A stretch of 58,604 nt of DNA, from positions 1 through 58,604 of the forward strand of contig JAADFL010000121.1 of assembly GCA_013152945.1 (NCBI GenBank), written 5' to 3'. This document shows positions 1 through 58,604 of this stretch, piece after piece. Every line of letters starts with the position of its first letter. Position 1 is the first letter of the stretch. This stretch comes from Deltaproteobacteria bacterium. GTDB taxonomy: Bacteria; Myxococcota_A; JAADFL01. A program made the position numbers and the translations under genes. Under the pieces are notes generated by a model. That model saw only the letters and a program-made list of their open reading frames with translations. It searched no databases and was not told where the DNA came from.

Positions 1-213
1 TTGCGCCCTGGCTGGTATATTGACATGGTCCAAGTCATAGAAGGCGAACCAAATTAAGACAGGTGATTTTTTACAAAAGGCACAACACCTTTGAATAATT
101 GATAAAATTTACCATGTGACAGATTTTCGAGTTATGTACTTCGACTTTTTTCTCTCCAAAGTGTAATCAAATAACAAAACCCTGGTCTTTCTCTCCAGAA
201 GGAGGATTCGACC
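1..213. other. Left-edge intergenic stretch
   Basis: No coding frame here looks genuine. The only clear signal is a strong ribosome binding site, GAAGGAGG, just before the ATG at 214. The stretch is AT-rich and presumably holds the promoter of the first caspase operon, but no convincing -35/-10 pair was found. Confidence 0.5.
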
Positions 214-2091
214 ATGAAAAAGAAAATTTTTCCAAGTCCTGTAATTTTCGGAACCCTGGTATTGTACCTGTCCATCGGCATTGGCTGCGGTTCGGGTTTC
301 GAGAACGTCAACAATCCATCGGGCAGCACCAAGCTGACAGGCAGAGCCCTCAAAACCGACCGAACCCCGGCAGAGGGCGTATGGGCCTACCTGGTCAAGG
401 ATGGCCAGGCCGTGGCATGGGCCAAGAGCGATGAAAAAGGCAGATTCAAAATCGGGGCTGATATGGCAGGAACGGTGGACATCGTGCTCAACGATTCTGC
501 GGGCAGGGGAGCGCTCAAGACAATGCCGCTATACAATGGTGACAATGATGCCGGTGACATGTTCCTCCAGCCCCTGGAGAGCATCGCCCCTGTCGTGGAC
601 ATGCGGGGAGTGGGATACGAGGAGCGTGTTACAAAGGAAAGAGGCGACTATATCAAGCCGGTGTACAACTCGGATCGCTCAGCAGCCTTTGCAGGACGTA
701 AATTGGGTGGTGAATCAAACTGGCAAATCGTCCGGATAGACTTGCCGTCCGGAACAGAGACCGTGCTGCGGGAAGATGAGAAGATGTACACAAATACAAG
801 CAAGTACCTCCAATTGCTCTCTGACGATGTTTTGTACTACCAGGCTTACAGGACCATCAAGAATGACGACTACCCTGAAGGAATCTTGACGGAACACTCG
901 GTATTCATCGACACTCACACCGGCAAGGAACTTCTTGCCGTGGTTTGGTGGAGGTTCAGGGCAGGTCCGTTCATGTCAGGTGATCGCATTTGTTACCTGG
1001 ACGGACCAGAGCGCCAGTTTGCCTATGACACGATTTTCGGCACTGCATACGAGTATAGGTTACAACCGACATGCCTCGATGTAAGCACAGGCAAGGAAAG
1101 CCGGGGACCGATGATCCAGGGCTGGTGCACAAGCGCCCAGGTCCTTGCCTCGAACAGCAAGAGCACGGCCTTCTTGAAAGTAAGAGACTGCGATGAAGAG
1201 GACCCCGATTGCAATTTCGACAAGCCCTCTCCCATGTACCTGGTCAATTGGTCCGATCTTTCCAACAGGTATATAAGTTCTTTCAATTACTACAGCAGTT
1301 GGGCCGTTGAAACCGCCTGGGACGGTAAAAACCTGTACTACCTCAATAATGACCAGACCGCGGCCCATAATTATGAATTGAGACTCCTCAAGGTGGATAT
1401 TGCCTCCGGTCAAACGGTTCAGGTGGGATCACATATCTTTGATTGCAAGGGAAGCCAGGGAACTACCTGCCCGTACAATATGAAGGTATCTCCCGACCGC
1501 TCCGAACTACTGGTCCCGATGATAGAACGCACCCAGAATGAGTCACACAGTAACGGACTGTACAAGATCGATCTGGCGACCGGCAAGATTGCGGCCATGG
1601 ATACAACATTCACCATTGACGGCAAGGAATACTCCCTGTGCAAAACCGGGAATTACCCGGTTTGCAACCAAAGCTTCGAAACCGACGGATCGGTTTCCAT
1701 CGAAGAGGTCTTTACATCGGATGATGGGGATGGGGGCGCAAGAACCGGAATACGGGCCGTCATAGATACGGACGGCTCGTCCATGGCCCGTGCCTTTCCA
1801 CTGGGAGAAGCCGACTACCATGTCCCGGAAATAATAACCGGACCCCGTAATAAGTTGGAAATGGTTCGCGTGCGTGACCTTGAAACCGGTTTCTTCCAGC
1901 TCCATGCAGGAGACAAGGGTTCGGACCTGGCCTCGATGAACCAGGTTACGTTCATTACGGCGAGCCATTCTTATCCCACGTTTGCGCCGGATGGTGAGCA
2001 CCTGTACTACTTTACACGTGACCCCATATCTGGATACGAGCAGCTCTTTACGGTTTCCCTGAAAGAGCCTGAACGCGACGGGAGTAAATGA
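214..2091 (+). CDS. Beta-propeller (TolB/WD40-like) lipoprotein
   Basis: A predicted envelope lipoprotein of 625 residues. A Lys-rich N-terminus and hydrophobic segment end at Cys25 (IGIGC), a slightly atypical lipobox. Residues about 40-115 resemble a carboxypeptidase-regulatory-like beta-sandwich, with a TGRAL start and a GRFKIGAD core. The remainder is repeated beta-propeller-like blades, for example SPDRSELLVPM and APDGEHLYYFTRD, as in TolB-type folds. A strong GGAGG sits before the ATG. Its stop codon overlaps the start of the sigma-factor gene (ATGA), so it is the first gene of the sigma/anti-sigma/caspase operon and may be its ligand-binding or sensor component. No enzyme motif was seen. 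The fold class is fairly clear; the function is unknown. Confidence 0.85.
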   Translation: MKKKIFPSPVIFGTLVLYLSIGIGCGSGFENVNNPSGSTKLTGRALKTDRTPAEGVWAYLVKDGQAVAWAKSDEKGRFKIGADMAGTVDIVLNDSAGRGALKTMPLYNGDNDAGDMFLQPLESIAPVVDMRGVGYEERVTKERGDYIKPVYNSDRSAAFAGRKLGGESNWQIVRIDLPSGTETVLREDEKMYTNTSKYLQLLSDDVLYYQAYRTIKNDDYPEGILTEHSVFIDTHTGKELLAVVWWRFRAGPFMSGDRICYLDGPERQFAYDTIFGTAYEYRLQPTCLDVSTGKESRGPMIQGWCTSAQVLASNSKSTAFLKVRDCDEEDPDCNFDKPSPMYLVNWSDLSNRYISSFNYYSSWAVETAWDGKNLYYLNNDQTAAHNYELRLLKVDIASGQTVQVGSHIFDCKGSQGTTCPYNMKVSPDRSELLVPMIERTQNESHSNGLYKIDLATGKIAAMDTTFTIDGKEYSLCKTGNYPVCNQSFETDGSVSIEEVFTSDDGDGGARTGIRAVIDTDGSSMARAFPLGEADYHVPEIITGPRNKLEMVRVRDLETGFFQLHAGDKGSDLASMNQVTFITASHSYPTFAPDGEHLYYFTRDPISGYEQLFTVSLKEPERDGSK

Positions 2092-2651
2092 GAGAACTGG
2101 TGGAAGCTGCAAGAGGGGGCGATCGAAGGGCGCAACGAGCGCTCTTCGATCGTTTCCTTAACCCCTTGATGGCTTACTGTATGCTTTCCGCCAACCATGA
2201 CAGGGAGATGGCCATGGACTTGACACAAGAAACCTTCAGCAGGGCATTTCTGAACCTCGGCAAGTTGAAAGAACCTGACCGGTTCAAGGGATGGCTGTTT
2301 TCCATTGCCGCAAACGTCTGCCGCACCCGTGGAGTCCAGGCTAGCCGGCAAAGAAAATTACATGAGAGCTTGGTACTATTGGCGCAGGTTGGCCCGATGG
2401 AAGACGACAAACATATACGTGAGATAAGGGCTGCAACTGTACGAAAAGTGCTGGAATCCGTCCAAGACGAAAAACTAAAGAAAATCGCAATGCTCAAGTA
2501 TACCGAACCCGAGCACACGACAAGGGAAATTGCAAACAAGCTCGGCATACCACACGGTACGGTGACAGTTTCACTGTCCCGGTTCAGGGCCAGGGTAAAG
2601 GCAAGACTGGCCCGGGCGATTTCAGAGGTGGAGGAGGTCCGACATGTCTGA
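2088..2651 (+). CDS. ECF-type RNA polymerase sigma factor (module 1)
   Basis: A 187-residue sigma-70-family protein with only regions 2 and 4, as in ECF sigma factors. Region 2 is at about residues 15-85 and includes DLTQETFSRAFLNLGKL and FKGWLFSIAANVCR. Region 4 is a helix-turn-helix at about 140-180 (TTREIANKLGIPHGTVTVSL). It starts at an ATG overlapping the previous stop (ATGA), and its 3' end overlaps the anti-sigma gene by 8 bp, so translation is probably coupled. It should direct polymerase to a small regulon when released by the neighbouring membrane anti-sigma factor. No promoter consensus can be assigned from this sequence alone. Confidence 0.93.
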   Translation: MRELVEAARGGDRRAQRALFDRFLNPLMAYCMLSANHDREMAMDLTQETFSRAFLNLGKLKEPDRFKGWLFSIAANVCRTRGVQASRQRKLHESLVLLAQVGPMEDDKHIREIRAATVRKVLESVQDEKLKKIAMLKYTEPEHTTREIANKLGIPHGTVTVSLSRFRARVKARLARAISEVEEVRHV

Positions 2652-3480
2652 AACAATCGAAATATGTCCCATAGGGACCAGGGAGCGCCTCTTCAAGTTG
2701 TTGAGACATGAATTGCCCGAGGAGGAACAAAGAAGGCTGTCATCCCATCTCGAGGAACCTTGCGAAACCTGTCTGTCTTTGTTGGAGGAGATTGACGAAG
2801 ATGAACTTCTCGATCAGGGTGCTGGTCCAAGGGCGGCGTTGACGGGTAAAGAAGCGGATTCGATGTTCAATCGCGTGACAGGCCGGGACCATGAAAACAA
2901 TATCAGGGAAATGCATCTGTCCAAGACATTTACTCTGCGCATTCTCAAAACGGCATTGCCGCTGGCTGCCGCCGCTGTCTTGTTGCTTGCCTTCGGCCTT
3001 ATCCATGATTGGAACGGCAAAAAAGGATCGAGACATGAATCGTACATCGGGCTCAAGGGCGGCAAAGGCCCGGAATTCCTTGCTGCTCCCGTATTAAAGG
3101 GATTCGTGGGCAAGCTCGAGGACGGCCGGCCAAAACTGGTTCGGCGGCTCCTGCCCGGGGATATCTTGACAAAGGGCGAGTTGGTGCTCCTCAAATATCG
3201 GATTTCAGCGCCATCTTTCATATATCTCATTTTTGAAGCCAAGGGTGAGAGCAGGATAATATTTTCCACCAGCACAAAGGTCCCGGCCGGAGAACATGAA
3301 TTGGCTGCCAACGGCCGGACACTTGCCGTTGATCCGTCACAGCTCGGCGACACGTTTAGACTGACATTGGTTGCATCAAGCGTGCGAGTGCAAGACATCG
3401 GAATGAAACACGGCACAAGCGGAATTTGTCCGGGTTGTGCGGCGGCAAGTATACTGATCCACTCGGAGGCGGACAGGTGA
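2644..3480 (+). CDS. Membrane anti-sigma factor with periplasmic DUF4384-like domain (module 1)
   Basis: A 278-residue predicted single-pass inner-membrane protein. The cytoplasmic part holds a zinc-binding-type motif His35-x4-Cys40-x2-Cys43, close to the HxxxCxxC of zinc-finger anti-sigma domains but with one extra residue. A transmembrane helix covers about 99-120 (LPLAAAAVLLLAFGLI). The periplasmic part from about 150 has a LLPGDILTKGELVLLKY core resembling DUF4384-type beta domains. Position directly after the ECF gene, with an 8 bp overlap, supports the anti-sigma role. Its stop overlaps the GTG start of the caspase gene (GTGA). What releases the sigma factor is unknown; the downstream caspase is an obvious candidate, by inference only. 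Confidence 0.82.
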   Translation: MSETIEICPIGTRERLFKLLRHELPEEEQRRLSSHLEEPCETCLSLLEEIDEDELLDQGAGPRAALTGKEADSMFNRVTGRDHENNIREMHLSKTFTLRILKTALPLAAAAVLLLAFGLIHDWNGKKGSRHESYIGLKGGKGPEFLAAPVLKGFVGKLEDGRPKLVRRLLPGDILTKGELVLLKYRISAPSFIYLIFEAKGESRIIFSTSTKVPAGEHELAANGRTLAVDPSQLGDTFRLTLVASSVRVQDIGMKHGTSGICPGCAAASILIHSEADR

Positions 3481-5153
3481 GTAATCGAAAAAGATATTTG
3501 TTGTTTCTTGCTATATGCAGCCCTGCACTCTTTATTGGAGGCTGCCTCGCACATTCAGGGATCAAGGGGCCGGCCCTGGTGGATTTTGCTCCTGCGGGGT
3601 TCATGGATAAAACAAGCAAGCCGAAACGAATGGCATTGGTGGTAGGTATAGATTCGTTCGAAGACAAGCATTTCAATAGTCTCAAATACGCGGTTGAAGA
3701 TGCAGAGGCTCTGGGTGCCAAGCTCAAAAAAAGTTTTGATTTGGTGCGTGTACTGGATACGCCCGGACAAACCCGCCGGGCATCCATACTCGAGGCGATT
3801 GCCGATATCGGCGAACAGGCGAATGATGCACGTGACACCGTGCTGTTCTACTTTTCTACACATGGGTCACTCGGCCGCAAGCCCGGCGGTTCACTGGAAC
3901 GTTTCCTGGTGGCCGCAGACACGCGAATGAACCTGCTGGCGCAAACAGGCATACCCGTAGACGGTCTCCTGCGTGTGGTGGACAATATACCGGCCAAGCG
4001 AAAGCTGGTGGTCCTTGCAAGCTGTCACAGCGGGCAAGGAAAATCCCGGGTTGACGATGACCTGGCCAAGGCCCTGGCCTCGCTCAAATCCGGTTCAACC
4101 CTTCCGCCGCTGGAAGACGTGAGCGAGGCAACCATAATCCTGACGGCATCGGCATTCGGCGAGACAGCGCGGGAGAGCGAAAAACTGGGGCATGACATAT
4201 ATACATATTTTTTCCTGCAAGCACTCGATCCGGCAATAGGAGATCGTGACGGTAACGGCGCGGTGACCGCGTCCGAGGCACATGACTATGCAAGAAAGAA
4301 AACCTACGAGTACACACACGGCATGCAAAGACCTACCGCGGAAAGCTCCATACTGGGACGCGATCCCATTGTGCTCACGGGTGACCCGGACAGGCCGGGC
4401 AGACCGGTCTTGTTTTCTTATGCGCCTTCTGCAGAAGGTCTCGAGGTCGATGTCGATGGAACCGCCAAGGGACTTCTGCCGGGAGGAATAGTCGTTCCCG
4501 AGGGAAAACACGAACTGGCATTGGTAGAAGCAAGGGGCGGTAAAACCCTGTTCAAAGGAGAAATATCTTTAAAACAGGGTGATACAGTGGAACTTACCAG
4601 GTTGCTGCCGCCTCCAGCAGACATTGCGCTCATGGCAGGCGGGTCGTTCGAATGGCCCCTGCTTGCTACCACGCGGGGAGAATACTTGCCGTACACTTTC
4701 GGCGCAAACCTCGGCGTACGAATGCATAACTGGCCCAATCGTGGATTCGTTCTGATGCTGAATGGGAACTATCATGGCGGTAAGGGAAGATCCTCGGGCC
4801 TTGGTGAAACCCTGCCCTTTGAATTCGATGCAGTAGGATTCGACATAGGCCTCGGCTATTCGTGGAGTATGCCCCATGATTTGTACATCTCGCCCGGCCT
4901 GTCGGTTGGAACAGAGTGGAATTTCAGAAAATTCGACACAGGCAGGTTCAGTAAACAGGAATCCATGTGGGGATTCAAATTCGGCGCGGAACTGGCTATT
5001 GAATGGGAACCTGTAAGCGGCCTGCTGTTTGTTCCAAAATTACTGGGAGGGGGAATGGTTGCCGGCCTGGGAAACGACATGGGTCCACATCCATTTATAG
5101 GCCTTGCTTTTTCTGTGGGCGGAAAGTTTCCCATGGGCCATGGATTGCAATAG
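3477..5153 (+). CDS. Lipid-anchored caspase-fold protein with C-terminal beta-barrel (module 1)
   Basis: A 558-residue protein. The GTG at 3477, overlapping the anti-sigma stop, is preferred because it places a signal peptide with lipobox LFIGGC (Cys23) at the N-terminus; upstream in-frame codons would bury it. Residues about 50-300 form a C14 caspase/metacaspase domain: RMALVVGIDSF strand, candidate catalytic His129 in FYFSTHGS and Cys183 in LASCHSGQ. An EF-hand-like loop, DRDGNGAVTASE, covers 256-267. A PEGA-like beta domain (about 310-375) follows, and the last 175 residues alternate aromatic and glycine-rich strands like a small outer-membrane barrel. The motif before Cys is ASC rather than the usual DAC. 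A protease domain facing the periplasm or cell surface is likely; substrate unknown. Confidence 0.85.
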   Translation: MSNRKRYLLFLAICSPALFIGGCLAHSGIKGPALVDFAPAGFMDKTSKPKRMALVVGIDSFEDKHFNSLKYAVEDAEALGAKLKKSFDLVRVLDTPGQTRRASILEAIADIGEQANDARDTVLFYFSTHGSLGRKPGGSLERFLVAADTRMNLLAQTGIPVDGLLRVVDNIPAKRKLVVLASCHSGQGKSRVDDDLAKALASLKSGSTLPPLEDVSEATIILTASAFGETARESEKLGHDIYTYFFLQALDPAIGDRDGNGAVTASEAHDYARKKTYEYTHGMQRPTAESSILGRDPIVLTGDPDRPGRPVLFSYAPSAEGLEVDVDGTAKGLLPGGIVVPEGKHELALVEARGGKTLFKGEISLKQGDTVELTRLLPPPADIALMAGGSFEWPLLATTRGEYLPYTFGANLGVRMHNWPNRGFVLMLNGNYHGGKGRSSGLGETLPFEFDAVGFDIGLGYSWSMPHDLYISPGLSVGTEWNFRKFDTGRFSKQESMWGFKFGAELAIEWEPVSGLLFVPKLLGGGMVAGLGNDMGPHPFIGLAFSVGGKFPMGHGLQ

Positions 5154-5196
5154 ATATTCCTTTACTGTTTGCCAGGTCCGTAACAAGCACGGTCCG

Positions 5197-5224
5197 AAGT
5201 AATTCACCCCGGGGAAAATTACTT
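5197..5224. terminator. Possible bidirectional hairpin between convergent genes
   Basis: The arms AAGTAATTCACCCC and GGGGAAAATTACTT pair at 12 of 14 positions and lie between the ends of the caspase gene and the convergent giant lipoprotein gene. The U tract is weak, so termination is plausible rather than certain. Confidence 0.4.
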
Positions 5225-5344
5225 TGTTGATCATCGGTAATGTGCAAACGAGACGGGCAACCAGGAACAATGCAACGAATTCACTAATGAATTCTCAAAA
5301 AAGACAAAGAAAGCTGACAAAGAAGGCTGAAATATTACAGAAAC

Positions 5345-8300
5345 CTATTGGTTCAGCTCCATGTAGAAATAGTCCCACCCTCCGAGCCTGCCGTCGAGCC
5401 AGTACAGGATTCCGTCTCCTACAAGAGGCTTGCCTTGGTAGAACTGGTTCCTTGTCACCCTGTCCAGTTTGGGCGCTGAGCCGTCTTTGGGTATGGTTAC
5501 AAGCATTACCTCCCTGTTACCACTAATTGATGTTTCAAAAGCCAGGTAAGGAAACTTGAACGATGGGCCGGCTATCCATTCTTCGCTTTTGAAGATCTCT
5601 GTCTTGACCGTACTCGAAAGATCCTCGAGTATCAACGAATAGACATATTTTTCGTCCGGCAGGCCACGGTTTTCAACCTTGTGTTCGACCCAGCATGCGT
5701 AATTATCACTCAGGGCCACGGTTCTTTCATCCGGTCCGAACGAGTCGGCATCCCACTTGTTGTATTTGTCCAACAACAGGGGAGGTGGACCCTTGTCAAA
5801 GTCGTACAGGTAGAAAGAGATAGGTTGTTTTTCATTCGAACCTTCATCCCGTAAGCCGAAGAGCAGTCGATCTCCATCCAAATCGAGCCCTTCTCCTTCT
5901 ATCTGGATGGTTCCGTTCTGATTGTCCTGTATGGTTTGAGGAGGTGATGCGAGATCAACATCCCGGCAATAGAGCCCCCATGGAGGCATGCCCCCGCCTG
6001 CCTGCAAGTGAAAGTCCTGCCAGCATATACGTTGGTGGTCCAGTGCGCAGTCAGGAACAACGGTGTCGGGATCATTTACTTTGACTGTAGTGCCGGTTTG
6101 TCGATCCAATAGGAACAGGTCCACTCTGGAACCTTGAACCTGCTGGTACGCCATGTGCGTATCCGTAAGTCCGCAAACCCTGACATTGGACTGCACTTTT
6201 ATGCTTTGAATTATTGAACGAGTCTTGTAGTTGTAACCCGTTATTCCCTGGAAGCCGGGCCTGGAATCCGCAAACGCGATTTCCCGGCCATTGACAGCGC
6301 CCCATGCCTGACTCCCTTCCAGGGGCAACAGCCAGGCGCGCTGGGCCACTTCATTTAACTCGAGGCTCTTTGTTTTTCCGTGTGAGCGTCTATACGCCAC
6401 GAACCTGCCGGAAACAGCCGGCTCTTTCTCTCCATCGATGTCCGAGGTAATGTCCCTGTTGCTCCCTGAAGAAAAGTCATGGAGAATAATGCTCGGGTTT
6501 CCGTTTGAATAATCCTCGTACACCAGGAGGCCGTCGCGTAATCTCGGGCTGTTCTGCTCCATTGTAGTACCTTCGTCATAGTTCACGGGTCCCAGGCTTT
6601 GATCAGAATCGAGGTCGTACGCCATGATCATAGGAAATACGGTATCTCCGCCTGACCAGGCAACATAACGGCCGTCGGTACTTACATGGAAGTTGTCCAT
6701 CATCAATCCTGCAGGATCGGCTATGACTTTTTTGGCCGCAGTGCCGGTATTGTATGAATATAGTGTATCATCTATGGCATATGCAAGGATGCCGTTCCAG
6801 ATGTCCAGTGACCGGCAGGAACTTTCGGAATCTCCATTATCAACCAGTTCTACATCAGCCGCACCCTTGTGCCAGATATATATATTCGCGCCGTCGTTTT
6901 GTAGGCAAAATGCAGCCACTTGGCCATCCCATGCAAATGACCTGATATCACCGCCTGTGGAGGGAGCAGGAAGCACGGTAACACCTGTTTGAAAATCAAA
7001 TAGGTAGAGCCAATCGCGTATCCACATCAGGGAGTTGGCGGCAAGCCTTATTCCCCAAATGATTCCATTTCCGGCAAATCCCATTTGATCCACTTTTTGA
7101 ACCTGGTCGGTAAAAAGGTCCTGAATGTATATATCGCTTGACCATTCTTTCTGGGTGCTATCAAAAATGTTTTGAGTATAAGCAAAGTACCTTCCCCAAA
7201 CATCGAAGTTATCATCCACGTTGTCATTTCGTTCGTTCATGACTTCAGTAGAAGACTCGTCTATCTTGGAAACCGACGTGCTGCTTACATTGCCTGCTTC
7301 GTCGACAGCCCTGAACAGGAATATGTTTTCCTTGTCCTGATCAAGTTGTACAGGAAAACTGTTATCCTGTCCCGGTGTTATTTCATGGAAAGTCCCCTCT
7401 TGTCCCACTGCGAGTTCATAGTGAAGCCGGTTGGTGTCTGTGCTTGGTTTTGCCAAGAGCAGGTACGCGGTATCGGCATTCACGGTGCCTTCGGGAGGCA
7501 ATAACGTGGGCGTGGTTGGCGGCGTAGAATCTTCGACAACCGTGATTTCGGCTGCATTGGAAAGATTGCCGGCCAGGTCCTTTGCCCTAAGTCGTATCCT
7601 GTGTTCATTGTCCGGAAGGAGTTGAACCGGGATTTTGAGCGATCCATTTCCCACGCCACTGTTTTGCCAGGGACCGTCGTTTATCTTGATTTCATAGGTG
7701 TCGAAATTCTCATCAATGGAAGGCGAGGCCAGCAGCAGGTCCAGGGAATCCGCGTTTACAACCATCCTGGTATTCATGAAAACCGGGTCGGTAGGAGGAG
7801 TGGAGTCTTCCACCACTACCACACTTTCCTCCGCCCCTGCGTTGCCTGCAGGATCCAGTGCGCGCACACGTATCAGATTTCCCCTGTCCTGCTCCAATTT
7901 GACCGTGAATGGAAAATCCTGCCGGGTGAGTTGGATCCAATTCGCCCCCTGTGTCCTCAACTGGTACACAAGGGCCTGGCCGCTGTTGTCCGTGGAAGGG
8001 GCCAAGAGGGATACATCTATCTGGTCTGCATTGATGATCTGTGCAGGTACGTGTAGCACGGGTGGAGTAGGCGCCTCGGTGTCCAGAATAACCGTGTTGT
8101 CGGATTCGGTGTCGGTGTGATTGCCGGCTCGATCATAGAAACGCACATAAACCTTTTGAGGCGTATCTACTGAAGCCAGGAGGTGAATGACCGTGGGTGA
8201 AAAGGATTGTAAAGGCTCGTTGAAGTCATCATCTGCACTGACGACCATGTAGGTTCCGGACGGATCGTCCACTGAAAGTTCAACCGTGACAGACTCCGAG

Positions 8301-10168
8301 TTCGTGTAATTTCCTGAAGCGATGTGCACCAAGGTATCCTGTGGGGGTATACGGTCCAGGACCACCTGGGCCGCTGATACCTTGCTCCTGTTTCCCGCCT
8401 GGTCTGCAAGTTGAACGAAAATCCTGTGCGGCCCATCGCGGTCATCCAGCAGGAAAGGTTTATTCGAACGAAACGTCTCCCACTGGCTGTTTCTGAAGGT
8501 TGGCGTTTCCGATATTCTGAAATAATCGGCTCCGTCGGCATCTATACTCAGGTTTACCAATCTCTTGTTTACGAAATCACCCTCATCTACTGTAACAAGA
8601 CTCAACTGGGGAGGCTCGGTGTCAACGGTAACGGAAGCGGAATATTCAGGGCTTTCATTTCCGGCCGCATCCTTGAACATAACATACATGGTATGTTCCC
8701 CATCCCCGGAGAAAACCCATGAAACCAGGTTTGTCATGGGCACGTACTCGGTGGCCGGACATCCCTGTACCTCGCAAAGCTTGAATGCAAGAGGCGTGTC
8801 ATCGGTTGCATCAAGCTTCACAACTGTCGTTCTGGAACCAAGTATTCCCGTACCATCTCCAATTTGGATCGGCATGTCACCCGGAACCGGCGGCTTGGTA
8901 TCGACAGTAATTTCCTTTGTGACTGTTTGTGAAATATTTCCGGCCCTGTCTGAAAAACGAATCGCCACGCTGTGCGTGCCGTCCTGCTTGAAGGCCAGGG
9001 CCTGCTGCAGGGTAAAATCCTGCCAGGGCTGGTCCTTCAGTTCCTCATCGATCGCGAGTTGCATGGAGTTTACGCCGGATGTCTCGTCGTATGCGTTTGC
9101 AAAGAGCCCCACGTTCAGATCATTTGAATACGAACTGCCTGATCCGAGCTGGACATCCACTACATGGGGCGGCTTCGTATCCAGAATTATCGATGACTCG
9201 ATACGATCGGATTCGCGGTAATCAGTGGTACCGCAACCTGTTTCACTCACGCGGAATTTGGAATATACGCTCTTTATTCCATCCTTGTCTTTGTCCCCGG
9301 CTATCTTAAAAGATTTCTTGGGCGAATACTCCTCGTACTCCGCGCCTGAAAAATCAGGTGACACGGATAACATCATTTCGCTTGTGTTGAAGGCCAGGAT
9401 GGTCAGGTCGACTGTTCTCTTGTTTGTGTACTTGGCATTGTTCTCGATTTCGACCAAGCCCGTTACAGGAGGAAGTTGTATGGTCTCGGCGATGTCCGTG
9501 CCTCCTCGCTCCACCTTGATTCCACAAAGCGAGCGTTTGGCGAATCCATCCCTATCCGCACTCAAGTCATAGTCTCCCACCGGGACATCGTTAATCGCGA
9601 ATGTACCGTCCGGGGCCGCAATTCCTGCATATGCAGAACCCAGGGCAGGCAGGCCCCCGCCTTGGCCCCCGCTTGGAACAACCTGTATTACTGTTCCTCC
9701 CGGACTTTGATGTTCCCGGTCGCCTAAAGACAAGAGACTTACCGTTCCGCGTATGGTTGCTCTTATCACCTTGAGGTCCACCTGCCCGATGTTGCGAACA
9801 GAACCTGGTGAGATCTCCACTATTCTTTGCGTATCCTCGTAACCCTCTGCCTTGAATGCCAGTTCGTACACTCCGGCAGGCAAGCCGTCGATTTCGAACT
9901 TGCCGTCCGGCTTTGGATTACGCTGCAGCCCCAATTTCGGAACACTAACCGTAGCTTGGCCGGGATTCCCTGCTGCCTCCATGACGAGACTGCCTGTTAT
10001 TGTCCCCTTGGCCTGTTGGTCCAGCGGGCTTGATGGATCGTACGGATTATTTGCGCTTATCGTCTTTCCGCAAGACAATAACAAGGGTATTGTAGAAAAC
10101 GCCAATAAGATACCAAAGTTCAGTTTGAAACCATTTCTTGTTTCCGGCTGTCTCTCACCAGTATCCAT
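5345..10168 (-). CDS. Giant Ig-like repeat and beta-propeller lipoprotein
   Basis: A predicted 1607-residue surface or periplasmic lipoprotein. Of three near-adjacent ATG codons, the one at 10168 has the best spacing from GGAGG. The signal peptide ends in a lipobox LLLSC (about Cys33). Two carboxypeptidase-regulatory-like domains come first (GKFEIDGLPAGVYELAFKAEG and GTFAINDVPVGDYDLSADRDG). About nine bacterial Ig-like modules follow, marked by repeated VDTKPP/VDTEPP/EDSTPP and DRAGN/DEAGN signatures. The C-terminal 600 residues look like a TolB-type propeller (DLFTDQVQKV, VSGRFVAYRR). It converges on the first caspase operon, so it is separately transcribed. The architecture suggests adhesion, glycan binding or surface display; no catalytic motif was seen. 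Confidence 0.88.
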   Translation of the reverse strand: MDTGERQPETRNGFKLNFGILLAFSTIPLLLSCGKTISANNPYDPSSPLDQQAKGTITGSLVMEAAGNPGQATVSVPKLGLQRNPKPDGKFEIDGLPAGVYELAFKAEGYEDTQRIVEISPGSVRNIGQVDLKVIRATIRGTVSLLSLGDREHQSPGGTVIQVVPSGGQGGGLPALGSAYAGIAAPDGTFAINDVPVGDYDLSADRDGFAKRSLCGIKVERGGTDIAETIQLPPVTGLVEIENNAKYTNKRTVDLTILAFNTSEMMLSVSPDFSGAEYEEYSPKKSFKIAGDKDKDGIKSVYSKFRVSETGCGTTDYRESDRIESSIILDTKPPHVVDVQLGSGSSYSNDLNVGLFANAYDETSGVNSMQLAIDEELKDQPWQDFTLQQALAFKQDGTHSVAIRFSDRAGNISQTVTKEITVDTKPPVPGDMPIQIGDGTGILGSRTTVVKLDATDDTPLAFKLCEVQGCPATEYVPMTNLVSWVFSGDGEHTMYVMFKDAAGNESPEYSASVTVDTEPPQLSLVTVDEGDFVNKRLVNLSIDADGADYFRISETPTFRNSQWETFRSNKPFLLDDRDGPHRIFVQLADQAGNRSKVSAAQVVLDRIPPQDTLVHIASGNYTNSESVTVELSVDDPSGTYMVVSADDDFNEPLQSFSPTVIHLLASVDTPQKVYVRFYDRAGNHTDTESDNTVILDTEAPTPPVLHVPAQIINADQIDVSLLAPSTDNSGQALVYQLRTQGANWIQLTRQDFPFTVKLEQDRGNLIRVRALDPAGNAGAEESVVVVEDSTPPTDPVFMNTRMVVNADSLDLLLASPSIDENFDTYEIKINDGPWQNSGVGNGSLKIPVQLLPDNEHRIRLRAKDLAGNLSNAAEITVVEDSTPPTTPTLLPPEGTVNADTAYLLLAKPSTDTNRLHYELAVGQEGTFHEITPGQDNSFPVQLDQDKENIFLFRAVDEAGNVSSTSVSKIDESSTEVMNERNDNVDDNFDVWGRYFAYTQNIFDSTQKEWSSDIYIQDLFTDQVQKVDQMGFAGNGIIWGIRLAANSLMWIRDWLYLFDFQTGVTVLPAPSTGGDIRSFAWDGQVAAFCLQNDGANIYIWHKGAADVELVDNGDSESSCRSLDIWNGILAYAIDDTLYSYNTGTAAKKVIADPAGLMMDNFHVSTDGRYVAWSGGDTVFPMIMAYDLDSDQSLGPVNYDEGTTMEQNSPRLRDGLLVYEDYSNGNPSIILHDFSSGSNRDITSDIDGEKEPAVSGRFVAYRRSHGKTKSLELNEVAQRAWLLPLEGSQAWGAVNGREIAFADSRPGFQGITGYNYKTRSIIQSIKVQSNVRVCGLTDTHMAYQQVQGSRVDLFLLDRQTGTTVKVNDPDTVVPDCALDHQRICWQDFHLQAGGGMPPWGLYCRDVDLASPPQTIQDNQNGTIQIEGEGLDLDGDRLLFGLRDEGSNEKQPISFYLYDFDKGPPPLLLDKYNKWDADSFGPDERTVALSDNYACWVEHKVENRGLPDEKYVYSLILEDLSSTVKTEIFKSEEWIAGPSFKFPYLAFETSISGNREVMLVTIPKDGSAPKLDRVTRNQFYQGKPLVGDGILYWLDGRLGGWDYFYMELNQ

Positions 10169-10317
10169 CATTTCCTCCATTGCTTTTCCATTCGGTGTTT
10201 TTTACATCGAATGACAATTTTCCATATTAATACTTTTTCAACCTCAAGTCGATATTGACATCAGCGAAAATCGATAAATAGGAAGCCTCATGGTTCAAAA
10301 AGACTAAATAGAGCGAT

Positions 10318-10347
10318 TTGACCCCTCCAGGTATATTAGGGTATATT
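10318..10347 (+). promoter_or_regulatory. Candidate sigma-70 promoter for dksA
   Basis: TTGACC at 10318-10323 is separated by 18 bases from TATATT at 10342-10347, close to the housekeeping consensus and about 65 bases before the dksA start. Another TATATT lies just upstream. Seen by eye only. Confidence 0.4.
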
Positions 10348-10411
10348 GTTAAAACAAGACGTGTTCAACTTGGAGGTAATTATTGGTTTGCAGCGCTTCC
10401 GGGGAGGAGGG

Positions 10412-10795
10412 ATGAACAAGCGCAAGAAAGAGCTATATCGAAAGGTATTGAAGGATCGACTGGAGGAACTGGTCAATCGCGCAGGCAGTGAAGTGGGTAG
10501 GATGAGCAAGTCCGCCAAGGAGCATCTCCCGGATCCTAATGACAGGGCGTCTCTGGAATCGGAGCGTAATTTTTTGCTCCGTATTCGCGACCGGGAAAGA
10601 AAGCTGATATTGAAAATTCAAGAAGCCCTTGAAAGGATTGACCAGGATCAATTCGGTATATGCGAGGTGTGTGGCGAACCAATTGAGGAAAAGCGGTTGA
10701 AGGCCAGACCCGTAACAACCATGTGTTTCGAATGCAAGAGTGAAGCTGAAGCAAGAGAAAAAAGGTCGGCCCGGGCTGCTCGTCATCCGAGTTGA
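10412..10795 (+). CDS. dksA: RNA polymerase-binding transcription factor DksA
   Basis: A 127-residue DksA/TraR-family protein. The ATG at 10412 is chosen because GGGGAGGAGG lies directly in front of it; the open frame runs further upstream without a good ribosome site. A coiled-coil carries the tip DPNDRAS, matching the DxxDxA motif that reaches into the polymerase secondary channel. The segment RIRDRERKLILKIQEALERI follows, then a four-Cys zinc finger CEVCGEP...CFEC and the typical EAREKR end. Known DksA proteins cooperate with ppGpp to adjust transcription at rRNA and biosynthetic promoters. The length is somewhat shorter than E. coli DksA at the N-terminus. Confidence 0.93.
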   Translation: MNKRKKELYRKVLKDRLEELVNRAGSEVGRMSKSAKEHLPDPNDRASLESERNFLLRIRDRERKLILKIQEALERIDQDQFGICEVCGEPIEEKRLKARPVTTMCFECKSEAEAREKRSARAARHPS

Positions 10796-10849
10796 CTTGA
10801 ATCTAGTCCCAACGTCTGCTACATCCCGTTCGCAACACGGGAGTATTTC

Positions 10850-11632
10850 ATGATGGGAAGAATAAAGTTCGTTTGGTTTATGACACTACTTTGCATTGCA
10901 GTGCCTGCGGGTGCATATATCCTGCCTTCGGGATTTTTACTGAACAGCTATTATGATCAAAGGCCTTCATCAATCAAGTCCTTTGAAATAAAATTACAGA
11001 CCAGTCTTATCGGTCCCTCATACGAAGGAGGAGAAGCTTCAGGCCGGGAAATATGGCATATCATGCTTCCAATGAAATTCAGAAGTGACATCGAGTTACC
11101 TGAGGGAATGAAGACCGTAGTTGTCAGCAGGGGCAGGAAATATATTCTTGAACCCGGCAAGGAAATGCACGAAGAGCCTGCCATGTTCGACCCGGTTATC
11201 AACCTTCTGGCCCGATCCTCTGTGGTGGGGAAAAAGAAAACATTTAGGGCCGGCGACCTTTTACTGGCCGATCTCGAGACAGCCGGGGTCAAGACCTCGG
11301 TAAGAGGACTGACGCGGTTCGGTGAGCATATTGCGATTATTATCGGAGCAAAAGAAGGAGAACCGACCAAGCCCCAATTGTGGATAGACAAGAATAGTTT
11401 CCTTCCATTGAGATACTTGAGCAGCAACGGCAAGGACAGTCTGGATGTCAGGTTTTCCGAGTACAGAACGATAAACAGGAAAAAATGGCTTCCGGGAAAA
11501 ATAAAAATATACAGAAACGGAAAACTGGTGGAAATAGAGGAAGTCGAGGAAATCAATCTCAAGTGGAAAGGAAAAACCTCCTTTTTCGAGAAACCGATCA
11601 AACCCGTCGATTCTCTTGACAAGAGCCGGTAA
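10850..11632 (+). CDS. Exported LolA/outer-membrane lipoprotein-sorting-like protein
   Basis: A 260-residue protein with an N-terminal signal peptide ending near PAGA-YI. GGGAG is spaced 6 bases from the ATG. The body is predicted antiparallel beta with features of the LolA/LolB-like half-barrel: repeated REIWHIMLPMKFRSDIELP-type strands, and LWIDKNSFLPLRY, which resembles the lipoprotein-sorting family signature in which a residue conversion step on the bound substrate is measured. No lipobox Cys was seen, so it is probably soluble in the periplasm. It lies between dksA and priA, with no strong functional link to either. The family assignment is tentative. Confidence 0.7.
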   Translation: MMGRIKFVWFMTLLCIAVPAGAYILPSGFLLNSYYDQRPSSIKSFEIKLQTSLIGPSYEGGEASGREIWHIMLPMKFRSDIELPEGMKTVVVSRGRKYILEPGKEMHEEPAMFDPVINLLARSSVVGKKKTFRAGDLLLADLETAGVKTSVRGLTRFGEHIAIIIGAKEGEPTKPQLWIDKNSFLPLRYLSSNGKDSLDVRFSEYRTINRKKWLPGKIKIYRNGKLVEIEEVEEINLKWKGKTSFFEKPIKPVDSLDKSR

Positions 11633-11678
11633 TCCGCTGTGCACGAATATTTGGTGTTGGCTCAAGCGGCGTCGTGTC

Positions 11679-14195
11679 ATGAAAACCAGCAATAAAAAAA
11701 GAGATATAAGAAAAAGAAAAAAGAAAGAGGAAACAACCAAAGCCGATATTGGTGAGCTGAATAATACTTCGACGTGTGAAGTTATACTGATGCGACCTCT
11801 AAAAAGGCCTTTGACCTACCTTGTACCCCAAGCATTGGCCGGGAAAATAATGCCGGGCACAAGGGTCATCGTTCCGCTGGGGAAAACAAAGGCCCAGGGT
11901 TACGTCGTTTCAGTGGGCGATTTGGAAGGGCTGGATGAAAAACCCGGCCCGCTCAAGCCTATTTACAAGGTAATAGACAATGAGCCACTGCTTGCCGGGG
12001 ACCTGTTGAGCACCCTTACTTGGGCGGCCGAGTACTACATGCATCCACTCGGCGAAGTATTGAAATCCGCGATCCCGTCAAAGAGCACCGGTAATTCGAA
12101 ATACAGGTTGACCCCCGAAGGCAGAGCTTTCTTGAACAACTCGTATGACCTGCTTGGTGAGTTGCAGGATCCAAGAGACAAGAATTCCAAGGTTCTCCAC
12201 TTGCTGCGCGAACGACCTCTGTCATTGAGGGCGTTAAGGGCAAGGACGGATTTTTCCGAATCGGCGTTTAAAGATCTGCTTGAAAAAAGGTTGATAACAG
12301 AGGTCAAGAGAAAACAGCAAAGCGGGTTTCGGCCCACAATTAAAAGATTATACCCCGAAGATGTAGACGCTTCCGTGTATCACCTTGGTACAAGGCAAAA
12401 AGAGCTGTTGAAACTGGTTCGGCGCTCTCCCGGTATTACCATATCCAAGCTCAGGGAATCGATGCCCGCTCCATGGCAGGTCGTATCGGCACTTGAAAAA
12501 AAGGGACTGCTGTCAACAAGAATTGAGCCCAGGACAATCGAACCGTACCGAACTGGATTCAAGGACTCGACCATCAGGCCGGAGCACCTTACAGGTGACC
12601 AGGAAAGGGCGGTGCGCGCAATTGATGATTCCGTAAGGGCGGGGGGGTTCAAGACGTTTCTCTTGTGGGGCGTAACAGGCAGCGGCAAGACGGAGGTCTA
12701 TCTGCGCGTAGCCGAAAACGTCCTGAAACAGGGCAGGACAGTTCTGATTCTCGTGCCTGAAATCGCCCTTACCCCGCAGCTCTCGGCCAGGTTCAGAAAA
12801 AGGTTCGGCGATGAAGTGGCAATATTGCATTCGGCCCTTTCACCCCGGGTGAGGAAGAGCGAGTGGGCCCGTTGCAGGTACGGCAGCGCCAAGGTGGCGC
12901 TGGGGCCGAGGTCTGCGGTTTTCGCCCCGCTTTCGAAAATAGGGTTGGTAATCGTAGACGAAGAGCACGATGCATCGTTGAAGGCTGATGATGGCTTCAA
13001 GTACTCTGCAAGAGACCTGGCCCTGGTAAGGGCAAGGAACTCGGGAGCAACCGCTGTACTCGGTTCTGCCACCCCTTCGCTGGAATCGGTTTTCAATGCC
13101 AGAAAACACAAATTCGAATTGTTGAAAATGCCGAAAAGAGTTCTGTCCAGGCCGGCTCCCAGCGTGGAAATCGTGAAGCTTGTAAATCTTTCCGATGATG
13201 CTGTTCTGGGGCCGCAACTACATGATGCGCTGAAGGAAGTGATGAACCGCGGAGAGCAGGCCATGCTGTTCCTGAACAGGCGTGGTTATGCCCCGGTCCT
13301 ATTATGCAGGACATGCGGAGCGGCTATTCAGTGCCCCAACTGTTCCGTTTCCATGACCGCTCACAAGAGCAGGGGAAAGATGGTGTGTCATTACTGCGGC
13401 TTCGAGAGGCGGCCGCCCGAGGTGTGCGAAACCTGTGGTTCAAGGAACATCGGCTTTTTGGGCACCGGTACCGAGCGTCTCGAGGTCGAGGTCCAAAACA
13501 AGTTTCCAAGGGCGAGAATAGCCAGGCTGGACAGGGACACGGTTGTAAAGAAAGGTCAGCTCGAGTCCGTACTCGCTAAGTTCGGAGCAGGCGAAAAGGA
13601 TATCCTTCTCGGCACCCAGATGTTGGCAAAGGGCCATGACTTTCCGGGCGTGACACTGGTGGGGGTAATACTTGCGGACGTGGGATTGACTCTGCCTGAT
13701 TTTCGGGCCGGCGAAAGAACTTTTCAGGTGTTGACCCAGGTTTCGGGCCGCGCCGGAAGAGGCGAGCTGCCGGGCAAGGTCATTATACAGGCCTTGAGAA
13801 GCGATGCCCCTGCAATAGAGGCTGTGGTTACGGGTGATGTGGATGCCTTTTTCGAGCAGGAACTGCGACAGAGACGCAAGGCCTTCTATCCGCCTTTCAG
13901 CAGGCTGGCCCTTGTACGGCTGGAGTCCGGGAATCAAGAAATGTTGTTGGAGGCGGCAAAAAAGATGACGAACAGGGTTGCCGGTATGCAAATTATGGGT
14001 GCAAGGATTCTCGGGCCTGCACCTTCCCCTATTTCCATGCTTAGAGGAAAGTACAGGTGGCAGATGCTCATCAAGGCAAGAGATAACAAGACCCGGAGAA
14101 TCGCATTGGATACATTGGTAAATGCATATAACAGCGATAAATCCGGCGGCAAGGTCAAAGTCACGGTGGACATCGATCCAGTCAACATGCTGTGA
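11679..14195 (+). CDS. priA: Primosomal replication restart helicase PriA
   Basis: An 838-residue superfamily 2 DNA helicase that recognises stalled forks and reloads the replicative helicase. Motifs: N-terminal 3'-binding domain (EVILMRPLKRPLTYLVP), Walker A GVTGSGKTEVYLR, DEEH box (VIVDEEHDASLK), GSATPS motif III, and the zinc region CRTCGAAIQCPNC...CHYCG...CETCGS. The helicase C-terminal motif is LGTQMLAKGHDFPGVTLVGV, then QVSGRAGRG. The ATG at 11679 gives a Lys/Arg-rich leader; a start farther in (MRPLKRP) is possible. The gene may share transcription with the LolA-like gene upstream (46 bp gap). Confidence 0.96.
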   Translation: MKTSNKKRDIRKRKKKEETTKADIGELNNTSTCEVILMRPLKRPLTYLVPQALAGKIMPGTRVIVPLGKTKAQGYVVSVGDLEGLDEKPGPLKPIYKVIDNEPLLAGDLLSTLTWAAEYYMHPLGEVLKSAIPSKSTGNSKYRLTPEGRAFLNNSYDLLGELQDPRDKNSKVLHLLRERPLSLRALRARTDFSESAFKDLLEKRLITEVKRKQQSGFRPTIKRLYPEDVDASVYHLGTRQKELLKLVRRSPGITISKLRESMPAPWQVVSALEKKGLLSTRIEPRTIEPYRTGFKDSTIRPEHLTGDQERAVRAIDDSVRAGGFKTFLLWGVTGSGKTEVYLRVAENVLKQGRTVLILVPEIALTPQLSARFRKRFGDEVAILHSALSPRVRKSEWARCRYGSAKVALGPRSAVFAPLSKIGLVIVDEEHDASLKADDGFKYSARDLALVRARNSGATAVLGSATPSLESVFNARKHKFELLKMPKRVLSRPAPSVEIVKLVNLSDDAVLGPQLHDALKEVMNRGEQAMLFLNRRGYAPVLLCRTCGAAIQCPNCSVSMTAHKSRGKMVCHYCGFERRPPEVCETCGSRNIGFLGTGTERLEVEVQNKFPRARIARLDRDTVVKKGQLESVLAKFGAGEKDILLGTQMLAKGHDFPGVTLVGVILADVGLTLPDFRAGERTFQVLTQVSGRAGRGELPGKVIIQALRSDAPAIEAVVTGDVDAFFEQELRQRRKAFYPPFSRLALVRLESGNQEMLLEAAKKMTNRVAGMQIMGARILGPAPSPISMLRGKYRWQMLIKARDNKTRRIALDTLVNAYNSDKSGGKVKVTVDIDPVNML

Positions 14196-14318
14196 AACAG
14201 AACATTCTCAAAAACAAAATTATGTGGCATTAATTTTTATGCTGTTTTTTTCTGCAGTGGTATTTACTATTCCTCTTTGGAGTAATAAAAATAGAACCCG
14301 GGCAAAGGGAGTAGTTCC

Positions 14319-14906
14319 GTGGCTCTGATGAAGGTGTTGATATACCCGGATCGTTTTCTTCGGAAAAAAGTGGACCGGGTCGAAAATGTGGACGATGAAA
14401 TACGCACCTTACTCGAGGATATGGCCGAAACCATGTATGCAGCTCCGGGTGTCGGCCTTGCTGGAACCCAGGTGGGAGTCAATAAGAGAGTAATAGTTGT
14501 GGACTTTCCGGTTCATGATGAGGATGATACGGATGAGTCCGTGGGATGGGCAGAGGACAAGGACGGCAACAGGCTCGAAGGCCTGCTTTCCATTGTGAAC
14601 CCTGAAATAAAAGATTTCGCCAAGGATGAAATAACCTGGGAAGAAGGTTGCCTGTCCATTCCAGGGGTATATGAGGATGTCAAGAGACCTGTAGGCGTCA
14701 CGGTAACAGGCCTCGATCCAAGTGGGAAAGAAATTATAGTCCATGCTGTCGGTTTTCCGGCCGTAGAGCTGCAACACGAAATCGATCACTTGGACGGCAT
14801 CCTGTTCATAGACAGGCTCATGCCTGTAAAACGGAGGCTCGTCAAGAAGAGGCTCGATAAGGCTGTGGCCGAAGGCAACTATCCACCCCCGCCTTCAGAC
14901 GAGTAA
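14319..14906 (+). CDS. def: Peptide deformylase
   Basis: A 195-residue metal-dependent deformylase that removes the formyl group from nascent proteins. All three family motifs are present: GVGLAGTQVG (motif I), EEGCLSIPG (motif II, metal-binding Cys) and QHEIDHLDG (motif III, HExxH-type metal ligands). The GTG at 14319 has AAAGGGAG upstream; an in-frame ATG at 14328 is the alternative. An acidic insertion (DEDDTDESVGWAEDKDG) between motifs I and II is a little longer than usual. It is followed 7 bases later by rsmB, so the two are likely cotranscribed. In many bacteria def is grouped with fmt and priA; fmt is not seen here. Confidence 0.96.
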   Translation: MALMKVLIYPDRFLRKKVDRVENVDDEIRTLLEDMAETMYAAPGVGLAGTQVGVNKRVIVVDFPVHDEDDTDESVGWAEDKDGNRLEGLLSIVNPEIKDFAKDEITWEEGCLSIPGVYEDVKRPVGVTVTGLDPSGKEIIVHAVGFPAVELQHEIDHLDGILFIDRLMPVKRRLVKKRLDKAVAEGNYPPPPSDE

Positions 14907-14913
14907 CTCCGGC

Positions 14914-16269
14914 TTGAAACCAGGTATTACAGCCAGGGAACGGGCCCTTTTCATTCTCCATAGGATAGAGAGGCAAGGTGGTTATTCCAACAGGGTGCTG
15001 GATCTCGTATTGGGCCGGGATCCCGATATGAGCGACGTGGACAAGGGACTGGTTACCGAGCTGGTATACGGTGTATTGAGGCAGCGTGAATCCCTGGATT
15101 TCGCTATAAGATTCGTTGTTTCGAAAAGGCCCAAGGACCTCCATCCTTCCTTGTTGAGAATCTTGAGACTAGGTGTATACCAAATTCTGTTTTTGCGGAA
15201 GATCCCGGCAGCAGCGGCAGTAAGTACGACCGTTGAAATCTGCAAGCGCATGGGGAAAGGTACATGGGCGTCATTGGCCAATGCAAGCCTCAAGAGATTG
15301 GCCGAGCGCAAAGACGAACTGCATTGGCCGGATTGGGAAAGCGATCCTATCGGGTACCTTACGGTCATAGGCTCACATCAAAGATGGCTGGCCGAGTTGT
15401 TTTTCAAACAGATCGGTTCAAAGAGCAAGGCCTTTGTCGAAGCCGGCAACCGGCCGGCCCGCGTGTGCTTGAGGTCTAGACAGGGTGATGATTTGACTGC
15501 TATTCAAACCGAACTCGCATCAATGGGAATACGGAGTGAAAAATCCGGACTTGTCAAGGGCGCCCTCAGGCTCGAAAGGCCGGGAACATTGGGAAAATTT
15601 GCCTTCTTAAAGAATGCAAGGGCTGCGATACAGGATGAGGCGTCGCAGTTAATAACGTTTCTTCTCGACCCGGAACCCGGTACGTCTCTCCTTGATGTTT
15701 GCGCCGCACCCGGGGGAAAGACGTTTCACGCGGCAGATCTCATGAAGGATTCCGGGAAAATAATAGCCCTTGACTTGTATCACTCAAAGATCGAAGCAAT
15801 GGACAGGGAGGCGGCCAGGCTGGGTCTCGAGTCGGTTCGGACCATGCAGGCGGACATGTCTGTTTCATTGCCAAAAGAGTTCGAGAAAGGCTTTGAACAG
15901 GTCCTGGTGGATGCGCCTTGTTCCAATACCGGCACATTGAGGAGGCACCCGGAGAAGAGATGGCGCTTGAAAAAAGGAGATCTCGAATCCCTTTCAAAAC
16001 TCCAGTCACGGATATTGTCCAACGCAGCCGGGGCTGTGAAGCCGAAAGGGGTGCTGGTTTATTCGGTGTGCAGCATAACCAGGCAGGAGGGAGAAGACGT
16101 GATATCCGGCTTCCTGGATGAACATCCGGAATTTTGCATTGAGCCGCCGGTTGACCGAAAGCGAATTTCATGGCAACCATTCCTGACAGGGCAAGGTATG
16201 ATTAGGACCTGGCCGCATGAACACGACATGGACGGTTTCTTCGCGGCCAGGTTACGGCGCTTGGAGTGA
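14914..16269 (+). CDS. rsmB: 16S rRNA (cytosine-C5)-methyltransferase RsmB
   Basis: A 451-residue protein starting at a TTG 7 bases after def. Residues about 5-130 form a NusB-like RNA-binding domain (ARERALFILHRIERQGGYSNRVLD). The C-terminal half is a Rossmann methyltransferase of the RsmB/Nol1 family: SAM-binding LDVCAAPGGKT, VDAPCSNTGTLRRHPE with the release Cys, and VYSVCSI with the nucleophile Cys. The family methylates C967 of 16S rRNA (E. coli numbering). Its final codons overlap the region of the rpe start, consistent with a def-rsmB-rpe operon. Confidence 0.95.
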   Translation: MKPGITARERALFILHRIERQGGYSNRVLDLVLGRDPDMSDVDKGLVTELVYGVLRQRESLDFAIRFVVSKRPKDLHPSLLRILRLGVYQILFLRKIPAAAAVSTTVEICKRMGKGTWASLANASLKRLAERKDELHWPDWESDPIGYLTVIGSHQRWLAELFFKQIGSKSKAFVEAGNRPARVCLRSRQGDDLTAIQTELASMGIRSEKSGLVKGALRLERPGTLGKFAFLKNARAAIQDEASQLITFLLDPEPGTSLLDVCAAPGGKTFHAADLMKDSGKIIALDLYHSKIEAMDREAARLGLESVRTMQADMSVSLPKEFEKGFEQVLVDAPCSNTGTLRRHPEKRWRLKKGDLESLSKLQSRILSNAAGAVKPKGVLVYSVCSITRQEGEDVISGFLDEHPEFCIEPPVDRKRISWQPFLTGQGMIRTWPHEHDMDGFFAARLRRLE

Positions 16270-16271
16270 AC

Positions 16272-16940
16272 ATGGATATAAAGATAGCCCCTTCACTGCT
16301 TTCTGCAGATTTCGCCCACTTGGCTGACGAGGTGAAAAAGGTCGAGGAAGCTGGCGCTGACTGGATACACGTAGATGTCATGGACGGACATTTCGTGCCC
16401 AGCCTGACTATCGGACCCTTGGTGGTTGAGGCATTGAACCATGTTGCTGAAAAACCAATGGACGTGCACCTCATGGTGGAATCGCCTGAAAATCTACTGG
16501 ATGCCTTTGCCGGGGCCGGGGCACATGCCTTGACCGTTCATGTTGAAGCCTGTCCGCATCTTCACAGGGTATTGAGCAGTATTAGAGATCTCGGTTGCAA
16601 GGTCGGAGTCGCGCTGAACCCCGCCACCCCGCTTTCCATGATCGAGAATGTCCTCGACATGGTGGATCTTGTTCTGATAATGACGGTCAACCCCGGTTTT
16701 GGAGGCCAAAAGTTCATCTCTTTCGGCCCACAAAAAGTGGAATCAGCTCACAACATGATCGCTGAACGCGGTTTAGGCGTTGACATCGAAGTGGATGGTG
16801 GAATAAACAGGAGCACTGTCGCATCTGTTGCTGCAGCAGGCGCGTCAATCCTGGTTGCCGGCACAGCGGTCTTTGGAGCTGCTGATTACTGCGAGGCCAT
16901 TAAAGGATTGAGAAGGGCTGCAACACGGGTTGCAAGATGA
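16272..16940 (+). CDS. rpe: Ribulose-phosphate 3-epimerase
   Basis: A 222-residue TIM-barrel enzyme of the pentose phosphate pathway. Signature segments are IAPSLLSADFAHL, DWIHVDVMDGHFVP with metal and catalytic residues, MDVHLMVESPE, MTVNPGFGGQKF and IEVDGGIN. The ATG at 16272 is preferred over the GTG at 16266 because GGAG at 16263-16266 is spaced five bases from it. It lies directly behind rsmB and 13 bases before tRNA-Pro, so the tRNA may be processed from a shared transcript. Confidence 0.96.
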   Translation: MDIKIAPSLLSADFAHLADEVKKVEEAGADWIHVDVMDGHFVPSLTIGPLVVEALNHVAEKPMDVHLMVESPENLLDAFAGAGAHALTVHVEACPHLHRVLSSIRDLGCKVGVALNPATPLSMIENVLDMVDLVLIMTVNPGFGGQKFISFGPQKVESAHNMIAERGLGVDIEVDGGINRSTVASVAAAGASILVAGTAVFGAADYCEAIKGLRRAATRVAR

Positions 16941-16953
16941 ATGAAACGGGATT

Positions 16954-17030
16954 CGGGGCGTAGCGCAGCTTGGTAGCGCGTTTGGTTCGGGACCAAAAGG
17001 TCGCTGGTTCGAATCCAGTCGCCCCGACCA
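16954..17030 (+). tRNA. tRNA-Pro (anticodon CGG)
   Basis: A 77-base cloverleaf. Acceptor arms CGGGGCG (16954-16960) and CGCCCCG (17020-17026) pair fully, the anticodon stem TTTGG/CCAAA encloses loop TTCGGGA, and GGTTCGAATCC forms the T arm. The discriminator A and 3' CCA are encoded. The anticodon CGG reads CCG proline codons. It sits between rpe and proC. Confidence 0.96.
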
Positions 17031-17039
17031 ACTAATAAT

Positions 17040-17070
17040 GAAGGCCGCCTTTTCGGCGGCCTTCTTCTTA
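17040..17070 (+). terminator. Rho-independent terminator after tRNA-Pro
   Basis: A perfect 10 bp stem GAAGGCCGCC/GGCGGCCTTC with a five-base loop TTTTC, followed by TTCTT. It begins 10 bases after the tRNA CCA end and should close the def-rsmB-rpe-tRNA transcript. Confidence 0.85.
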
Positions 17071-17121
17071 TCGCAAGATGAACAAGGAAAGTGACCAGGA
17101 GAGAAAAGGAGGCAGAGCAAG

Positions 17122-17970
17122 ATGAAACTCGGGATCGTGGGTGGCGGGACCATGGGTGAAATAATCACAAGGGCAATTATTCAAAGAGAACTCTTTTTGC
17201 CGCAGCAGGTAATGGTTGCAGAGCTTTCAAAAGGCCGCAGGGAAATCATCGCCTCCCTGGGAGTGAAAGTTACGGGAAATGCACAAGATCTCCTTTCTTT
17301 CGCCGACGTCTTCGTATTGGCTGTAAAACCGCAAAATGCTGCCGCGGCAGTCGAACCGCTGAAAGGAAAAATCCCGGACCAGGCGCTGGTCATTTCGATA
17401 ATGGCGGGAATCGATATTCCGTACCTGGTGGAACGACTCGGACACGAAGCAGTGGTTCGAAGCATGCCAAACCTGCCCGCGAGAATAGGTGAGGGCCTGA
17501 CCGTTTGGATCGCATCGGCCCATGTCCCGGATAGGCTCGTAATGATAGCGCGGGCTATATTTCAGGCCATGGGCAAGGAAGTGCAAGTTCGAAAAGAGGG
17601 CCTCCTGGATGCAGCCACGGCGGTTTCAGGAACAGGCCCGGCTTATATTTTCTTCATTGCCGAGAACCTGCTGGAAGCTGCACGTGATCTTGGATTCGGA
17701 CAGGAAGAGGCGTTGAAACTGGTAAGGGAAACCTTCAAGGGGGCTATGGATCTCTGGGCCGAAACAGGTGAATCTCCTATCGAGCTGCGGCGAAAGGTCA
17801 CGTCCAAGGGAGGAACAACCCATGCGGCTGTTACCCATTTCAAGGAGCAGGATATATCCGGGAGGTTCAGGCAGGGAGTGAGGCAAGCATACCGGAGGGC
17901 CAAGGAATTGGCTGAAATAGCAAAAGGCGATAAAAGTCAGAACTGTCAAAATGGGCGGGGCGAGCGATAG
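17122..17970 (+). CDS. proC: Pyrroline-5-carboxylate reductase
   Basis: A 282-residue enzyme for the last step of proline synthesis, reducing pyrroline-5-carboxylate with NAD(P)H. It has an N-terminal Rossmann motif (LGIVGGGTMGEII), VLAVKPQN, VRSMPNLPARIGEG and the C-terminal dimerisation signature SGTGPAYIFFIAENLLEAA...TSKGGTTHAA. A ribosome site AGGAGGCAGAGCAAG precedes the ATG. It begins just after the terminator and so must have its own promoter. The last 20 residues (GDKSQNCQNGRGER) are a variable tail. Confidence 0.96.
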   Translation: MKLGIVGGGTMGEIITRAIIQRELFLPQQVMVAELSKGRREIIASLGVKVTGNAQDLLSFADVFVLAVKPQNAAAAVEPLKGKIPDQALVISIMAGIDIPYLVERLGHEAVVRSMPNLPARIGEGLTVWIASAHVPDRLVMIARAIFQAMGKEVQVRKEGLLDAATAVSGTGPAYIFFIAENLLEAARDLGFGQEEALKLVRETFKGAMDLWAETGESPIELRRKVTSKGGTTHAAVTHFKEQDISGRFRQGVRQAYRRAKELAEIAKGDKSQNCQNGRGER

Positions 17971-18041
17971 GTTGATTGGCAGGGCGCGAGGACGGCGTAA
18001 TACCTGCATGTATTTCGAGTGGGAGCAATGCAGGCGGGTTT

Positions 18042-19532
18042 TCAAATGCCGGAAAGGAATCCTACGTGCCTGCTGGTACTTTTGCGTGCATACAGGAGAT
18101 AGTATTCAAGGTCCTGAAGTAATGTCATGGGTCGTGTCAACATACCGATGAAGTGACGTGACACATGATAAAGGAGTTTTCCCTTTGTGCCGGCCAATTG
18201 GCCGGGATGAAAGACTGATGCCGCAAGTTGAAGCAAGTATGTTCTGACCAGCCTGCGAACCCAAGCTTCTATGTCCCGGTCGGTAAGATGCTCCAGTGCT
18301 ATGGGGCCGATTACACTTGCATCTATCTCACGCCAGTCCGTGAGACGAATCATCCCCTTTTCTTCCAGTTCACGATACATATCCGTTCCCGGCACACCGA
18401 CCGTGACCGCCATCCGTATCAGGTCCGGTTTTATTTGTTTGAGCAGCTTTAGTGTCTCGGCAAGGGTTTCGTGCGTTTCTCCGGGTGTTCCGACCATGAA
18501 GTTGGCGACTGTAACTATGCCCATCTCCTTGGCGATTCGAAACGTCTCTCTTGTCACCTCCGGCGTTATCCCTTTTCTCATGCATTTCAACATCTTTGGA
18601 GAGCCGCTCTCCACGCCGAAGCTCAATGTGAACAAACCTGCCTTCTTGAGCATACGAAGAGTTTCCCTGTCCACCGAGTCCACCCTGGTAAGACCGCCCC
18701 AGTGCAATCGCAGACCACGCCTCAATATCTCATCTGCCAGGGCCAATTGCCAATCCTTGGCCCGGTAGAAGGGCTCTGCATCGTTCCATGCAAACGAGTT
18801 TATTTTATAGGTTTTGTAAAGGAATTCCAGCTCGTCTACCACATCTCCAATCTCGCGCCGCCTGACGCCGCTGCCGAACATTTTTCGTGGTATTGGCTGG
18901 CAATAGCTACAATTTCCAAAGCATCCCCTGGACCATAAGACTCCTGTCGTGCGGTATGGATATGGCAGATCCGGTGGTATCGACAGGTAATGCTCCATGG
19001 GCAAAAGGTGCCTCGCGGGCCATGGAAGTGAGGAAAGATCGTCGATTTTTTTCGAGGGTCCCGTGGACATGGGGCCGTCACCGGTTCTTATAACCAAACC
19101 ACCGACCTTGCTGAAATCCTTGGCGCCTCCTTCCATTGCATCAGCCAGATCCACCATGGACATCTCCCCCTCTCCTATGACTGAAATCTTTATATTGGAA
19201 TCAGCGTCGAGCATGGACTCGGGGAAGATTGAAGGGTGGGGGCCGCCGGCCGTTACAAGTGCGGACGGCAGGATTTCTTTTACAGCTTTTGTATATGGTT
19301 CTTGTGTTCCAAGGCTGGGAGAATCCACATAGAAGCCTACCAGGTTGGGATGAAACTCGATTAAGTGACGGGAAAAAGATTCAATGCTCTCGAAGCCCAG
19401 GTCAAGAAATCTTACAATGTGCCCGGCTCGTTCCAGCGAGGCTGCAACGGTTGCAGTGCCAAGGGGGGGTTGACAACCGCTTTGCAGGTACCATGATGGA
19501 GCCGGCCGACAAAAAACAATAGTCACTTTCAT
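18042..19532 (-). CDS. B12-binding radical SAM protein
   Basis: A 496-residue protein with an N-terminal cobalamin-binding-like domain (about 1-140, QPPLGTATVAASLERAGH and VTAGGPHPSIFPE) and a radical SAM domain. The [4Fe-4S] motif is Cys204-x3-Cys208-x2-Cys211 (RGCFGNCSYC). Later segments ESGSPKMLKCMRKGITPE and GTPGETHETLAETL are typical of the BchE/HpnJ-like class, whose members do methylations, cyclisations or lipid modifications. AAAGGAG precedes the ATG. It faces proC tail to tail, and the repeat island lies upstream. The substrate cannot be told. Confidence 0.9.
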   Translation of the reverse strand: MKVTIVFCRPAPSWYLQSGCQPPLGTATVAASLERAGHIVRFLDLGFESIESFSRHLIEFHPNLVGFYVDSPSLGTQEPYTKAVKEILPSALVTAGGPHPSIFPESMLDADSNIKISVIGEGEMSMVDLADAMEGGAKDFSKVGGLVIRTGDGPMSTGPSKKIDDLSSLPWPARHLLPMEHYLSIPPDLPYPYRTTGVLWSRGCFGNCSYCQPIPRKMFGSGVRRREIGDVVDELEFLYKTYKINSFAWNDAEPFYRAKDWQLALADEILRRGLRLHWGGLTRVDSVDRETLRMLKKAGLFTLSFGVESGSPKMLKCMRKGITPEVTRETFRIAKEMGIVTVANFMVGTPGETHETLAETLKLLKQIKPDLIRMAVTVGVPGTDMYRELEEKGMIRLTDWREIDASVIGPIALEHLTDRDIEAWVRRLVRTYLLQLAASVFHPGQLAGTKGKLLYHVSRHFIGMLTRPMTLLQDLEYYLLYARKSTSRHVGFLSGI

Positions 19533-19632
19533 GAAACTCTTCTCCTTTTATACCAACAGAGCCGGTCTCCAAGGATTACTGGTTTATATGGCAGCGGCAT
19601 CCATGTCAACGGCGAGCTTCCAACTCTTGCGC

Positions 19633-19697
19633 GGCCCTCCCCACCCCGGCCCTCCCCACCCAGGTTGATTTTGGCCCTCCCCACCCAGGTTGATTTT
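19633..19697. repeat. Tandem 25 bp direct repeat, 2.5 copies
   Basis: Two exact 25 bp copies beginning GGCCCTCCCCACCCAGGTTG lie at 19648-19672 and 19673-19697. A partial copy of the first 14 bases is at 19633-19646. It is noncoding and C-rich on this strand. Confidence 0.9.
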
Positions 19698-19730
19698 CAT
19701 GGTGCATAAAATATGCTGTTATTTCATGAA

Positions 19731-19906
19731 GTAGGGGCGGTTCGCGAACCATCCCTACGAGATCCAATCCCAATAATTTGCATTTTTGTCTCCTGGACCA
19801 GGCCGGCTTTCTACCGCCCTCACCCCCTTTTGTCCCCCTCTCCCGCAGAGCGGGCGAGGGGGACGTTTTATACCGACGATTCCAGGGGCGTTTCCCCTGG
19901 AATCGT
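19731..19906. repeat. Cluster of three REP/BIME-like palindromes
   Basis: First, 19731-19758 is a 28 bp loopless palindrome (GTAGGGGCGGTTCG / CGAACCATCCCTAC, two mismatches). Second, 19832-19864 has 15 bp arms around AGA with one mismatch (GTCCCCCTCTCCCGC / GCGGGCGAGGGGGAC). Third, 19876-19906 has perfect 13 bp arms (ACGATTCCAGGGG / CCCCTGGAATCGT) around CGTTT. Such clustered palindromes resemble dispersed repetitive elements of many bacterial genomes. Other genomic copies cannot be checked here. Confidence 0.8.
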
Positions 19907-20088
19907 TGCGAACAGCCTGAATCCGTATGGGACGAATTCCCTTCCAACTGACATTTTCATTCAGCTATCACATTGATCTCCTCATTGATTGACTTTGGCC
20001 CTTTGCTGTGCTTGAATGCCGCACCGAAAATGCAATGTGGGAAAAGATATATTTGTTATCTCTAGGCTGACTGCAAGGAGAAGTGGAA

Positions 20089-20685
20089 ATGTTCGAATCG
20101 AGCAACTCGAAAGGTGTAGAGACCTGGAGGAAGAAGATAGCAGGCAGGTTCGAGTCCAAGGACCAGTACCTTATTCCGGCGCTTCAATATATCCAGGGGC
20201 AAGAGGGTTACCTCCCGCCCGAGGCCATGGAGGCTGCTGCAAGACATCTGCGAATGCCGAAGAGCAAGGTTTTCGGCGTGGCGAGCTTCTATGCCCAGTT
20301 CAATTTCAAGCCCCAGGGCAGGCACAAGATAACAATATGCAGGGGAACTGCCTGCCATGTCCGGGGTAGCGCGAGACTGCTGGCCAAGGTGGAGGAAAAT
20401 CTGGGCGTGCATGCAGGAGAAACTACAGAAGACATGTCGTTCACTCTGGAGACAGTCGCCTGTTTCGGTGCATGCGCACTGGCCCCGGTTGCAGTAGTGG
20501 ACGGCAAGGTCTCGGGCAACCAGACTGTGTCAAAGTTGAAGCAATCCATTTCTGATGCAAGGGCCATGGATTCGGGCAAACCGGGCCATAAGTCCACGGT
20601 TAGAATAGCAGGCAATAGAGCATCGAAGAAAAACGTGAACCGGCAGACGAGCAGGAAAAGTTCCGGCCGAAAGGGCCGGAAATAA
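20089..20685 (+). CDS. NuoE/HylC-like [2Fe-2S] subunit of the formate dehydrogenase complex
   Basis: A 198-residue thioredoxin-like ferredoxin protein similar to NuoE. The ATG at 20089 is chosen because AAGGAG is eight bases upstream; the GTG at 20083 is too close. A helical part (DQYLIPALQYIQGQEGYLPPEAM, GVASFYAQF) precedes the cluster ligands in CRGTACHVRG and VACFGACALAPV. The last 40 residues are a basic Arg/Lys/Ser-rich tail unusual for NuoE. It is the first gene of a three-gene operon with the NuoF-GltD fusion and FdhA, and probably relays electrons to or from NAD(P)H. Confidence 0.92.
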   Translation: MFESSNSKGVETWRKKIAGRFESKDQYLIPALQYIQGQEGYLPPEAMEAAARHLRMPKSKVFGVASFYAQFNFKPQGRHKITICRGTACHVRGSARLLAKVEENLGVHAGETTEDMSFTLETVACFGACALAPVAVVDGKVSGNQTVSKLKQSISDARAMDSGKPGHKSTVRIAGNRASKKNVNRQTSRKSSGRKGRK

Positions 20686-20703
20686 ACGGCAAGGAGCAGA
20701 AAA

Positions 20704-23700
20704 GTGAACCTTGACAAGGCCATAGAAAAGGCAAGGAAGAATTGGTCGAATCTCCAAGAGGGTGATCGTCCGCTGATAATTATTGGAGCCGCAACTTGCG
20801 GCCGGGCCGCTGGTGCAGGAGAGCTTTTCGGTGTGGCTGAAGAAGAGCTGTCCCGCCTTGGAATCAAGGCGGAAATAATTCCTACGGGTTGCATCGGCAT
20901 CTGTCATGCTGAACCTCTCGTGGACATCAAACTGAAAGGTCAGCCGAGGGTATGCTATCACCACGTTACGCCCAAAAAACTCAAGAAAATAATACGCCAG
21001 CATGTAGCCAAGGGAAAACCGGTTCTGGACTTTGCCCTTGGCACTATCGGCAATGGGAACCTGCCGGGCCTGGAGCCGATGTTCGAGTTGCCCGTGTTCA
21101 AGCCTCAAGTACGTCGCGTCCTTCGTAACTGCGGCATCATTAATCCTGATTCTCTTGATCATTACCTCGCCCGGGACGGATATTTAGGACTAAAGAAAGC
21201 TTTTGAAATAGGTCCGGAGGCTGTTATCGCCGAGGTGGAAAAGTCCGGGCTGCGGGGCCGTGGCGGCGGCGGCTTTCCCACCGGTCTGAAATGGAAGTTT
21301 TGCAGGTCTTCAAAAGGTGATGAAAAGTACCTGATATGCAATGCGGACGAGGGGGATCCAGGGGCTTTCATGGATCGCTCCGTGCTCGAAGGAGATCCCC
21401 ATTCCGTGCTTGAGGGCATGTGTATAGCTGCATTCGCAATCGGCGCCAGTCACGGTTATGTTTACATCAGGGCCGAGTACCCGTTGGCCATTGAAAAGCT
21501 CAAGGCGGCGATGGCCGACATGCACAAGGTCGGGCTTTTGGGCGAGAACATACTTGATAGCGGTTTTTCATTCGACATAACCATCAAGCAGGGTGCGGGC
21601 GCCTTCGTATGCGGCGAGGAAACCGCTCTCATCGCCAGCATCGAAGGCAAAAGAGGAATGCCAAGACCGAGACCGCCGTTTCCGGCAGTGGAAGGCTTGT
21701 TCGGCAAACCCACGAATATCAACAACGTCGAAACATTGGCCAATGTTGCGAATATATTGAGACAAGGTGCAGACTGGTTTGCATCGGTAGGGACAGAGAA
21801 GAGCAAGGGGACAAAGACATTTGCCCTGGCAGGCAAGATAAACAGGCCGGGTCTCATTGAGGTGCCCATGGGCATAACCCTGGGCGAAGTAGTGGAACAA
21901 ATAGGCGGAGGTATTCCGGGTGGAAAGAAGTTCAAGGCTGCACAGACAGGCGGACCTTCAGGCGGTTGCCTGCCTTCGAGGTTCTTGGATTCGCCTATAG
22001 ATTACGAAAACCTGGCCAAGGCCGGGTCAATAATGGGTTCGGGCGGCCTGGTGGTCATGGACGAGAACACGTGCATGGTGGACTTGGCCAGGTATTTCCT
22101 TACATTCACCCAGAGCGAGTCATGTGGCAAATGCACACCTTGCAGGGTAGGCACCAAGGAGATGCTTTCGATCCTGGAGAGGATTTGTGCAGGTGACGGT
22201 CAACCCGGCGATATCGAATTGCTCGAAGAGCTGGGGCGTTCCATCAAGAATGCATCCTTGTGCGGTCTGGGTCAGACAGCACCAAACCCGGTGCTCACTA
22301 CTATCAAGTACTTCCGGGAAGAGTACGAGGAGCATATCCACGACAAACACTGCCGTGCGGCGGTTTGTAAGGGGATGGTTGAGGCTCCATGCCACCATTC
22401 GTGTCCAGCCGGCGTCAAGGCTCATCGCTATGTGAGAGAAATATCACAGGGTAATTTCGCCAATGCATACCTGGTGGTTCGTGAAAACATGCCCCTACCC
22501 TCTGTGTGTGGGCTTGTATGTTTCCACCCGTGTGAAACGCATTGCAGGCGTGGGAGCCTTGACGAACCCATAGCCATCCGGGCGCTCAAGGGATCTGCCG
22601 TCAAGTACGGCGCAAGGGCCGAGCCCCAAAATCCCGTAGTTGCACAAAAGTCCGGAAAGTCCGTGGCCGTTGTCGGGTCCGGCCCAGCAGGGCTGACGGC
22701 AGCCTACTACCTCGCAAAGAAGGGCGGGCACAAGGTAACGGTATTTGAGGCCCTCAAAAAACCAGGCGGTATGTTGCGTACAGGTATTCCAAGGTACCGC
22801 TTGCCGGAAAAGGATCTTGAAAGGGACATCAAGATTATCAAGCGTGTGGGCGTACGGATTAAAACAGGTAAGAGGATAGAATCTTTATCAGAGCTCAAGA
22901 AAAACGGCTTCGATGCCACATTCATCGCAACCGGGGCCTATGGGAGCCGGAATCTCGGGGTGCCGGGTGAGCGCTCCAAGGGGGTGATCGACTGCGTACA
23001 ATTTCTGCTTGATGTCAACATGGGCCGCAAGAACCCTGAAATAGGGCCCAGGGTTGCAGTGGTTGGAGGTGGCAATTCAGCCATTGATGCGGCAAGGACC
23101 GCCCTCAGGGTAGGCGCCCGGGAGGTTACTATCCTGTATCGCAGGTCCAGGGCCCAGATGCCGGCGGATCCTCAAGAGATCTCGGATGCAATCGAAGAAG
23201 GCATAGATCTTCAAACTCTTGTGTTACCCGTGCAGGTAAAGAGGACCAAGGCCGGCCTGAATGTCACATGTAAGCGCATGAGGCTTGGAAACGTCGATTC
23301 CAGCGGAAGGCGCAGGCCGGTGCCCATTGACGGCAGCGAGCATGTCTTGCAATTCGATACTGTGATTTCCGCCATCGGCCAGTACCCCGACATTCCATCC
23401 AGGTTCAGGCTGGAGTTGGGAAAGGGGAATATAATAACGGTCGACATGGACACCATGGAAACGTCCGTGACCGGGGTTTTTGCCGGTGGTGACGCGACTT
23501 CAGGGCCTGCCTCCGTCGTGGAGGCAATTGCAGCGGGGCGAAAGGCTGCACAAGCAATAGACAGGTTTCTTGGAGGTGACGGAGACATAGAAGAGCGGTT
23601 CGCGCCGGTCGAAGATGTGTCGAAACTGCCTCCCTTGTCTGTCGGGACCGGGGCCGGGGTGCGGCCCGGAATGCCGCATACGTCAACCGCCAGGAGGATA

Positions 23701-23790
23701 AAGGATTTTACACAAGTAGAAAAAGGTTACTCCAAAAAGGATGCGATCGCGGAAGCGGGCCGTTGCCTGCGATGCGATCTAGAGAACTGA
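20704..23790 (+). CDS. NuoF-GltD-type fusion: NADH-binding flavoprotein joined to a glutamate-synthase-small-subunit-like oxidoreductase
   Basis: A 1028-residue fusion, started by GTG with AAGGAG upstream. Domains in order: thioredoxin-like [2Fe-2S] domain (about 20-100, TCGRAAGAGE and TGCIGICHAEP); NuoF FMN/NADH domain (GRGGGGFPTGLKW, NADEGDPGAFMDR); [4Fe-4S] motif ESCGKCTPCRVGT; GltD-like Fe-S domain (SVCGLVCFHPCETHCRRG); FAD fold VAVVGSGPAGLTAAYYLAKK; second nucleotide fold VAVVGGGNSAIDAARTALR. NuoF and GltD-like parts are usually separate chains. With NuoE and FdhA neighbours it probably links formate oxidation to NAD(H), and perhaps a second pyridine nucleotide or bifurcated acceptor (inference). 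Confidence 0.92.
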   Translation: MNLDKAIEKARKNWSNLQEGDRPLIIIGAATCGRAAGAGELFGVAEEELSRLGIKAEIIPTGCIGICHAEPLVDIKLKGQPRVCYHHVTPKKLKKIIRQHVAKGKPVLDFALGTIGNGNLPGLEPMFELPVFKPQVRRVLRNCGIINPDSLDHYLARDGYLGLKKAFEIGPEAVIAEVEKSGLRGRGGGGFPTGLKWKFCRSSKGDEKYLICNADEGDPGAFMDRSVLEGDPHSVLEGMCIAAFAIGASHGYVYIRAEYPLAIEKLKAAMADMHKVGLLGENILDSGFSFDITIKQGAGAFVCGEETALIASIEGKRGMPRPRPPFPAVEGLFGKPTNINNVETLANVANILRQGADWFASVGTEKSKGTKTFALAGKINRPGLIEVPMGITLGEVVEQIGGGIPGGKKFKAAQTGGPSGGCLPSRFLDSPIDYENLAKAGSIMGSGGLVVMDENTCMVDLARYFLTFTQSESCGKCTPCRVGTKEMLSILERICAGDGQPGDIELLEELGRSIKNASLCGLGQTAPNPVLTTIKYFREEYEEHIHDKHCRAAVCKGMVEAPCHHSCPAGVKAHRYVREISQGNFANAYLVVRENMPLPSVCGLVCFHPCETHCRRGSLDEPIAIRALKGSAVKYGARAEPQNPVVAQKSGKSVAVVGSGPAGLTAAYYLAKKGGHKVTVFEALKKPGGMLRTGIPRYRLPEKDLERDIKIIKRVGVRIKTGKRIESLSELKKNGFDATFIATGAYGSRNLGVPGERSKGVIDCVQFLLDVNMGRKNPEIGPRVAVVGGGNSAIDAARTALRVGAREVTILYRRSRAQMPADPQEISDAIEEGIDLQTLVLPVQVKRTKAGLNVTCKRMRLGNVDSSGRRRPVPIDGSEHVLQFDTVISAIGQYPDIPSRFRLELGKGNIITVDMDTMETSVTGVFAGGDATSGPASVVEAIAAGRKAAQAIDRFLGGDGDIEERFAPVEDVSKLPPLSVGTGAGVRPGMPHTSTARRIKDFTQVEKGYSKKDAIAEAGRCLRCDLEN

Positions 23791-23800
23791 GAGGGTTACA

Positions 23801-26467
23801 ATGGCGAAAGTAACACTGACCATCGACGGCAAGACGGTCCAGGCGGAAGAAGGCAGCACCGTGCTCGAGGCCGCTAGTGCGGCCGATATAGACATACCTA
23901 CCCTTTGTTATGCCAAGGACCTCGAGCCGTACGGCGGATGCAGGATGTGCATAGTAAAGGTGGAAGGCATCAGGGGAATGCCTCCGTCGTGCACAACCAG
24001 GGTTGCGGAAGGCATGAAAGTCACAACTGAAGATGACGAAATTCTCCAGGCACGGAGGATGGTACTGCGTTTGCTGATGGCGGACCACCCGTCGGACTGC
24101 CTGTCATGTCCTGCAAACCTGGAATGTGAACTCCAGGCCCTTACCAAGAAACTGGGTGTGAGGGAGCATGGCCTCATTCATCTTGATAGGCAAGCGACCC
24201 TGGACGAAAGTCACCCGGTGTTTATCAGGGACATGAAGCGATGCATACTTTGCGCCAAGTGCGTCAGAACCTGCAACGAGGTCGTGGGCGCAGGTGCAAT
24301 AGGCCTCATAAACCGGGGACACAGGGCCGAACCCGCGCCTTTCCTTGGGACCGGAATCAAGTTCAGTAATTGTGAGTCCTGCGGGGAATGCGTGGAACAT
24401 TGTCCCACGGGTGCTCTTTACTACAGGGAACCGGGACCGGAACCTGACTACGAGGTGTCTACGATATGTCCGTACTGTGGGACAGGCTGCGGTCTGGTAC
24501 TCGGTGTAAACAAGGGAAAGGTGATCCGGGCGAAAGGAGACCCGGACAACCCGATCAACCAGGGCCACTTGTGTGTCAAGGGGAGGTTCGGATCGTACGA
24601 GTTCGTTAATCACCCCGACAGGCTCAAGACCCCGCTGGTTCGCAAGGACGGGGAGCTCGTGGAGGCAAGCTGGGATGAGGCCCTTGACCTTGTCGTACAA
24701 AGATTCAAGGAGAGCAAGGGAGACAAGTTCGCGGCCCTGGCATCCGCCAAGGAGCCGAACGAGGATAATTACATCATGCAAAAGTTCGCCCGGGCGGTCA
24801 TGAAGACGAACAGCGTGGACCACTGCGCCAGGCTGTGCCATGCCTCCACTGTCGCCGGTCTGGCCGCATCTTTCGGCAGCGGGGCAATGACAAACTCCAT
24901 AGAGGACATGGAACAGGCCGAGGTCGTGCTGGTGACCGGCTCGAATACCACCGAAAACCACCCTATCATAGGCAACAGGCTGAGGCATGCGATAGACAAG
25001 GGAACCAAGCTCATATTGTTCGATCCCAGGGACATTCCCCTGGCCGGCAAAGCTGTGATTTGGTGCAGGCAGAGACCGGGAACCGATGTGGCGTGGATAA
25101 ACGGGCTCATGCACGTTATTATCGAAGAAGGGCTTGCCGACTTGGACTATGTAAGGGAGAGATGCGAGGGGTTCGAGGCGGTCGAAGAGCTTGTCAAGAG
25201 CTATACTCCGGAGCGGGTTTCAAAGATAACCGGGGTACCTGCCCAAGACCTGGTTGAAGCTGCGAAGTTATACGCATCCGGGAAACCTGCGACCATCATC
25301 TATTCCATGGGAATAACCCAGCATACGACCGGTACTGACAACGTCAAGTCACTTGCGAATTTGGCCATGCTGTGCGGAAACATGGGCAAGCCGGGCGGCG
25401 GAGTGAACCCGCTTCGTGGACAGAACAATGTCCAGGGCGCTTGCGATGTCGGAGGACTGCCCAATGTTTACTCGGGTTACCAGAAGGTCACCGATCCAGC
25501 GGCAAGGAAGAAATTTGAAGAAGCATGGCACACGGATTTGCCGGCAGAGGCCGGGTTGACCATAACCGAGATCCTGGAAGCAGCCGAAAAGGGCGAAGTC
25601 AAAGCGCTTTATATCATGGGGGAGAATCCCATGCTTTCCGACCCGGACGTGACTCACGTGGAAAAGGCGCTGAAAGCCACCGAATTCCTGGTGGTTCAGG
25701 ATATTTTTCTTACCGAAACCGCCAGGCTCGCCGATGTCGTCTTGCCGGCGGTAACATTTGCCGAGAGGGATGGAACATTCACCAACACGGAACGCCGCGT
25801 GCAAAGGTTGCACCAGGTAATCCCCCCCCTGTCCGGGTGCAGGAAGGATTGGGAAATCATATGTGATATCGCAACCAGGATGGGGTATCCCATGTCCTAT
25901 GAATCCGAGTCCGAAATACAGGACGAAATTGCCGAGTTGACTCCTTCGTACGGTGGAATAACCTATGACAGGCTCGACAGGGGTGATCAACTTGCCTGGC
26001 CCTGCCCAACCAAGGACCATCCGGGGACACCAATACTTCACACAAAGAAATTCACAAGGGGCAAGGGAAAATTTTTCGCGATTGAATACATCTCTGCAGA
26101 TGAGCTTCCTGACAAGGATTTTCCCATGGTGCTTACCACAGGAAGGATCCTCGAACATTTTCACACTGGCACCATGACAAGGAAGAGCAAGAGCTTGCAT
26201 GCACTGGTGCCCGGGCCTTACGTGGAAATACATCCGGCTGATGCAAGGCATTACAAGATTAGGGACGGAGAAAAGGTAAGAGTATCCTCCAGGCGTGGCT
26301 CGATAGAGTTGATCGCCAAGGTCGGGAGAGTGGACAGGGGATTGATCTTCATTCCGTTCCATTTTTTCGAGGCTGCTGCAAATGTACTTACCAACCCGGC
26401 GGTTGATCCTGTTGCAAAGATACCCGAGTACAAGGTGTGTGCAGCAAGGCTGGAAAAGAGCGCTTAA
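23801..26467 (+). CDS. fdhA: Formate dehydrogenase alpha subunit (Mo/W-bis-MGD, cysteine form)
   Basis: An 888-residue molybdopterin oxidoreductase with a NuoG-like front end. [2Fe-2S] ligands are Cys36, 47, 50 and 64; the His-Cys3 cluster is His96, Cys100, 103 and 109. Two ferredoxin-type clusters use CILCAKCVRTC and CESCGECVEHC, and the catalytic-domain cluster is CPYCGTGC with Cys258. In HCARLCHAST, Cys346 stands where selenocysteine occurs in E. coli FdhF, followed by the conserved His347; no in-frame TGA is present. The C-terminal dinucleotide-binding domain contains TTGRILEHFHTGTMTRKS. It is the last gene of the operon, catalysing formate oxidation or CO2 reduction in the cytoplasm. Maturation genes (fdhD) are not in the window. 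Confidence 0.94.
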   Translation: MAKVTLTIDGKTVQAEEGSTVLEAASAADIDIPTLCYAKDLEPYGGCRMCIVKVEGIRGMPPSCTTRVAEGMKVTTEDDEILQARRMVLRLLMADHPSDCLSCPANLECELQALTKKLGVREHGLIHLDRQATLDESHPVFIRDMKRCILCAKCVRTCNEVVGAGAIGLINRGHRAEPAPFLGTGIKFSNCESCGECVEHCPTGALYYREPGPEPDYEVSTICPYCGTGCGLVLGVNKGKVIRAKGDPDNPINQGHLCVKGRFGSYEFVNHPDRLKTPLVRKDGELVEASWDEALDLVVQRFKESKGDKFAALASAKEPNEDNYIMQKFARAVMKTNSVDHCARLCHASTVAGLAASFGSGAMTNSIEDMEQAEVVLVTGSNTTENHPIIGNRLRHAIDKGTKLILFDPRDIPLAGKAVIWCRQRPGTDVAWINGLMHVIIEEGLADLDYVRERCEGFEAVEELVKSYTPERVSKITGVPAQDLVEAAKLYASGKPATIIYSMGITQHTTGTDNVKSLANLAMLCGNMGKPGGGVNPLRGQNNVQGACDVGGLPNVYSGYQKVTDPAARKKFEEAWHTDLPAEAGLTITEILEAAEKGEVKALYIMGENPMLSDPDVTHVEKALKATEFLVVQDIFLTETARLADVVLPAVTFAERDGTFTNTERRVQRLHQVIPPLSGCRKDWEIICDIATRMGYPMSYESESEIQDEIAELTPSYGGITYDRLDRGDQLAWPCPTKDHPGTPILHTKKFTRGKGKFFAIEYISADELPDKDFPMVLTTGRILEHFHTGTMTRKSKSLHALVPGPYVEIHPADARHYKIRDGEKVRVSSRRGSIELIAKVGRVDRGLIFIPFHFFEAAANVLTNPAVDPVAKIPEYKVCAARLEKSA

Positions 26468-26794
26468 CAGTGCAGGTTTACAGGACCGGGGCGTCCGGTT
26501 ATACCTCTTACTCGGGTAATAGTCGCGTATATAACTGAAACCAATATTGACCGGCCGGAGATGAAAAAAGATGAGCTTGTTTTTAGCCGGCAAAGAGATG
26601 TCATGAGCGGCTTTTTGCTAATAGTATGTGGTGTCATAATGCCATAGTAAAGGTGGGCTCGTGGACTTTTCAGTCGAGATGGGAAAGGAAAAATCGCCAA
26701 TGCTTGGCTTGAACCGGCTCCTGCATTATTATTTGCCGAATTTTCCGGCAGTGCCTGAAAGCTGTTTGAAAGTCCGTTACAGTTAGGTTGTCGG
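26468..26794. other. 327-base intergenic region after fdhA
   Basis: No convincing gene. A weak hairpin, ACCGG-GGCGT-CCGGT, lies about 20 bases after the fdhA stop. No clear promoter or riboswitch was recognised. Confidence 0.4.
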
Positions 26795-27193
26795 ATGGCG
26801 CGTACGTGGTTCATGCTGTTTCTGTCTCTCTTATGTTCCACTGCTGGAAATGTTGTACTCAAGGGAACCATGCTTGGGATCGCTTCCGCACATGCGGGTA
26901 TCAACGGCATTGACCTTGTGCTGTTCCTTGTTGCGGATCCCGGACTTTGGGGCGGCCTCATATTGTACGGAATGGGTTTCCTGCTTTGGATACGCGTGCT
27001 CGCCGTGGCAAAGGTGAGCAGGGTGTACCCTGTAGGCGCCAGCCTGAGTTTCCTGTTGATACTGGTTGCGTCGAGAGGATTTTTCAACGAACATTATTCA
27101 GCGGGCAGTCTGTTCGGCGTGATACTGATAGGGGCCGGAGTAGTGCTTTGCGGCATAGAGCCGCGAGGAAAGAAAACAGGGAGCGCAAAGTGA
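26795..27193 (+). CDS. Small EamA/SMR-type membrane transporter subunit A
   Basis: A 132-residue protein with four predicted helices and the SMR/EamA pattern: WFMLFLSLLCSTAGNVVLKG, then GGLILYGMGFLLWI, then VAKVSRVYPVGASLSFLLIL, and GVILIGAGVVLCG. Single four-helix EamA proteins usually work as dimers, and its stop overlaps the GTG of a second one (GTGA), like ArnE/ArnF undecaprenyl-carrier flippases. A function in moving a lipid-linked sugar or a small cation is possible. The ribosome site is weak. Confidence 0.82.
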   Translation: MARTWFMLFLSLLCSTAGNVVLKGTMLGIASAHAGINGIDLVLFLVADPGLWGGLILYGMGFLLWIRVLAVAKVSRVYPVGASLSFLLILVASRGFFNEHYSAGSLFGVILIGAGVVLCGIEPRGKKTGSAK

Positions 27194-27543
27194 CGGCAAC
27201 CTTGTTTTTCCTCTTGATTACGGTGCTGTGCGTGAGCGCGGCCAACCTCTTTTTGAGATATGGCATGGCAAGACTGGGCCGCGGCGGGTTTGTCGCCGTA
27301 ATTCGCCATGCAATCAAGACGCCGTGGGTCTTGATGGGCGGCTTTCTTTACGCAATATCCATGGTCGCCTGGCTTGCAACCTTGCGCGACATGCAACTCG
27401 GGTTGGCCTACCCGGTTTATTTCGGTGGTTCATTCGCACTTGTACTGCTTGGTTCCGTGTTCCTACTGGGGGAAGAACTGACCTGGCAGCGGCTTGTGGG
27501 AGTGGCAGCCATATTTGCCGGAATACTATTGGCTACGCCATGA
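27190..27543 (+). CDS. Small EamA/SMR-type membrane transporter subunit B
   Basis: A 117-residue four-helix protein starting at a GTG overlapping the previous stop. Segments VSAANLFLRYGMARLG, GGFLYAISMVAWLATL, LGLAYPVYFGGSFALVLL and FLLGEELTWQRLVGVAAIFAGILL follow the EamA/SMR pattern, including the conserved E in LGEE. With its neighbour it probably makes a heterodimer. Its stop overlaps the ATG of the next gene (ATGA), so it is translationally coupled to a large membrane protein. Confidence 0.85.
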   Translation: MTATLFFLLITVLCVSAANLFLRYGMARLGRGGFVAVIRHAIKTPWVLMGGFLYAISMVAWLATLRDMQLGLAYPVYFGGSFALVLLGSVFLLGEELTWQRLVGVAAIFAGILLATP

Positions 27544-29933
27544 GTATGGTGCGTTTACTCTTAAGCCGATTAGTGAAATGGATTAGAAATGATCCTGGCG
27601 CAAGTCTTGCGTGGCTCGCCTCCCTGGTCGTGCTGGTAACAACCGCCCCGCTTTTTGGCGTCACAATGAACCGGGCCGGAGACGACCTCTACCACCTGGC
27701 CAACGAGATCCAGGTTGCCATGGCGATTAAGAGGGGACAAAACCCGTTCGGACCGCTCGACATCATTTTCGGGACACCTATTTTGAAATTTTACCAACCT
27801 CTGTTCTACTTGATTACAGGAAGCCTGCATGCCTTGTTCGGTTTCAATATCGTATTTTTGCACAATGCGCTGACCGTATTGGCTTTTGCAGCATCTCCCC
27901 TGGCACTCCACTGGTCGTACAGGCAAATCGGACTGTCGAGCCTGGCCTCGGGTTTGGCTGCCTTGCTTACTTTGGCATCCGTGGCTGCCTTTGGAAATTC
28001 ATACGAGGCATATTTCCAGGCCGGAATAGTGACCCAGTCACTGGGAGCAGTGTTCTTTCCATTGTTCATAGGGGCATTTGCCCAATTGTTGAAAGGCAAG
28101 CGCGGGCCGGTCAGCACGAGTGCTCTTTTCGGGTTGGCCTTTGTATCACATGCGATCATGGCCGTGTACGCGGTTCTTTCCGGGGCACTGATGTTCCTGG
28201 TCGGCGATTTTCGCTTGCGGCGGCTTTTCTGGAAACTTGCTTCCTTCAGCATACTCTGCTTTGTACTTGTAGCCTTTTGGTTGGTACCCTTCATACAGCA
28301 CCAGGAACGCCACAGGCCGGTTCCGGATCTCGTGGCAAGGAACGGTACCACGATCTGGTTCACCGGTTTGTCGCCTTCACAACTTGATCAACAACTCTTT
28401 TCCGGCCGGCTGCTTGATGATGCAAAAGTCCTGCACAGCGGGCACCAGGGACCCGCCGATGCATTGACTGACAGACTCAACATAATGGGCACCCTGACCC
28501 TCCGCATGCCGTTTGTCACAATCCTCGTATTACTGGGTTTCTTCCTTGCCTTGTTACATTTACACGACTTTGCACACAGGTTCCTGGTATCGGGTTTTGT
28601 CTTTTCATTGATAATGTTGCTTGGACCTGATGACGTGGGCTGGCTGTATTGGATACCATTTGCCGACCGGATACAGGTATTCAGGGCCGTGTACCTGGTG
28701 GAGTTCTTTGCATTCGGTCTTGCAGGTGCCGGATTGAAAATAGTATTCGACGGTCTTAGGCGTTTTTTCCAGGATCACGAGTTCCTTACAGGCAAGAAAA
28801 AAAAGGTGTTTTTCAGCGCGGCTGCTGTGTCCGGCCTGGCATTCTTGTTTTACCAGGTAGGCAAGTTGGTCTATGTGCACGTGGACCTGCGGGACATGTC
28901 CGCATATGAGAAATTGTACGATGTCGCCAAGTACGCACGAGCCGGCTTTCCATTGCGCGTGTATGATTACTACAAGCGGTCGGACAAGAGGCGGAATGCG
29001 TACATGTCTTACAAGGGAATGCGGTCTGTTTGCGGTCATTGGGGAGGCGTGGGCCCCTTGGTAACCATGCAGGTGTGCACCTACCTGCAGTCTCCATTAA
29101 AATCATTGACTTTGGCCCGGCACCTGGGAATCGGTTACTACCTGGTCGGCTACCATCAGGACAAATTGCTGCGAACAGGCATGAAGGAGTCAAAGAAGCC
29201 TTTTGTACGTCTCGCATACGGCCGTGGTCACTACCTATTCAAGGATACACGGGCCCATTACTTGTGGGCCGCCTCAAGGCCGATCTTGGTAATCGCAAAC
29301 AACGCCCAGTGGTTCTACCTGAACAGGTCATGGATTCAGAGCATGGCTGCATCCAACGACAGGTTGCAGCCGGCCACTTTTGTACGGCTACCTGCAGGAG
29401 TAAAATTATCTCCAAACACTTTTTCAGGTTTTGAAGAGGCTTTGATATTGGATCCGACGAGGATCTCCAAACATGAGAAAAAATTACTCGCCCGTATTTC
29501 GAGCAGTAATGAAATGGCGATATATTCGGTCACTCCAATCAAGGGTATAAAAACGAAGCCCATTCCCACCAGCCGTAAATCATTGACCGGGAGCAGCATG
29601 GGTCCTGTAGGTGAACAACCGAAGTTCAGAAAGATTAGTGCCCGTCTCGGAGGCCCTATAACCTACGAAGTCACCATGAACAAACCGGGTGTGGTTGTAT
29701 TGCCTGAGATTGCCGTGGATGGATGGCAGTCCTCTTTGGACGGATCAAAGACCACGGTCCTCGAAGCAGGACCTGATTTCGTGTCAGCCGTTGTTCCAAA
29801 GGGAAGGCACGTGCTTTGTTTCCGATGGCGGACTCCAAGGCGGGAAGAGTTGCTGGACTTGTTATCCATAATGGGCTGGCTGGGGGTAATAACCTGGTTC
29901 ATTGTAAAAAAGACCGGCAAGGACAGGGCATGA
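27540..29933 (+). CDS. Large polytopic membrane protein (GT-C/YfhO or PTPS-related-like)
   Basis: A 797-residue protein; the ATG at 27540, overlapping the previous stop, is chosen over a much longer open frame. About ten to twelve hydrophobic helices occupy residues 20-450, with NRAGDDLYHLANEIQVA in the first long loop. This arrangement recalls GT-C glycosyltransferases and the membrane family annotated as 6-pyruvoyl-tetrahydropterin-synthase-related. The C-terminal half is extracytoplasmic, and near the end, VVLPEIAVDGWQSSLDG resembles the YfhO-type beta domain. The EamA pair before it suggests a lipid-linked sugar pathway (inference). The specific reaction is unknown. Confidence 0.82.
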   Translation: MSMVRLLLSRLVKWIRNDPGASLAWLASLVVLVTTAPLFGVTMNRAGDDLYHLANEIQVAMAIKRGQNPFGPLDIIFGTPILKFYQPLFYLITGSLHALFGFNIVFLHNALTVLAFAASPLALHWSYRQIGLSSLASGLAALLTLASVAAFGNSYEAYFQAGIVTQSLGAVFFPLFIGAFAQLLKGKRGPVSTSALFGLAFVSHAIMAVYAVLSGALMFLVGDFRLRRLFWKLASFSILCFVLVAFWLVPFIQHQERHRPVPDLVARNGTTIWFTGLSPSQLDQQLFSGRLLDDAKVLHSGHQGPADALTDRLNIMGTLTLRMPFVTILVLLGFFLALLHLHDFAHRFLVSGFVFSLIMLLGPDDVGWLYWIPFADRIQVFRAVYLVEFFAFGLAGAGLKIVFDGLRRFFQDHEFLTGKKKKVFFSAAAVSGLAFLFYQVGKLVYVHVDLRDMSAYEKLYDVAKYARAGFPLRVYDYYKRSDKRRNAYMSYKGMRSVCGHWGGVGPLVTMQVCTYLQSPLKSLTLARHLGIGYYLVGYHQDKLLRTGMKESKKPFVRLAYGRGHYLFKDTRAHYLWAASRPILVIANNAQWFYLNRSWIQSMAASNDRLQPATFVRLPAGVKLSPNTFSGFEEALILDPTRISKHEKKLLARISSSNEMAIYSVTPIKGIKTKPIPTSRKSLTGSSMGPVGEQPKFRKISARLGGPITYEVTMNKPGVVVLPEIAVDGWQSSLDGSKTTVLEAGPDFVSAVVPKGRHVLCFRWRTPRREELLDLLSIMGWLGVITWFIVKKTGKDRA

Positions 29934-30325
29934 GTCTTACCGCCAAGTGGATAGCGGCCCAAGTCCGAAGGCTGGCCATCCCTGTTTTACTTATTGTGTA
30001 CCTGACCTTAAAGCTAGTTTCAGCCCTTATCCTCGGGGATGCTCCCGAGCCACAGTCTCCTCCCGATGGTTACGAGGTACAGACACCGGAAGTTCGCATG
30101 GTCTGGCACAGCACGGACTGGACCTCGCTTTTTGTGGTAAAGATCATCGAGCAGGGAGGAGATTTCGATCACCCGTTGCTGGAGAAAAAAACCAGGTCAA
30201 ATTCCCTGTCTTTACCGAATCTAGACAGGGGCCGTGTTTATTGCTGGCAAGTGGAAGCACTTAAGTCAGGCCGGATGTCGCGTACGGCCTGTTTCAGGTT
30301 GTCTCCTTATCGAATCGTGTACTAG
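29930..30325 (+). CDS. Small membrane-anchored protein with fibronectin-III-like domain
   Basis: A 131-residue protein; the ATG at 29930 overlaps the preceding stop (ATGA). One helix, at about 14-36, anchors a short domain: SPPDGYEVQTPEVRMVWHS, then VYCWQVEALKSGRMS. This pattern of strands, with Trp in the third strand, is that of a fibronectin type III-like fold. It is the last gene of the envelope cluster. No function can be assigned beyond an envelope location. Confidence 0.72.
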   Translation: MSLTAKWIAAQVRRLAIPVLLIVYLTLKLVSALILGDAPEPQSPPDGYEVQTPEVRMVWHSTDWTSLFVVKIIEQGGDFDHPLLEKKTRSNSLSLPNLDRGRVYCWQVEALKSGRMSRTACFRLSPYRIVY

Positions 30326-30465
30326 GCGCCGGGTAGGCATCAATAAGGACACGAACATGGTTGCCTCTTTGTAAAGAAGAAAAGCTATATGCCACGGCCC
30401 TTAATCCGCCTTCTTCATAATAATTTTTGAAGAAAAACATTATGTTTAATAAAGCCGGAAAGCGA

Positions 30466-31233
30466 TCAATCTGCGTTGTACCTGACCAGGATGGCGGTAA
30501 TATTGTCTGCACCGCCTGCCGCGTTTGCAGCCTGTATTAGCGGCTGAATGGCCCTGTTTAAATCCTTGCCTTCTTTTTCAAGTATTTGTCTTATCTCTTC
30601 ATCGGATATCATGCCGGAGAGGCCATCGGAGCAAAGCAGGTATATGTCGCCATCCCTGGATTCTTCACGTTTCAGGTCGACGAGTACAGAGTCTTTCATG
30701 CCAAGGGCCCGGACTATAACATTCTTGTGCGGAAAATTATCGATCTCTTCTTGGGTGAGCTTTTTCATCCGGATGTAATCGTTTAGCAGGGAATGGTCTT
30801 CCGTGAGTTGTTCGAGCCGTCCGTCCCGGAACCTATACGCCCTGGAATCTCCGACATGACAAATGTACACGACCGAGTCCTTGAACAGAGTGCCTACAAT
30901 GGTGGTCCCCATTCCACGGTACTTGGGTGTGCGCTGGGCGACCTCGAAAATCTTTGCATTGGCCAGCTTGATAGACACTACAAACCGGTTCTCGTCCATG
31001 TTAAGGCCCTTGTCCAATTTGTAAGGCCATGTAATTTCTTCATCAGTGGCAGTAGCCTTGAAGAAGTTGGCCACTGTTTCAACCGCCATCTTGCTGGCTA
31101 CTTCTCCCGAGGCATGGCCTCCCATGCCGTCGGCTACTATATATAGATGTTCTTCTTCCAAGAGATAAAGCGAGTCTTCATTGTGAGCGCGCTTCATTCC
31201 TACATGGGTAAGGCCTGCGGACTCAATACTCAT
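30466..31233 (-). CDS. PP2C-family serine/threonine phosphatase
   Basis: A 255-residue PPM phosphatase. Conserved metal-binding signatures are present: RAHNEDSLYL, VADGMGGHASGEVAS, CHVGDSRAYRFRDG, LTEDHSLLNDYIR, LLCSDGLSGMI and GGADNITAILVRY. It should dephosphorylate Ser/Thr phosphoproteins made by Hanks-type kinases such as the PEGA kinase at 41518. AAAGGTGG lies before the ATG. There is an 86 bp gap to the upstream DUF192 gene. Confidence 0.95.
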   Translation of the reverse strand: MSIESAGLTHVGMKRAHNEDSLYLLEEEHLYIVADGMGGHASGEVASKMAVETVANFFKATATDEEITWPYKLDKGLNMDENRFVVSIKLANAKIFEVAQRTPKYRGMGTTIVGTLFKDSVVYICHVGDSRAYRFRDGRLEQLTEDHSLLNDYIRMKKLTQEEIDNFPHKNVIVRALGMKDSVLVDLKREESRDGDIYLLCSDGLSGMISDEEIRQILEKEGKDLNRAIQPLIQAANAAGGADNITAILVRYNAD

Positions 31234-31319
31234 CAGCCACCTTTTTCGTTTGTGACAGTTATTTATTACCGCCGTCGTATCGAAACGTCAATGCCTCGTG
31301 TCCGGTTTTTATAAAGCGA

Positions 31320-31667
31320 TTAGAAGGTAATAATATCTCCAATCTGTGTCCTGGTATCTTCAAGTTTGTCTGCAGCCACCTCGAGAACTCCCTTTGCCCC
31401 GGGGACAGGCCCGGCCAGGCGCCATGGCGCCAGATGTCGTCTTGTGGCAAGGATTCGGCCGCTTTTGTCGAGAAAGGCGCAATCTATGGGATAAGACATG
31501 AAAAATGTATGTATGGCCGAACATGGTTCTATGTACATGCCCTGGTCTTGTCCCGGCTCTTTCCTTGCAATGAGACCGCGAAGTCTTTCCATGAAATTCG
31601 TAGCTACCATGACCTTTTCGGCCAATACCACGTTACGGGTTGCATTGTAAAACCTTGCAATCTTCAA
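31320..31667 (-). CDS. DUF192 family protein
   Basis: A 115-residue protein beginning at a TTG that overlaps the preceding stop (TTGA). Family signatures: ATNFMERLRGLIARKE, MYIEPCSAIHTFFMSYPIDCAFLD and GVLEVAADKLEDT. DUF192 proteins are small beta-barrel-like proteins of unknown role. Its only link to the lipid-kinase-like gene is overlap, so the two are probably translated together. Confidence 0.9.
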   Translation of the reverse strand: MKIARFYNATRNVVLAEKVMVATNFMERLRGLIARKEPGQDQGMYIEPCSAIHTFFMSYPIDCAFLDKSGRILATRRHLAPWRLAGPVPGAKGVLEVAADKLEDTRTQIGDIITF

Positions 31668-32593
31668 TGCACGATGATCTCCAGAGTAGGGCCGCAGGTT
31701 ATCTCCAACCTGTTTCCCGTGTCCTGCGTATCTCCGTCAATAGTATAGAGTAAAGGAGAGTCTGATTCAAAAACCACCTTTTCAGCCAAATCTTCTATAA
31801 CCCTGTCTGGCCTCATTGGCAGGCCCTTGTGTATTCTCGGCATTTCCATTGTAAAGCCGATTGGCGAAGTAAGTATGCCTAGTATATGAAACCTTCCCGG
31901 TTTTTCCTCGCACCTGTAGAACGGCTTGAAGCCCAGTCCGATCTGTTCGATTGTTGAAGCTGTTACCGCCGTGTATGAATCGTATGGCCACTCATGGCCG
32001 TCCACGATCACCCGTGCCTTGAATTTTTTGAACAATTTTTTAGCCATGTTGCCGTTTACCAAGGCTGACAAGGTTCCCCGGAAAAGCGTGGTAAATGCTG
32101 TCCAGGGTGAAGGCCTGCCGCTTGCGTAATAGGCGTCCAGAAAGTTATGAATGAGCCCGTTGCCGAAGATGAAGCCGTATTTGTCACCGATTTTCATCAC
32201 CGGGCGTTTCACGGTTTCGAAGGCCTCGCCCAGATGGTATTTTTCGACCAGGTTGAACATGATGCTGTCCGGAGTTCCCTCGATCCCGAACGAGTTGGAT
32301 ATTGTGTTCATGGTCCCGCCCCTTAAGAAGGCGATCTTCGGAAGAGGCTGACCATTGTATACCTCTATCAACTTTGTTAGGGCCACGTGGTTGGATCCAT
32401 CTCCGCCGTTGATGCCCAGTATATCAATTTTTCGCTTTTTAAACTGCTTGCATACGGCGGTTACCTCATCGAGGTCATTGGTTTTGAGGCTTTCGCCCTT
32501 GTCACCGAGTATGTAGCCGAATTTGATCATTTTTTTGGGATTCTTCCGGTTTTTCCTGGAATGCGGATTATTGATTATGCCTATACCGGGCAA
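31664..32593 (-). CDS. Diacylglycerol kinase-catalytic-domain protein
   Basis: A 309-residue protein. A TTG at 32593 is chosen because GGAGG lies six bases upstream; a longer frame begins at 32632. It shows the GINNPHSRKN strand, the nucleotide-binding motif GINGGDGSNHVALTKL, and FLRGGTMNTISNSFGI, all typical of the DAGK/YegS/NADK-like fold. It phosphorylates a lipid such as diacylglycerol or a sphingoid base, or has a related role. The upstream neighbour on the other strand is an HgdB-like operon; no functional link was seen. Confidence 0.88.
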   Translation of the reverse strand: MPGIGIINNPHSRKNRKNPKKMIKFGYILGDKGESLKTNDLDEVTAVCKQFKKRKIDILGINGGDGSNHVALTKLIEVYNGQPLPKIAFLRGGTMNTISNSFGIEGTPDSIMFNLVEKYHLGEAFETVKRPVMKIGDKYGFIFGNGLIHNFLDAYYASGRPSPWTAFTTLFRGTLSALVNGNMAKKLFKKFKARVIVDGHEWPYDSYTAVTASTIEQIGLGFKPFYRCEEKPGRFHILGILTSPIGFTMEMPRIHKGLPMRPDRVIEDLAEKVVFESDSPLLYTIDGDTQDTGNRLEITCGPTLEIIVH

Positions 32594-32730
32594 TGCACAC
32601 CTCCAAAAATTGAAATTAACATCACCATACACGGGCGGTCAATCATTACAGGGTTTTACTTGACACACGGCCGCTTGGTTGAAAGATTTGGCTGGTGACA
32701 AGAATCAAGCACGGCCCGGTACAGGGAGGC

Positions 32731-33900
32731 ATGATGATGATAATGGATGGGGTGGTCGATAAACTCGGGGCAATATCGAGTGCGCCGCTAAAATTCGCCA
32801 GGAAATGGAAAACCGGCAAAAAGGGTCGCAGGGTGGTCGGCCACTTATGCTCGTACTCTCCGGATGAAATTATTGCAGCAGCAGGGGCACTGCCGTTCAG
32901 GATGCTCGGTTCCGGCATGGAAATAGGCCGGGCCGACAAGCATATTCAGTCCTATACGTGTGATGTGCTTCGTTCCATCCTGGAATCGGACCTGACCGGT
33001 GAATACGAAGGACTCATGGATTTGGTCGTGTTTCCCCATACCTGCGATTCAGTCCAATGCCTTACCGATATTTGGTCCGAGGTAAGCGGCGCAAATTCCT
33101 CTCTTTCTATGTACATGCCGGTGAACTTGAAAAGCCGGGCCGCACCGGACATGATTGAAAAAGAGCTCAAGACCTTTCGGCAAGTTTTGGAAGCCAGACT
33201 TGATACAAAGATAACCGACGAGGCACTCGATTCGGCAATAGAGCAGCGGAAAGAGGCTGCCGGCCTACTTAAACGAATCTATTTCGCCAAGGTAAGGAAA
33301 CCAAATATTATTCCAGCATCGTCGGTCCAGGCCGCAGTAAGAGCCTTTTTGTTCGCCCCATGGTCACGAACCATTCCCGTCTTGAGGGAGATGGCAGGAT
33401 TGCTGGATGAAAGTCTGGCGCAGGAAAGAGATATAGTTCCAAGTGAAAAGAGACCACTGGTTTTCGTACTGGGAACGACATTGTCGGAGCCCGGGTTGAT
33501 GTCGGCAATAGAAGAGACAGGTGCGTGGGTGGTAGGAGATGATCTTTGCACCGGTTCCAGGGCCTTCGAAGGGGAGCCGCCGGACCGCATCGAGGAAGCA
33601 GATCCCCTCAAGAGGATTGCCAAGAGACTGATGAACAAGCCGCCATGCCCTTGCAAATACTCGGGACCCGACAACCGGATCAATGGGATCATGGAGAGGG
33701 TGAAATCGGCCCATGCCGAAGGTGTCATACTGGTCAGGTGGAAATTTTGCGATCCCCTCGGGTTCGAATTGCCCGATCTCTCAAAAAAATTCAAGGCCGC
33801 CGGGTACAGGGTGCTTGAAATCGAGCTGTCCGGCGGCGGGGAGGTGACCCAGGCACTTAGGTCCCGGATCGAAGCTTTCACAGAGACAATGAAGCTATGA
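32731..33900 (+). CDS. 2-hydroxyacyl-CoA dehydratase/benzoyl-CoA reductase family subunit (HgdB/BcrC-like)
   Basis: A protein of about 389 residues; AGGGAGG lies directly before three near-adjacent ATG codons (32731, 32734, 32737), so the exact start is uncertain. Conserved features are LCSYSPDEIIAAAGALPFRM, SYTCDVLRSIL, FPHTCDSVQ and WKFCDPLGFELPD, with Cys residues matching the cluster ligands of the family. Members dehydrate 2-hydroxyacyl-CoA or reduce benzoyl-CoA, with an ATP-dependent activator as electron donor. No such activator is in the window. It is cotranscribed with a second family member 36 bases downstream. Confidence 0.9.
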   Translation: MMMIMDGVVDKLGAISSAPLKFARKWKTGKKGRRVVGHLCSYSPDEIIAAAGALPFRMLGSGMEIGRADKHIQSYTCDVLRSILESDLTGEYEGLMDLVVFPHTCDSVQCLTDIWSEVSGANSSLSMYMPVNLKSRAAPDMIEKELKTFRQVLEARLDTKITDEALDSAIEQRKEAAGLLKRIYFAKVRKPNIIPASSVQAAVRAFLFAPWSRTIPVLREMAGLLDESLAQERDIVPSEKRPLVFVLGTTLSEPGLMSAIEETGAWVVGDDLCTGSRAFEGEPPDRIEEADPLKRIAKRLMNKPPCPCKYSGPDNRINGIMERVKSAHAEGVILVRWKFCDPLGFELPDLSKKFKAAGYRVLEIELSGGGEVTQALRSRIEAFTETMKL

Positions 33901-33936
33901 ATGATAGCCTGGTAGATGAACCGGCGGGAGAGCTGC

Positions 33937-35160
33937 ATGAGCAATAAAAGAAATTACAAACTGGAAAGTATCCGGGCCGGCAAGGAGCTGATGACGTTAT
34001 ATTACGTGGAAGCAAAAAATGCCTCGCACCAGGGCAAAAAAGTCGCATGGATAACTTCAGGCGGCCCGGTGGAACCCCTAATCGCACTGGACGTGATTCC
34101 CGTGTATCCGGAGAACCATGGTGCAATGGTGGGGGCTGTAAAAAACGGCCCCATGGTTGCAGAGCGGGCGGAAAATCTTGGATACCCTACAGATCTATGC
34201 TCGTACGCCAGGATAGATCTCGGGCAGGTGGAGAACCCGGAAGGCAGCCCGATTTGGGGCCTGCCCAAGCCTGATTTCCTGGTGTGCTCCAACAATATTT
34301 GCGGCACTGTTGTCAAGTGGTATGAAGCCTTGGCGCGTAAGTTCGATGTGCCTCTGTTCATCCTGGACACACCCTACCTGCACGATGCGAACAAGGAAAC
34401 CGAAGAGCGGGCGGTTGCGTATTCAAAGGCCCAGTTCTCCGACTACCTGGCATGGCTCGAGCATGTAACCGGCAGAAAACTGAAGCAAGACGATTTGGAA
34501 GAAAGCGTATCTCTCGCAGCCGAAGCTATTACCCTTTGGAAGAAATGCCTGGAACACAACAAGCACAGGCCGGCGCCCATGACGTGCTTCGATGCATTTG
34601 TTCTCCTGGCTCCTATCGTCACATTGAGAGGAACAAGCCGGGTAGTGAACTTTTACAAAGACCTGGACGATGAACTCGCATCCAAGGTGGAAAACGATTC
34701 AGGCGCGGTTCCGGACGAAAGAATCCGCTTGTTGTGGGACAACATACCGGTTTGGTTTGCAATGCGTTTTATGGCTGACACTTTGGCCGAGCAAGGGGCC
34801 AACCTCGTATGTGACACCTATACTACCGCATGGGCGGACGCAGACCTCAAATCCGGATCATCTGCGGTAATCGAGACTCTAGCCAGAGCGTACACGGTCA
34901 TCTACCTGAACCAGGGCATTCGTCCCAAGCTGGGGAAGATGATCGATCTGATAGAACAGTTCGATTGCCAGGGAGTTGTGATGCACTCCAACCGTTCGTG
35001 TAAACCGTATTCCTTTGGTCAATACGACATTCAAAGGCTCTTGCGGGACGAGGAGGGAATACCGGTCATGCTCCTCGAGGCTGACATGACCGATTCGCGC
35101 ATGTTCCACGAGGCCCAGGTGGAAACAAGGCTAAAAGCCTTCCTCGAATCCATTTCATGA
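33937..35160 (+). CDS. Second 2-hydroxyacyl-CoA dehydratase/benzoyl-CoA reductase family subunit
   Basis: A 407-residue protein. The ATG at 33937 has GGGAGAG four bases upstream. It keeps the family folds ITSGGPVEPLIALDVIPVYPE, DLCSYARIDLG, LVCSNNICGTVVKWYE and a C-terminal HSNRSCKPYSFGQ, closest in pattern to BcrB/HgdA-type subunits. The end of the protein (VMLLEADMTDSRMFHE) carries the conserved ExDxxD pattern. Together with the preceding gene it probably forms a heterodimeric [4Fe-4S] enzyme. The missing activator and CoA-transferase leave the substrate open. Confidence 0.9.
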   Translation: MSNKRNYKLESIRAGKELMTLYYVEAKNASHQGKKVAWITSGGPVEPLIALDVIPVYPENHGAMVGAVKNGPMVAERAENLGYPTDLCSYARIDLGQVENPEGSPIWGLPKPDFLVCSNNICGTVVKWYEALARKFDVPLFILDTPYLHDANKETEERAVAYSKAQFSDYLAWLEHVTGRKLKQDDLEESVSLAAEAITLWKKCLEHNKHRPAPMTCFDAFVLLAPIVTLRGTSRVVNFYKDLDDELASKVENDSGAVPDERIRLLWDNIPVWFAMRFMADTLAEQGANLVCDTYTTAWADADLKSGSSAVIETLARAYTVIYLNQGIRPKLGKMIDLIEQFDCQGVVMHSNRSCKPYSFGQYDIQRLLRDEEGIPVMLLEADMTDSRMFHEAQVETRLKAFLESIS

Positions 35161-36326
35161 CCATGACGCCGAGAAGGGGAAAGAATACCTTGCCGCCCGG
35201 CCCGGATCTTCCGGAGGCAAAGACAAGAAATGGAAAACATGGACAGAATGTTGAAAGCGGCTTTGCCAGGAAGGGGCCGGGCAGGGGACTTTTCAGGCCG
35301 AGGTTGTTGAACGGACTTTTCGGTGACCCGGTTGTGTACTGCCACTTGGCCCACCAGGGACGGGCCGTGCTCTTCGATATTGGCGATTTGGGCCCGTTGT
35401 GGTCGAAAGCGCTTCATAAGCTTTCCTATGTATTCGTGAGTCATACTCACCTCGATCACTTCTTCGACTTCGATAGATTGTTGAGGGCGGAGATGACTTT
35501 CCTGGGACAAAGAAAGAGGCCCCTGATATTGGCCGGGCCTCCGGGCCTGGCCCGAAAAGTTGCATCCAGGATCGATTCGTATTCCTGGAATCTGCTTGAA
35601 GATCCAAGGCCGTATTTCCTGGTTATGGAAATCATGTCAGGCCAAAACATGAAAGCCTATCGAGTTGTCCTGGAAAACGGCGGCAGGGCGTACGCCATAG
35701 GCAAAGAAGATTTGCCGACAGAGGATTCCTTTGATTTGAAGGCTTGTCTCCTGGCTCATGGTGACATCGAGTCAGCATGCTTTGCCCTTGAAGAAAGACA
35801 AAGCTGGTCCGTGAGGCCGGAAGCCTTGGCCGGCATGGGACTCAAGCCCGGTAAATGGTTGGACAAGTTGTTGGAACTAAAGAGAAACGATAAAAAGGAG
35901 GAACTCCTTGTTCCAAGTACAAGCGGAGAAACCAGGTTCATGTCTTCAGATCTGGAAAAGAAGCTACTGGTCAAAAGGCCGGGCAGCAAGATTGCCTTTC
36001 TTACCGATGCACAGGATACGAACGAAAATCGAAAAAAGGCATTGGAGGTTGTCCGGGGAGCCGACTGGCTCTTCTGCGAGGCAAGGTATTTGAACCAAGA
36101 CAAGGACCTGGCGGGTCAAACCAACCACATGACAATTAGTGCGGCGGCCTGGATTGCCAGAGAGGGTGGAGTGAGGCTCGTGACTCCCATGCATGCTGCA
36201 GGCAGGTATGCCGACAAGGGGACAAGGAAAATGTTCATACATGAACTGGAATCCAGTTTCGACAAATTGGCTTTGTACGAATCTCCGGTCAAGTTCGACG
36301 CTTTTGAAAGCCGGATTATTTCATGA
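35157..36326 (+). CDS. RNase Z-like metallo-beta-lactamase-fold protein
   Basis: A 389-residue protein whose ATG overlaps the previous stop (ATGA). The first 45 residues are a basic, low-complexity extension. The metal-binding motif is SHTHLDH (HxHxDH), followed by FDFDRLLRAE, AFLTDAQDTNENR, and TPMHAAGRY near the end. It resembles RNase Z/ElaC-type hydrolases. Coupling to the dehydratase-type pair is unexpected and suggests a substrate-related, perhaps hydrolytic, role rather than tRNA processing (inference). Confidence 0.88.
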   Translation: MTMTPRRGKNTLPPGPDLPEAKTRNGKHGQNVESGFARKGPGRGLFRPRLLNGLFGDPVVYCHLAHQGRAVLFDIGDLGPLWSKALHKLSYVFVSHTHLDHFFDFDRLLRAEMTFLGQRKRPLILAGPPGLARKVASRIDSYSWNLLEDPRPYFLVMEIMSGQNMKAYRVVLENGGRAYAIGKEDLPTEDSFDLKACLLAHGDIESACFALEERQSWSVRPEALAGMGLKPGKWLDKLLELKRNDKKEELLVPSTSGETRFMSSDLEKKLLVKRPGSKIAFLTDAQDTNENRKKALEVVRGADWLFCEARYLNQDKDLAGQTNHMTISAAAWIAREGGVRLVTPMHAAGRYADKGTRKMFIHELESSFDKLALYESPVKFDAFESRIIS

Positions 36327-36443
36327 CAGCTTTATGCAAATAGTATTTTTCAGGTTCTATTAGCAGGGAAAATCATATCGGTTATAGACCATGCACCCGG
36401 TTTTTGGTAAAAAGGCTCACGAATAAAAAGGGAGGTGTTGAAC

Positions 36444-37181
36444 ATGAGACAAATCAATTTTTTCTCATTCAGACCCTTGATCATACTTTTCGGGGTATTC
36501 GTGTTGGTATTTCTTATTCCCGGAACCACTAGGGCCCAGGATCAGGACGATGGAGCCGAATCATCTTCAGGGGGAGGAGACCAGGGACAGTCACAAGACC
36601 AGGGCAACAAGGAAAAGAAGAAGGAAGGCAAGGAAAAACAAGGAGAAGGCGAAAAGAAAAAAGAGCAAAATAAAGACACCTCGTACAGGGACAGGCTTCC
36701 TCCACCAAACGAGTCCAGGACAATAATAAAAGTTCCTCATTCCGGACCAAGACCGGACGCATTGGATTTCCATGGCGGTATCGGTGCATTTTATTTCGGT
36801 TTCGGCGCAGGAGCCAGGTATACCATGAACCTTGTGGGCAATGGCTTCGTTCCTTCGATCAACAATTCGGTCGGGCTGAGCATGGGCGCCGACATCATGG
36901 CTCATCCGGCCTATGCGTGTCACGGGTGGGACTTTTCACTGTCACTTCCGGTAACAATGGAATGGGCTTTCTACCTCACCAGGGCCTGGACTGTTTTTGC
37001 CGAGATAGGCACCACCGTATGGATTAGGCCCTTGGGAGAGTGCGGCGGCGTTATCAATAAATATTTCGATATCTGGTTCATCTTCGGTCCAGGTGCAAGG
37101 TGGAACATTACCGACAATTCGTTCATGGTCTTCAGGTTGACCTATCCTTATTTTTCGATTGGTTACGGGTTTTCTCTATAA
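36444..37181 (+). CDS. Outer-membrane beta-barrel protein with charged linker
   Basis: A 245-residue protein; the ATG at 36444 lies 8 bases after GGGAGG. A signal peptide ends near TRA-QDQ. A charged, Gln/Lys/Glu-rich stretch (about 33-75) follows, then glycine- and aromatic-rich alternating strands such as GGIGAFYFGFGAGARYTMNL and IWFIFGPGARWNIT, ending in a terminal Leu after FSIGYGFSL, typical for barrel insertion. No specific function recognised. It converges with the saccharopine dehydrogenase gene (28 bp gap). Confidence 0.8.
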   Translation: MRQINFFSFRPLIILFGVFVLVFLIPGTTRAQDQDDGAESSSGGGDQGQSQDQGNKEKKKEGKEKQGEGEKKKEQNKDTSYRDRLPPPNESRTIIKVPHSGPRPDALDFHGGIGAFYFGFGAGARYTMNLVGNGFVPSINNSVGLSMGADIMAHPAYACHGWDFSLSLPVTMEWAFYLTRAWTVFAEIGTTVWIRPLGECGGVINKYFDIWFIFGPGARWNITDNSFMVFRLTYPYFSIGYGFSL

Positions 37182-37208
37182 GCAAGTGATAAAATTTCGG
37201 AGATGGTT

Positions 37209-38534
37209 CTACACTTCAGTTTCCCTGCAATCGATTCCCAATCTCGATAGTTCGTCCAGCACCGGCCCGTATATTTCATGTACTACCGGAATATGTACAC
37301 CCTTCAACTCAATCTTTTCTTCAAGGATGAGCCTTGAGGCTATCGCCGCCGGCAATGAAACCGTTCTCGCCATTGCTGAATCCCCTCCGGGAATACCGTA
37401 TGCAATCAGCGTGGAGGTAACAACCTTGCCCTTGCCGGTACCTTCCTCGACATCGAACTCGTGATGAAGCACTATCATGTCTTTCTCACCTTCTTTGTAG
37501 GACATCTTTTTCAGCATCAGGCTGCACAATACATCGAGACTGGTGCCTGACTCGATACCAACGGGATCGGCGGTAAACAGGCCTAGCCAATCAAGGTTTG
37601 AAACAACCTCGTCATTTATGCTCAATCCAAGTCTCCCGGCTACCTGTTCCCTGGGATTGGAACTCAAAACCAGCCCGGATTTTGCAGCAAGAAAGTCAAC
37701 AAGTGATTGCCCTTCATAATGTTTCGATTCTTCGTCATCCAGGAGTCCCAAGTCAGTGATGGCCTTCAATGTTCTGCACCAGCCCTTGTTACGCAGGGTG
37801 CCCCTCAACATGTTTCGTATTCCATCGAGCCCGTAGAGGTTTATGTACGGAATCGAATTTCTGTTCGGGTAAGCCTCGAACTTTCCCGCCCCTGGAATAT
37901 CAGTCTCCCAGCAACTCCCAAACAGTTCTTTCCCGGGAACGTGCACTTCTTTTCCATCTTTCAGGTATAAACCCGGATTGCGGCCGGCCATCAGCACGCC
38001 TTTGGGGCTCCATGAGAATTTGTAGCCAAACGGGTTGTCATTGTCGTCGGGCGCCGGCAGTCCTCCGCAGTAAGAGGTGAATCCTTTTATGGCGCCGCCT
38101 TCTGATTTGACCTTATCGATAATCCTCATGGCGGACATGTGGTCGATTCCGGGATCGAGGCCTGTTTCATTGAGCAGCAGAACACCGTTGTCTCTTGCCT
38201 CCCGGTCCAAGGCCTGCATAAGGTCGCTGACATAGCTCGTGGTCACCATGGATTTTTGATGTTTTATGCATAGTTTTGCCACCTTGACATGGTAGGTATA
38301 TGGCAGGAGGCTTACAGCCAAATCGCATCTTGTTATCAGCTTCTCCAGGTCCTCCTCGTTTGAGACATCCAGGGAAAGCGCTTCACCGTTCTCATGCCCA
38401 TTTACCAGGGCTTCCGCCTTTGACACGGTCCTTGAGGCCACGGTAACATCAAATCCGCCCTGTTCCAAAAGGTAACCGACCAAGGGCCTTGAAACCAGAC
38501 CCGCTCCCAGAACCAAAACTTTCTTTCCAGCCAT
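37209..38534 (-). CDS. Saccharopine dehydrogenase
   Basis: A 441-residue protein. The N-terminal Rossmann motif is VLVLGAGLVSRPLVGYLLEQ, with VASRTVSKAEAL and LLPYTYHVKVAKLCIKH. Later NETGLDPGIDHMSAMRIID and TSYCGGLPAPDDNDNPFGYKF are typical of saccharopine dehydrogenase (glutamate-forming). GGGAGG is spaced six bases before the ATG. It is 18 bases behind the lysine-ketoglutarate reductase gene, the two acting successively to turn lysine plus 2-oxoglutarate into aminoadipate semialdehyde and glutamate. In animals and plants these activities are one fused chain. Confidence 0.93.
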   Translation of the reverse strand: MAGKKVLVLGAGLVSRPLVGYLLEQGGFDVTVASRTVSKAEALVNGHENGEALSLDVSNEEDLEKLITRCDLAVSLLPYTYHVKVAKLCIKHQKSMVTTSYVSDLMQALDREARDNGVLLLNETGLDPGIDHMSAMRIIDKVKSEGGAIKGFTSYCGGLPAPDDNDNPFGYKFSWSPKGVLMAGRNPGLYLKDGKEVHVPGKELFGSCWETDIPGAGKFEAYPNRNSIPYINLYGLDGIRNMLRGTLRNKGWCRTLKAITDLGLLDDEESKHYEGQSLVDFLAAKSGLVLSSNPREQVAGRLGLSINDEVVSNLDWLGLFTADPVGIESGTSLDVLCSLMLKKMSYKEGEKDMIVLHHEFDVEEGTGKGKVVTSTLIAYGIPGGDSAMARTVSLPAAIASRLILEEKIELKGVHIPVVHEIYGPVLDELSRLGIDCRETEV

Positions 38535-38552
38535 GATAATCCTCCCGCAGCT

Positions 38553-39869
38553 TCAGGTTCCTGCAGTTTCAGCTAAATATTTCTCCAAGTAACGGTACGC
38601 TCCGGTCAACTCGCCTTTCCATACTATTACAGCCCGTTTTATACTCCCCGGCAGGCCACTCGACTCCAGGTCGGATGCCGGATCAAGCCCGGCCAGATAG
38701 GGGAGAAAGGGACCGAGAGATTTTCCGAAATGTTGTGAAGAATCCCTTGGAAGTTCGCAGGGCAGGTTGTCTACAGCCAATATGACGGGACCCCTTCCTT
38801 GAAATCCGGGACAGGCTTCTTTTTTGTCCACGTCGAATACATATACGGGATCCCCCGGATCGGTTGATTCAGTGGTGATCTCAACTGCGCCCTCAATGTC
38901 GCAAGAAATATCACCTATTACCTCGAGCTTGGCTTCTCCCGAAGCCCAGGTCGACTCGACCCATTTTCTCGTAATCAATCTCGGATAATTGTTTGTCCAA
39001 AAGATGCAATTTACCAGCACGCTTAGGTGATTCAGAAATTCTTCGAACCTGGGTTCGTAATTTCCCGGATTATCGTAATAATCCTGCAAGTCAAAATCCA
39101 CGTTTTCATGCTTTGGACGAACCATGTGTCTCTCGTGAAACACTACTTTTACCAACTTGTCGGCAATGGGTTCTAGCCCGAACAAGTCCTCGGGGTCAAC
39201 CTGCACGTGTGGCAGGAGATCGAAAATTTCCTGGGCCCCGCCCGACACGTTGCCATATCCTGCAAAACCAACCACCATCGGCCTCAGGCTCCTTGGAACA
39301 CCTTGCCTCGCAAGTTTCCTGCCTGCCTCGGACACGACCTGTTTTGCAGCTTCAAGCCCGTGGTAATGATATGCCTGCTGAATTTCCACGAGAGGAGTTT
39401 CAATTCCCTTTATCTGTAATCTGCGTCCAAGCGCCCACAATGTGTCAATCATACCGGCAAAGCCCGCGTACCGGCCGAAGAATACCAGTCGCCGGCCCTT
39501 TTCGTCAGTGATCTTCTCATAGTCGACGAGGCTTGCCCCGGCTTCCATCAGGCGTTTCAGCATGGGCATGTTTTCCTTCTGCCCCTTGATGGTGTGTGAA
39601 AAGAAGACATAGGCCCTGCCTGGAAGAAAGAAGTCGGCCGGTATCTCTTTTACAGCGAGTACTACCTTGCAATTCGAAATATCTTCTACGACTTCAGCAC
39701 CGGCCGCCATGTAATCCTTGTCTGCAAAGCCTCTAATATCGGATGGTTGGATCTTTACTTCAATGCCGCCTTCCACAAGAGCCGCAACCTGGTCGGGCGT
39801 CAAGGGCGCCCTCGCTTCCCAGCGGTTCTTATCTTCCCTTCTTATTCCTATACAACCGGACATCTGCAT
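38553..39869 (-). CDS. Lysine-ketoglutarate reductase-type protein
   Basis: A 438-residue protein with the alanine dehydrogenase/lysine-ketoglutarate reductase fold: GIRREDKNRWEARAPLTPDQV, VLAVKEIPADFFLPGRAYVFFSH, FFGRYAGFAGMIDTLWAL, and GFAGYGNVSGGAQEIFDLLPH. The second half has KLEVIGDISCDIEGAVEITTESTDPGDP. GGAGG is spaced seven bases before the ATG. It forms saccharopine from lysine and 2-oxoglutarate, supplying the following gene. The pathway direction (degradation or synthesis) is not proven by sequence, but the pairing fits lysine degradation. Confidence 0.93.
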   Translation of the reverse strand: MQMSGCIGIRREDKNRWEARAPLTPDQVAALVEGGIEVKIQPSDIRGFADKDYMAAGAEVVEDISNCKVVLAVKEIPADFFLPGRAYVFFSHTIKGQKENMPMLKRLMEAGASLVDYEKITDEKGRRLVFFGRYAGFAGMIDTLWALGRRLQIKGIETPLVEIQQAYHYHGLEAAKQVVSEAGRKLARQGVPRSLRPMVVGFAGYGNVSGGAQEIFDLLPHVQVDPEDLFGLEPIADKLVKVVFHERHMVRPKHENVDFDLQDYYDNPGNYEPRFEEFLNHLSVLVNCIFWTNNYPRLITRKWVESTWASGEAKLEVIGDISCDIEGAVEITTESTDPGDPVYVFDVDKKEACPGFQGRGPVILAVDNLPCELPRDSSQHFGKSLGPFLPYLAGLDPASDLESSGLPGSIKRAVIVWKGELTGAYRYLEKYLAETAGT

Positions 39870-40036
39870 GAAACTTCCTCCAACTCATTGGTTTTGATGA
39901 TTTTCGATTCCTGGCTAATCAAAGCTGTGTAAAAAGTCGTGAATGGATTAATGGAAGAACGCATTTCGCATCCGTTACAGCTTTTCATACAAGGTTACAG
40001 GATCCATGGTTGATACTCCGGCTTTTTACAAAATTG

Positions 40037-41314
40037 TCACCTTTGTTTTTTCCTTATCAGTTTCAGCAGCATATCGGCCCTCTGGTCATTGGCCAAGACC
40101 AGTGCATTGTACTCGGCGGTCGCCCTTTCCAGGTCATTCATCCCGAGGTAAGCCTTTCCCAAAATGAAGTGGGCCTCGTTGTTCATGTAGTCTGTTTGCA
40201 AAACCTCCTGGAGGACGTTTACAGCCTTCGAATATGCTCTCTGCTCAAAGTACAGCTTGCCAAGCATGGCCTTGACGGCGAGATTGTCCGGAGCCAGGCG
40301 CCTTGCTCTCTCAAGGTATCTGCGTGCGCTTTTTTTCCTCCCCCTGGCAAGCTCGCTGTTGGCGAGATGGAGGTATCCTTCCACCAGGTCAGGCTGTGCC
40401 TTGATGGCGCGGCGGTACTCTTTTATCGCCTTGTTGAACAATGTCTGTGTCTCAAAAATCTCGCCCATTCTCACATGTGCAATACCAAGCCTCTTGTTGT
40501 TGCGTAAAGCCTTTTGATACTCCATGATCGCTCGTCCGATATCTCCTTCTGCTCTCAACACCTCGGCAAGGTAGAAATGAGCCCATGGATTGCTTCTGCT
40601 CTTCCTTGCCACGTCCCTAAGAACGGTTCGAGCCTTGTCGAATTTTTTGGCCAGCATGTAAGTCCTGCCGATCTGTATCCGTGCCTCCATGTTCGCAGGA
40701 TCTGTTGCAACAGCCAACTTGTAGCTTTTCATCGCCTGATCGAGTTTTCCTCTGCTGAAAAAGAGATCACCCTTCCTTAAATGTGCTTTGCTGAATCTCG
40801 GCTTGCGTTTTATGGCTCTGTTGAACATGTCCAGGGCCTCTTCGAACTTATTTTCACGCGAGAACAACATTCCTTTCATGAAGTAGGGTTCCGGAAGCAA
40901 TGGATCCAAATCCATGGCCCTATCCAACGCCTTAATCGCGGCCGGTTTCAATCCCATTGCCAGGAAAACCCTTGCAAGGCCCACGTAGGCCTTGGCTGTT
41001 TTCGGTGCTTTTTTGAGCGCGGCAGTGAACGTCTTCTTCGCATCTTTCAACCGTCCGATCTTTATATATATTTCACCTGCACGACACAGGCCCTCGGCAC
41101 TTTCCTCTTCATTTTCATCTGCTTCCAAATATGCTGAAATAGCTTGGTCGAGCTTACCTTCCTTGGCAAATTCGTCTCCTTTTCGCAGCAAATCGGGTAC
41201 AGGAGAGCAGGACCAGGCAAACACTAGAAATATGGTAATCATGAATTGGAAAAGGATGGTTCTCTTGCTTTCGGCATTATGATTCCGAAATGGGTAAGCG
41301 AATACACCTTGCAT
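40037..41314 (-). CDS. TPR-repeat lipoprotein
   Basis: A 425-residue protein; the ATG at 41314 follows GGAGG by eight bases. A signal peptide ends in lipobox VFAWSC (Cys36). About eleven tetratricopeptide repeats follow, with pattern residues such as GKLDQAISAYLEADENEEE, KPAAIKALDRAMDLDP and EFEEALDMFNRAIKRKP. Such proteins scaffold complexes at the outer membrane. It is divergent from the PEGA kinase with 203 bases between them. No specific partner can be named. Confidence 0.93.
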   Translation of the reverse strand: MQGVFAYPFRNHNAESKRTILFQFMITIFLVFAWSCSPVPDLLRKGDEFAKEGKLDQAISAYLEADENEEESAEGLCRAGEIYIKIGRLKDAKKTFTAALKKAPKTAKAYVGLARVFLAMGLKPAAIKALDRAMDLDPLLPEPYFMKGMLFSRENKFEEALDMFNRAIKRKPRFSKAHLRKGDLFFSRGKLDQAMKSYKLAVATDPANMEARIQIGRTYMLAKKFDKARTVLRDVARKSRSNPWAHFYLAEVLRAEGDIGRAIMEYQKALRNNKRLGIAHVRMGEIFETQTLFNKAIKEYRRAIKAQPDLVEGYLHLANSELARGRKKSARRYLERARRLAPDNLAVKAMLGKLYFEQRAYSKAVNVLQEVLQTDYMNNEAHFILGKAYLGMNDLERATAEYNALVLANDQRADMLLKLIRKKQR

Positions 41315-41517
41315 ACTTTCGTCCTCCACCCGAAGCAGCGCGCCAGCCACTATAGTAATCGTTGTTGTTATACGGATTGGGAATATTCTTCAAGTCCAAA
41401 AGAATCGATTGGCGCCGGACAAATCACCGGTCATTGTCTTGACGCTCACTTGATCAAACTATACCATGCCGAAACTGGATAGGGAATTATTGGTTTAGGC
41501 GGAATTGAGGAATATCC

Positions 41518-44115
41518 ATGGGCTCTCTTGGAACAATAGGCAAGTATGAACTGCTCAAAAGGCTCGCCGTAGGTGGTATGGCCGAAGTGTTTCTCGCCCG
41601 TCAAACAGGACCCCATGGCTTTGAGAAAATGGTCGTGATCAAGAAAATTCTTCCCCATCTTGCAGCCCAGGAAACTTTTGTAAGAATGTTCCTGGACGAG
41701 GCCAGGATTGCGGCCCGTTTCAATCATCCGAACATAGCCCAGATATATGAACTTGGTGAAGATGGAAGAACCTTGTTCATAGCGATGGAGTATATACATG
41801 GTAAAGATTTGAAATCCATAATACGGCGTTGCGCACAAATAAAGCAGAAGTTGCCCGTTGAGCATGTCGTTCGAATAGCTTCCCAAATCCTGGATGGTCT
41901 TCATTATGCACACAGTCGAACAGACCCGGATGGAACACCCGCAGGTATCGTCCACCGGGACGTTACTCCCCATAACATAATGGCCTCCTTTGAGGGAGGT
42001 GTAAAACTGGTCGATTTCGGTATCGCAAAGGCCAGGAGCCAGCTATCAACTACGCTGCCGGGACAACTCAAGGGAAAATTCGCCTACATGTCTCCCGAGC
42101 AATGCATCAGTGCGGACGTAGATCGCCGGTCGGATATTTTTTCAGTAGGAGTCATCCTATTCGAGTTGTTGACCGGCAAGAGACTGTTCAAGCGCCAACT
42201 GGATGTAGAAACAGTGCGCGCCATAACCGATGGTGAGATCGAGCCTCCAAGCAAATTTGCCGATGATATAGACGAGGAGCTCGAGGCAATAGTTTTGAAG
42301 GCCCTGGAACGTCCAAGAGAGAAACGTTACCAGACGGCCCAGGAGATGCAACTGGCCCTCGATGATTACCTGGCACATAAAAGGTTGACCTCGAGTTCCG
42401 TACACCTGTCACGTTTCATGTCAAACCTTTTCGAGGGAGAACTCGCCATCATAAAGAAGGCCCTCGACGAAGCCAATGCAGATAACCTGGAGGGAGCAGT
42501 GCTTTCACGCCAGGAAGATGCAAGCCTGGACCAGTTTCTCGCCATGTTCTTCGACGATTCATCCTCTGATGTCAAGTCTGACAGAGATCAGAGCAGTATC
42601 CCTGACTGGCCGGATTGGTCTTACACAGGTGAAGAAAAGAAGGAGAGCACCCAACCAATTCCATCAAAACGATTCCGGGTTGAAGCTGTGGATACAGTGG
42701 AGATCAAGCCCGGCGATAGAGGGGGATCAAAAGTCGAAAAGCCCAAAAAAAAGACCGAAACCATGTGGAAACTCGAAGAATCCTTGAGTAAAGAATACCC
42801 CGGGGACGCAAAACGGGAACAGAAGCCGACCAGGAAGGTTGATTTTTCCTTGCAACCGGATGGGGAAATAAAGAAACGCCCATCTCAAAAAATACGATCA
42901 GGCAGGACTGCCAAACCAATTGAAAAAGCGCCTCCGCCCAAGCCTCCTCCGGGCCTGGAAGTAAATTACAAATCATCTCCCGTCCAGATGCTGACCCGAA
43001 AGGGAATTGGCGGCAGAACCGGACAGACGGCGGGTACAAAGGAAAAATTGCAAGCAGGTAAATTTGTAAACGAATCCGTTGAGAAGAAATATCATCCAAC
43101 CACGGGCGAGACTGCTCGTGAGAACTCGAACCTTGAACCTGGCGGCGCCGTATCTGTCCCTGCTGCCGGTCATTCCGCAGGTATTGACTCGAATCAGCAT
43201 GTTCAATCAGGAAACCACCTTTTGCAACATGAGGTGGGATTGACCTCAAGCGTTATGGAACTGGAGGAAAGACATGGACAAAAATGGCTTTTCTTCGGCG
43301 TGTTGGCTTTGATCTTCGGCGGTATCGTTGTTTTTATCTTTTCCGTTAGTGGCAAGAATGCAACCGGCATTAAACCTGTTTACGGGTACGTTAAAATTTC
43401 ATCCGCACCTCCTGGAGCTGATATTTTCCTGGATGATGTCAGGTTGCCGTCCAGGACCCCGACCCAGCTCGATAAGATAACGCCCAATCAGGACCATAAA
43501 ATAAAAGTGACCCTTCCTGGATATCCAACTTGGGAAAAGACCTTCAAAATATCCGATACCTCCAAGCCGCTTATCTTCAAGGCGATACTTAGTGAAGCTG
43601 AAGCCGAAAAAGCCCGCATGGCCGGTGCCCCAATTTTCTGGGGAATATCCAGCAACAAAAAGGGCACCTTGATTGTAGATAGCAAGCCAAGGGGCGCGGA
43701 AATATTCCTGGATGGAGTTTTAACTGGGAAAAAGACCCCAAGGACCTTCAAGAATATTGCAGCAGACCGGGACCACGTGGTTCTTTTGCAACTCGCGGAT
43801 AAGGCGCTGGCATTTAGCAGAGTCCACGTGGAAGAAGGTAGTCAATCCAAGATCGAGCTCAAACTCGATGGTATACCCGAAGCTGCGTCAGGAGGAAGGT
43901 TGAAGGTTCGAATTGATTCCCAGCCTAGGGGGGCGAAAGTCATTGTAAACGGTTTTCCCTTAACCAAGACCACGCCGGTTTCGGTAAAAATGTTGGCTGG
44001 TGGTCCATCCAGGGTTGAGCTGGTTTTAGAAGGCTTCAAGCATTGGAGCAGGAAGATTCGCCCGGTACCTGGAGTGGACATTACCATTAAGGCAAACCTC
44101 GAAAAGAAGAGGTGA
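41518..44115 (+). CDS. Hanks-type Ser/Thr kinase with transmembrane helix and three PEGA domains
   Basis: An 865-residue kinase. Kinase motifs: ELLKRLAVGGMAEVFLAR glycine loop, Lys42 (VVIKK), Glu61, catalytic HRD at 146-148, DFG at 166-168 and MSPEQ. A long charged, disordered linker (about 350-585) leads to one transmembrane helix (about 590-611). Three PEGA domains follow outside: SAPPGADIFLDDVRLP, SKPRGAEIFLDGVLTG and SQPRGAKVIVNGFPLT. PEGA modules bind cell-wall or surface ligands in related proteins, so signals from outside may tune the kinase. It shares an operon with the PDZ lipoprotein gene eight bases downstream. Confidence 0.95.
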   Translation: MGSLGTIGKYELLKRLAVGGMAEVFLARQTGPHGFEKMVVIKKILPHLAAQETFVRMFLDEARIAARFNHPNIAQIYELGEDGRTLFIAMEYIHGKDLKSIIRRCAQIKQKLPVEHVVRIASQILDGLHYAHSRTDPDGTPAGIVHRDVTPHNIMASFEGGVKLVDFGIAKARSQLSTTLPGQLKGKFAYMSPEQCISADVDRRSDIFSVGVILFELLTGKRLFKRQLDVETVRAITDGEIEPPSKFADDIDEELEAIVLKALERPREKRYQTAQEMQLALDDYLAHKRLTSSSVHLSRFMSNLFEGELAIIKKALDEANADNLEGAVLSRQEDASLDQFLAMFFDDSSSDVKSDRDQSSIPDWPDWSYTGEEKKESTQPIPSKRFRVEAVDTVEIKPGDRGGSKVEKPKKKTETMWKLEESLSKEYPGDAKREQKPTRKVDFSLQPDGEIKKRPSQKIRSGRTAKPIEKAPPPKPPPGLEVNYKSSPVQMLTRKGIGGRTGQTAGTKEKLQAGKFVNESVEKKYHPTTGETARENSNLEPGGAVSVPAAGHSAGIDSNQHVQSGNHLLQHEVGLTSSVMELEERHGQKWLFFGVLALIFGGIVVFIFSVSGKNATGIKPVYGYVKISSAPPGADIFLDDVRLPSRTPTQLDKITPNQDHKIKVTLPGYPTWEKTFKISDTSKPLIFKAILSEAEAEKARMAGAPIFWGISSNKKGTLIVDSKPRGAEIFLDGVLTGKKTPRTFKNIAADRDHVVLLQLADKALAFSRVHVEEGSQSKIELKLDGIPEAASGGRLKVRIDSQPRGAKVIVNGFPLTKTTPVSVKMLAGGPSRVELVLEGFKHWSRKIRPVPGVDITIKANLEKKR

Positions 44116-44122
44116 AGCAGAT

Positions 44123-45274
44123 ATGAATGGGTTGAGACATGTATTGTATATCGACTTGCTGCTCTTTATATTCGGATGCGCTGCAGGAAATATCAATTCG
44201 GAAAAAAAGGAGCACAAATTTTACAAGAGCCCTGCGGCCAGGCATTGCCTGGAATTCGAGAAAAAGGGACTCGATATGGATAGCCGGGCATGTTGGTCCC
44301 GGCTTCTGAACCGGATCGAACAGGATCCGGCGTTCAGAGAGACTGAAGAACTTTCCGAAGCAGACATTGAAAAAGTTCGCCGAAAGGTCGTCTCCTCTTC
44401 AAGGCGTGAAGCGCGGATGCGGGGGCATTGGAATAAATGCTTGTCTCTTCCTCCCAATCAGAGGCAAGAGCGGTTGTCATGTTTCAAAAAGCACTTGGCC
44501 CTGTACAGGTCGAGAATGACCCGGGCTGACAGGTTTGAAGTTGAAAATGCGATTCAAACCATTGAAACAACAATCAAGACGGCCACTGGTGATACAGAAG
44601 ATACGATTGAACATGTAGGTAAGCTCTTGGGTGCGGATCTTTCTATCGAGGATGAAGGTATAAGGATTCATCGGATTGCCTCGCGGGGAATCATGAAAGA
44701 AGCGGCAATCCCTGAAGAGAGTATCATTGTTCTTGCAGAGGAAACAAGGACCGCAGGACTTGCACCTGATGAAAAAATTTCCATACTGGAGTCATGTGAA
44801 GACCGGCCCATAAGATTGCTGGTAAGGCACGGCGGTTTGGACAGGGTAAAATTTTTCAGGTTCACGGCAAGGTGCGGGAAGAATTTTACAATTCAGGATT
44901 TGAGTTCATTCGAGAGTCCCCCCGAGGTATGCACTACTGCCGACAGCCTGGAATTGGGTCTGGGCATCAGTTGGTGCTACCTCCCTGTAGATGGGATACT
45001 CGAGATTGAGGAAGTGTGCTTGGATTCACCCGGCGCCAGGGCCGGTGTTAAACCGGGCCAACAGGTGATTTCAATAAACGGCCAGGACGTGCTCGGCAAA
45101 TCCTTTAAAGAAATAAAACAGTTGGTCGGCCTGTTTCCAGGTCGTTCGATTCTCCTTGGTGTAAAGGATGGCAGCTTGGAATCACCGGGGCCGATTACAG
45201 GCCCGGCCCTGGATGATCAACACAGGCATGACTGTTGGAAAGCTATAGAAAGCACCTTGGACACCGGACATTAA
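44123..45274 (+). CDS. PDZ-domain lipoprotein
   Basis: A 383-residue protein with lipobox LFIFGC (Cys19). The N-terminal half is helical and charged. The C-terminal domain (LELGLGISWCYLPVDGILE, DSPGARAGVKPGQQVISINGQDVL) is a PDZ domain of the DegP/CtpA type, lacking a protease domain. GAGG precedes the ATG. It is downstream of the PEGA kinase and probably acts in the same envelope pathway, with the PDZ recruiting a C-terminal peptide or unfolded protein. The last 40 residues are not conserved in pattern. Confidence 0.88.
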   Translation: MNGLRHVLYIDLLLFIFGCAAGNINSEKKEHKFYKSPAARHCLEFEKKGLDMDSRACWSRLLNRIEQDPAFRETEELSEADIEKVRRKVVSSSRREARMRGHWNKCLSLPPNQRQERLSCFKKHLALYRSRMTRADRFEVENAIQTIETTIKTATGDTEDTIEHVGKLLGADLSIEDEGIRIHRIASRGIMKEAAIPEESIIVLAEETRTAGLAPDEKISILESCEDRPIRLLVRHGGLDRVKFFRFTARCGKNFTIQDLSSFESPPEVCTTADSLELGLGISWCYLPVDGILEIEEVCLDSPGARAGVKPGQQVISINGQDVLGKSFKEIKQLVGLFPGRSILLGVKDGSLESPGPITGPALDDQHRHDCWKAIESTLDTGH

Positions 45275-45315
45275 AAACGTTTGAGGCCTTGACGCCAATA
45301 CTTTCGGCAATGACT

Positions 45316-46110
45316 TCAGGGACAGGGATTCTGGTCCCGGCCACACGGATCTTTTGGTTCGCAAAGGCCGAATTTACAAGTTCGTCCGTCTGGACAATCC
45401 CGGTCTGCAAGGCAGGTTTGTACACATGCCGCATCCAGGCAAACAAAGCCGTCCGGGCAGTCAGAGTTGAAGCTGCAGCCGGCTTCACACAAGCCTGCTT
45501 TGCAAATCTCGTCAATGCCGCAGTCCTGGTTGCCTTTGCAAATCTTGCGGCACCACCCGTCCAAGCACAACCAGTCTTGATCGCAGTCTGCCTGGATATG
45601 GCATGCTCCAGGCTCAAGGGTGCACAGATGATCTTTACATTCCTCATTAAAGCCGCAATCCTGGTTATTATCGCATAGCCTCACGCATTTTCGATCGAGG
45701 CATCTTTCGCCCTTTGGACACTCTGACGAGCAGGTACACACGGGCCGGCCGGCGTTGGTATCAATATCCGTATCCGCGTCTGTATCCGTGTCTGTATCCG
45801 CGTCTGTATCGATATCGATATCGCTGTCCGTGTCCGTATCAGCATCGATGTCAGTGTCTGAATCGGCGTCCACGTCAATATCCGATCCGGGCCGCGTGTC
45901 AGTGTCCCGGCCGGAACACGGCCCGCCGTCGTTGCCCTGCGAGTGTGACGGCCAGCAGGTGTAAGAGTCACAGCAGTAACCGTTATAGCATGCAATGTCG
46001 CAATTCCTCCCGTATGCTTTCCCACATGCTTCCTCGTCAAGGCAGCATGAGCCGAGCAAGAGAGAACAAGAGAACGGTAATGCGAATAACAAAGCTTGCG
46101 AAGCTCTCAT
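45316..46110 (-). CDS. Cys-rich lipoprotein with Asp/Thr repeat
   Basis: A 264-residue protein with a signal peptide and lipobox LLLGSC (Cys22). A 50-residue stretch (about 69-118) alternates Asp with Thr, Ser, Ile, Ala or Val. The remainder has repeated Cys modules such as CSSECPKGERCLDRKC and CNSDCPDGFVCLDAACVQTC, as in surface-exposed Cys-rich lipoproteins of Myxococcota-like bacteria. It is 15 bases behind the barrel gene at 46126-47025. Function unknown. Confidence 0.88.
   Translation of the reverse strand: MRASQALLFALPFSCSLLLGSCCLDEEACGKAYGRNCDIACYNGYCCDSYTCWPSHSQGNDGGPCSGRDTDTRPGSDIDVDADSDTDIDADTDTDSDIDIDTDADTDTDTDADTDIDTNAGRPVCTCSSECPKGERCLDRKCVRLCDNNQDCGFNEECKDHLCTLEPGACHIQADCDQDWLCLDGWCRKICKGNQDCGIDEICKAGLCEAGCSFNSDCPDGFVCLDAACVQTCLADRDCPDGRTCKFGLCEPKDPCGRDQNPCP
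45757..45906 (-). repeat. Coding Asp/Thr (DT/DI/DA) microsatellite-like repeat
   Basis: Fifty residues encoded by near-repeats of GTATCC/GTGTCT-type hexamers on the plus strand, reading as alternating Asp and a small or branched residue. Such runs can gain or lose units by slippage without changing frame when the unit is a multiple of three. Confidence 0.85.
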
Positions 46111-46125
46111 GACTTCACCTCCCGG

Positions 46126-47025
46126 TCAGTTTGTTTCTTTCGAACGGTTGTGTATCCTTGGTGCATGCAGGTCAAATGCAATGGCGGCTATGGGACCGTA
46201 CACCAGATCTTCCGGTCCTGCCAGGTTGAACGGTTGGTACACCTGAGCCAGCAGGCTGAACCTGGATCCCATGTCAACCTCCACACCGCCCCCGAATGCG
46301 GCGTACGTGTCGCCCGTGCCGATCGAAGAATTGGGAATGGGCGGGATGTACGAAACAACAGTGGTATCCTTGTTGTTGGTCGGTTGATTTTGCACCGTGG
46401 CACCGCCGAACAGTCTCCATGAACCGAAGTCGTATCCAGCCACCAGGCTGAGGCGCCCGACAAAGACCACAACCCTGGCGCTGTCAGTCGAACGATAACT
46501 GCAATCAAGGCATGTAACCTCCATTCGGGCCGGCACGAACGCTAGCTGGGCTTCTCCGCTTCCGCCCAGGTACCAGTGAGGGGAAAGATGGCCCGAGGCT
46601 GCGAACCCGATTCCACCTGCCTCGAAATAGCTTTCGCTCGGCCTGTGGGCAGGGCAGGGCGCTGTGTTGAACGAATATGCAGAGGGGCCGTAGCTGAAGG
46701 GAATCCACACAGCCACGTGTTTGCCGAATCTCACGTGCAGGGTAGAGTCCAGTTTGGTTCTAGACACGTACAGACCGGACCTTGCTCCCTCTGCACGTTC
46801 CGGAGGCCTGGACCACACTACAGTAGAGTCTCCCATGGTCATGCCAAAGGCATTGATCCTGCCGGACCACAGGGGCGGGGCAGGCGGGTTGACCAGTGCG
46901 GACCTGCGAATCAAGTAACTGTGGGGCGTTGCATCAGTCAACACGGCACAACCTTGGGCCAGGAAACCCAAGGCAAAACCTGAAGCAATAATTAAATACG
47001 ACATTACACCCGTGTCCTGCTTCAT
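46126..47025 (-). CDS. Lipid-anchored outer-membrane beta-barrel protein
   Basis: A 299-residue protein; the ATG at 47025 has GGAGG upstream and gives a signal peptide ending at lipobox FLAQGC (Cys26). The rest is strands rich in Gly, Tyr and Phe: HVAVWIPFSYGPSAYSF, GGIGFAASGHLSPHWYLGG, WRLFGGATVQNQ and FSLLAQVYQPFNL. The overall pattern suggests a barrel with long loops holding paired Cys (CLDC). It is the first gene of the operon with the Asp/Thr-repeat lipoprotein. Function unknown. Confidence 0.82.
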   Translation of the reverse strand: MKQDTGVMSYLIIASGFALGFLAQGCAVLTDATPHSYLIRRSALVNPPAPPLWSGRINAFGMTMGDSTVVWSRPPERAEGARSGLYVSRTKLDSTLHVRFGKHVAVWIPFSYGPSAYSFNTAPCPAHRPSESYFEAGGIGFAASGHLSPHWYLGGSGEAQLAFVPARMEVTCLDCSYRSTDSARVVVFVGRLSLVAGYDFGSWRLFGGATVQNQPTNNKDTTVVSYIPPIPNSSIGTGDTYAAFGGGVEVDMGSRFSLLAQVYQPFNLAGPEDLVYGPIAAIAFDLHAPRIHNRSKETN

Positions 47026-47411
47026 GACCCGCCTCCGGCTTGGTTCTTGAAGGCCCTGCTTTTTTACGATCATATTAAGCAAAACCCGGGCCAAGTTTAG
47101 GTGGATTTTGAATAAGCGTTTGATTTCAATGGATTGAGTAAAAATACCAATGAGGCATTTTTCGATAAAGGCGCATGTGGCCTATTTGATCACGTGCAAA
47201 AAATGCACACTATGTGACAAGAGAATCACAGGTGTTGGCCAACCCTGGTTGATTGGATTGAAATTCAGGGGCCAAGAGCAAGGCCGAGTGTAATAAAATG
47301 CAATAAAATATCGGATCAAGTCTTGATCTTATTCAAGTTTCCTGGTTTGTTCTATACATCCCCCGTTTTCATGCAGGTGGGAAAGCACGAGTTTGGTATG
47401 CGGGAGGTTTC
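47026..47411. other. 386-base divergent promoter region
   Basis: It separates the barrel gene (minus) from the metallo-hydrolase gene (plus). No gene was recognised. It is AT-rich, as expected for promoters, and contains the palindrome listed next. A GGGAGG lies before the ATG at 47412. Confidence 0.5.
47314..47328. promoter_or_regulatory. 15 bp palindrome, possible operator
   Basis: GATCAAG-T-CTTGATC, a perfect 7 bp inverted repeat, about 85 bases before the metallo-hydrolase start, in the divergent promoter region. It may bind a dimeric regulator; no regulator was identified. Confidence 0.3.
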
Positions 47412-48257
47412 ATGTCGAAGCGCGTGAGGGGAATCAGAATCAAATTTTGGGGCGTGCGGGGCACGTGTCCCACTCCTGGGCCTAAAACCGTTGTTTATGG
47501 AGGCAACACTCCCTGCGTGGAACTGGCTTTCGGCACCCGGAAGATCATGCTGGATGCAGGCACGGGCTTGAGAGTAGCAGGTGAAAAGGAAATCGGGGGT
47601 GAAGGCAAGGAGTGGCTAATATTTCTATCTCATTTCCACTGGGATCACATTCAGGGCTTTCCCCTGTTCATGCCCTTGTTTTTCAAGGGAAACAAGATAA
47701 TTGTGTACGCCGAGAAGAGGCCTGATACCAATGCCGCCGAGGTCATGAGAGCCCAGATGTCGTACCCGTGTTTTCCAGTGGAACTTCCGCATGTTGCCGC
47801 CGATTTCGAGTTCAAGAATTTAGTAGACCAGGACAAGATAAAGCTGGGCAAGGCTGTTATTAAATGCCGGCGTATCAATCATCCCGGCGGTTGTTTGAGC
47901 TATCGACTGGATTCGGGTTCCAAGTCCGTCGTGTATGCAACTGATACAGAGTCGATTACAGGCGAACCGGACCCGGTCCTTATAGAGCATGCAAGGGCCG
48001 CGGATTGTTTGATTTATGATGCTTGTTATACGGACCAGGAGTACATCGGTGCGATAGGCCCGCGCAGGGTCGGATGGGGACACTCGACATGGAAAAAAGG
48101 AGTTGAAGTAGCCAAGGCTGCAGGCGTAAAGAAGCTGGTTCTGTTTCACCACGATCCTTCTCATGATGACGGGTTCGTGGAGGGAATAGAAAAGGCCTGC
48201 CGGGAAGTATGGCCAGACTCTCTTGCTGCTCGGGACGGCTTGGAAATTAATTTATAA
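47412..48257 (+). CDS. Metallo-beta-lactamase-fold hydrolase (PhnP/cAMP-phosphodiesterase-like)
   Basis: A 281-residue protein. Motifs: FWGVRGTCPTPGP, GGNTPCVELAFG, SHFHWDHIQGFP (HxHxDH), VYATDTE and FHHDPSHDD. GVRGTxPxP plus SHFHWDHIQG is characteristic of a family of uncharacterised MBL hydrolases related to PhnP and cyclic-nucleotide phosphodiesterases. GGGAGG precedes the ATG. Substrate unknown. It converges with the sigma-54 activator gene. Confidence 0.9.
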   Translation: MSKRVRGIRIKFWGVRGTCPTPGPKTVVYGGNTPCVELAFGTRKIMLDAGTGLRVAGEKEIGGEGKEWLIFLSHFHWDHIQGFPLFMPLFFKGNKIIVYAEKRPDTNAAEVMRAQMSYPCFPVELPHVAADFEFKNLVDQDKIKLGKAVIKCRRINHPGGCLSYRLDSGSKSVVYATDTESITGEPDPVLIEHARAADCLIYDACYTDQEYIGAIGPRRVGWGHSTWKKGVEVAKAAGVKKLVLFHHDPSHDDGFVEGIEKACREVWPDSLAARDGLEINL

Positions 48258-48403
48258 AAGTCTTGAAAAAAGCCGAAACAGGCGCATGAATGGTGCCATA
48301 TTGGGAAAAAGCCTATAAGCAGATTTAAACGTGCCGGTCTGATAAGGCATTTATGACTTTTTACCGGCGCCGCTATTTGTAGGCTTGGGAACCAGAGCTG
48401 TTT

Positions 48404-50218
48404 TTAAAGATCATTTTCCTTGAGAAACCTGTACAGGGTTGCTCTCCCTACCCCGAGGAGTTTGGCTGCCTTTACCTTGTTCCCATTCGTTTCTTCAAGG
48501 GCTTGTCTTATTGAAGGCAAGTCGAGCCTCTTTCTCTTGCCGGTTTGGGCGCGATCTTTCCTGTCATCGAGGTCCATGGGAATGTGCCAGCTATTGGCTC
48601 CTCCCATGATTTCAGGAGGTAAATGGCCGAGTTGTATCTTTCCGTCTTTACAATAAATGGAAGCGAATTGCATGGCGTTTACAAGCTCCCGAACATTCCC
48701 GGGCCAATGATACTCCATGAACCGGTCCATAACCTCGGTGGAAACAGATTCAATGTTGACATGGCTCTCTTTTCTGATGGATCCGGCTATCCGCTCCACA
48801 ATCAATGGAATATCCTCTTTTCTCTCGCGCAAAGGGGGCAGGTGTATTGGAACTACGCAAAGGCGGTAGTACAAATCTTCTCTGAAGATTTTTTCGTGGA
48901 CGAGTTTCTTCAAATCCTTGTTGGTGGCGCTCACAATACGCACGTCCACGGAAATTGATTTCTCGCCTCCAACCTTTTCAAAGCTCTGTTCCTGTAGCAC
49001 ACGCAGCAGGTGAACCTGCAACGACGGGTACAATTCACCGATTTCGTCCAGGAACAATGTGCCGTTGTCTGCCAGTTCGAAACGTCCCTTCTTTTCACGT
49101 ATTGCGCCGGTAAATGCCCCGCGGACATGTCCGAACAGTTCGCTTTCGAGAATATTTTCAGGCAATGCACCGCAATTGATCGGAACAAAAGGATTATCCT
49201 TTCGGGTGCTCTCCAGGTGGATGGCCCTGGCAGCGAGTTCTTTGCCGGTTCCGCTTTCCCCGCTGATGAGCACAGGGTACCTCGATTTCGCGACTTCCCG
49301 GATACTAAAGAAGATCTCCTGCATGACCCTGGATTGACCTACCATTTCGTGGAAAACCGGCTGCCTGGAATGCTCCATGCGGAGATTGTTTACCTCGGTG
49401 ATGTCTTTGATTGAAAGAATCACTGCAGGTCTGTTGCCTGGATTCAGTTCGATAGCAGCAGTGGACATGCGTAGTTTTTTCTTTACCCCTGAAGGAGTTT
49501 GAACAGTGGTTTCGTACCTTCTATGGCCTGGTGGCGTGGCAGGGCCGTACTCGAATGGGCATTCTCCCTTGCACAAGCCATTGGGTGCGAATATTCCATG
49601 ACAATCCTTCCCAAGTATCTCGGTTTTCTTTACCCCGGTTATCCTCTCTGCAGCCTTGTTGAATAAGAAAACCCGGCGATGAGGATCATGCACGATTATG
49701 CCTTCTTCCAAGATATCCAGGAGATTTTCGAGGTGATTCCTCTTGTCCATGAAAGCCTGGATGTATCCATGATTGAACAGGGCTTCGATCTTTATTTGCA
49801 ATTCGTTTGAAATCGCTCGTAGTACCGGCAACGCTTTCTCCCGGTCTCCTGAAACAGGTTCGTATTCTTGTAAAGGCCAGTACAGGTAAAAGGGGTCTCT
49901 TTGAAAAATCGATGGAGATCCATCCAGCCCCATCTTTTGTGAATCCTGGCAAAATTCGTGACTCGACCGGGTTAGCGTTATAATAAGATCGAACTCGTGA
50001 TTTTTCAGGTTGCTCAAGGATTTTGGATGCAGGTCCTGGGCATCGATGTTTCTCTCCCTTAATACCTGTATTGATAGAGGATCCAGGATACCGGCTTGAA
50101 GGCCGGCGCTTGTCACTTCAACAAGGTTATTGCCCATGTGGCGTACCAATGCCTCTGCCAGTTGACTCTTACAGGAATTGAAATTCCCTAGAAAGAGCAT
50201 CTTGAATTTCTCAACCAT
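48404..50218 (-). CDS. Sigma-54-dependent activator with degenerate LMW-phosphatase/ArsC-like sensor and PAS domain
   Basis: A 604-residue protein starting at the ATG with AAAAAGG upstream. Residues 1-145 align with low-molecular-weight tyrosine phosphatase/ArsC folds, but the P-loop reads LFLGNFNSCKSQLAEAL: the nucleophile Cys is Gly11 and the invariant Arg is Lys17, while Cys16 and Ser18 are kept, so catalysis is unlikely. A Cys-containing PAS domain follows (about 165-285, DCHGIFAPNGLCKGECPF). The AAA+ core has GESGTGKELAAR, GAFTGA (the sigma-54 contact) and DEIGEL, and a Fis-type HTH (NKVKAAKLLGVGRATLYRFL) ends it. It probably binds upstream of the divergent sigma-54 promoter at 50414 and senses redox, metal or an oxyanion through the front domains (inference). 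Confidence 0.93.
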   Translation of the reverse strand: MVEKFKMLFLGNFNSCKSQLAEALVRHMGNNLVEVTSAGLQAGILDPLSIQVLRERNIDAQDLHPKSLSNLKNHEFDLIITLTRSSHEFCQDSQKMGLDGSPSIFQRDPFYLYWPLQEYEPVSGDREKALPVLRAISNELQIKIEALFNHGYIQAFMDKRNHLENLLDILEEGIIVHDPHRRVFLFNKAAERITGVKKTEILGKDCHGIFAPNGLCKGECPFEYGPATPPGHRRYETTVQTPSGVKKKLRMSTAAIELNPGNRPAVILSIKDITEVNNLRMEHSRQPVFHEMVGQSRVMQEIFFSIREVAKSRYPVLISGESGTGKELAARAIHLESTRKDNPFVPINCGALPENILESELFGHVRGAFTGAIREKKGRFELADNGTLFLDEIGELYPSLQVHLLRVLQEQSFEKVGGEKSISVDVRIVSATNKDLKKLVHEKIFREDLYYRLCVVPIHLPPLRERKEDIPLIVERIAGSIRKESHVNIESVSTEVMDRFMEYHWPGNVRELVNAMQFASIYCKDGKIQLGHLPPEIMGGANSWHIPMDLDDRKDRAQTGKRKRLDLPSIRQALEETNGNKVKAAKLLGVGRATLYRFLKENDL

Positions 50219-50307
50219 GAACACACACCTTTTTCAAATTAATAAATAGCACACCCTATCCAAATTGGGCAATCAATGATAATAGAGACGACAAGACAGT
50301 GCGCCAG

Positions 50308-50365
50308 TGTCTCATTTGGTTATTAAGAAACAATATTAAGGCGTTTTGGTTTATCAAGTGAGACA
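50308..50365. promoter_or_regulatory. Candidate upstream activator site (inverted repeat)
   Basis: TGTCTCA at 50308-50314 and its complement TGAGACA at 50359-50365, extending to 9 of 10 matches when flanks are included. It lies 50-120 bases upstream of the sigma-54 promoter, where enhancer sites for the neighbouring activator would be expected. Confidence 0.4.
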
Positions 50366-50413
50366 TTTTTTTCACACGCAAAGAAAAAGAACAATAATTT
50401 CAATAACAAAAAG

Positions 50414-50429
50414 TGGCATGAGTATTGCT
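50414..50429 (+). promoter_or_regulatory. Sigma-54 (-24/-12) promoter
   Basis: TGGCATG-AGTA-TTGCT matches the consensus TGGCACR-N4-TTGCW with one mismatch and correct spacing. It is about 45 bases before the first gene of the small-protein/rubrerythrin operon and divergent from a sigma-54 activator. Confidence 0.75.
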
Positions 50430-50472
50430 GTTGAAACCAGGGAGCAACAGGATTTAGGGAAAGGAGATGACT

Positions 50473-50685
50473 ATGCTTAAAACCGTGCCGAAAAGAAGAA
50501 GGCATATTCCTGCCTATACTTGCCTGGGTTGTCCGCTTACCAAGAATCGGTCCAATTGGTGCTTCAGGTTGTGCAAGCCTCATAATGGATTGGGGTTTTG
50601 CGGCAGGCCCGCTCCCCATGCCTTGCGTGGGCGGATACAGCGGGGAATAGATGCTTACAAACGCACTCATTCCCTGGCAAAGTGA
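50473..50685 (+). CDS. Small Cys-rich protein
   Basis: A 70-residue protein. The ATG at 50473, six bases after AAAGGAG, is chosen. It has five Cys at 17, 20, 30, 34 and 43 in CLGCPLTKNRSNWCFRLC and GFCG, suggesting metal or cluster binding; the rest is basic. No signal peptide. I do not recognise the family. It is the first gene after the sigma-54 promoter. Confidence 0.72.
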   Translation: MLKTVPKRRRHIPAYTCLGCPLTKNRSNWCFRLCKPHNGLGFCGRPAPHALRGRIQRGIDAYKRTHSLAK

Positions 50686-50689
50686 AGAC

Positions 50690-50941
50690 ATGGAAAGCGC
50701 ACACAAGGGGGACGACATGGAGTCTGCGATTTCCTTTGATAGGAACTTGAACCAGGTTATAAACCTCACCAGTGATATGCTGGCGCTTGCTGCAAAGGGA
50801 GACCAGGAAAGACACGATCCCTGGTGTGGAATAGTGTACGGAGTGCTTCGCGATGCTGCATACAAATTGCGCAGACTTGCGGAAAAAGAGCTTATAAGGC
50901 ACAAGGAAAAAAGCGACATGCAGAACATGAAGGAAAGTTGA
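50690..50941 (+). CDS. Small helical protein, sigma-54 operon
   Basis: An 83-residue acidic/basic helical protein starting four bases after the previous stop; a second in-frame ATG at 50717, with GGGGGAC in front, is equally possible. The conserved-looking part is HDPWCGIVYGVLRDAAYKLRRL, in which one Cys (46) sits in a predicted amphipathic helix. I do not recognise the function. Its position between the Cys-rich gene and the rubrerythrin points to an oxidative-stress or iron-related role (inference). Confidence 0.65.
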   Translation: MESAHKGDDMESAISFDRNLNQVINLTSDMLALAAKGDQERHDPWCGIVYGVLRDAAYKLRRLAEKELIRHKEKSDMQNMKES

Positions 50942-51038
50942 CCTTGGAACCCGGAAATATTACGCGGGAATTTACTTGATTAGATGAAATGTATGTGCAT
51001 GATTGTGGTTTGAAACGGCTTTTCATAGGAGGTCTTTC

Positions 51039-51554
51039 ATGAATAGGATGGAATCCATTGGTTTGGCCATGAAGAACGAGAGCAACGAGATGAAATGGTA
51101 TTTCGACCAGGCGGAAAAATCGAGCAATCCTGTCGTTAAGAAGCTCTTTTTGACACTTGCAGGCGATGAAAAGGAACATATAACTCGTATAAAGGCATTG
51201 CGGGATCGTCTGGAAAAAGATGGCAAGTGGCCGCAAGACGTTCCAATCGAGGTGAACGGCACCAATGTCAAGGAAGTAATAGACGGTATCCGTGGAGTCA
51301 AGAGTTCAAAAGCCGACAGGAACGAGAGCGATATTTCAGCCCTCAAGAGAGCTGCCGAGTTCGAGGACAAGGGCTCCAGGTTCTACGCGGAATTATCAGA
51401 GAATTGCACCAATCTCATGGAAAAGAATTTTTTCAAGTTTCTTTCCGGTATAGAGCGGGAACACATGCTGTCCATCAAAGATTCACTGTTTTATCTCGAA
51501 GATCCGGAAGGATGGCTGGAACATACGTCGAAACAAGGGCTGGACGGAGCATGA
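51039..51554 (+). CDS. Rubrerythrin/ferritin-like diiron protein without rubredoxin domain
   Basis: A 171-residue four-helix-bundle protein. The ATG at 51039 has AGGAGG six bases upstream. Diiron ligand motifs are visible as EMKWYFDQAEK, DEKEHITRI (ExxH), EFEDKGSRFYAEL and IEREHMLSI (ExxH). The C-terminal rubredoxin domain of classical rubrerythrin is missing. Members detoxify peroxide or store iron. It lies 97 bases behind the helical gene and probably in the same sigma-54-driven transcript. Confidence 0.9.
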   Translation: MNRMESIGLAMKNESNEMKWYFDQAEKSSNPVVKKLFLTLAGDEKEHITRIKALRDRLEKDGKWPQDVPIEVNGTNVKEVIDGIRGVKSSKADRNESDISALKRAAEFEDKGSRFYAELSENCTNLMEKNFFKFLSGIEREHMLSIKDSLFYLEDPEGWLEHTSKQGLDGA

Positions 51555-51609
51555 TCGGCGACATAGACAGGCTCTTCGGGAACGAACGGGACGGCATTCG
51601 CTTGTTTTT

Positions 51610-52365
51610 TCAGTTCTTGCCTGGTTCCAGTGACTCGCACACTACCCTGTATTGTTCGGTTTCAGGCCCTTGATCCAATATCACGCTCCTGTCCACCAGG
51701 TCGAAATCAGTAAACAGACACACCTCTGCTTTTTCCTCACCATCCAATGTAAACGCACCTTGAAGCGGCACGAGGTTACCGCATGTCAGGGGATTTGAAG
51801 GGTGGAGAGGAAAGTAGATTTCATCTCCCTGAAAGATCGCAAGGTCCCAGTACAGGCCCTCATTGAAAGGACATGTTACCCTCAACATGAACCGGTCGCC
51901 CGGCTCAAAATCTTTCGGGGCGTTTACCACCGTGCCCTGTCTCTCTCTTATTAGGGCCATGGCAAGGTCTCCTCCTTTGACATGTATCAAGGATCCTGGA
52001 AAATATGATGAAGCACCATCATGGTTGTGGGCGGACCTATGGCCTGTCCCTGGAATTATCACTAACAGCAAGAGTGCTGCAATTGCCAGCATTGGCGTTG
52101 CCGCCAGGGCCGTTCGCTTGATTGCACGGCGATCAAAAGAGAAAATCGTAATCTTGCCGCCCATGGCCGGGGCGGTTTCCAAAGGCTTTAGCCGGCGTTC
52201 GTCGCTCCTGATGTAATCGAGTTTAGAAAAACACTCCTGACAAGAAGACAGGTGCCGCTCTACTGACTCGGCATCGGCTGAATCGAGTTCGTTCAGGTTG
52301 TACATCTCGAGCTTCAACCATGAAACCGGTTTAGTGCATGCACCTTTCATGTTGTCATGCTCCAT
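51610..52365 (-). CDS. Membrane anti-sigma factor (module 2)
   Basis: A 251-residue single-pass protein. The cytoplasmic zinc-finger motif His38-x3-Cys42-x2-Cys45 matches the usual HxxxCxxC of anti-sigma domains. A transmembrane helix lies at about 85-105 (AATPMLAIAALLLLVII). The periplasmic domain (FEPGDRFMLRVTCPFNEG, FPLHPSNPLTCGN, LQGAFTLDGEEKAEV) has the same GD...FP...LD plan as the module 1 anti-sigma, with extra Cys residues. Its gene overlaps the end of the ECF sigma gene by 19 bp. It ends the second caspase operon. Confidence 0.85.
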   Translation of the reverse strand: MEHDNMKGACTKPVSWLKLEMYNLNELDSADAESVERHLSSCQECFSKLDYIRSDERRLKPLETAPAMGGKITIFSFDRRAIKRTALAATPMLAIAALLLLVIIPGTGHRSAHNHDGASSYFPGSLIHVKGGDLAMALIRERQGTVVNAPKDFEPGDRFMLRVTCPFNEGLYWDLAIFQGDEIYFPLHPSNPLTCGNLVPLQGAFTLDGEEKAEVCLFTDFDLVDRSVILDQGPETEQYRVVCESLEPGKN

Positions 52366-52823
52366 TGCCCTTGATCCAGGTTGTTGAGCCTGGATCGTAT
52401 TTTTTTCAGGTGCTTAAAGACTGTTTTTCTCGTGGTGCCCAGCAGCCAGGCTATCTCTTCCTGGTCCATGTCGTCGAGGAAACGGTAAACAAATATCTCC
52501 CGGGATTTCTTATCGAGCCCTCCAATGAGCTTGACCAGAATATCCATGTCCAGGGGCCTGCCGGGTTCGTTTGATGTAATCGAAATGTCATCGACGGGAC
52601 GGCTTCTTTCCAGCAACTCCCTCCTCTTTTTACGATTGCGAAGTAGATTGAGGCACCTGTTTGTACACGCTCGGTACAAGTACGGCAGTTCCACGCCCGG
52701 GGTTTCCTTTTCTATTAGTTCAAGGAAAAGTCCCTGCACCACGTCCTCCGCGTCCTGTTTGTTTCTCAATATTCGTTCACATTTCCGAAGCAGGGCCGGG
52801 CCGTATTTCTCATAAGCCTCCAT
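52347..52823 (-). CDS. ECF-type RNA polymerase sigma factor (module 2)
   Basis: A 158-residue ECF sigma factor. Region 2: RILRNKQDAEDVVQGLFLELIEK and LPYLYRACTNRCLNLLRNRK. Region 4: LDKKSREIFVYRFLDDMDQEEIAWLLGTTRKTVFKHLKKI. It differs clearly in sequence from the sigma factor at 2088, so the two modules probably control different promoters. The ATG at 52823 lies three bases after the stop of the Cys-rich lipoprotein gene. It is probably held inactive by the overlapping anti-sigma gene product. Confidence 0.93.
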   Translation of the reverse strand: MEAYEKYGPALLRKCERILRNKQDAEDVVQGLFLELIEKETPGVELPYLYRACTNRCLNLLRNRKKRRELLERSRPVDDISITSNEPGRPLDMDILVKLIGGLDKKSREIFVYRFLDDMDQEEIAWLLGTTRKTVFKHLKKIRSRLNNLDQGQWSMTT

Positions 52824-52826
52824 GCC

Positions 52827-54023
52827 CTACTTGCATACACCATTCCTCTTTCCCAGGTCCAGGCATGCCGGATCGCCACAGGCATCAGGGCCAAGACACA
52901 CTTTCGGGCAATCCGAGGAGGCGCTGCATCTTTGGCCTATGAATGCACAGAGCGTCAAACCTTGTTCAGCCAGGCATTCATTGCTGATGCAATCATCGTT
53001 GAAAAGGCATGGGTCGCCTGTTTTACCTGCGCCCAGTCCCGGCGCACACTGAAAGGGCGGATCTATGAATGCATAGGCATCGTCCATGCCCGCAAGAGAC
53101 CTTTTTGTACATGCCTGTCCCAAGGGGCAGTCCTGGTCCGAGCAGCATGACGAACACGTTCCCTTGCAGCATATACCTGTACTACATTCCTCGGATGTGA
53201 CGCATCTTTCACCCATGGCCTTTTGAGAGGACAAGTCACAGCGGGTTGTTTCATGTTGGTTTTCATAGACAAAAGAGCAGGCTTGGCCCTGGCCGCAGTC
53301 ATTGCTATCTTTACATGGGGTGCACCTGGCCCCGTATTTCAGGTAGCTATCGGATTCCGAATCCAAGTTCGTGCAAAAACCGTTCGAGCACTGGCTGTTC
53401 TTTTCGCAAGGAGTGCCGTCAGGCCTGTTGTCGAGATCAAGAGGTGTTCCCATGCAATCCATGCCGTCTTGTACCCTTATTCTTGCGAGAACAGCCTTCC
53501 CGGGTCCTGTCTTCCGTACTATGAACCTCACCGAAGAGTACCAGGTAGGAGCCTTGATTTTGTAGTCGACAGGAGTCCAGTCACCGGATGGTATCGGATG
53601 GGAATACTCCAATGTTCCATCGTCCTGGAAATCCATTTCGAGGAAAAGCTCGGCCTGGTCGTCTTTCTTGACCAACAGGTCGAATTCGAAACACTTGGGA
53701 AGACCGAGTGTGTCATCCAGGTTGGCAAGCTGGCTTAGTTTTACGTCGTTACCGACAAGTGCTACGCCATAATCCTTTTCATGCCACGTAGGAACCCGCT
53801 CTATCTTGCCTTCTACGTCCCATGAACAAAGCGAATCCCCGCACCAGAGGTCGAAATCGGGGTTCTGTATCAGGTCGTGACCACAGCCGTTACCCCGGAG
53901 GAACAATATGGCTACAATGGACAATATTGTTTTGCCAAGCCAGTCAGGAAGACCGTATTTCTTTTTATTCCCCGATTCATTCGCGCCTGCATCCTTTCTT
54001 GATAAGAGATTGTAATTATTCAT
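52827..54023 (-). CDS. Cys-rich surface lipoprotein (module 2)
   Basis: A 398-residue protein. An unusually long, charged N-region precedes a signal helix ending in FLRGNGC (Cys47). A domain resembling a carbohydrate-binding/galactose-binding beta-sandwich (about 50-180, NPDFDLWCGDSLCSWDVEGK, ADWTPVDYKIKAPTWY-like strands) is followed by four Cys-rich modules (CVTSEECSTGICCKGTC, CSDQDCPLGQACTKR). Its ATG overlaps the caspase stop (ATGA). It takes the place of the propeller lipoprotein in module 1 and is a candidate ligand-binding partner. Confidence 0.86.
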   Translation of the reverse strand: MNNYNLLSRKDAGANESGNKKKYGLPDWLGKTILSIVAILFLRGNGCGHDLIQNPDFDLWCGDSLCSWDVEGKIERVPTWHEKDYGVALVGNDVKLSQLANLDDTLGLPKCFEFDLLVKKDDQAELFLEMDFQDDGTLEYSHPIPSGDWTPVDYKIKAPTWYSSVRFIVRKTGPGKAVLARIRVQDGMDCMGTPLDLDNRPDGTPCEKNSQCSNGFCTNLDSESDSYLKYGARCTPCKDSNDCGQGQACSFVYENQHETTRCDLSSQKAMGERCVTSEECSTGICCKGTCSSCCSDQDCPLGQACTKRSLAGMDDAYAFIDPPFQCAPGLGAGKTGDPCLFNDDCISNECLAEQGLTLCAFIGQRCSASSDCPKVCLGPDACGDPACLDLGKRNGVCK

Positions 54024-55747
54024 ATTGCACCTCTCACTCCAATGGAAAAAGTGAATCCTCCGTCGTCATGCGTGTCACCCACCAGGTTCTTCAGGGCCGG
54101 AGCAAATACGTAACCGCCTTGAACGAACATTCCAAAATGCTGCCAGAACATGGTGCTCAACCCTGCGGACACAGAGATGTTGTAACCATAGTGATATTGA
54201 ATATCGTTTTCTCCATTCTCGACCGACATGTGGGATTTGACAATCGTCATTCCCCCGCCTGCCTGTATGTACGGTGTCAACCAGTAGTCCAGCAAGGGCA
54301 GGGATGCCCTGGCTTCCAGGCTTATCCTGTGGGCCGTCCAATCGAATCTGGATTCTTCGTTGTTCCCGGACTGGCTGTTGATCATTCTCTTATAGTCGCC
54401 TTGGTCGAGCGTACTGTAGGTCAGGTCAAGGGCAAGATTCCGCGACAGGTGGTAAAGCAGGGATGCCTGGAGGTAGATATTGTTTCCACTGAAAAGCTGG
54501 GCCTCGTAGCCAAAGGTCTCCAGCCGGTCCGTATACTTGTCCGTGCGACCCAGTGTTCCACCGAATGCAAGCTCCATGGAAAACACCGGATCCGGCCTTC
54601 CCAAAGCAGCAGCCTTGATGGTGGTTTTGGCTTCTTCCACCGGCTCGCAGTGATTTGTTTCAAGTGTTTTGGTTTGGTTTGCGTCAAGTTTGAAAGAGCA
54701 CTTTTTTGCATGATTGTCTTGTTTCAAGATGGCGCTGTACTTTCCAGGAACCAGGGCTATTCGCACAAGCCCGCCTTCGGCCTTAAATACCTCTGCAACT
54801 ACCATGCCCGACGGCCTTGAATACACCAGCAAGTCTCCTTTCATAGCAGCAGGCAGCTCCAGCCTGGAACTGGCCCTTGAAGGGTACGAGAGCACCATGT
54901 CGCCCTTGCCGCGAAGATCTGTCTGAAGAGTCACGTGTTGACTTCCGACAGCAGTCGATGCAGTAGAGATCAATGTCCTGTTGTATGCATAACTATAGGC
55001 CTCCGACAGGGTCACACGGCCGTCACCATTACTATCCGCAGCGCCTCTGAGTCCACTAACCAAGTGGTTGGTAAAGAAAGAACCGCCTATGTCATCCGAT
55101 TCCTGGGACAGCTCGTTCGCGGTGCTGGATGCCATTACCACAGTGCCCTTGGTGTTGAGTCCTGATACGAAATTATAAGAGAACGACTTTGCCGGTTTTG
55201 CTCCCTTAATATTCGAAATGGCACCTGACTGGCAGGCATCCAGTATTACCAACTTGACTGTCGCAGGCATGGATATTAGTTTTTGCTTCAATGTTGCAAG
55301 GCTTATCCGATCTCCTCCAAGATCCAGGTCAGAGGCCCTCGCATGGCCGGAGTAGTAGAAGAGAAAAATGCTTTTTTCATCCTGTAATGACAGGGCCTGA
55401 AGTTTTTTAGAGATCTTTTTGATCTGGTCCATTACCTCGACCGCAGATGGATTCGACAGGTGCTTCACGTTTTCGGGCCGGTACCCTCCCAACTCCTCCA
55501 GCACCTGGGCCAAACGTCCGGCGTCTGCATCTGGATACTTGAGTTCTTCCTGGCCCTTACCCGGCACGGCACTACTGACTAGCAGGGCAAAGGATTGCAG
55601 GGATTGATCCGGCATTGTTGATGCTGTTTCTCCTGCAACCGATATATCGGCCTGGAGAAACGATATGAGGCAAATAAGTATCAAGCTATCCCGGGGTTTG
55701 AAGACTCTATAGGGATAATGCATACATTCTGTTGCACTTGACATCAT
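54020..55747 (-). CDS. Secreted caspase-fold protein with C-terminal beta-barrel (module 2)
   Basis: A 575-residue protein; the ATG at 55747, eight bases after GGGAGG, gives a signal peptide (SLILICLISFLQADISVAG). The caspase domain (about 50-280) carries candidate catalytic His135 in FYYSGHA and Cys172 in DACQSGA, close to canonical motifs. An EF-hand-like loop, DSNGDGRVTLSE, is at 238-249, and GSQHVTLQTDLRGKGDMVLS matches a common end of myxobacterial caspase-fold proteins. A short beta domain and about 180 residues of barrel-like strands follow (LFSGNNIYLQASLLYHL, ISVSAGLSTMFWQHFGMF). It is the first gene of module 2. Confidence 0.88.
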   Translation of the reverse strand: MMSSATECMHYPYRVFKPRDSLILICLISFLQADISVAGETASTMPDQSLQSFALLVSSAVPGKGQEELKYPDADAGRLAQVLEELGGYRPENVKHLSNPSAVEVMDQIKKISKKLQALSLQDEKSIFLFYYSGHARASDLDLGGDRISLATLKQKLISMPATVKLVILDACQSGAISNIKGAKPAKSFSYNFVSGLNTKGTVVMASSTANELSQESDDIGGSFFTNHLVSGLRGAADSNGDGRVTLSEAYSYAYNRTLISTASTAVGSQHVTLQTDLRGKGDMVLSYPSRASSRLELPAAMKGDLLVYSRPSGMVVAEVFKAEGGLVRIALVPGKYSAILKQDNHAKKCSFKLDANQTKTLETNHCEPVEEAKTTIKAAALGRPDPVFSMELAFGGTLGRTDKYTDRLETFGYEAQLFSGNNIYLQASLLYHLSRNLALDLTYSTLDQGDYKRMINSQSGNNEESRFDWTAHRISLEARASLPLLDYWLTPYIQAGGGMTIVKSHMSVENGENDIQYHYGYNISVSAGLSTMFWQHFGMFVQGGYVFAPALKNLVGDTHDDGGFTFSIGVRGAI

Positions 55748-56232
55748 GGCGAATACCTCCCTTGTCTGCCTGTCTAACAAGTTAACACCCAAAGAGCAGA
55801 TCATGGGAACCAGGACCGCATTTTTTATTTCCCGGGCGACCGGACAGGGCCGGACCCGAAAAGGGGATGGGTGAAGAGTCTCAATTGATATTATTGGTGT
55901 TTTATGGTTGGAGTTGGGTTCGCCGCGTCATGAAAATGAAATTATCCAAATATTGAAATAACAGGGACCGTCTCCGGGTGGAAGGATAACAGCAAGTTCC
56001 AGGTATATATTTTCCATTGGTTTCAAGGCCTGTCATTTTTCCCCATTCTCCCCAATATCCTATGACTCCGTTATGTGGTGTTGTGTGCAGGGTATAGGCT
56101 TGAAGTTGACAGTCAGCACCAGAGGTTGGATTATGCCCGCATTCATGGCCGTCCGCCCCTGGGGGCGCGGACTGGGACGCGCAAAGCCATCTGTTCTATA
56201 TTGATGTGCGATGATTGATAAAAGGAGGAATT
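55748..56232. other. 485-base divergent intergenic region
   Basis: It lies between the module 2 caspase gene and the endonuclease/phosphatase-family gene and must hold both promoters. No gene was recognised. A hairpin-like sequence GTCCGCCCC-TG-GGGGCGCGGAC sits at 56151-56172, about 60 bases before the next start. Confidence 0.5.
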
Positions 56233-57774
56233 ATGGTTATTTTGCGTCGAATTGCGATTTTTTTGGCCGTGATTTTCACCTTGCCGTGCCTATCCTGCAA
56301 CAACGGCACGTCGGGTGGAGACAAGGACAATTTTGAGAAATCCCGGGAAAAAGTACACGAAAGAAAAGAAGAAGAAACCAGCCGAGAAACAGATGCCGAA
56401 CCAGATGCAGGGATGGACAAAGACAACCGTCTGGAAGCTGATACGGCCGAACACCCCCCGGATCTCTTTGAGCCCGATGCCGCAGACGCCCTGGAAAGCC
56501 GGGAGCGGCATAGCGATTCCGAGGTCCGGGCCGATCGCCCGGACATTGGAGAACACGAAGAGTCAAGCTTGGACGGGACAGACTCGTACGAGCGCGGCCC
56601 GGAGGAGAAGCAGGAGCAGGCAGGCGATATGACCGACGGCAGTGGCACGGGCTTCACGGCAGTAACCTTCAACACGGGTATTCACCCCAAGGTGGGCCGG
56701 GACGGTTTTACTTCTGACCAGGACAAGTACCTTGGGGACTACTATGGCCACGGCCTGTGCTGGGGACCGGCGATAGATGAGGCAAAGGCGTTCCTCCAAG
56801 ATGTTTCCCCGGACGTCGTAGTGTTCCAGGAGTTGTTCGACGTGGAGGAATGTGCATCCATTCCTGACGAGGCAAAGAAGGGCTTTGTTTGTGAGGGCTG
56901 GTCACCAGGATCACCTGCGGTTACCGAGACGATTCTGGGTCCGGGCTATATCGTGGCATGCAATTGGAACAAGCACGACAAGTGTGTGGGCATCAAGAAG
57001 AGCTTTGCGCGTTTGAAGGGCTGTAACAACGACTATTGTCCGGACGGCCTTTTTGGCAGCAAGATCCAGGACTGCGGTGGCGGCGCCCGTGTGGGTCGGG
57101 GCGTTCTGGAGGTTTCTACGGGCTCGATATTGACTCTTGTCAATGTGCACGGCTCATCGGGCGTCAAATCAAGCGACATGGACTGCAGGACAAAGCAGGT
57201 AGAGCAGGTCTTCCAAGACCTGGGCGATGGCCGGCCCGCAGCCAATGGCGCCATAAACCTGATAATGGGCGACTTTAACACCGACCCGAGAAGTGCAACA
57301 GCCCTGGCACTCGACCCGAGCGCAAGGCGTTGGGCCGACTTCGTGGGTAATGGAAAGGATTTCCACTTCATAAACGAATATGTAAAGTCCTATTCGAATA
57401 CATTCTGCATAGACAACATGATAAGCAACGTACTGGAAGGTGACTGCTGGGTGCCGGGAGTCACCGGCAACCACCCTGATATAAGCCCTGAAGGATACTT
57501 CGACCATCATCCGTCTGCCACCTCCACCAGTGACAGGAAGGGCGTCTTCAGTCAGGGCCTATGGGGCGCACTCTGTTCCCGGGTCCCCAGGAGATCTGCC
57601 GTAGGTTGTAGTCAGATGACAGCCCATGCACTTGGAATCAACTACTACAAGCTTTGGTTTTTCCTCTTGACCTTCCGCGGCCCTGGGCCATCGGTGATAA
57701 CCGGCGCCGATGGAATCCACCCAAGCCGAAACCGGCCTGCGCCGGCAGGCTTCCACGTCACACCGGGTTGGTGA
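56233..57774 (+). CDS. Endonuclease/exonuclease/phosphatase-family lipoprotein
   Basis: A 513-residue protein; the ATG at 56233 has AAAGGAGG four bases upstream. The lipobox is LPCLSC (Cys22). An acidic, disordered stretch rich in Glu, Asp and Arg (about 30-140) follows. The EEP domain has AVTFNTGI, VVVFQELFDV (QE), LTLVNVHGSSG, LIMGDFNTDP (GDFN) and YFDHHPS (DH). Extra Cys pairs suggest disulfides. The last 45 residues (after DRKGVFSQGL) read unlike the family and may result from a frameshift or a new tail. Likely substrates are nucleic acid, phospholipid or sphingomyelin. Confidence 0.85.
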   Translation: MVILRRIAIFLAVIFTLPCLSCNNGTSGGDKDNFEKSREKVHERKEEETSRETDAEPDAGMDKDNRLEADTAEHPPDLFEPDAADALESRERHSDSEVRADRPDIGEHEESSLDGTDSYERGPEEKQEQAGDMTDGSGTGFTAVTFNTGIHPKVGRDGFTSDQDKYLGDYYGHGLCWGPAIDEAKAFLQDVSPDVVVFQELFDVEECASIPDEAKKGFVCEGWSPGSPAVTETILGPGYIVACNWNKHDKCVGIKKSFARLKGCNNDYCPDGLFGSKIQDCGGGARVGRGVLEVSTGSILTLVNVHGSSGVKSSDMDCRTKQVEQVFQDLGDGRPAANGAINLIMGDFNTDPRSATALALDPSARRWADFVGNGKDFHFINEYVKSYSNTFCIDNMISNVLEGDCWVPGVTGNHPDISPEGYFDHHPSATSTSDRKGVFSQGLWGALCSRVPRRSAVGCSQMTAHALGINYYKLWFFLLTFRGPGPSVITGADGIHPSRNRPAPAGFHVTPGW

Positions 57775-57786
57775 GATCCTGTCGTC

Positions 57787-57990
57787 ATGAACAGCGGGAC
57801 AGGTAGATTGACGGGGTTGGCACGGATCTTCGTACTCGTGGTCTCGGTCAATGTAATGCAGTCATGCAGTAATGCAGTCATGGCCATGTCCGGGGAACGG
57901 AAGGAGAGGCCTGTACGCTCGACTCCGATTGTGAGGGCGATCTGCTGTATATCCACGGTTACTGCACCAAGGTCGTATCAAACGATGCGT
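57787..57990 (+). pseudogene. Frameshifted Cys-rich lipoprotein remnant
   Basis: From ATG 57787 the frame encodes a signal peptide with lipobox NVMQSC. Near 57890 the sense continues only in another frame (GEACTLDSDCEGDLLYIHGYC), typical of Cys-rich lipoprotein modules. One inserted base near 57888 would join them. A Cys expected in LLCIHGYC is Tyr. Decay or a sequencing error are both possible. Confidence 0.5.
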
Positions 57991-58435
57991 CACGGTCGTG
58001 CTCGTACGCCTCCACGCATTTACCTTGGAAGCAAACCTCTCCCTTGTCGCAGTACATGTTGGCACATGGGTCCTTGACAAACTGCCCGTCCCTGACGCAC
58101 CACTCGCCGTCCGGGCAAGCAACCCCGAAGCACGGGTCCTGCACACAGGCTCCCGCGACACAAAACCTGCCCACACCACATGATATCCCCTCGCAGGGAT
58201 CCGGCTCGTCCGCGGGCACGCAGGTATCGTTCCTGCAAAGCTCCTTGGCAGGGTCACAGGACGCGCAAGGGTCCGGCCCCGTCCTCGCGCCGGGTTCCTG
58301 CCGGGCCGCGCAGTCCACCCACCTTCCAAGCTCGCAATGCTCGGAGCCCTTTCCACACGCACTCTTGCAGGTCCGGGTAAGCTCCTCGTCCGTGAGCCCG
58401 TCGCAGTCGTTGTCAATCTGCTTACCGTGGGGTTA
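57959..58435 (-). pseudogene. Cys-rich, DNDCDG-motif protein remnant
   Basis: The frame open from 58432 to 57959 encodes KQIDNDCDGLTDEEL (a MopE-type metal-binding motif) followed by Cys-rich modules (CDPAKELCRNDTCVP, CGVGRFCVAGACVQ). Just upstream an in-frame TAA occurs; one extra G in the four-G run at 58429-58432 would restore CNPHGKQIDNDC. No proper start is visible. Confidence 0.5.
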
Positions 58436-58471
58436 CACGTGGCACGTGAAGGAAGAGAAATTGGGACCCAG

Positions 58472-58603
58472 TCAAGGCCCGGCAAGGGCCTTCCACCACT
58501 CGTGGCAAAGGTGCGCGGAGTACAGCTCCAGCTCGGCGTTCCCCATCCAGTTGGCCCCCCAGTAAATCCTCTGGGCCGTGTAGCTCAAGGAGGCAAAGGC
58601 CTC
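58472..58603 (-). CDS. Partial CDS running off the right edge
   Basis: The C-terminal 43 residues of an unknown protein, entering at the window end and stopping at TGA 58472-58474 (YTAQRIYWGANWMGNAELEL, then SAHLCHEWWKALAGP). Codon use is GC-rich at third positions, supporting a real frame. No family recognised. Confidence 0.45.
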   Translation of the reverse strand, partial: EAFASLSYTAQRIYWGANWMGNAELELYSAHLCHEWWKALAGP

Positions 58604-58604
58604 G

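Follow-up and report, generated by a model that had tools for sequence, protein, structure and literature searches.

A recurrent sigma factor/anti-sigma/caspase module of Myxococcota carries a Lys-Gly motif in both the anti-sigma linker and the caspase tether

Results

Four overlapping genes encode a lipoprotein, an ECF sigma/anti-sigma pair and a caspase-barrel protein

The window analysed here is a stretch of DNA of 58,604 nucleotides from a Myxococcota bacterium. ORF analysis of positions 214-5153 confirmed the four overlapping + strand genes proposed by a sequence-only reading of this DNA (Table 1). The lipoprotein and ECF sigma genes have an ATGA in common, the sigma and anti-sigma genes overlap by 8 bp, and the anti-sigma and caspase genes share a GTGA, which places the start of the caspase gene at GTG 3477. 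A second caspase/ECF cluster is found in the window, with a variant order in which the caspase gene lies ahead of the sigma gene.

Table 1 Features of the four-gene operon and of the second caspase/ECF cluster in the window
Feature	Positions	Strand	Basis
Lipoprotein, CarboxypepD_reg-like N-terminus, propeller-like body (weak); accessory operon member	214..2091	+	lipobox ..GIGC
ECF sigma factor, 187 aa	2088..2651	+	Sigma70_r2 2.3e-8
Single-span anti-sigma, 278 aa, with a zf-HC2-like His/Cys motif at the N-terminus, a TM and a DUF4384-like domain in the periplasm	2644..3480	+	
Anti-sigma zinc-finger-like motif, His35...Cys40..Cys43	2746..2772	+	column conservation H 0.82, C 0.75
Anti-sigma transmembrane helix, residues 105-123	2956..3012	+	
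Juxtamembrane Lys138-Gly139 / Lys141-Gly142, candidate site-1 scissile bond	3055..3069	+	end of disordered linker; conservation in 28 anti-sigmas
Anti-sigma beta-rich periplasmic domain, DUF4384-like, residues 150-274	3091..3465	+	structure model; family DUF4384 matches
Lipoprotein caspase-barrel, 558 aa, GTG start	3477..5153	+	Pfam, conservation, structure model
Lipobox Cys23 (IGGC), predicted lipidation site	3543..3545	+	sequence; lipobox in most close relatives
Lys30-Gly31, disordered stretch between lipid anchor and caspase domain	3564..3569	+	
Caspase (Peptidase_C14) domain, residues 50-302; catalytic His129 (3861-3863), Cys183 (4023-4025)	3624..4382	+	
EF-hand-type loop DRDGNGAVTASE, residues 256-267, inside caspase domain	4242..4277	+	invariant D256 and E267 (26 sequences)
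Small beta domain, PEGA-like, residues 310-372	4404..4592	+	model; PEGA match in relative L065, 4.4e-4
Eight-stranded outer-membrane barrel, residues 382-552, OmpA/OmpX-like	4620..5132	+	structure model, PDB matches
Anti-sigma of second cluster: zf-HC2, TM, Lys-Gly linker IHVKGGD	51610..52365	-	
ECF sigma of second cluster	52347..52823	-	Sigma70_r4_2 7.6e-11
398-aa protein of second cluster, no family matched	52827..54023	-	
Caspase of second cluster, 594 aa	54020..55804	-	Peptidase_C14 2.2e-14

The first gene product had been called a propeller lipoprotein. The lipobox is present and relatives of the protein display a CarboxypepD_reg-like N-terminus; the propeller label is weak, with a single sub-threshold Pfam match to PD40 (E 0.099) and no solved relative found among PDB sequences. 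Among the loci searched, homologues of this gene adjoin the sigma/anti-sigma/caspase genes (hereafter the triad) in L057 only, as two tandem copies. The gene was therefore rejected as a conserved fourth member and is considered accessory. L056, the nearest relative by caspase (51% identity), could not be counted in this comparison because its contig begins just upstream.

The sequence features expected of an ECF sigma factor and a class I membrane anti-sigma were found in both partners, in agreement with the earlier assignment. Besides the region 2 match, the sigma factor gave a weak Pfam match for region 4 (0.003). The zf-HC2 match of the anti-sigma was also weak (0.02), this domain being recognised in 11 of 28 family members. 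One hydrophobic helix follows the His/Cys motif, and the N-terminus is probably cytoplasmic. Pfam found no DUF4384 in the anti-sigma of this operon itself; matches to this family were obtained for 10/28 aligned anti-sigmas (E up to 1; best 5.2e-12). Against the PDB, the anti-sigma model gave weak similarity only, to RhoGDI and other immunoglobulin-like folds.

The caspase is predicted to be tethered to the outer membrane by a lipid and a barrel

The fourth gene product had been described as a caspase that is exported, carries a lipid anchor and is joined to a predicted barrel, a description that also held, with the barrel of outer-membrane type. Peptidase_C14 (8.1e-13) scored above CHAT, and the catalytic His129 and Cys183 are invariant in 26 relatives. 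In the structure model (mean pLDDT 85), the caspase domain matched MALT1, GSU0716 and a metacaspase in a PDB search. The barrel is weak by sequence (OMP_b-brl 0.047); in the model, eight long antiparallel strands close a barrel of the OmpA/OmpX type, which matched OmpA (9fzd, TMt 0.75; 1bxw, 0.74), OmpX (1qj9, 0.69) and Ail. Most relatives have Phe or Trp as C-terminal residue, as in OMP beta-signals. The EF-hand-type loop was considered as a hallmark of the triads and rejected: it is found in 27/34 sequences of the close class and only 9/21 wider triads, and also occurs in some caspases without a sigma factor.

The presence of a lipid anchor and an OmpA-like barrel on one protease, together with C-termini of relatives that resemble those of BAM substrates, would suit a sensor of assembly or localisation. 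Barrel insertion would keep the caspase away from the anti-sigma; after failed assembly or sorting the protease would remain close to the inner membrane, cleave the anti-sigma and set off envelope repair, a logic similar to that of NlpE and RcsF. Some triad caspases, however, have a signal peptide without a lipobox, so that lipoprotein sorting cannot always be the signal, and we consider this explanation unlikely. It is a version of the proteolytic switch discussed below, one that names the signal.

The triad recurs throughout Myxococcota

An ECF sigma gene is located close to all five caspases of this genome and to 21 of the 22 caspases from close Myxococcota relatives for which enough upstream DNA was available. 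The same holds for 20/54 other Myxococcota caspases, with a spacing of one gene length (0.72-1.06 kb). No ECF sigma gene was found beside more distant caspases (0/56 loci, mostly cyanobacterial). Anaeromyxobacter and Corallococcus loci are among the triads found. A 786-aa ORF of G008 with a TM and a caspase domain, which could be taken for an anti-sigma/caspase fusion, was a reading-frame artefact and corresponds to two separate genes.

The sigma/anti-sigma/caspase triad is thus a recurrent Myxococcota module. The sequence-only reading had suggested a search for the four-gene order and counted its lack of conservation in relatives among the refuting outcomes; the three-gene core is conserved, the first gene is not. 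A coincidental neighbourhood of functionally unconnected genes could be argued from gene 1, found next to the triad in a single other genome. Since the same order recurs throughout Myxococcota, in many loci and in paralogues of the same genome with a narrow spacing, the triad is not a product of chance and we regard such a coincidence as highly improbable.

A Lys-Gly motif is found in the anti-sigma linker and in the caspase tether

In the structure model, anti-sigma residues 124-140 form a disordered linker (pLDDT < 50) next to the transmembrane helix. Lys/Arg (0.89) followed by Gly (0.89) is the best-conserved residue pair after Met1 in the 28 anti-sigmas. This motif was found in 25/28 linkers, compared with a mean of 11.5 (maximum 19) in 5000 shuffles of the linkers, the counts given here and below being drawn from kin sequences that are phylogenetically non-independent. 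A second set of anti-sigmas, collected later, had the motif within a preset 35 residues in 17 of 18 cases, and just beyond this limit in the 18th. By contrast, the motif was present in 3/13 control membrane anti-sigmas of the zf-HC2 type, chosen solely by family membership, and one DUF4384 anti-sigma with no caspase in the surrounding 15 kb lacked it.

A Lys-Gly is also found between the lipid anchor and the caspase domain in 15/16 lipidated triad caspases, compared with 1/35 other lipoproteins. The lipidated caspase of L057 has Lys-Ser instead of Lys-Gly, and the caspases of L067 and L072, in which no lipobox was recognised, do have Lys-Gly. On the tree, the lipobox/Lys-Gly correlation rests on five independent pairs, two of them on well supported branches, with a consistent direction and without statistical power. 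In the structure models, both motifs lie within disordered linkers or at their margins. The Lys/Arg-Gly motif of the anti-sigma linker, matched by a Lys-Gly in the caspase tether, is the new observation made here.

Most Myxococcota DUF4384 domains adjoin caspases or are fused to them. Together with the shared Lys-Gly motif, this tie supports an action of the caspase on the periplasmic region of the anti-sigma. It could also indicate an inhibitor or scaffold: the active site of the caspase would be occupied by DUF4384 and the Lys-Gly linker, both proteins would stay inactive, and dissociation driven by a signal would alter sigma activity without any cleavage. The occurrence of DUF4384 fused in cis to caspases would suit a domain that inhibits or regulates them. 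The motif, however, lies in a linker of the model and not in a folded domain, and M50 site-2 proteases, as needed for a cleavage route, were found in the genome. We therefore consider a scaffold improbable.

One acidic residue of the S1 pocket is missing in this caspase subclass

In metacaspases, clostripain and MALT1, the basic S1 pocket is formed in part by an Asp at the second position ahead of the catalytic Cys. This residue is Ala in the caspase described here and in its close relatives (LA[ST]CHSG), whereas it is Asp in other triad caspases; the sequence mark of basic P1 specificity is therefore absent. Asp75 and Glu233 are invariant in the 26 relatives. Asp75 appears to correspond to an S1 acid of MALT1, and Glu233 presumably to the remaining one. 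We refer to the protein as a C14 caspase-fold protein rather than as a metacaspase or orthocaspase of proven specificity. Orthocaspases cleave after positively charged residues (PMC6426788), which favours Lys|Gly as the site of cleavage; the loss of one S1 acid is a caveat to this reading.

Lys-Gly could be the cut site of a different protease. The caspase would then be a target of the sigma factor, produced as a cell-surface or death protease, and a DegS-like or other site-1 protease would cut the anti-sigma, using Lys-Gly both there and to release the caspase; co-transcription would reflect autoregulation only. Such an arrangement is in line with the missing S1 acid, with the output genes that ECF operons commonly contain and with the proposal made in 2012 that ties myxobacterial metacaspases to programmed cell death (PMC3501461). 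It is harder to reconcile with DUF4384, which connects caspases with anti-sigmas elsewhere as well, and with the rarity of Lys-Gly in anti-sigmas without a caspase link, unexpected if a housekeeping protease makes the cut. We regard it as rather unlikely.

Discussion

We propose that the triad encodes a trans-envelope switch based on regulated proteolysis, with the caspase as an outer-membrane-tethered site-1 protease cutting the anti-sigma at Lys/Arg-Gly, and give this proposal about an even chance of being correct. The zinc-finger domain of the anti-sigma would hold the ECF sigma factor at the inner membrane, and the caspase domain, tethered twice to the outer membrane by its N-terminal lipid and the eight-stranded barrel, would face the periplasm. 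A signal may come through the barrel, from calcium at the EF-hand-type loop or from failed barrel assembly. We infer that the signalled caspase would then make the site-1 cut in the flexible juxtamembrane linker, Lys|Gly being the predicted scissile bond, after which an M50 site-2 protease would release the sigma factor, which would in turn raise expression of its own operon. Through the Lys-Gly between lipid and caspase domain, the protease could free itself from its lipid tether. More tentatively, and with the balance tilting against it, the barrel-caspase may define a new class of trans-envelope signalling, widespread and multiply paralogous in Myxococcota, in which one protein is sensor and site-1 protease and frees both itself and an ECF sigma factor at one shared Lys-Gly motif.

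What bacterial caspase homologues do has long been an open question, mostly framed in terms of cell death. Under the switch proposed here, a large group of Myxococcota caspases would gain a specific substrate, the adjoining anti-sigma, with a scissile bond predicted to a single residue. Triads occur in culturable hosts, Corallococcus and Anaeromyxobacter, and in M. xanthus according to PMC3501461. If the proposal is true, these caspases have a job other than death, ECF sigma factors can have an outer-membrane sensor fused to a protein, and a class of site-1 protease not known for regulated intramembrane proteolysis exists.

CalpL is a Lon-type and not a caspase-type protease, so that CalpL/CalpT/CalpS, a system invoked in the sequence-only reading, serves as an analogy only. 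In Craspase (gRAMP/TPR-CHAT/Csx30), a caspase-fold protease controls a sigma inhibitor, as proposed here (PMC10028731). Craspase is cytoplasmic and RNA-triggered, whereas the protease described here is predicted to be exported and membrane-bound and belongs to C14 rather than TPR-CHAT; neither TPR nor a CRISPR effector was found in the operon. Protease control has also been proposed for ECF54 sigma factors with CHAT or subtilase neighbours (PMC8999054); on that proposal they work without an anti-sigma, which the triad includes.

The association between sigma factors and metacaspases in myxobacteria has been known since 2012. In M. xanthus, Asplund-Samuelsson et al. (2012, PMC3501461) found four of the five genes for metacaspases to share operons with sigma-70 factors, and they report similar operons in Anaeromyxobacter, Haliangium, Sorangium, Ralstonia and Fibrobacter, the same sigma-caspase association as in the triads. 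The main text of that paper does not mention an anti-sigma factor, and its passages on these operons do not describe a barrel, DUF4384 or a cleavage motif. FecA/FecR/FecI likewise combines a barrel, a single-span anti-sigma and an ECF sigma factor in one operon with a trans-envelope logic; unlike FecA, the barrel here is small and OmpA-like, not a TonB-dependent transporter, and carries a protease domain. As in RseA/DegS/RseP and RsiW/RsiV, a single-span anti-sigma that has a domain in the periplasm would hold the ECF sigma factor. The first cut in those systems falls in the juxtamembrane linker, where the present system has its candidate site, and M50 site-2 proteases are present in the genome. 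What sets it apart from the RseA and RsiW systems is that the protease proposed for the site-1 cut has a caspase fold, is joined to an outer-membrane barrel and is encoded in the same operon as its putative substrate.

Sigma factor, anti-sigma factor and caspase genes form a recurrent module

The four overlapping genes described in the sequence-only reading were found at the proposed positions, with overlaps ATGA at 2088-2091, 8 bp at 2644-2651 and GTGA at 3477-3480. Pfam searches identified gene 2 as an ECF sigma factor (2.3e-8) and gene 4 as a Peptidase_C14 caspase (8.1e-13); by sequence, the anti-sigma zinc finger (0.02) and the gene 4 barrel (0.047) were weak matches. The propeller label of gene 1 has a single sub-threshold PD40 match as its sole basis.

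Features of the operon, of other genes in the window and of a related cluster
Feature	Position	Strand	Description
Gene 1	214-2091	+	propeller-like lipoprotein
Gene 2	2088-2651	+	ECF sigma factor
Gene 3	2644-3480	+	anti-sigma factor
Gene 3, N-terminal part			helical (model)
Gene 3, transmembrane helix	residues 105-123		single (model)
Gene 3, linker after helix			disordered (model)
Gene 3, beta domain	residues 150-274		model
Gene 4	3477-5153	+	lipoprotein caspase-barrel
Gene 4, N-terminal tether	residues 1-43		disordered (model)
Gene 4, caspase domain	residues about 50-300		model
Gene 4, EF-hand-type loop	4242-4277		canonical, within caspase domain: DRDGNGAVTASE
Gene 4, small beta domain	residues 310-372		model
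Gene 4, eight long strands	residues 382-552		model
Lipoprotein, 1611 aa	5345-10180	-	convergent with operon; carboxypeptidase-regulatory and many Ig-like domains
Sigma-54 activator	48404-50224	-	unusual fusion: N-terminal low-molecular-weight phosphotyrosine phosphatase domain, then PAS, AAA, Fis-type HTH
Second window cluster	51610-55804	-	order: caspase, 398-aa protein without family, sigma, anti-sigma
Cluster on contig C9, own genome	L038:6682-8376		Cys-rich lipoprotein (307 aa) between sigma and single-span anti-sigma-like gene

The source genome encodes five caspases, each adjoined by an ECF sigma gene; two of these loci are in the window and one each on contigs C199, C170 and C9. A scan with the caspase alignment, covering one genome from each of 84,980 species, found 24 loci of the window caspase class, nearly all from Myxococcota, four of them on the same contigs as loci already known in relatives. 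An ECF sigma gene on the same strand ended 0.85-1.35 kb upstream of the caspase in 21 of the 22 loci with enough upstream sequence, and in none of 56 more distant loci, mostly cyanobacterial. Other Myxococcota caspases, picked by Pfam family only, showed this arrangement in 20 of 54 cases with a spacing of 0.72-1.06 kb, leaving room for one gene. This gene encodes a single-span protein, with zf-HC2 in 11 and DUF4384 in 10 of the 28 proteins aligned. The recurrence counts and the single-span product indicate that the triad is a real and frequent module. Conservation of the four-gene order, a check proposed earlier, held for sigma factor, anti-sigma factor and caspase; among the loci compared, gene 1 homologues adjoin the triad at one only (L057, two tandem copies immediately upstream of the sigma gene), and the propeller-like lipoprotein is outside the triad core. 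In an Oligoflexus MAG (L073), the only close relative departing from the usual order, the ECF sigma gene is downstream of the caspase.

A survey of 77 sampled Myxococcota genomes gave 25 DUF4384 matches, found mostly in the periplasmic domain of triad anti-sigmas, in direct neighbours of caspase genes or within caspase polypeptides. Judging by these three settings, the predicted domain provides a link between anti-sigmas and caspases that does not depend on the triad. Two loci (L138, L150) encode DUF4384 and an OmpA-like C-terminal domain in one protein, with no caspase neighbour within the fetched stretch.

Gene 4 is predicted to combine a caspase with an outer-membrane barrel

The gene 4 structure was modelled with 26 relatives as input (mean pLDDT 85, pTM 0.75). 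Comparison with the PDB matched the caspase part to MALT1 (3v4o, TM 0.76 by target), Geobacter GSU0716 and a Candida metacaspase, and the C-terminal part to OmpA (0.74-0.75), OmpX (0.69) and Ail. The barrel predicted earlier was supported by both the eight-strand model and its matches. In most gene 4 relatives the last residue is Phe or Trp, as in outer-membrane barrels. By outer-membrane protein topology, an even strand number and a periplasmic C-terminus are expected to put the caspase domain on the periplasmic side. By pattern, 27 of the 34 triad caspases in the close class carry the EF-hand-type loop, which is rarer elsewhere; its presence suggests calcium control.

A Lys-Gly motif is present in anti-sigma and caspase tethers

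Start Met aside, no two adjacent columns in the anti-sigma alignment were as strongly conserved as a Lys/Arg-Gly immediately outside the membrane (K/R 0.89, G 0.89, versus 0.82 for the zinc-finger His and 0.75 for its Cys), which the anti-sigma model places in the disordered linker or at its edge. The motif was at most 35 residues from the helix in 25 of 28 linkers, compared with a mean of 11.5 and a maximum of 19 for shuffled linkers. In a second triad set, collected afterwards with caspase family as sole criterion (one locus, L224, duplicates L070), 18 anti-sigmas had a recognised helix; the motif was within the preset distance in 17 and just past it in the other. Control zf-HC2 membrane anti-sigmas chosen by family alone contained it in 3 of 13 cases. 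A DUF4384 anti-sigma whose fetched 15-kb surroundings contained no caspase lacked the motif and, save for the doubtful L142, it was not found ahead of the domain in DUF4384 proteins other than anti-sigmas. The anti-sigma of the second window cluster retains the Lys-Gly linker. Two triad anti-sigma linkers (L154, L158) have Lys-Ala-Gly or Lys-Ser-Gly instead (RLKAGV, RLKSGV), natural variants that could be informative on cleavage specificity.

Of the 16 triad caspases with a lipidated Cys, 15 likewise had Lys-Gly in the segment linking this Cys to the caspase domain (CLAHSGIKGPALVDF in the window). Among 35 other lipoproteins of the same loci, Lys-Gly followed the lipidated Cys in one, the 1611-aa lipoprotein (linker QQAKGT). 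The motif was missing in 8 of 10 caspases without a recognised lipobox, as expected if it had a role in freeing the anchored enzyme; on the tree, independent changes are too few for this correlation to serve as a test.

Proposed role of the caspase

A conserved Lys/Arg-Gly in an apparently exposed juxtamembrane linker fits the need for a site-1 cut, and its presence in both tethers suggests that one enzyme may act on both. In metacaspases, clostripain and MALT1, the basic S1 pocket is shaped by an Asp at position -2 relative to the catalytic Cys; other triad caspases have this Asp, whereas the window subclass has Ala. If this subclass refuses Lys, the shared motif would have to be used by another protease and the caspase would be an output. 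Two acids may remain in the subclass: Asp75, which falls on the conserved DA motif in an alignment to solved metacaspases, and Glu233, also invariant among relatives. The proposal that the caspase makes the site-1 cut combines the motif in both tethers with the M50 site-2 proteases encoded in the source genome and the cleavage after positively charged residues described for orthocaspase-type prokaryotic homologues (PMC6426788). Tethered at the outer membrane and gated by a signal through the barrel, calcium or its assembly state, the caspase would cut the anti-sigma and begin sigma release; we infer the cut, the enzyme making it and the signal. The sequence-only reading, a trans-envelope switch with the caspase acting on the anti-sigma or being the output, was borne out in its observation and, in part, in its interpretation.

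Comparison with known systems

Four of the five metacaspase genes of M. xanthus are in operons with sigma-70 factors, an arrangement also reported in Anaeromyxobacter, Haliangium, Sorangium, Ralstonia and Fibrobacter (Asplund-Samuelsson et al. 2012, PMC3501461); the term anti-sigma is absent from the main text of that paper. Proteolysis has been proposed to control ECF54, which has CHAT and subtilase proteins among its neighbours (review, PMC8999054). The open-licence literature searched contained no report of a caspase cutting a membrane anti-sigma. The triad is a known association of sigma factor and metacaspase, and the parts added here are an anti-sigma in the membrane that carries a caspase-linked domain, a predicted outer-membrane barrel fused to the protease, and a candidate cleavage site common to both proteins.

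Follow-up and report, generated by a model that had tools for sequence, protein, structure and literature searches.

A sigma-54 activator with an apparently inactive ArsC-like front domain, encoded beside oxygen-defence genes

Introduction

The regulator described here is most readily compared with three known systems: the PAS-type one-component activators of Desulfovibrio vulgaris, NorR together with the NorR-like activator of Desulfovibrio gigas, and the thioredoxin-coupled arsenate reductases (ArsC) and low-molecular-weight protein tyrosine phosphatases (LMW-PTP; PF01451). Parts of the published survey of D. vulgaris sigma-54 activators give regulons of mostly one to four operons and name receiver, GAF and PAS domains along with two unknown N-terminal regions (PMC4641369); the word 'phosphatase' does not occur in the main text of that report. 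In D. gigas, roo, which encodes a flavodiiron protein, is under NorR1L in nitrosative stress, according to part of the published account (PMC4287179).

We analysed a stretch of 58,604 nucleotides from a deltaproteobacterium of the Myxococcota_A (contig JAADFL010000121.1), hereafter the window. It encodes a sigma-54 activator that has the PAS–AAA+–HTH core in common with the D. vulgaris proteins and that is set apart from them, as they are portrayed in parts of the survey, by an extra ArsC-like domain. Like NorR and its D. gigas relative, it is a one-component sigma-54 activator encoded beside O2- or NO-removing genes; in contrast to NorR, it lacks a GAF domain and has an ArsC-like domain at the front, followed by a PAS domain that bears a Cys/His motif. 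The ArsC-like domain shares sequence family and modelled fold with the ArsC/LMW-PTP enzymes, from which it differs in that the nucleophilic Cys, the Arg and the general-acid Asp are changed and in that it is fused to a transcription activator. An enzyme-derived pseudo-domain would in this way have entered regulators of a kind that usually takes its inputs through receiver, GAF or PAS domains.

Results

Architecture of the regulator

The features of the locus are collected in Table 1. The regulator gene starts with GTG; an in-frame ATG two codons further on, at 50218, is the end given by the first-pass annotation of this DNA. Pfam recognizes LMWPc at residues 10–89 (42.0 bits, cut-off 23.2), PAS_9, Sigma54_activat (PF00158, 237 bits), AAA_lid_14 and HTH_8, and no GAF domain; the GAFTGA motif of the AAA+ domain lies at residue 369, and GESGTGKE is its Walker A. 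No NCBIfam model reached its cut-off among the 25 of 36 matches listed, the best being PrdR (391.8 versus 795 bits), and the NorR equivalog scored 328.6 bits against a cut-off of 476, with a match from residue 286 only. One sigma-54 gene is present in the same genome (PF04552, 214 bits, G000:C57). As far as can be judged from sequence, protein and locus display features of a sigma-54 enhancer-binding system, namely the AAA+ motifs, the HTH and sites ahead of a −24/−12 promoter. The first-pass annotation had contrasted its unusual sensor with the receiver, GAF and PAS domains of other activators: the ArsC-like domain is indeed there, but a PAS domain, which the annotation did not mention, lies between the two parts.

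Table 1. Positions of the regulator, its domains and the adjoining features in the window
Feature	Position	Strand	Basis
Sigma-54 activator gene, LMWPc/ArsC-like–PAS–AAA+–HTH_8	48404..50224	−	606-aa ORF and Pfam
N-terminal ArsC/LMWPc-like domain, predicted to be catalytically dead, residues 1–153	49766..50224	−	Pfam 42 bits; AF2 pLDDT 85.7; best PDB match ArsC
Degenerate P-loop GNFNSCKS, residues 13–20	50165..50188	−	Translation, alignment, motif scan
PAS domain, residues 174–277	49394..49705	−	PAS_9 34 bits; AF2 pLDDT 83.7; matches DosP, FixL, LOV
PAS motif CHGIFAPNGLCKGEC (Cys208, His209, Cys218, Cys222)	49559..49603	−	Cys, His and both later Cys invariant, 15/15 aligned
AAA+ sigma-54 interaction domain with GESGTGKE and GAFTGA, residues 294–461	48842..49345	−	Pfam and motif positions
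Fis-type HTH_8, residues 572–602	48419..48511	−	Pfam
Upstream site TGTCTCA	50308..50314	+	Sequence motif
Upstream site TGAGACA, inverted to the first	50359..50365	+	Sequence motif
Sigma-54 −24/−12 promoter match TGGCATGAGTATTGCT	50414..50429	+	Consensus match
Cys-rich 72-aa ORF	50467..50685	+	No Pfam match; relatives absent from the loci compared
Small helical protein, 96 aa from first ATG, conserved part from ~50717	50651..50941	+	Recurrent partner gene
Rubrerythrin-family protein, 171 aa	51039..51554	+	PF02915 44.4 bits, cut-off 22.8

A degenerate active site on an ArsC fold

The P-loop of the window protein has Gly in place of the nucleophilic Cys and Lys in place of Arg, while N, S and the final S are retained; on this point translation and an alignment with 68 LMWPc homologues that are not fused to a sigma-54 activator bear out the first-pass annotation. 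A motif scan found no C-x5-R in the entire protein, and the only Cys among the first 300 residues are at positions 18, 92, 208, 218 and 222, so that no alternative Cys could act as nucleophile. The region of the general-acid Asp is likewise altered, reading WPLQEYEP as opposed to W-x-x-x-DP in homologues. Measured against active LMW-PTP/ArsC enzymes, the window protein thus agrees in family and fold and lacks both C-x5-R-S and the Asp of the DP loop.

Among these 68 homologues, Cys is kept in 66 and Arg, Ser and Asp in all, whereas the first 13 fused members in the same alignment, which predates the discovery of the intact G1020 and G1017 proteins, retain Cys in one, Arg in three, Ser in three and Asp in four. 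Since Cys and Arg are kept almost throughout the former and rarely in the latter, the loss is more than a matter of chance or of a sequencing slip. Both exceptions among the 68 (L013 and L114) have Gly for Cys and belong to other kinds of fusion. A sequencing error in the window was considered and ruled out, the Cys being missing also in 11 members from other genomes.

An AlphaFold2 (AF2) model of the N-terminal domain, built on an alignment of ten fused relatives, reached a pLDDT of 85.7 and a pTM of 0.84. Its top PDB matches are the thioredoxin-type arsenate reductases 8p5n, 8p6m and 1jl3 (E 3e-10 to 3e-9), with LMW phosphatases ranking behind. Given these matches, the statement that fold-defining residues are kept was right, and of the label 'phosphatase/ArsC-like' the second half is, by the model, the closer one. 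The one other LMWPc protein of the genome has an intact loop, CVANSARS. As seen by eye, the only intact ArsC of the genome (L001 1141–1893, G000:C77) has an N-terminal thioredoxin-like part fused on. Reading by eye through the ORFs listed near the window gene and near the three intact members described below, we recognized no ars genes.

Relatives with the same front end

Searches that used the N-terminal part, either as a single query or as a profile, show that the pairing of an ArsC-like front end with this regulator is real and recurs in several phyla, with 15 distinct members, 14 of them beyond the window protein (relatives are denoted below by their genomes). The fusion was found in at least 3 of 377 genomes in the phylum to which the window belongs (window, G200, G007) and in at least 6 of 395 in the phylum that includes a Desulfobacterales genome (G657, G610, G710, G483, G411, G563); these are lower bounds, since 7 to 8 candidates were scored per genome and members may have been missed. 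The class of G483 yielded 8 members in 46 genomes, five already found plus G1004, G975 and G991. In the phylum of a Bryobacteraceae genome there was one in 199 (G889), and in the class of that genome three in 38 (G889 with G1020 and G1017). Judged from titles and abstract openings, no description of an LMWPc–sigma-54 fusion was recognized among the papers that the literature searches listed.

The nucleophile is missing in 12 of the 15 members, the window protein included, and is replaced by G, S, A or N. Besides GNFNSCKS, the loops read SDRDACRG, GKEDWSLP, NDGANNLA, SDISPARA, SSDMLCAA, ADGYPIKP, ASKKIPEA, ASKKYAKP, SHDSPEWA, SDDSYFLP and GDERRELP; they differ from one another at nearly every position, and Arg is retained in two of the twelve. 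Such disagreement argues against a conserved ligand in the pocket. The three remaining members, G889, G1020 and G1017, all from one class of Acidobacteriota, have CTGN[GA]GRS and the W-x-x-x-DP loop and also keep both further ArsC cysteines (TLCN..EIC). As regards the first-pass annotation, loss of the Cys is widespread in the family, but its replacement varies and three members keep it; of the finding that it named as refuting, homologues with an intact CX5R loop and phosphatase activity, half is borne out, in that these three have the loop and may be active.

The G483 member (L082 7789–8820, G483:C1) consists of ArsC and PAS parts and lacks AAA+ and HTH. It runs directly into the small helical protein, elsewhere encoded by the following gene, as though the two had been joined by a deletion.

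The PAS domain

The motif DCHxxF...C...C of the PAS domain is conserved without exception: Asp-Cys-His, Phe and both later Cys do not vary in any of the 15 aligned sequences, a set that includes three unfused regulators and leaves aside G483, G1020 and G1017, in whose sequences the same motif was seen. The AF2 model of this domain (pLDDT 83.7) matches haem PAS domains (DosP, FixL) as well as flavin-binding LOV domains in the PDB; matches to both kinds establish the PAS fold and do not tell which cofactor it holds. A PAS domain with a conserved Cys/His motif is a likelier input than the ArsC-like pocket, and we infer that this motif is the sensor.

Histidine-kinase genes lie near four fused members (L047 7536–8531, L079 2433–4676, L085 11983–13944 and L132 825–2749), some with a lone receiver gene, although the activator itself has no receiver domain. 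The PAS domains of those kinases are, by eye, also Cys-rich (CYxxYKxRxxxCxxCPV).

Promoter and upstream sites

In the divergent gap upstream of the regulator, TGGCATGAGTATTGCT is the window's only exact match to TGGCAYGN4TTGCW. The TGTCTCA/TGAGACA pair lies 106 and 55 bases upstream of it, and no other such pair at a spacing of 20–60 occurs in the 4.84-Mb genome. Scored with a matrix of our own making, modelled on the general consensus, a −24/−12 match precedes the small-protein gene in six of nine loci tested, as compared with 0.12 expected on average, and at most one, in 300 dinucleotide shuffles; in five of the six it stands 48–65 bases before the conserved part of the small protein. The TGTCTCA 7-mer is also clustered upstream of these promoters; G563 has seven copies of it. 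None of 419 permuted 7-mers clustered in six loci; the best reached five, and one of those is a one-base shift of the motif.

A rule that asks for a promoter match preceded, within 260 bases, by two or more TGTNTCA/TGANACA sites held for 7 of the 19 activator loci (271 kb) and for none of 75 control loci (279 kb), a comparison that is no blind test, the motif having been taken from the window and five loci being already known when the rule was framed. The rule itself brought up L119, and the site cluster of L121 had already been seen. The rule gave eight matches in activator loci, of which L083 2885 is probably due to chance; 12 of the 19 loci gave none. In the window, G610, G411, G563 and G364, defence genes follow the shared promoter and sites.

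Neighbouring genes

A gene for the small helical protein or a relative of it stands next to seven of the 15 fused members (window, G610, G411, G563, G483, G889, G1020) and next to the unfused regulators of G364, G382 and G675. No Pfam or NCBIfam model matched this family, whose product is likely to be a partner or first target of the activator. Its members, of about 70–96 aa (window 50651–50941; L132 5900–6178; L084 2764–2973; L080 6351–6626; L083 9629–9856), were always beside these activators in the loci seen.

By phmmer, oxygen-defence genes adjoin 7 of 15 fused, 1 of 4 unfused PAS-activator and 0 of 6 control activator loci, the controls being ordinary sigma-54 activator loci drawn from a whole-protein search of genome contigs and shorter on the whole. 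The neighbour in the window is a rubrerythrin. Cytochrome bd subunits lie behind the regulator in G610, G411, G563 and G483; peroxiredoxin, desulfoferrodoxin, ferritin and flavodiiron protein are encoded near the G710, G483 and G975 members; and the unfused G364 regulator has desulfoferrodoxin, a rubrerythrin relative and a flavodiiron protein as neighbours. The defence genes searched for were absent from eight of the 15 fused loci, of which G200, G991 and G1004 are at contig ends and G889, G1020, G1017, G007 and G657 truly lack them over the length examined.

A HEAT-like protein of about 190–230 aa, with no significant Pfam match, is encoded just upstream of the activator at four loci (L081 6766–7332, L082 7119–7703, L117 9034–9654, L119 5604–6305).

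Intact, dead and deleted forms

A tree of the PAS–AAA+–HTH part, comprising 12 fused members and five others and omitting G483 (no AAA+), G1020 and G1017, groups the unfused G364 regulator with the window protein and G200 (support 100/99), and forcing the fused members into one clade is rejected (p-AU 3.6e-5). The simplest reading of these sequences is that the ArsC-like domain was lost in the G364/G243 lineage, where the N-terminus ends in a stretch resembling, by eye, the last ArsC helix. On a single origin of the fusion, the tree of the ArsC domain gave no resolution because its branches are too long.

Relative to AAA+, the divergence of the domain is 2.8–3.7 in three intact pairs and 2.6–5.2 in the nine closest of 55 dead pairs. 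Dead pairs are at most a little faster, so this comparison does not support relaxed selection across the whole dead domain and we make no such claim. In 12 genomes the domain has stayed open and foldable, with a mean identity of about 28 percent, and L10, F11, A23, P111 and W116 are invariant in 13 members.

Discussion

We propose, with a probability of roughly 0.5, that the window protein is a one-component sigma-54 activator of the adjoining oxygen/peroxide-defence operon, that it senses through its PAS domain, and that the dead ArsC fold is a non-catalytic module. The HTH would bind the TGTCTCA/TGAGACA sites, and the PAS domain would read a redox, O2 or NO signal via the invariant Cys-His...Cys...Cys site, which may be a metal, Fe-S or haem site or a thiol switch. 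The AAA+ domain would then open the sigma-54 promoter ahead of the operon that encodes the small protein and rubrerythrin. The N-terminal fold, intact in the Acidobacteriota members, would have lost the nucleophile both in the window's lineage and in those of the Desulfobacterota members, where it may now be a scaffold or interaction module that tunes the activator and not an oxyanion sensor, and would have been deleted in one sister lineage. For the dead domain, a non-catalytic scaffold or interaction role appears likeliest, followed by a pure remnant, a working oxyanion pocket being least likely.

The last of these roles is the one favoured by the first-pass annotation, in which the pocket still binds an oxyanion such as phosphate or arsenate, a thiol or a phosphoprotein as a signal. 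Some dead phosphatases bind substrates; the modelled ArsC fold is retained, and the loop of the window protein keeps N, S, S and a Lys in place of Arg. The dead loops, however, have no conserved sequence, Arg survives in two of twelve, and the G364 regulator has dispensed with the domain and yet keeps site motif, promoter and defence neighbours. The idea fares badly against these observations and we regard it as very improbable. Nor do we see much more reason to take the domain for a cysteine redox sensor, made up of the ArsC Cys triad in intact members and of the left-over Cys18 and Cys92 in the window protein. Three Acidobacteriota members do keep the nucleophile with both further ArsC cysteines, and the window protein, like 4 of the first 13 fused members, has a Cys at the third ArsC position; but in dead members these cysteines are not kept together, whereas those of the PAS domain are, and this explanation is quite unlikely.

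Alternatively, the domain may be a decaying, functionless remnant carried in frame with a useful regulator. Every catalytic position is substituted differently in different members, the dead domains sit on long branches, and the G364/G243 lineage has lost the domain altogether, leaving only the tail that resembles its last helix. This possibility is nevertheless doubtful, given an open, foldable domain with five invariant residues at such low identity and a divergence only a little above that of intact pairs. The regulon could also lie outside oxygen defence, in general energy metabolism for example, with the defence genes as bystanders in the gene-dense operons of anaerobes. The absence of these genes from more than half of the fused loci would fit, as would the multihaem and NapC/NirT cytochromes adjoining G1004 and the Fe-S/heterodisulfide-reductase-like and histidine-kinase genes seen by eye next to G889 and G1020. 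Against this, rubrerythrin, desulfoferrodoxin, flavodiiron protein, ferritin, peroxiredoxin and bd oxidase turn up repeatedly in neighbourhoods of differing layout and, in the five loci named above, behind the shared promoter and sites; such a regulon seems to us rather unlikely.

If the PAS-sensing activator proposed here is what the locus encodes, it ties sigma-54 activators to the way in which anaerobes switch on oxygen defence. With intact, dead and deleted forms in one family, the role of a dead enzyme domain in a regulator becomes directly testable; the predicted binding site and promoter provide a readout for such tests, and the small partner protein is a second lead. One may go further and speculate, quite tentatively, that these proteins form an undescribed sigma-54 family regulating oxygen defence, with a TGTCTCA regulon and a dedicated small partner protein, in which the ArsC domain was at first a thiol redox sensor (the intact Cys triad of the Acidobacteriota), burnt out elsewhere as sensing passed to the Cys-His PAS domain, and in the end was deleted from one lineage. 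Were this true, a sensor swap would be visible at every stage: intact, burnt out and deleted.

Other ArsC fusions and minor observations

Dead and intact ArsC domains were also encountered in unrelated contexts. In a 769-aa frame starting at L048 4342 (G005:C16:74507–74755), and likewise in L013, an ArsC domain with the loop VGVANAARS (nucleophile Gly; Arg, Ser and Asp kept) is followed by what look by eye like tandem ArsA-type ATPases. At L114 1495–2457 (G1000:C56), a flavin-reductase-like domain, recognized by eye, precedes an ArsC with IGTGNTCRS (Cys to Gly); the Cys is kept in its relatives L110, L111, L112 and L115. L044 (G068:C469:1990–2379) combines an apparently PhoU-like domain, again by eye, with an intact ArsC (VCLANAARS) in a single open frame. 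Two further minus-strand frames of the window were noted by eye: one at 54020–55804 with a caspase-like domain (YYSGHA...DACQSG) and a C-terminal beta-barrel-like part, and a lipoprotein-like ORF at 45316–46110 with a long (DTDTDSDTD)n stretch and Cys-rich repeats.

Follow-up and report, generated by a model that had tools for sequence, protein, structure and literature searches.

Bacterial caspase homologues are common and, to our knowledge, natural substrates are known for very few of them. In myxobacteria, sigma-70 genes share operons with caspase-homologue genes, as described in a 2012 paper (Asplund-Samuelsson 2012, PMC3501461). There, four of the five metacaspases of M. xanthus are sigma-linked, and linked cases are also given for Anaeromyxobacter, Haliangium, Sorangium, Ralstonia and Fibrobacter. 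In type III-E CRISPR, a protease of the caspase clan frees a sigma factor: Csx29 cleaves Csx30 and lifts the inhibition of an ECF sigma (PMC10028731). Among open-licence papers, nothing was found that links a metacaspase to an anti-sigma factor or to DUF4384.

The window analysed here, a stretch of 58,604 nucleotides, comes from a draft genome of 218 contigs (4.84 Mb, 94% complete). It carries at 51610-55747, on the minus strand, a four-gene operon that we call module 2. By its gene map, its Pfam matches and the conservation of its order in relatives, module 2 is a sigma-70/metacaspase operon of the type described in 2012. We propose, at about an even chance, that it is a conserved, self-transcribing envelope-signalling operon in which the caspase is the site-1 protease acting on the anti-sigma factor and the freed sigma re-transcribes the operon.

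Module 2 and its proteins

The order caspase-barrel protein, Cys-rich lipoprotein (X), ECF sigma and anti-sigma, proposed in the first-pass annotation, was recovered with all four open reading frames. The overlaps announced with it were found between caspase and X (4 bp) and between sigma and anti-sigma, where the length depends on the anti-sigma start (4 bp for 52350, 19 bp for 52365), but not between X and sigma, which lie 3 bp apart. The start at 52350 is probably the true one, as it is favoured by the N-termini of orthologues.

The caspase gene (54020-55747, minus strand; ATG at 55747, preceded by GGGAGG) encodes a signal peptide, a Peptidase_C14 domain (PF00656, 2.1e-14), a beta sandwich and a barrel, for which the Pfam match was weak. 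Its AlphaFold2 model (pLDDT 86) contains a signal-peptide helix, a caspase fold, a beta sandwich and eight long strands. The caspase part of the model superposed on Arabidopsis metacaspase-4 (Z 23.3 over 209 residues) and, with H135 and C172 intact, the protein has the fold of an orthocaspase (peptidase C14). The barrel, eight-stranded and OmpA-like in the model, matched the OmpA transmembrane domain in Foldseek (E 2.9e-8, TMt 0.74) and NspA in an HMM comparison (8.4e-5). Since both ends of an even-stranded barrel lie in the periplasm, the caspase domain should be periplasmic. From sequence and model we predict an exported caspase, anchored in the outer membrane through its barrel, with the catalytic domain facing the periplasm.

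The second gene (52827-54023, minus strand) encodes X, a probable lipoprotein and a subtype-specific member of the operon. A Pfam search with X returned no family; its conserved N-terminal domain, of DLWCG type, is not covered by Pfam, and its Cys-rich tail is optional. The sigma factor (52347-52823, minus strand), assigned from Pfam and its tree, is of the ECF type, a short protein (158 aa) with regions 2 and 4 only (PF04542 and PF08281, both above cut-off, 1.5e-10 and 7.6e-11). Elsewhere in the window, at 48404-50224, lies the gene of a sigma-54 activator that combines PAS, AAA and Fis parts with an N-terminus similar to a low-molecular-weight phosphatase/arsenate reductase (FLGNFNSCKSQLAEALVRHMG). 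The usual catalytic Cys seems to be absent from it, and this activator is perhaps a sensor derived from a dead enzyme.

Linkage to sigma factors and a separate subtype

The first-pass annotation implied two modules in this genome; we counted six, modules 1 and 2 being two of them. A PF00656 search returned five caspases, all five adjoining an anti-sigma gene and a sigma gene. The caspase of the sixth module, on contig C141, was missed by this search and was located because the neighbouring anti-sigma bears the Lys-Gly motif described below; it is a protein of 763 aa with a PEGA-like domain (L300:5432-7723), and it also adjoins a sigma and an anti-sigma gene.

PF00656 is carried by 30 of 57 related genomes, the source genome among the 30. 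In the 29 others, an ECF sigma lies within 2.5 kb of 30 of the 74 caspases, in all 30 cases on the same strand and upstream of the caspase, versus about 1.7% expected from the 605 sigmas in about 175 Mb of these genomes. Given this excess and the fact that all six caspases of the source genome adjoin sigma and anti-sigma genes, the grouping is not due to chance. A scan of contigs from GTDB genomes, with a profile built from five caspases because an alignment of 12 was too diverse, gave 392 relatives. The best 80 of the 392 belong to Myxococcota, Fibrobacterota, Acidobacteriota and Spirochaetota, and nearly all of these 80 lie in sigma/anti-sigma/caspase operons. The His-Cys dyad is kept in all the sigma-linked caspases that were scored (143 for His, 142 for Cys) and is lost in 5 of 43 caspases without sigma. 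That every scorable sigma-linked caspase keeps the dyad is new here.

The canonical order outside module 2 is sigma, anti-sigma, caspase. This canonical operon is common in Fibrobacter and its relatives, rumen genomes included (L161, L176, L177, L182, L200, L201, L203, L204, L207, L208, L210, L211). At another locus (L173:4929-8323), one sigma/anti-sigma pair is followed by two caspase genes in tandem.

The order of module 2, with X between caspase and sigma, is a minority among the best 80 of the 392 relatives. It recurs at about 25 loci, which are spread over ten or more families of Myxococcota. When 377 genomes of the phylum were searched for X, 21 clear loci with at least ten family codes came out, 19 of them inside a module-2-type operon; at the two others (L245/L301 and L263/L302), no caspase or sigma neighbours were detectable. 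These neighbourless X homologues lie at L301:10682-12244 and L302:7156-7635, one of them near a contig end. One of the 19, a variant locus (L247, contig C432 of genome G197), holds two X genes, in the order X, sigma, anti-sigma, caspase, X. In quick trees, with SH-aLRT rather than bootstrap support, all sigmas of the module-2 type fall into a single clade (support 100), apart from those of the canonical order; the same holds for the anti-sigmas and for the caspases. The sigma and the caspase of module 1 group with other sequences, outside these clades.

Module 1 lies on the plus strand and consists of a propeller lipoprotein (214-2091), an ECF sigma (2088-2651), an anti-sigma with a divergent DUF4384-like periplasmic domain (2644-3480) and a caspase-barrel protein (3477-5153) with a proposed GTG start at 3477 and a lipobox (IGGC) after the signal peptide. 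Homologues of its propeller lipoprotein were looked for in the other modules and none was found. Convergent with module 1 is the gene of a 1611-aa lipoprotein with Ig-like repeats (5345-10180), whose propeller-like C-terminal part resembles the module 1 lipoprotein.

The first-pass annotation had described module 2 as a functional unit, and a real, recurring unit it is; the three clades also contradict a chance meeting of the four genes. It had further described a second copy with rearranged order and a swapped lipoprotein, a replaceable input. The different lipoproteins within this genome, a propeller in module 1, X in module 2 and another Cys-rich protein in the C9 module, speak for two reshuffled copies with an interchangeable lipoprotein. 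Nevertheless, we hold this to be very improbable: the module-2 type is an old, separate clade with a fixed order and a fixed X, module 1 belongs to a different one, and the near restriction of X to module-2 operons already contradicts free exchange. With 19 of the 21 clear X loci in that operon, X has been co-inherited rather than swapped in. Accessory lipoproteins vary between subtypes but are fixed within the module-2 subtype.

The anti-sigma factor, its Lys-Gly pair and the promoter

The anti-sigma gene (51610-52365, minus strand) encodes a cytoplasmic zinc motif (C10/H38/C42/C45), one transmembrane helix and a periplasmic DUF4384-like domain of Ig type. Its zf-HC2 match (19.4 bits) is under the Pfam cut-off; zf-HC2 was found in 20 of 44 relatives. 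With the HX3CX2C motif (H38, C42, C45), a transmembrane helix and an adjoining sigma gene, it belongs to the class I (zinc) anti-sigma factors, and it is predicted to hold its cognate sigma via the zinc domain. In the model (pLDDT 81), the zinc domain is helical (helices 16-54), the transmembrane helix spans about 79-103, and a disordered linker leads to a periplasmic domain of Ig-like fold, for which PDB searches gave generic Ig-like relatives only (best Z 8.5, no Foldseek E <0.001).

The module 2 anti-sigma gives no match to DUF4384 (PF14326), curated cut-off or otherwise, and joins the family by profile comparison only; it is hence called DUF4384-like rather than a member. Of 44 relatives, 23 match DUF4384 at E 0.1 or better (best 2.4e-8). 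The periplasmic domains, whose common plan was already noticed in the first-pass annotation, belong to one family, each subtype joining the canonical profile (hhalign probabilities 95.7 and 90.9). A direct hhalign comparison of the module 1 and module 2 domains gave no link, and a profile from the relatives alone misses both domains directly and finds only L117 and L118; the link between the two modules thus runs through intermediates. A profile of the anti-sigmas, with those of the source genome excluded, found the domain fused C-terminally to caspases in four proteins (7e-11 to 8e-6). That the anti-sigma periplasmic domains form one DUF4384-like family, and that DUF4384 is fused to caspases elsewhere, is new; the gene fusions suggest that the domain touches the caspase.

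The anti-sigma alignment comprises 148 rows, related sequences included, of which 126 are distinct and 103 remain at 70% identity, a thinning that does not change the result. Among the 103 non-redundant sequences, K130 is the most conserved column, followed by G131 (codons at 51973-51978, minus strand). Position 130 is K in 98, R in 4 and a gap in 1, so that every one of the 102 scored sequences has K or R there; position 131 is G in 98, A in 2 and S in 2. About two thirds have Arg at position 128. The linker around this pair, which lies about 23 residues past the transmembrane helix, is hypervariable, and K130 is placed by the model at the border of the low-confidence linker. The four caspase-DUF4384 fusions serve as a control (n=4): in each of them the profile match begins downstream of the Lys-Gly pair. 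Orthocaspases cleave after positively charged residues, Arg or Lys (PMC6426788). From this specificity, the conservation of Lys/Arg-Gly, the hypervariable linker, the fusions lacking the pair in their match and the intact dyads, we infer a cut site R-x-(K/R)-G. That the most conserved site of these anti-sigmas is a juxtamembrane Lys/Arg-Gly, the mark to be expected of an orthocaspase cut, is new here.

Regarding the promoter, a Gibbs-type de novo motif search was rejected, as it captured GC-rich coding bias; exact enumeration and a held-out matrix test were used for this reason. Among the spaced 5-mers enumerated upstream of caspase genes of the module-2 type, TCCCA-N14-CGTGT recurred at seven loci, the window not among them, versus 3 to 4 loci in shuffled controls. 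A matrix trained on 14 other loci scored the window site at 25.8 bits and the next best in the window at 15.2. This site, an ECF-type promoter GTTCCCA-N14-GGTGTTA (55783-55810, minus strand), lies 35 nt upstream of the caspase start codon. The pattern GTTCCCA-N14-SGTGTTA, a putative operon promoter that is also new here, has a single exact match in the 4.84 Mb genome and is conserved in orthologues. With one mismatch, 5 matches (operon included) were counted versus 9 for the reversed-pattern control, so that no wider regulon emerged at this level. Most likely, the sigma acts on its own operon and perhaps on little else. If this operon is its entire regulon, caspase and X must be output too.

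The proposed switch, its alternatives and known systems

In the mechanism that we favour, the anti-sigma would span the inner membrane, retain the sigma by its zinc domain and show its DUF4384-like domain to the periplasm. When a cue arrives, possibly sensed through X, the caspase would dock on this domain and cut the anti-sigma after the Lys/Arg of R-x-(K/R)-G, just outside the membrane. Further proteolysis would release the sigma, which would transcribe the operon from its promoter and provide more caspase, X, sigma and anti-sigma, a positive feedback loop that carries its own brake. On this reading, which we rank first, the caspase acts as the initial protease of the switch and, being controlled by the operon's sigma, also belongs to the output. 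Slightly more tentatively, and at somewhat less than an even chance, we extend this to other phyla: in Myxococcota, Fibrobacterota, Acidobacteriota and Spirochaetota, secreted orthocaspases might be the dedicated site-1 proteases of a widespread class of ECF switches and cut membrane anti-sigmas at the near-invariant R-x-(K/R)-G, the module-2 protease being anchored in the outer membrane and controlled by its own sigma.

In the main alternative, caspase and X would be output only: a DegS/RseP-like system would free the sigma upon envelope stress, the sigma would induce a periplasmic caspase with other protein targets or a part in cell death, and Lys-Gly would cap the periplasmic domain structurally. 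The single known target of the sigma favours such a role, as does a promoter that places caspase and X first, with no further exact site in the genome; moreover, metacaspase roles in myxobacterial cell death are discussed in PMC3501461. We nevertheless consider it rather unlikely, since it leaves unexplained why Lys is replaced by Arg alone, why the site falls outside the match in fused DUF4384 domains and why such fusions exist. Cleavage by the caspase is favoured by the Lys/Arg-only site, by the fusions and by the C141 caspase, found through the motif. The favoured mechanism as a whole also draws on the unity of the operon, the intact dyads, the autoregulatory promoter and the precedent of Csx29 and Csx30.

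Another possibility, which we regard as distinctly improbable, is that the anti-sigma is a dual inhibitor whose periplasmic domain restrains the caspase, K130 being a pseudosubstrate, and whose cytoplasmic domain restrains the sigma, both being freed by the cue. DUF4384 in cis with caspases would fit an inhibitory or prodomain role, and a basic P1 residue also suits a pseudosubstrate; yet a pseudosubstrate should resist cleavage, and here the linker is flexible and the residue that follows the Lys is small.

Several points count against the mechanism that we favour. The Lys-Gly pair may have a structural role or be the target of a different protease, and the fusion control comprises four members. 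The one clear target of the sigma is its own operon. From the outer membrane, the caspase would have far to reach to cut close to the inner membrane. The module 2 anti-sigma has no direct DUF4384 hit, and the anti-sigma families are highly divergent, modules 1 and 2 being joined via intermediates. If caspase cleavage is nevertheless true, the role of metacaspases in myxobacteria is reduced to a point-mutation question, and for a large class of these caspases, in several phyla, the substrate and the bond that is cut can be named and a transcriptional output given.

Beyond the operons themselves, the accessible part of the 2012 paper (PMC3501461) contains no anti-sigma, DUF4384-like domain, Lys-Gly site, barrel, X, promoter, mechanism or module-2 order. 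The RseA/DegS system resembles module 2 in its membrane anti-sigma, in a first cut near the membrane on the periplasmic side, for which module 2 has a candidate, and in sigma release as the output; it uses a serine protease, whereas in module 2 a dedicated, operon-encoded caspase is the candidate for that place. EACC2/TRADD-N caspase systems likewise have a caspase domain beside an ECF sigma gene but other partners, and the accessible part of their description mentions neither a membrane anti-sigma nor an outer-membrane caspase (PMC8195603). In the genomic context of ECF54, CHAT, subtilase or carboxypeptidase proteins have led to a proposal of proteolytic control, although ECF54 is proposed to work without an anti-sigma factor, unlike module 2 (PMC8999054).

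The Craspase/CASP system is similar in that a caspase-clan protease cuts an anti-sigma-like protein and frees an ECF sigma, whose targets include its own locus (PMC10028731). Craspase is a cytosolic, RNA-triggered TPR-CHAT protease with the CRISPR effector Cas7-11, whereas module 2 would combine a periplasmic C14 caspase with a membrane anti-sigma. Among the open reading frames of the window around the operon there are no CRISPR genes, and the protease is a C14 caspase with a barrel. If our reading is true, module 2 would bring to ordinary envelope signalling a path from caspase to sigma that is known from a CRISPR system.
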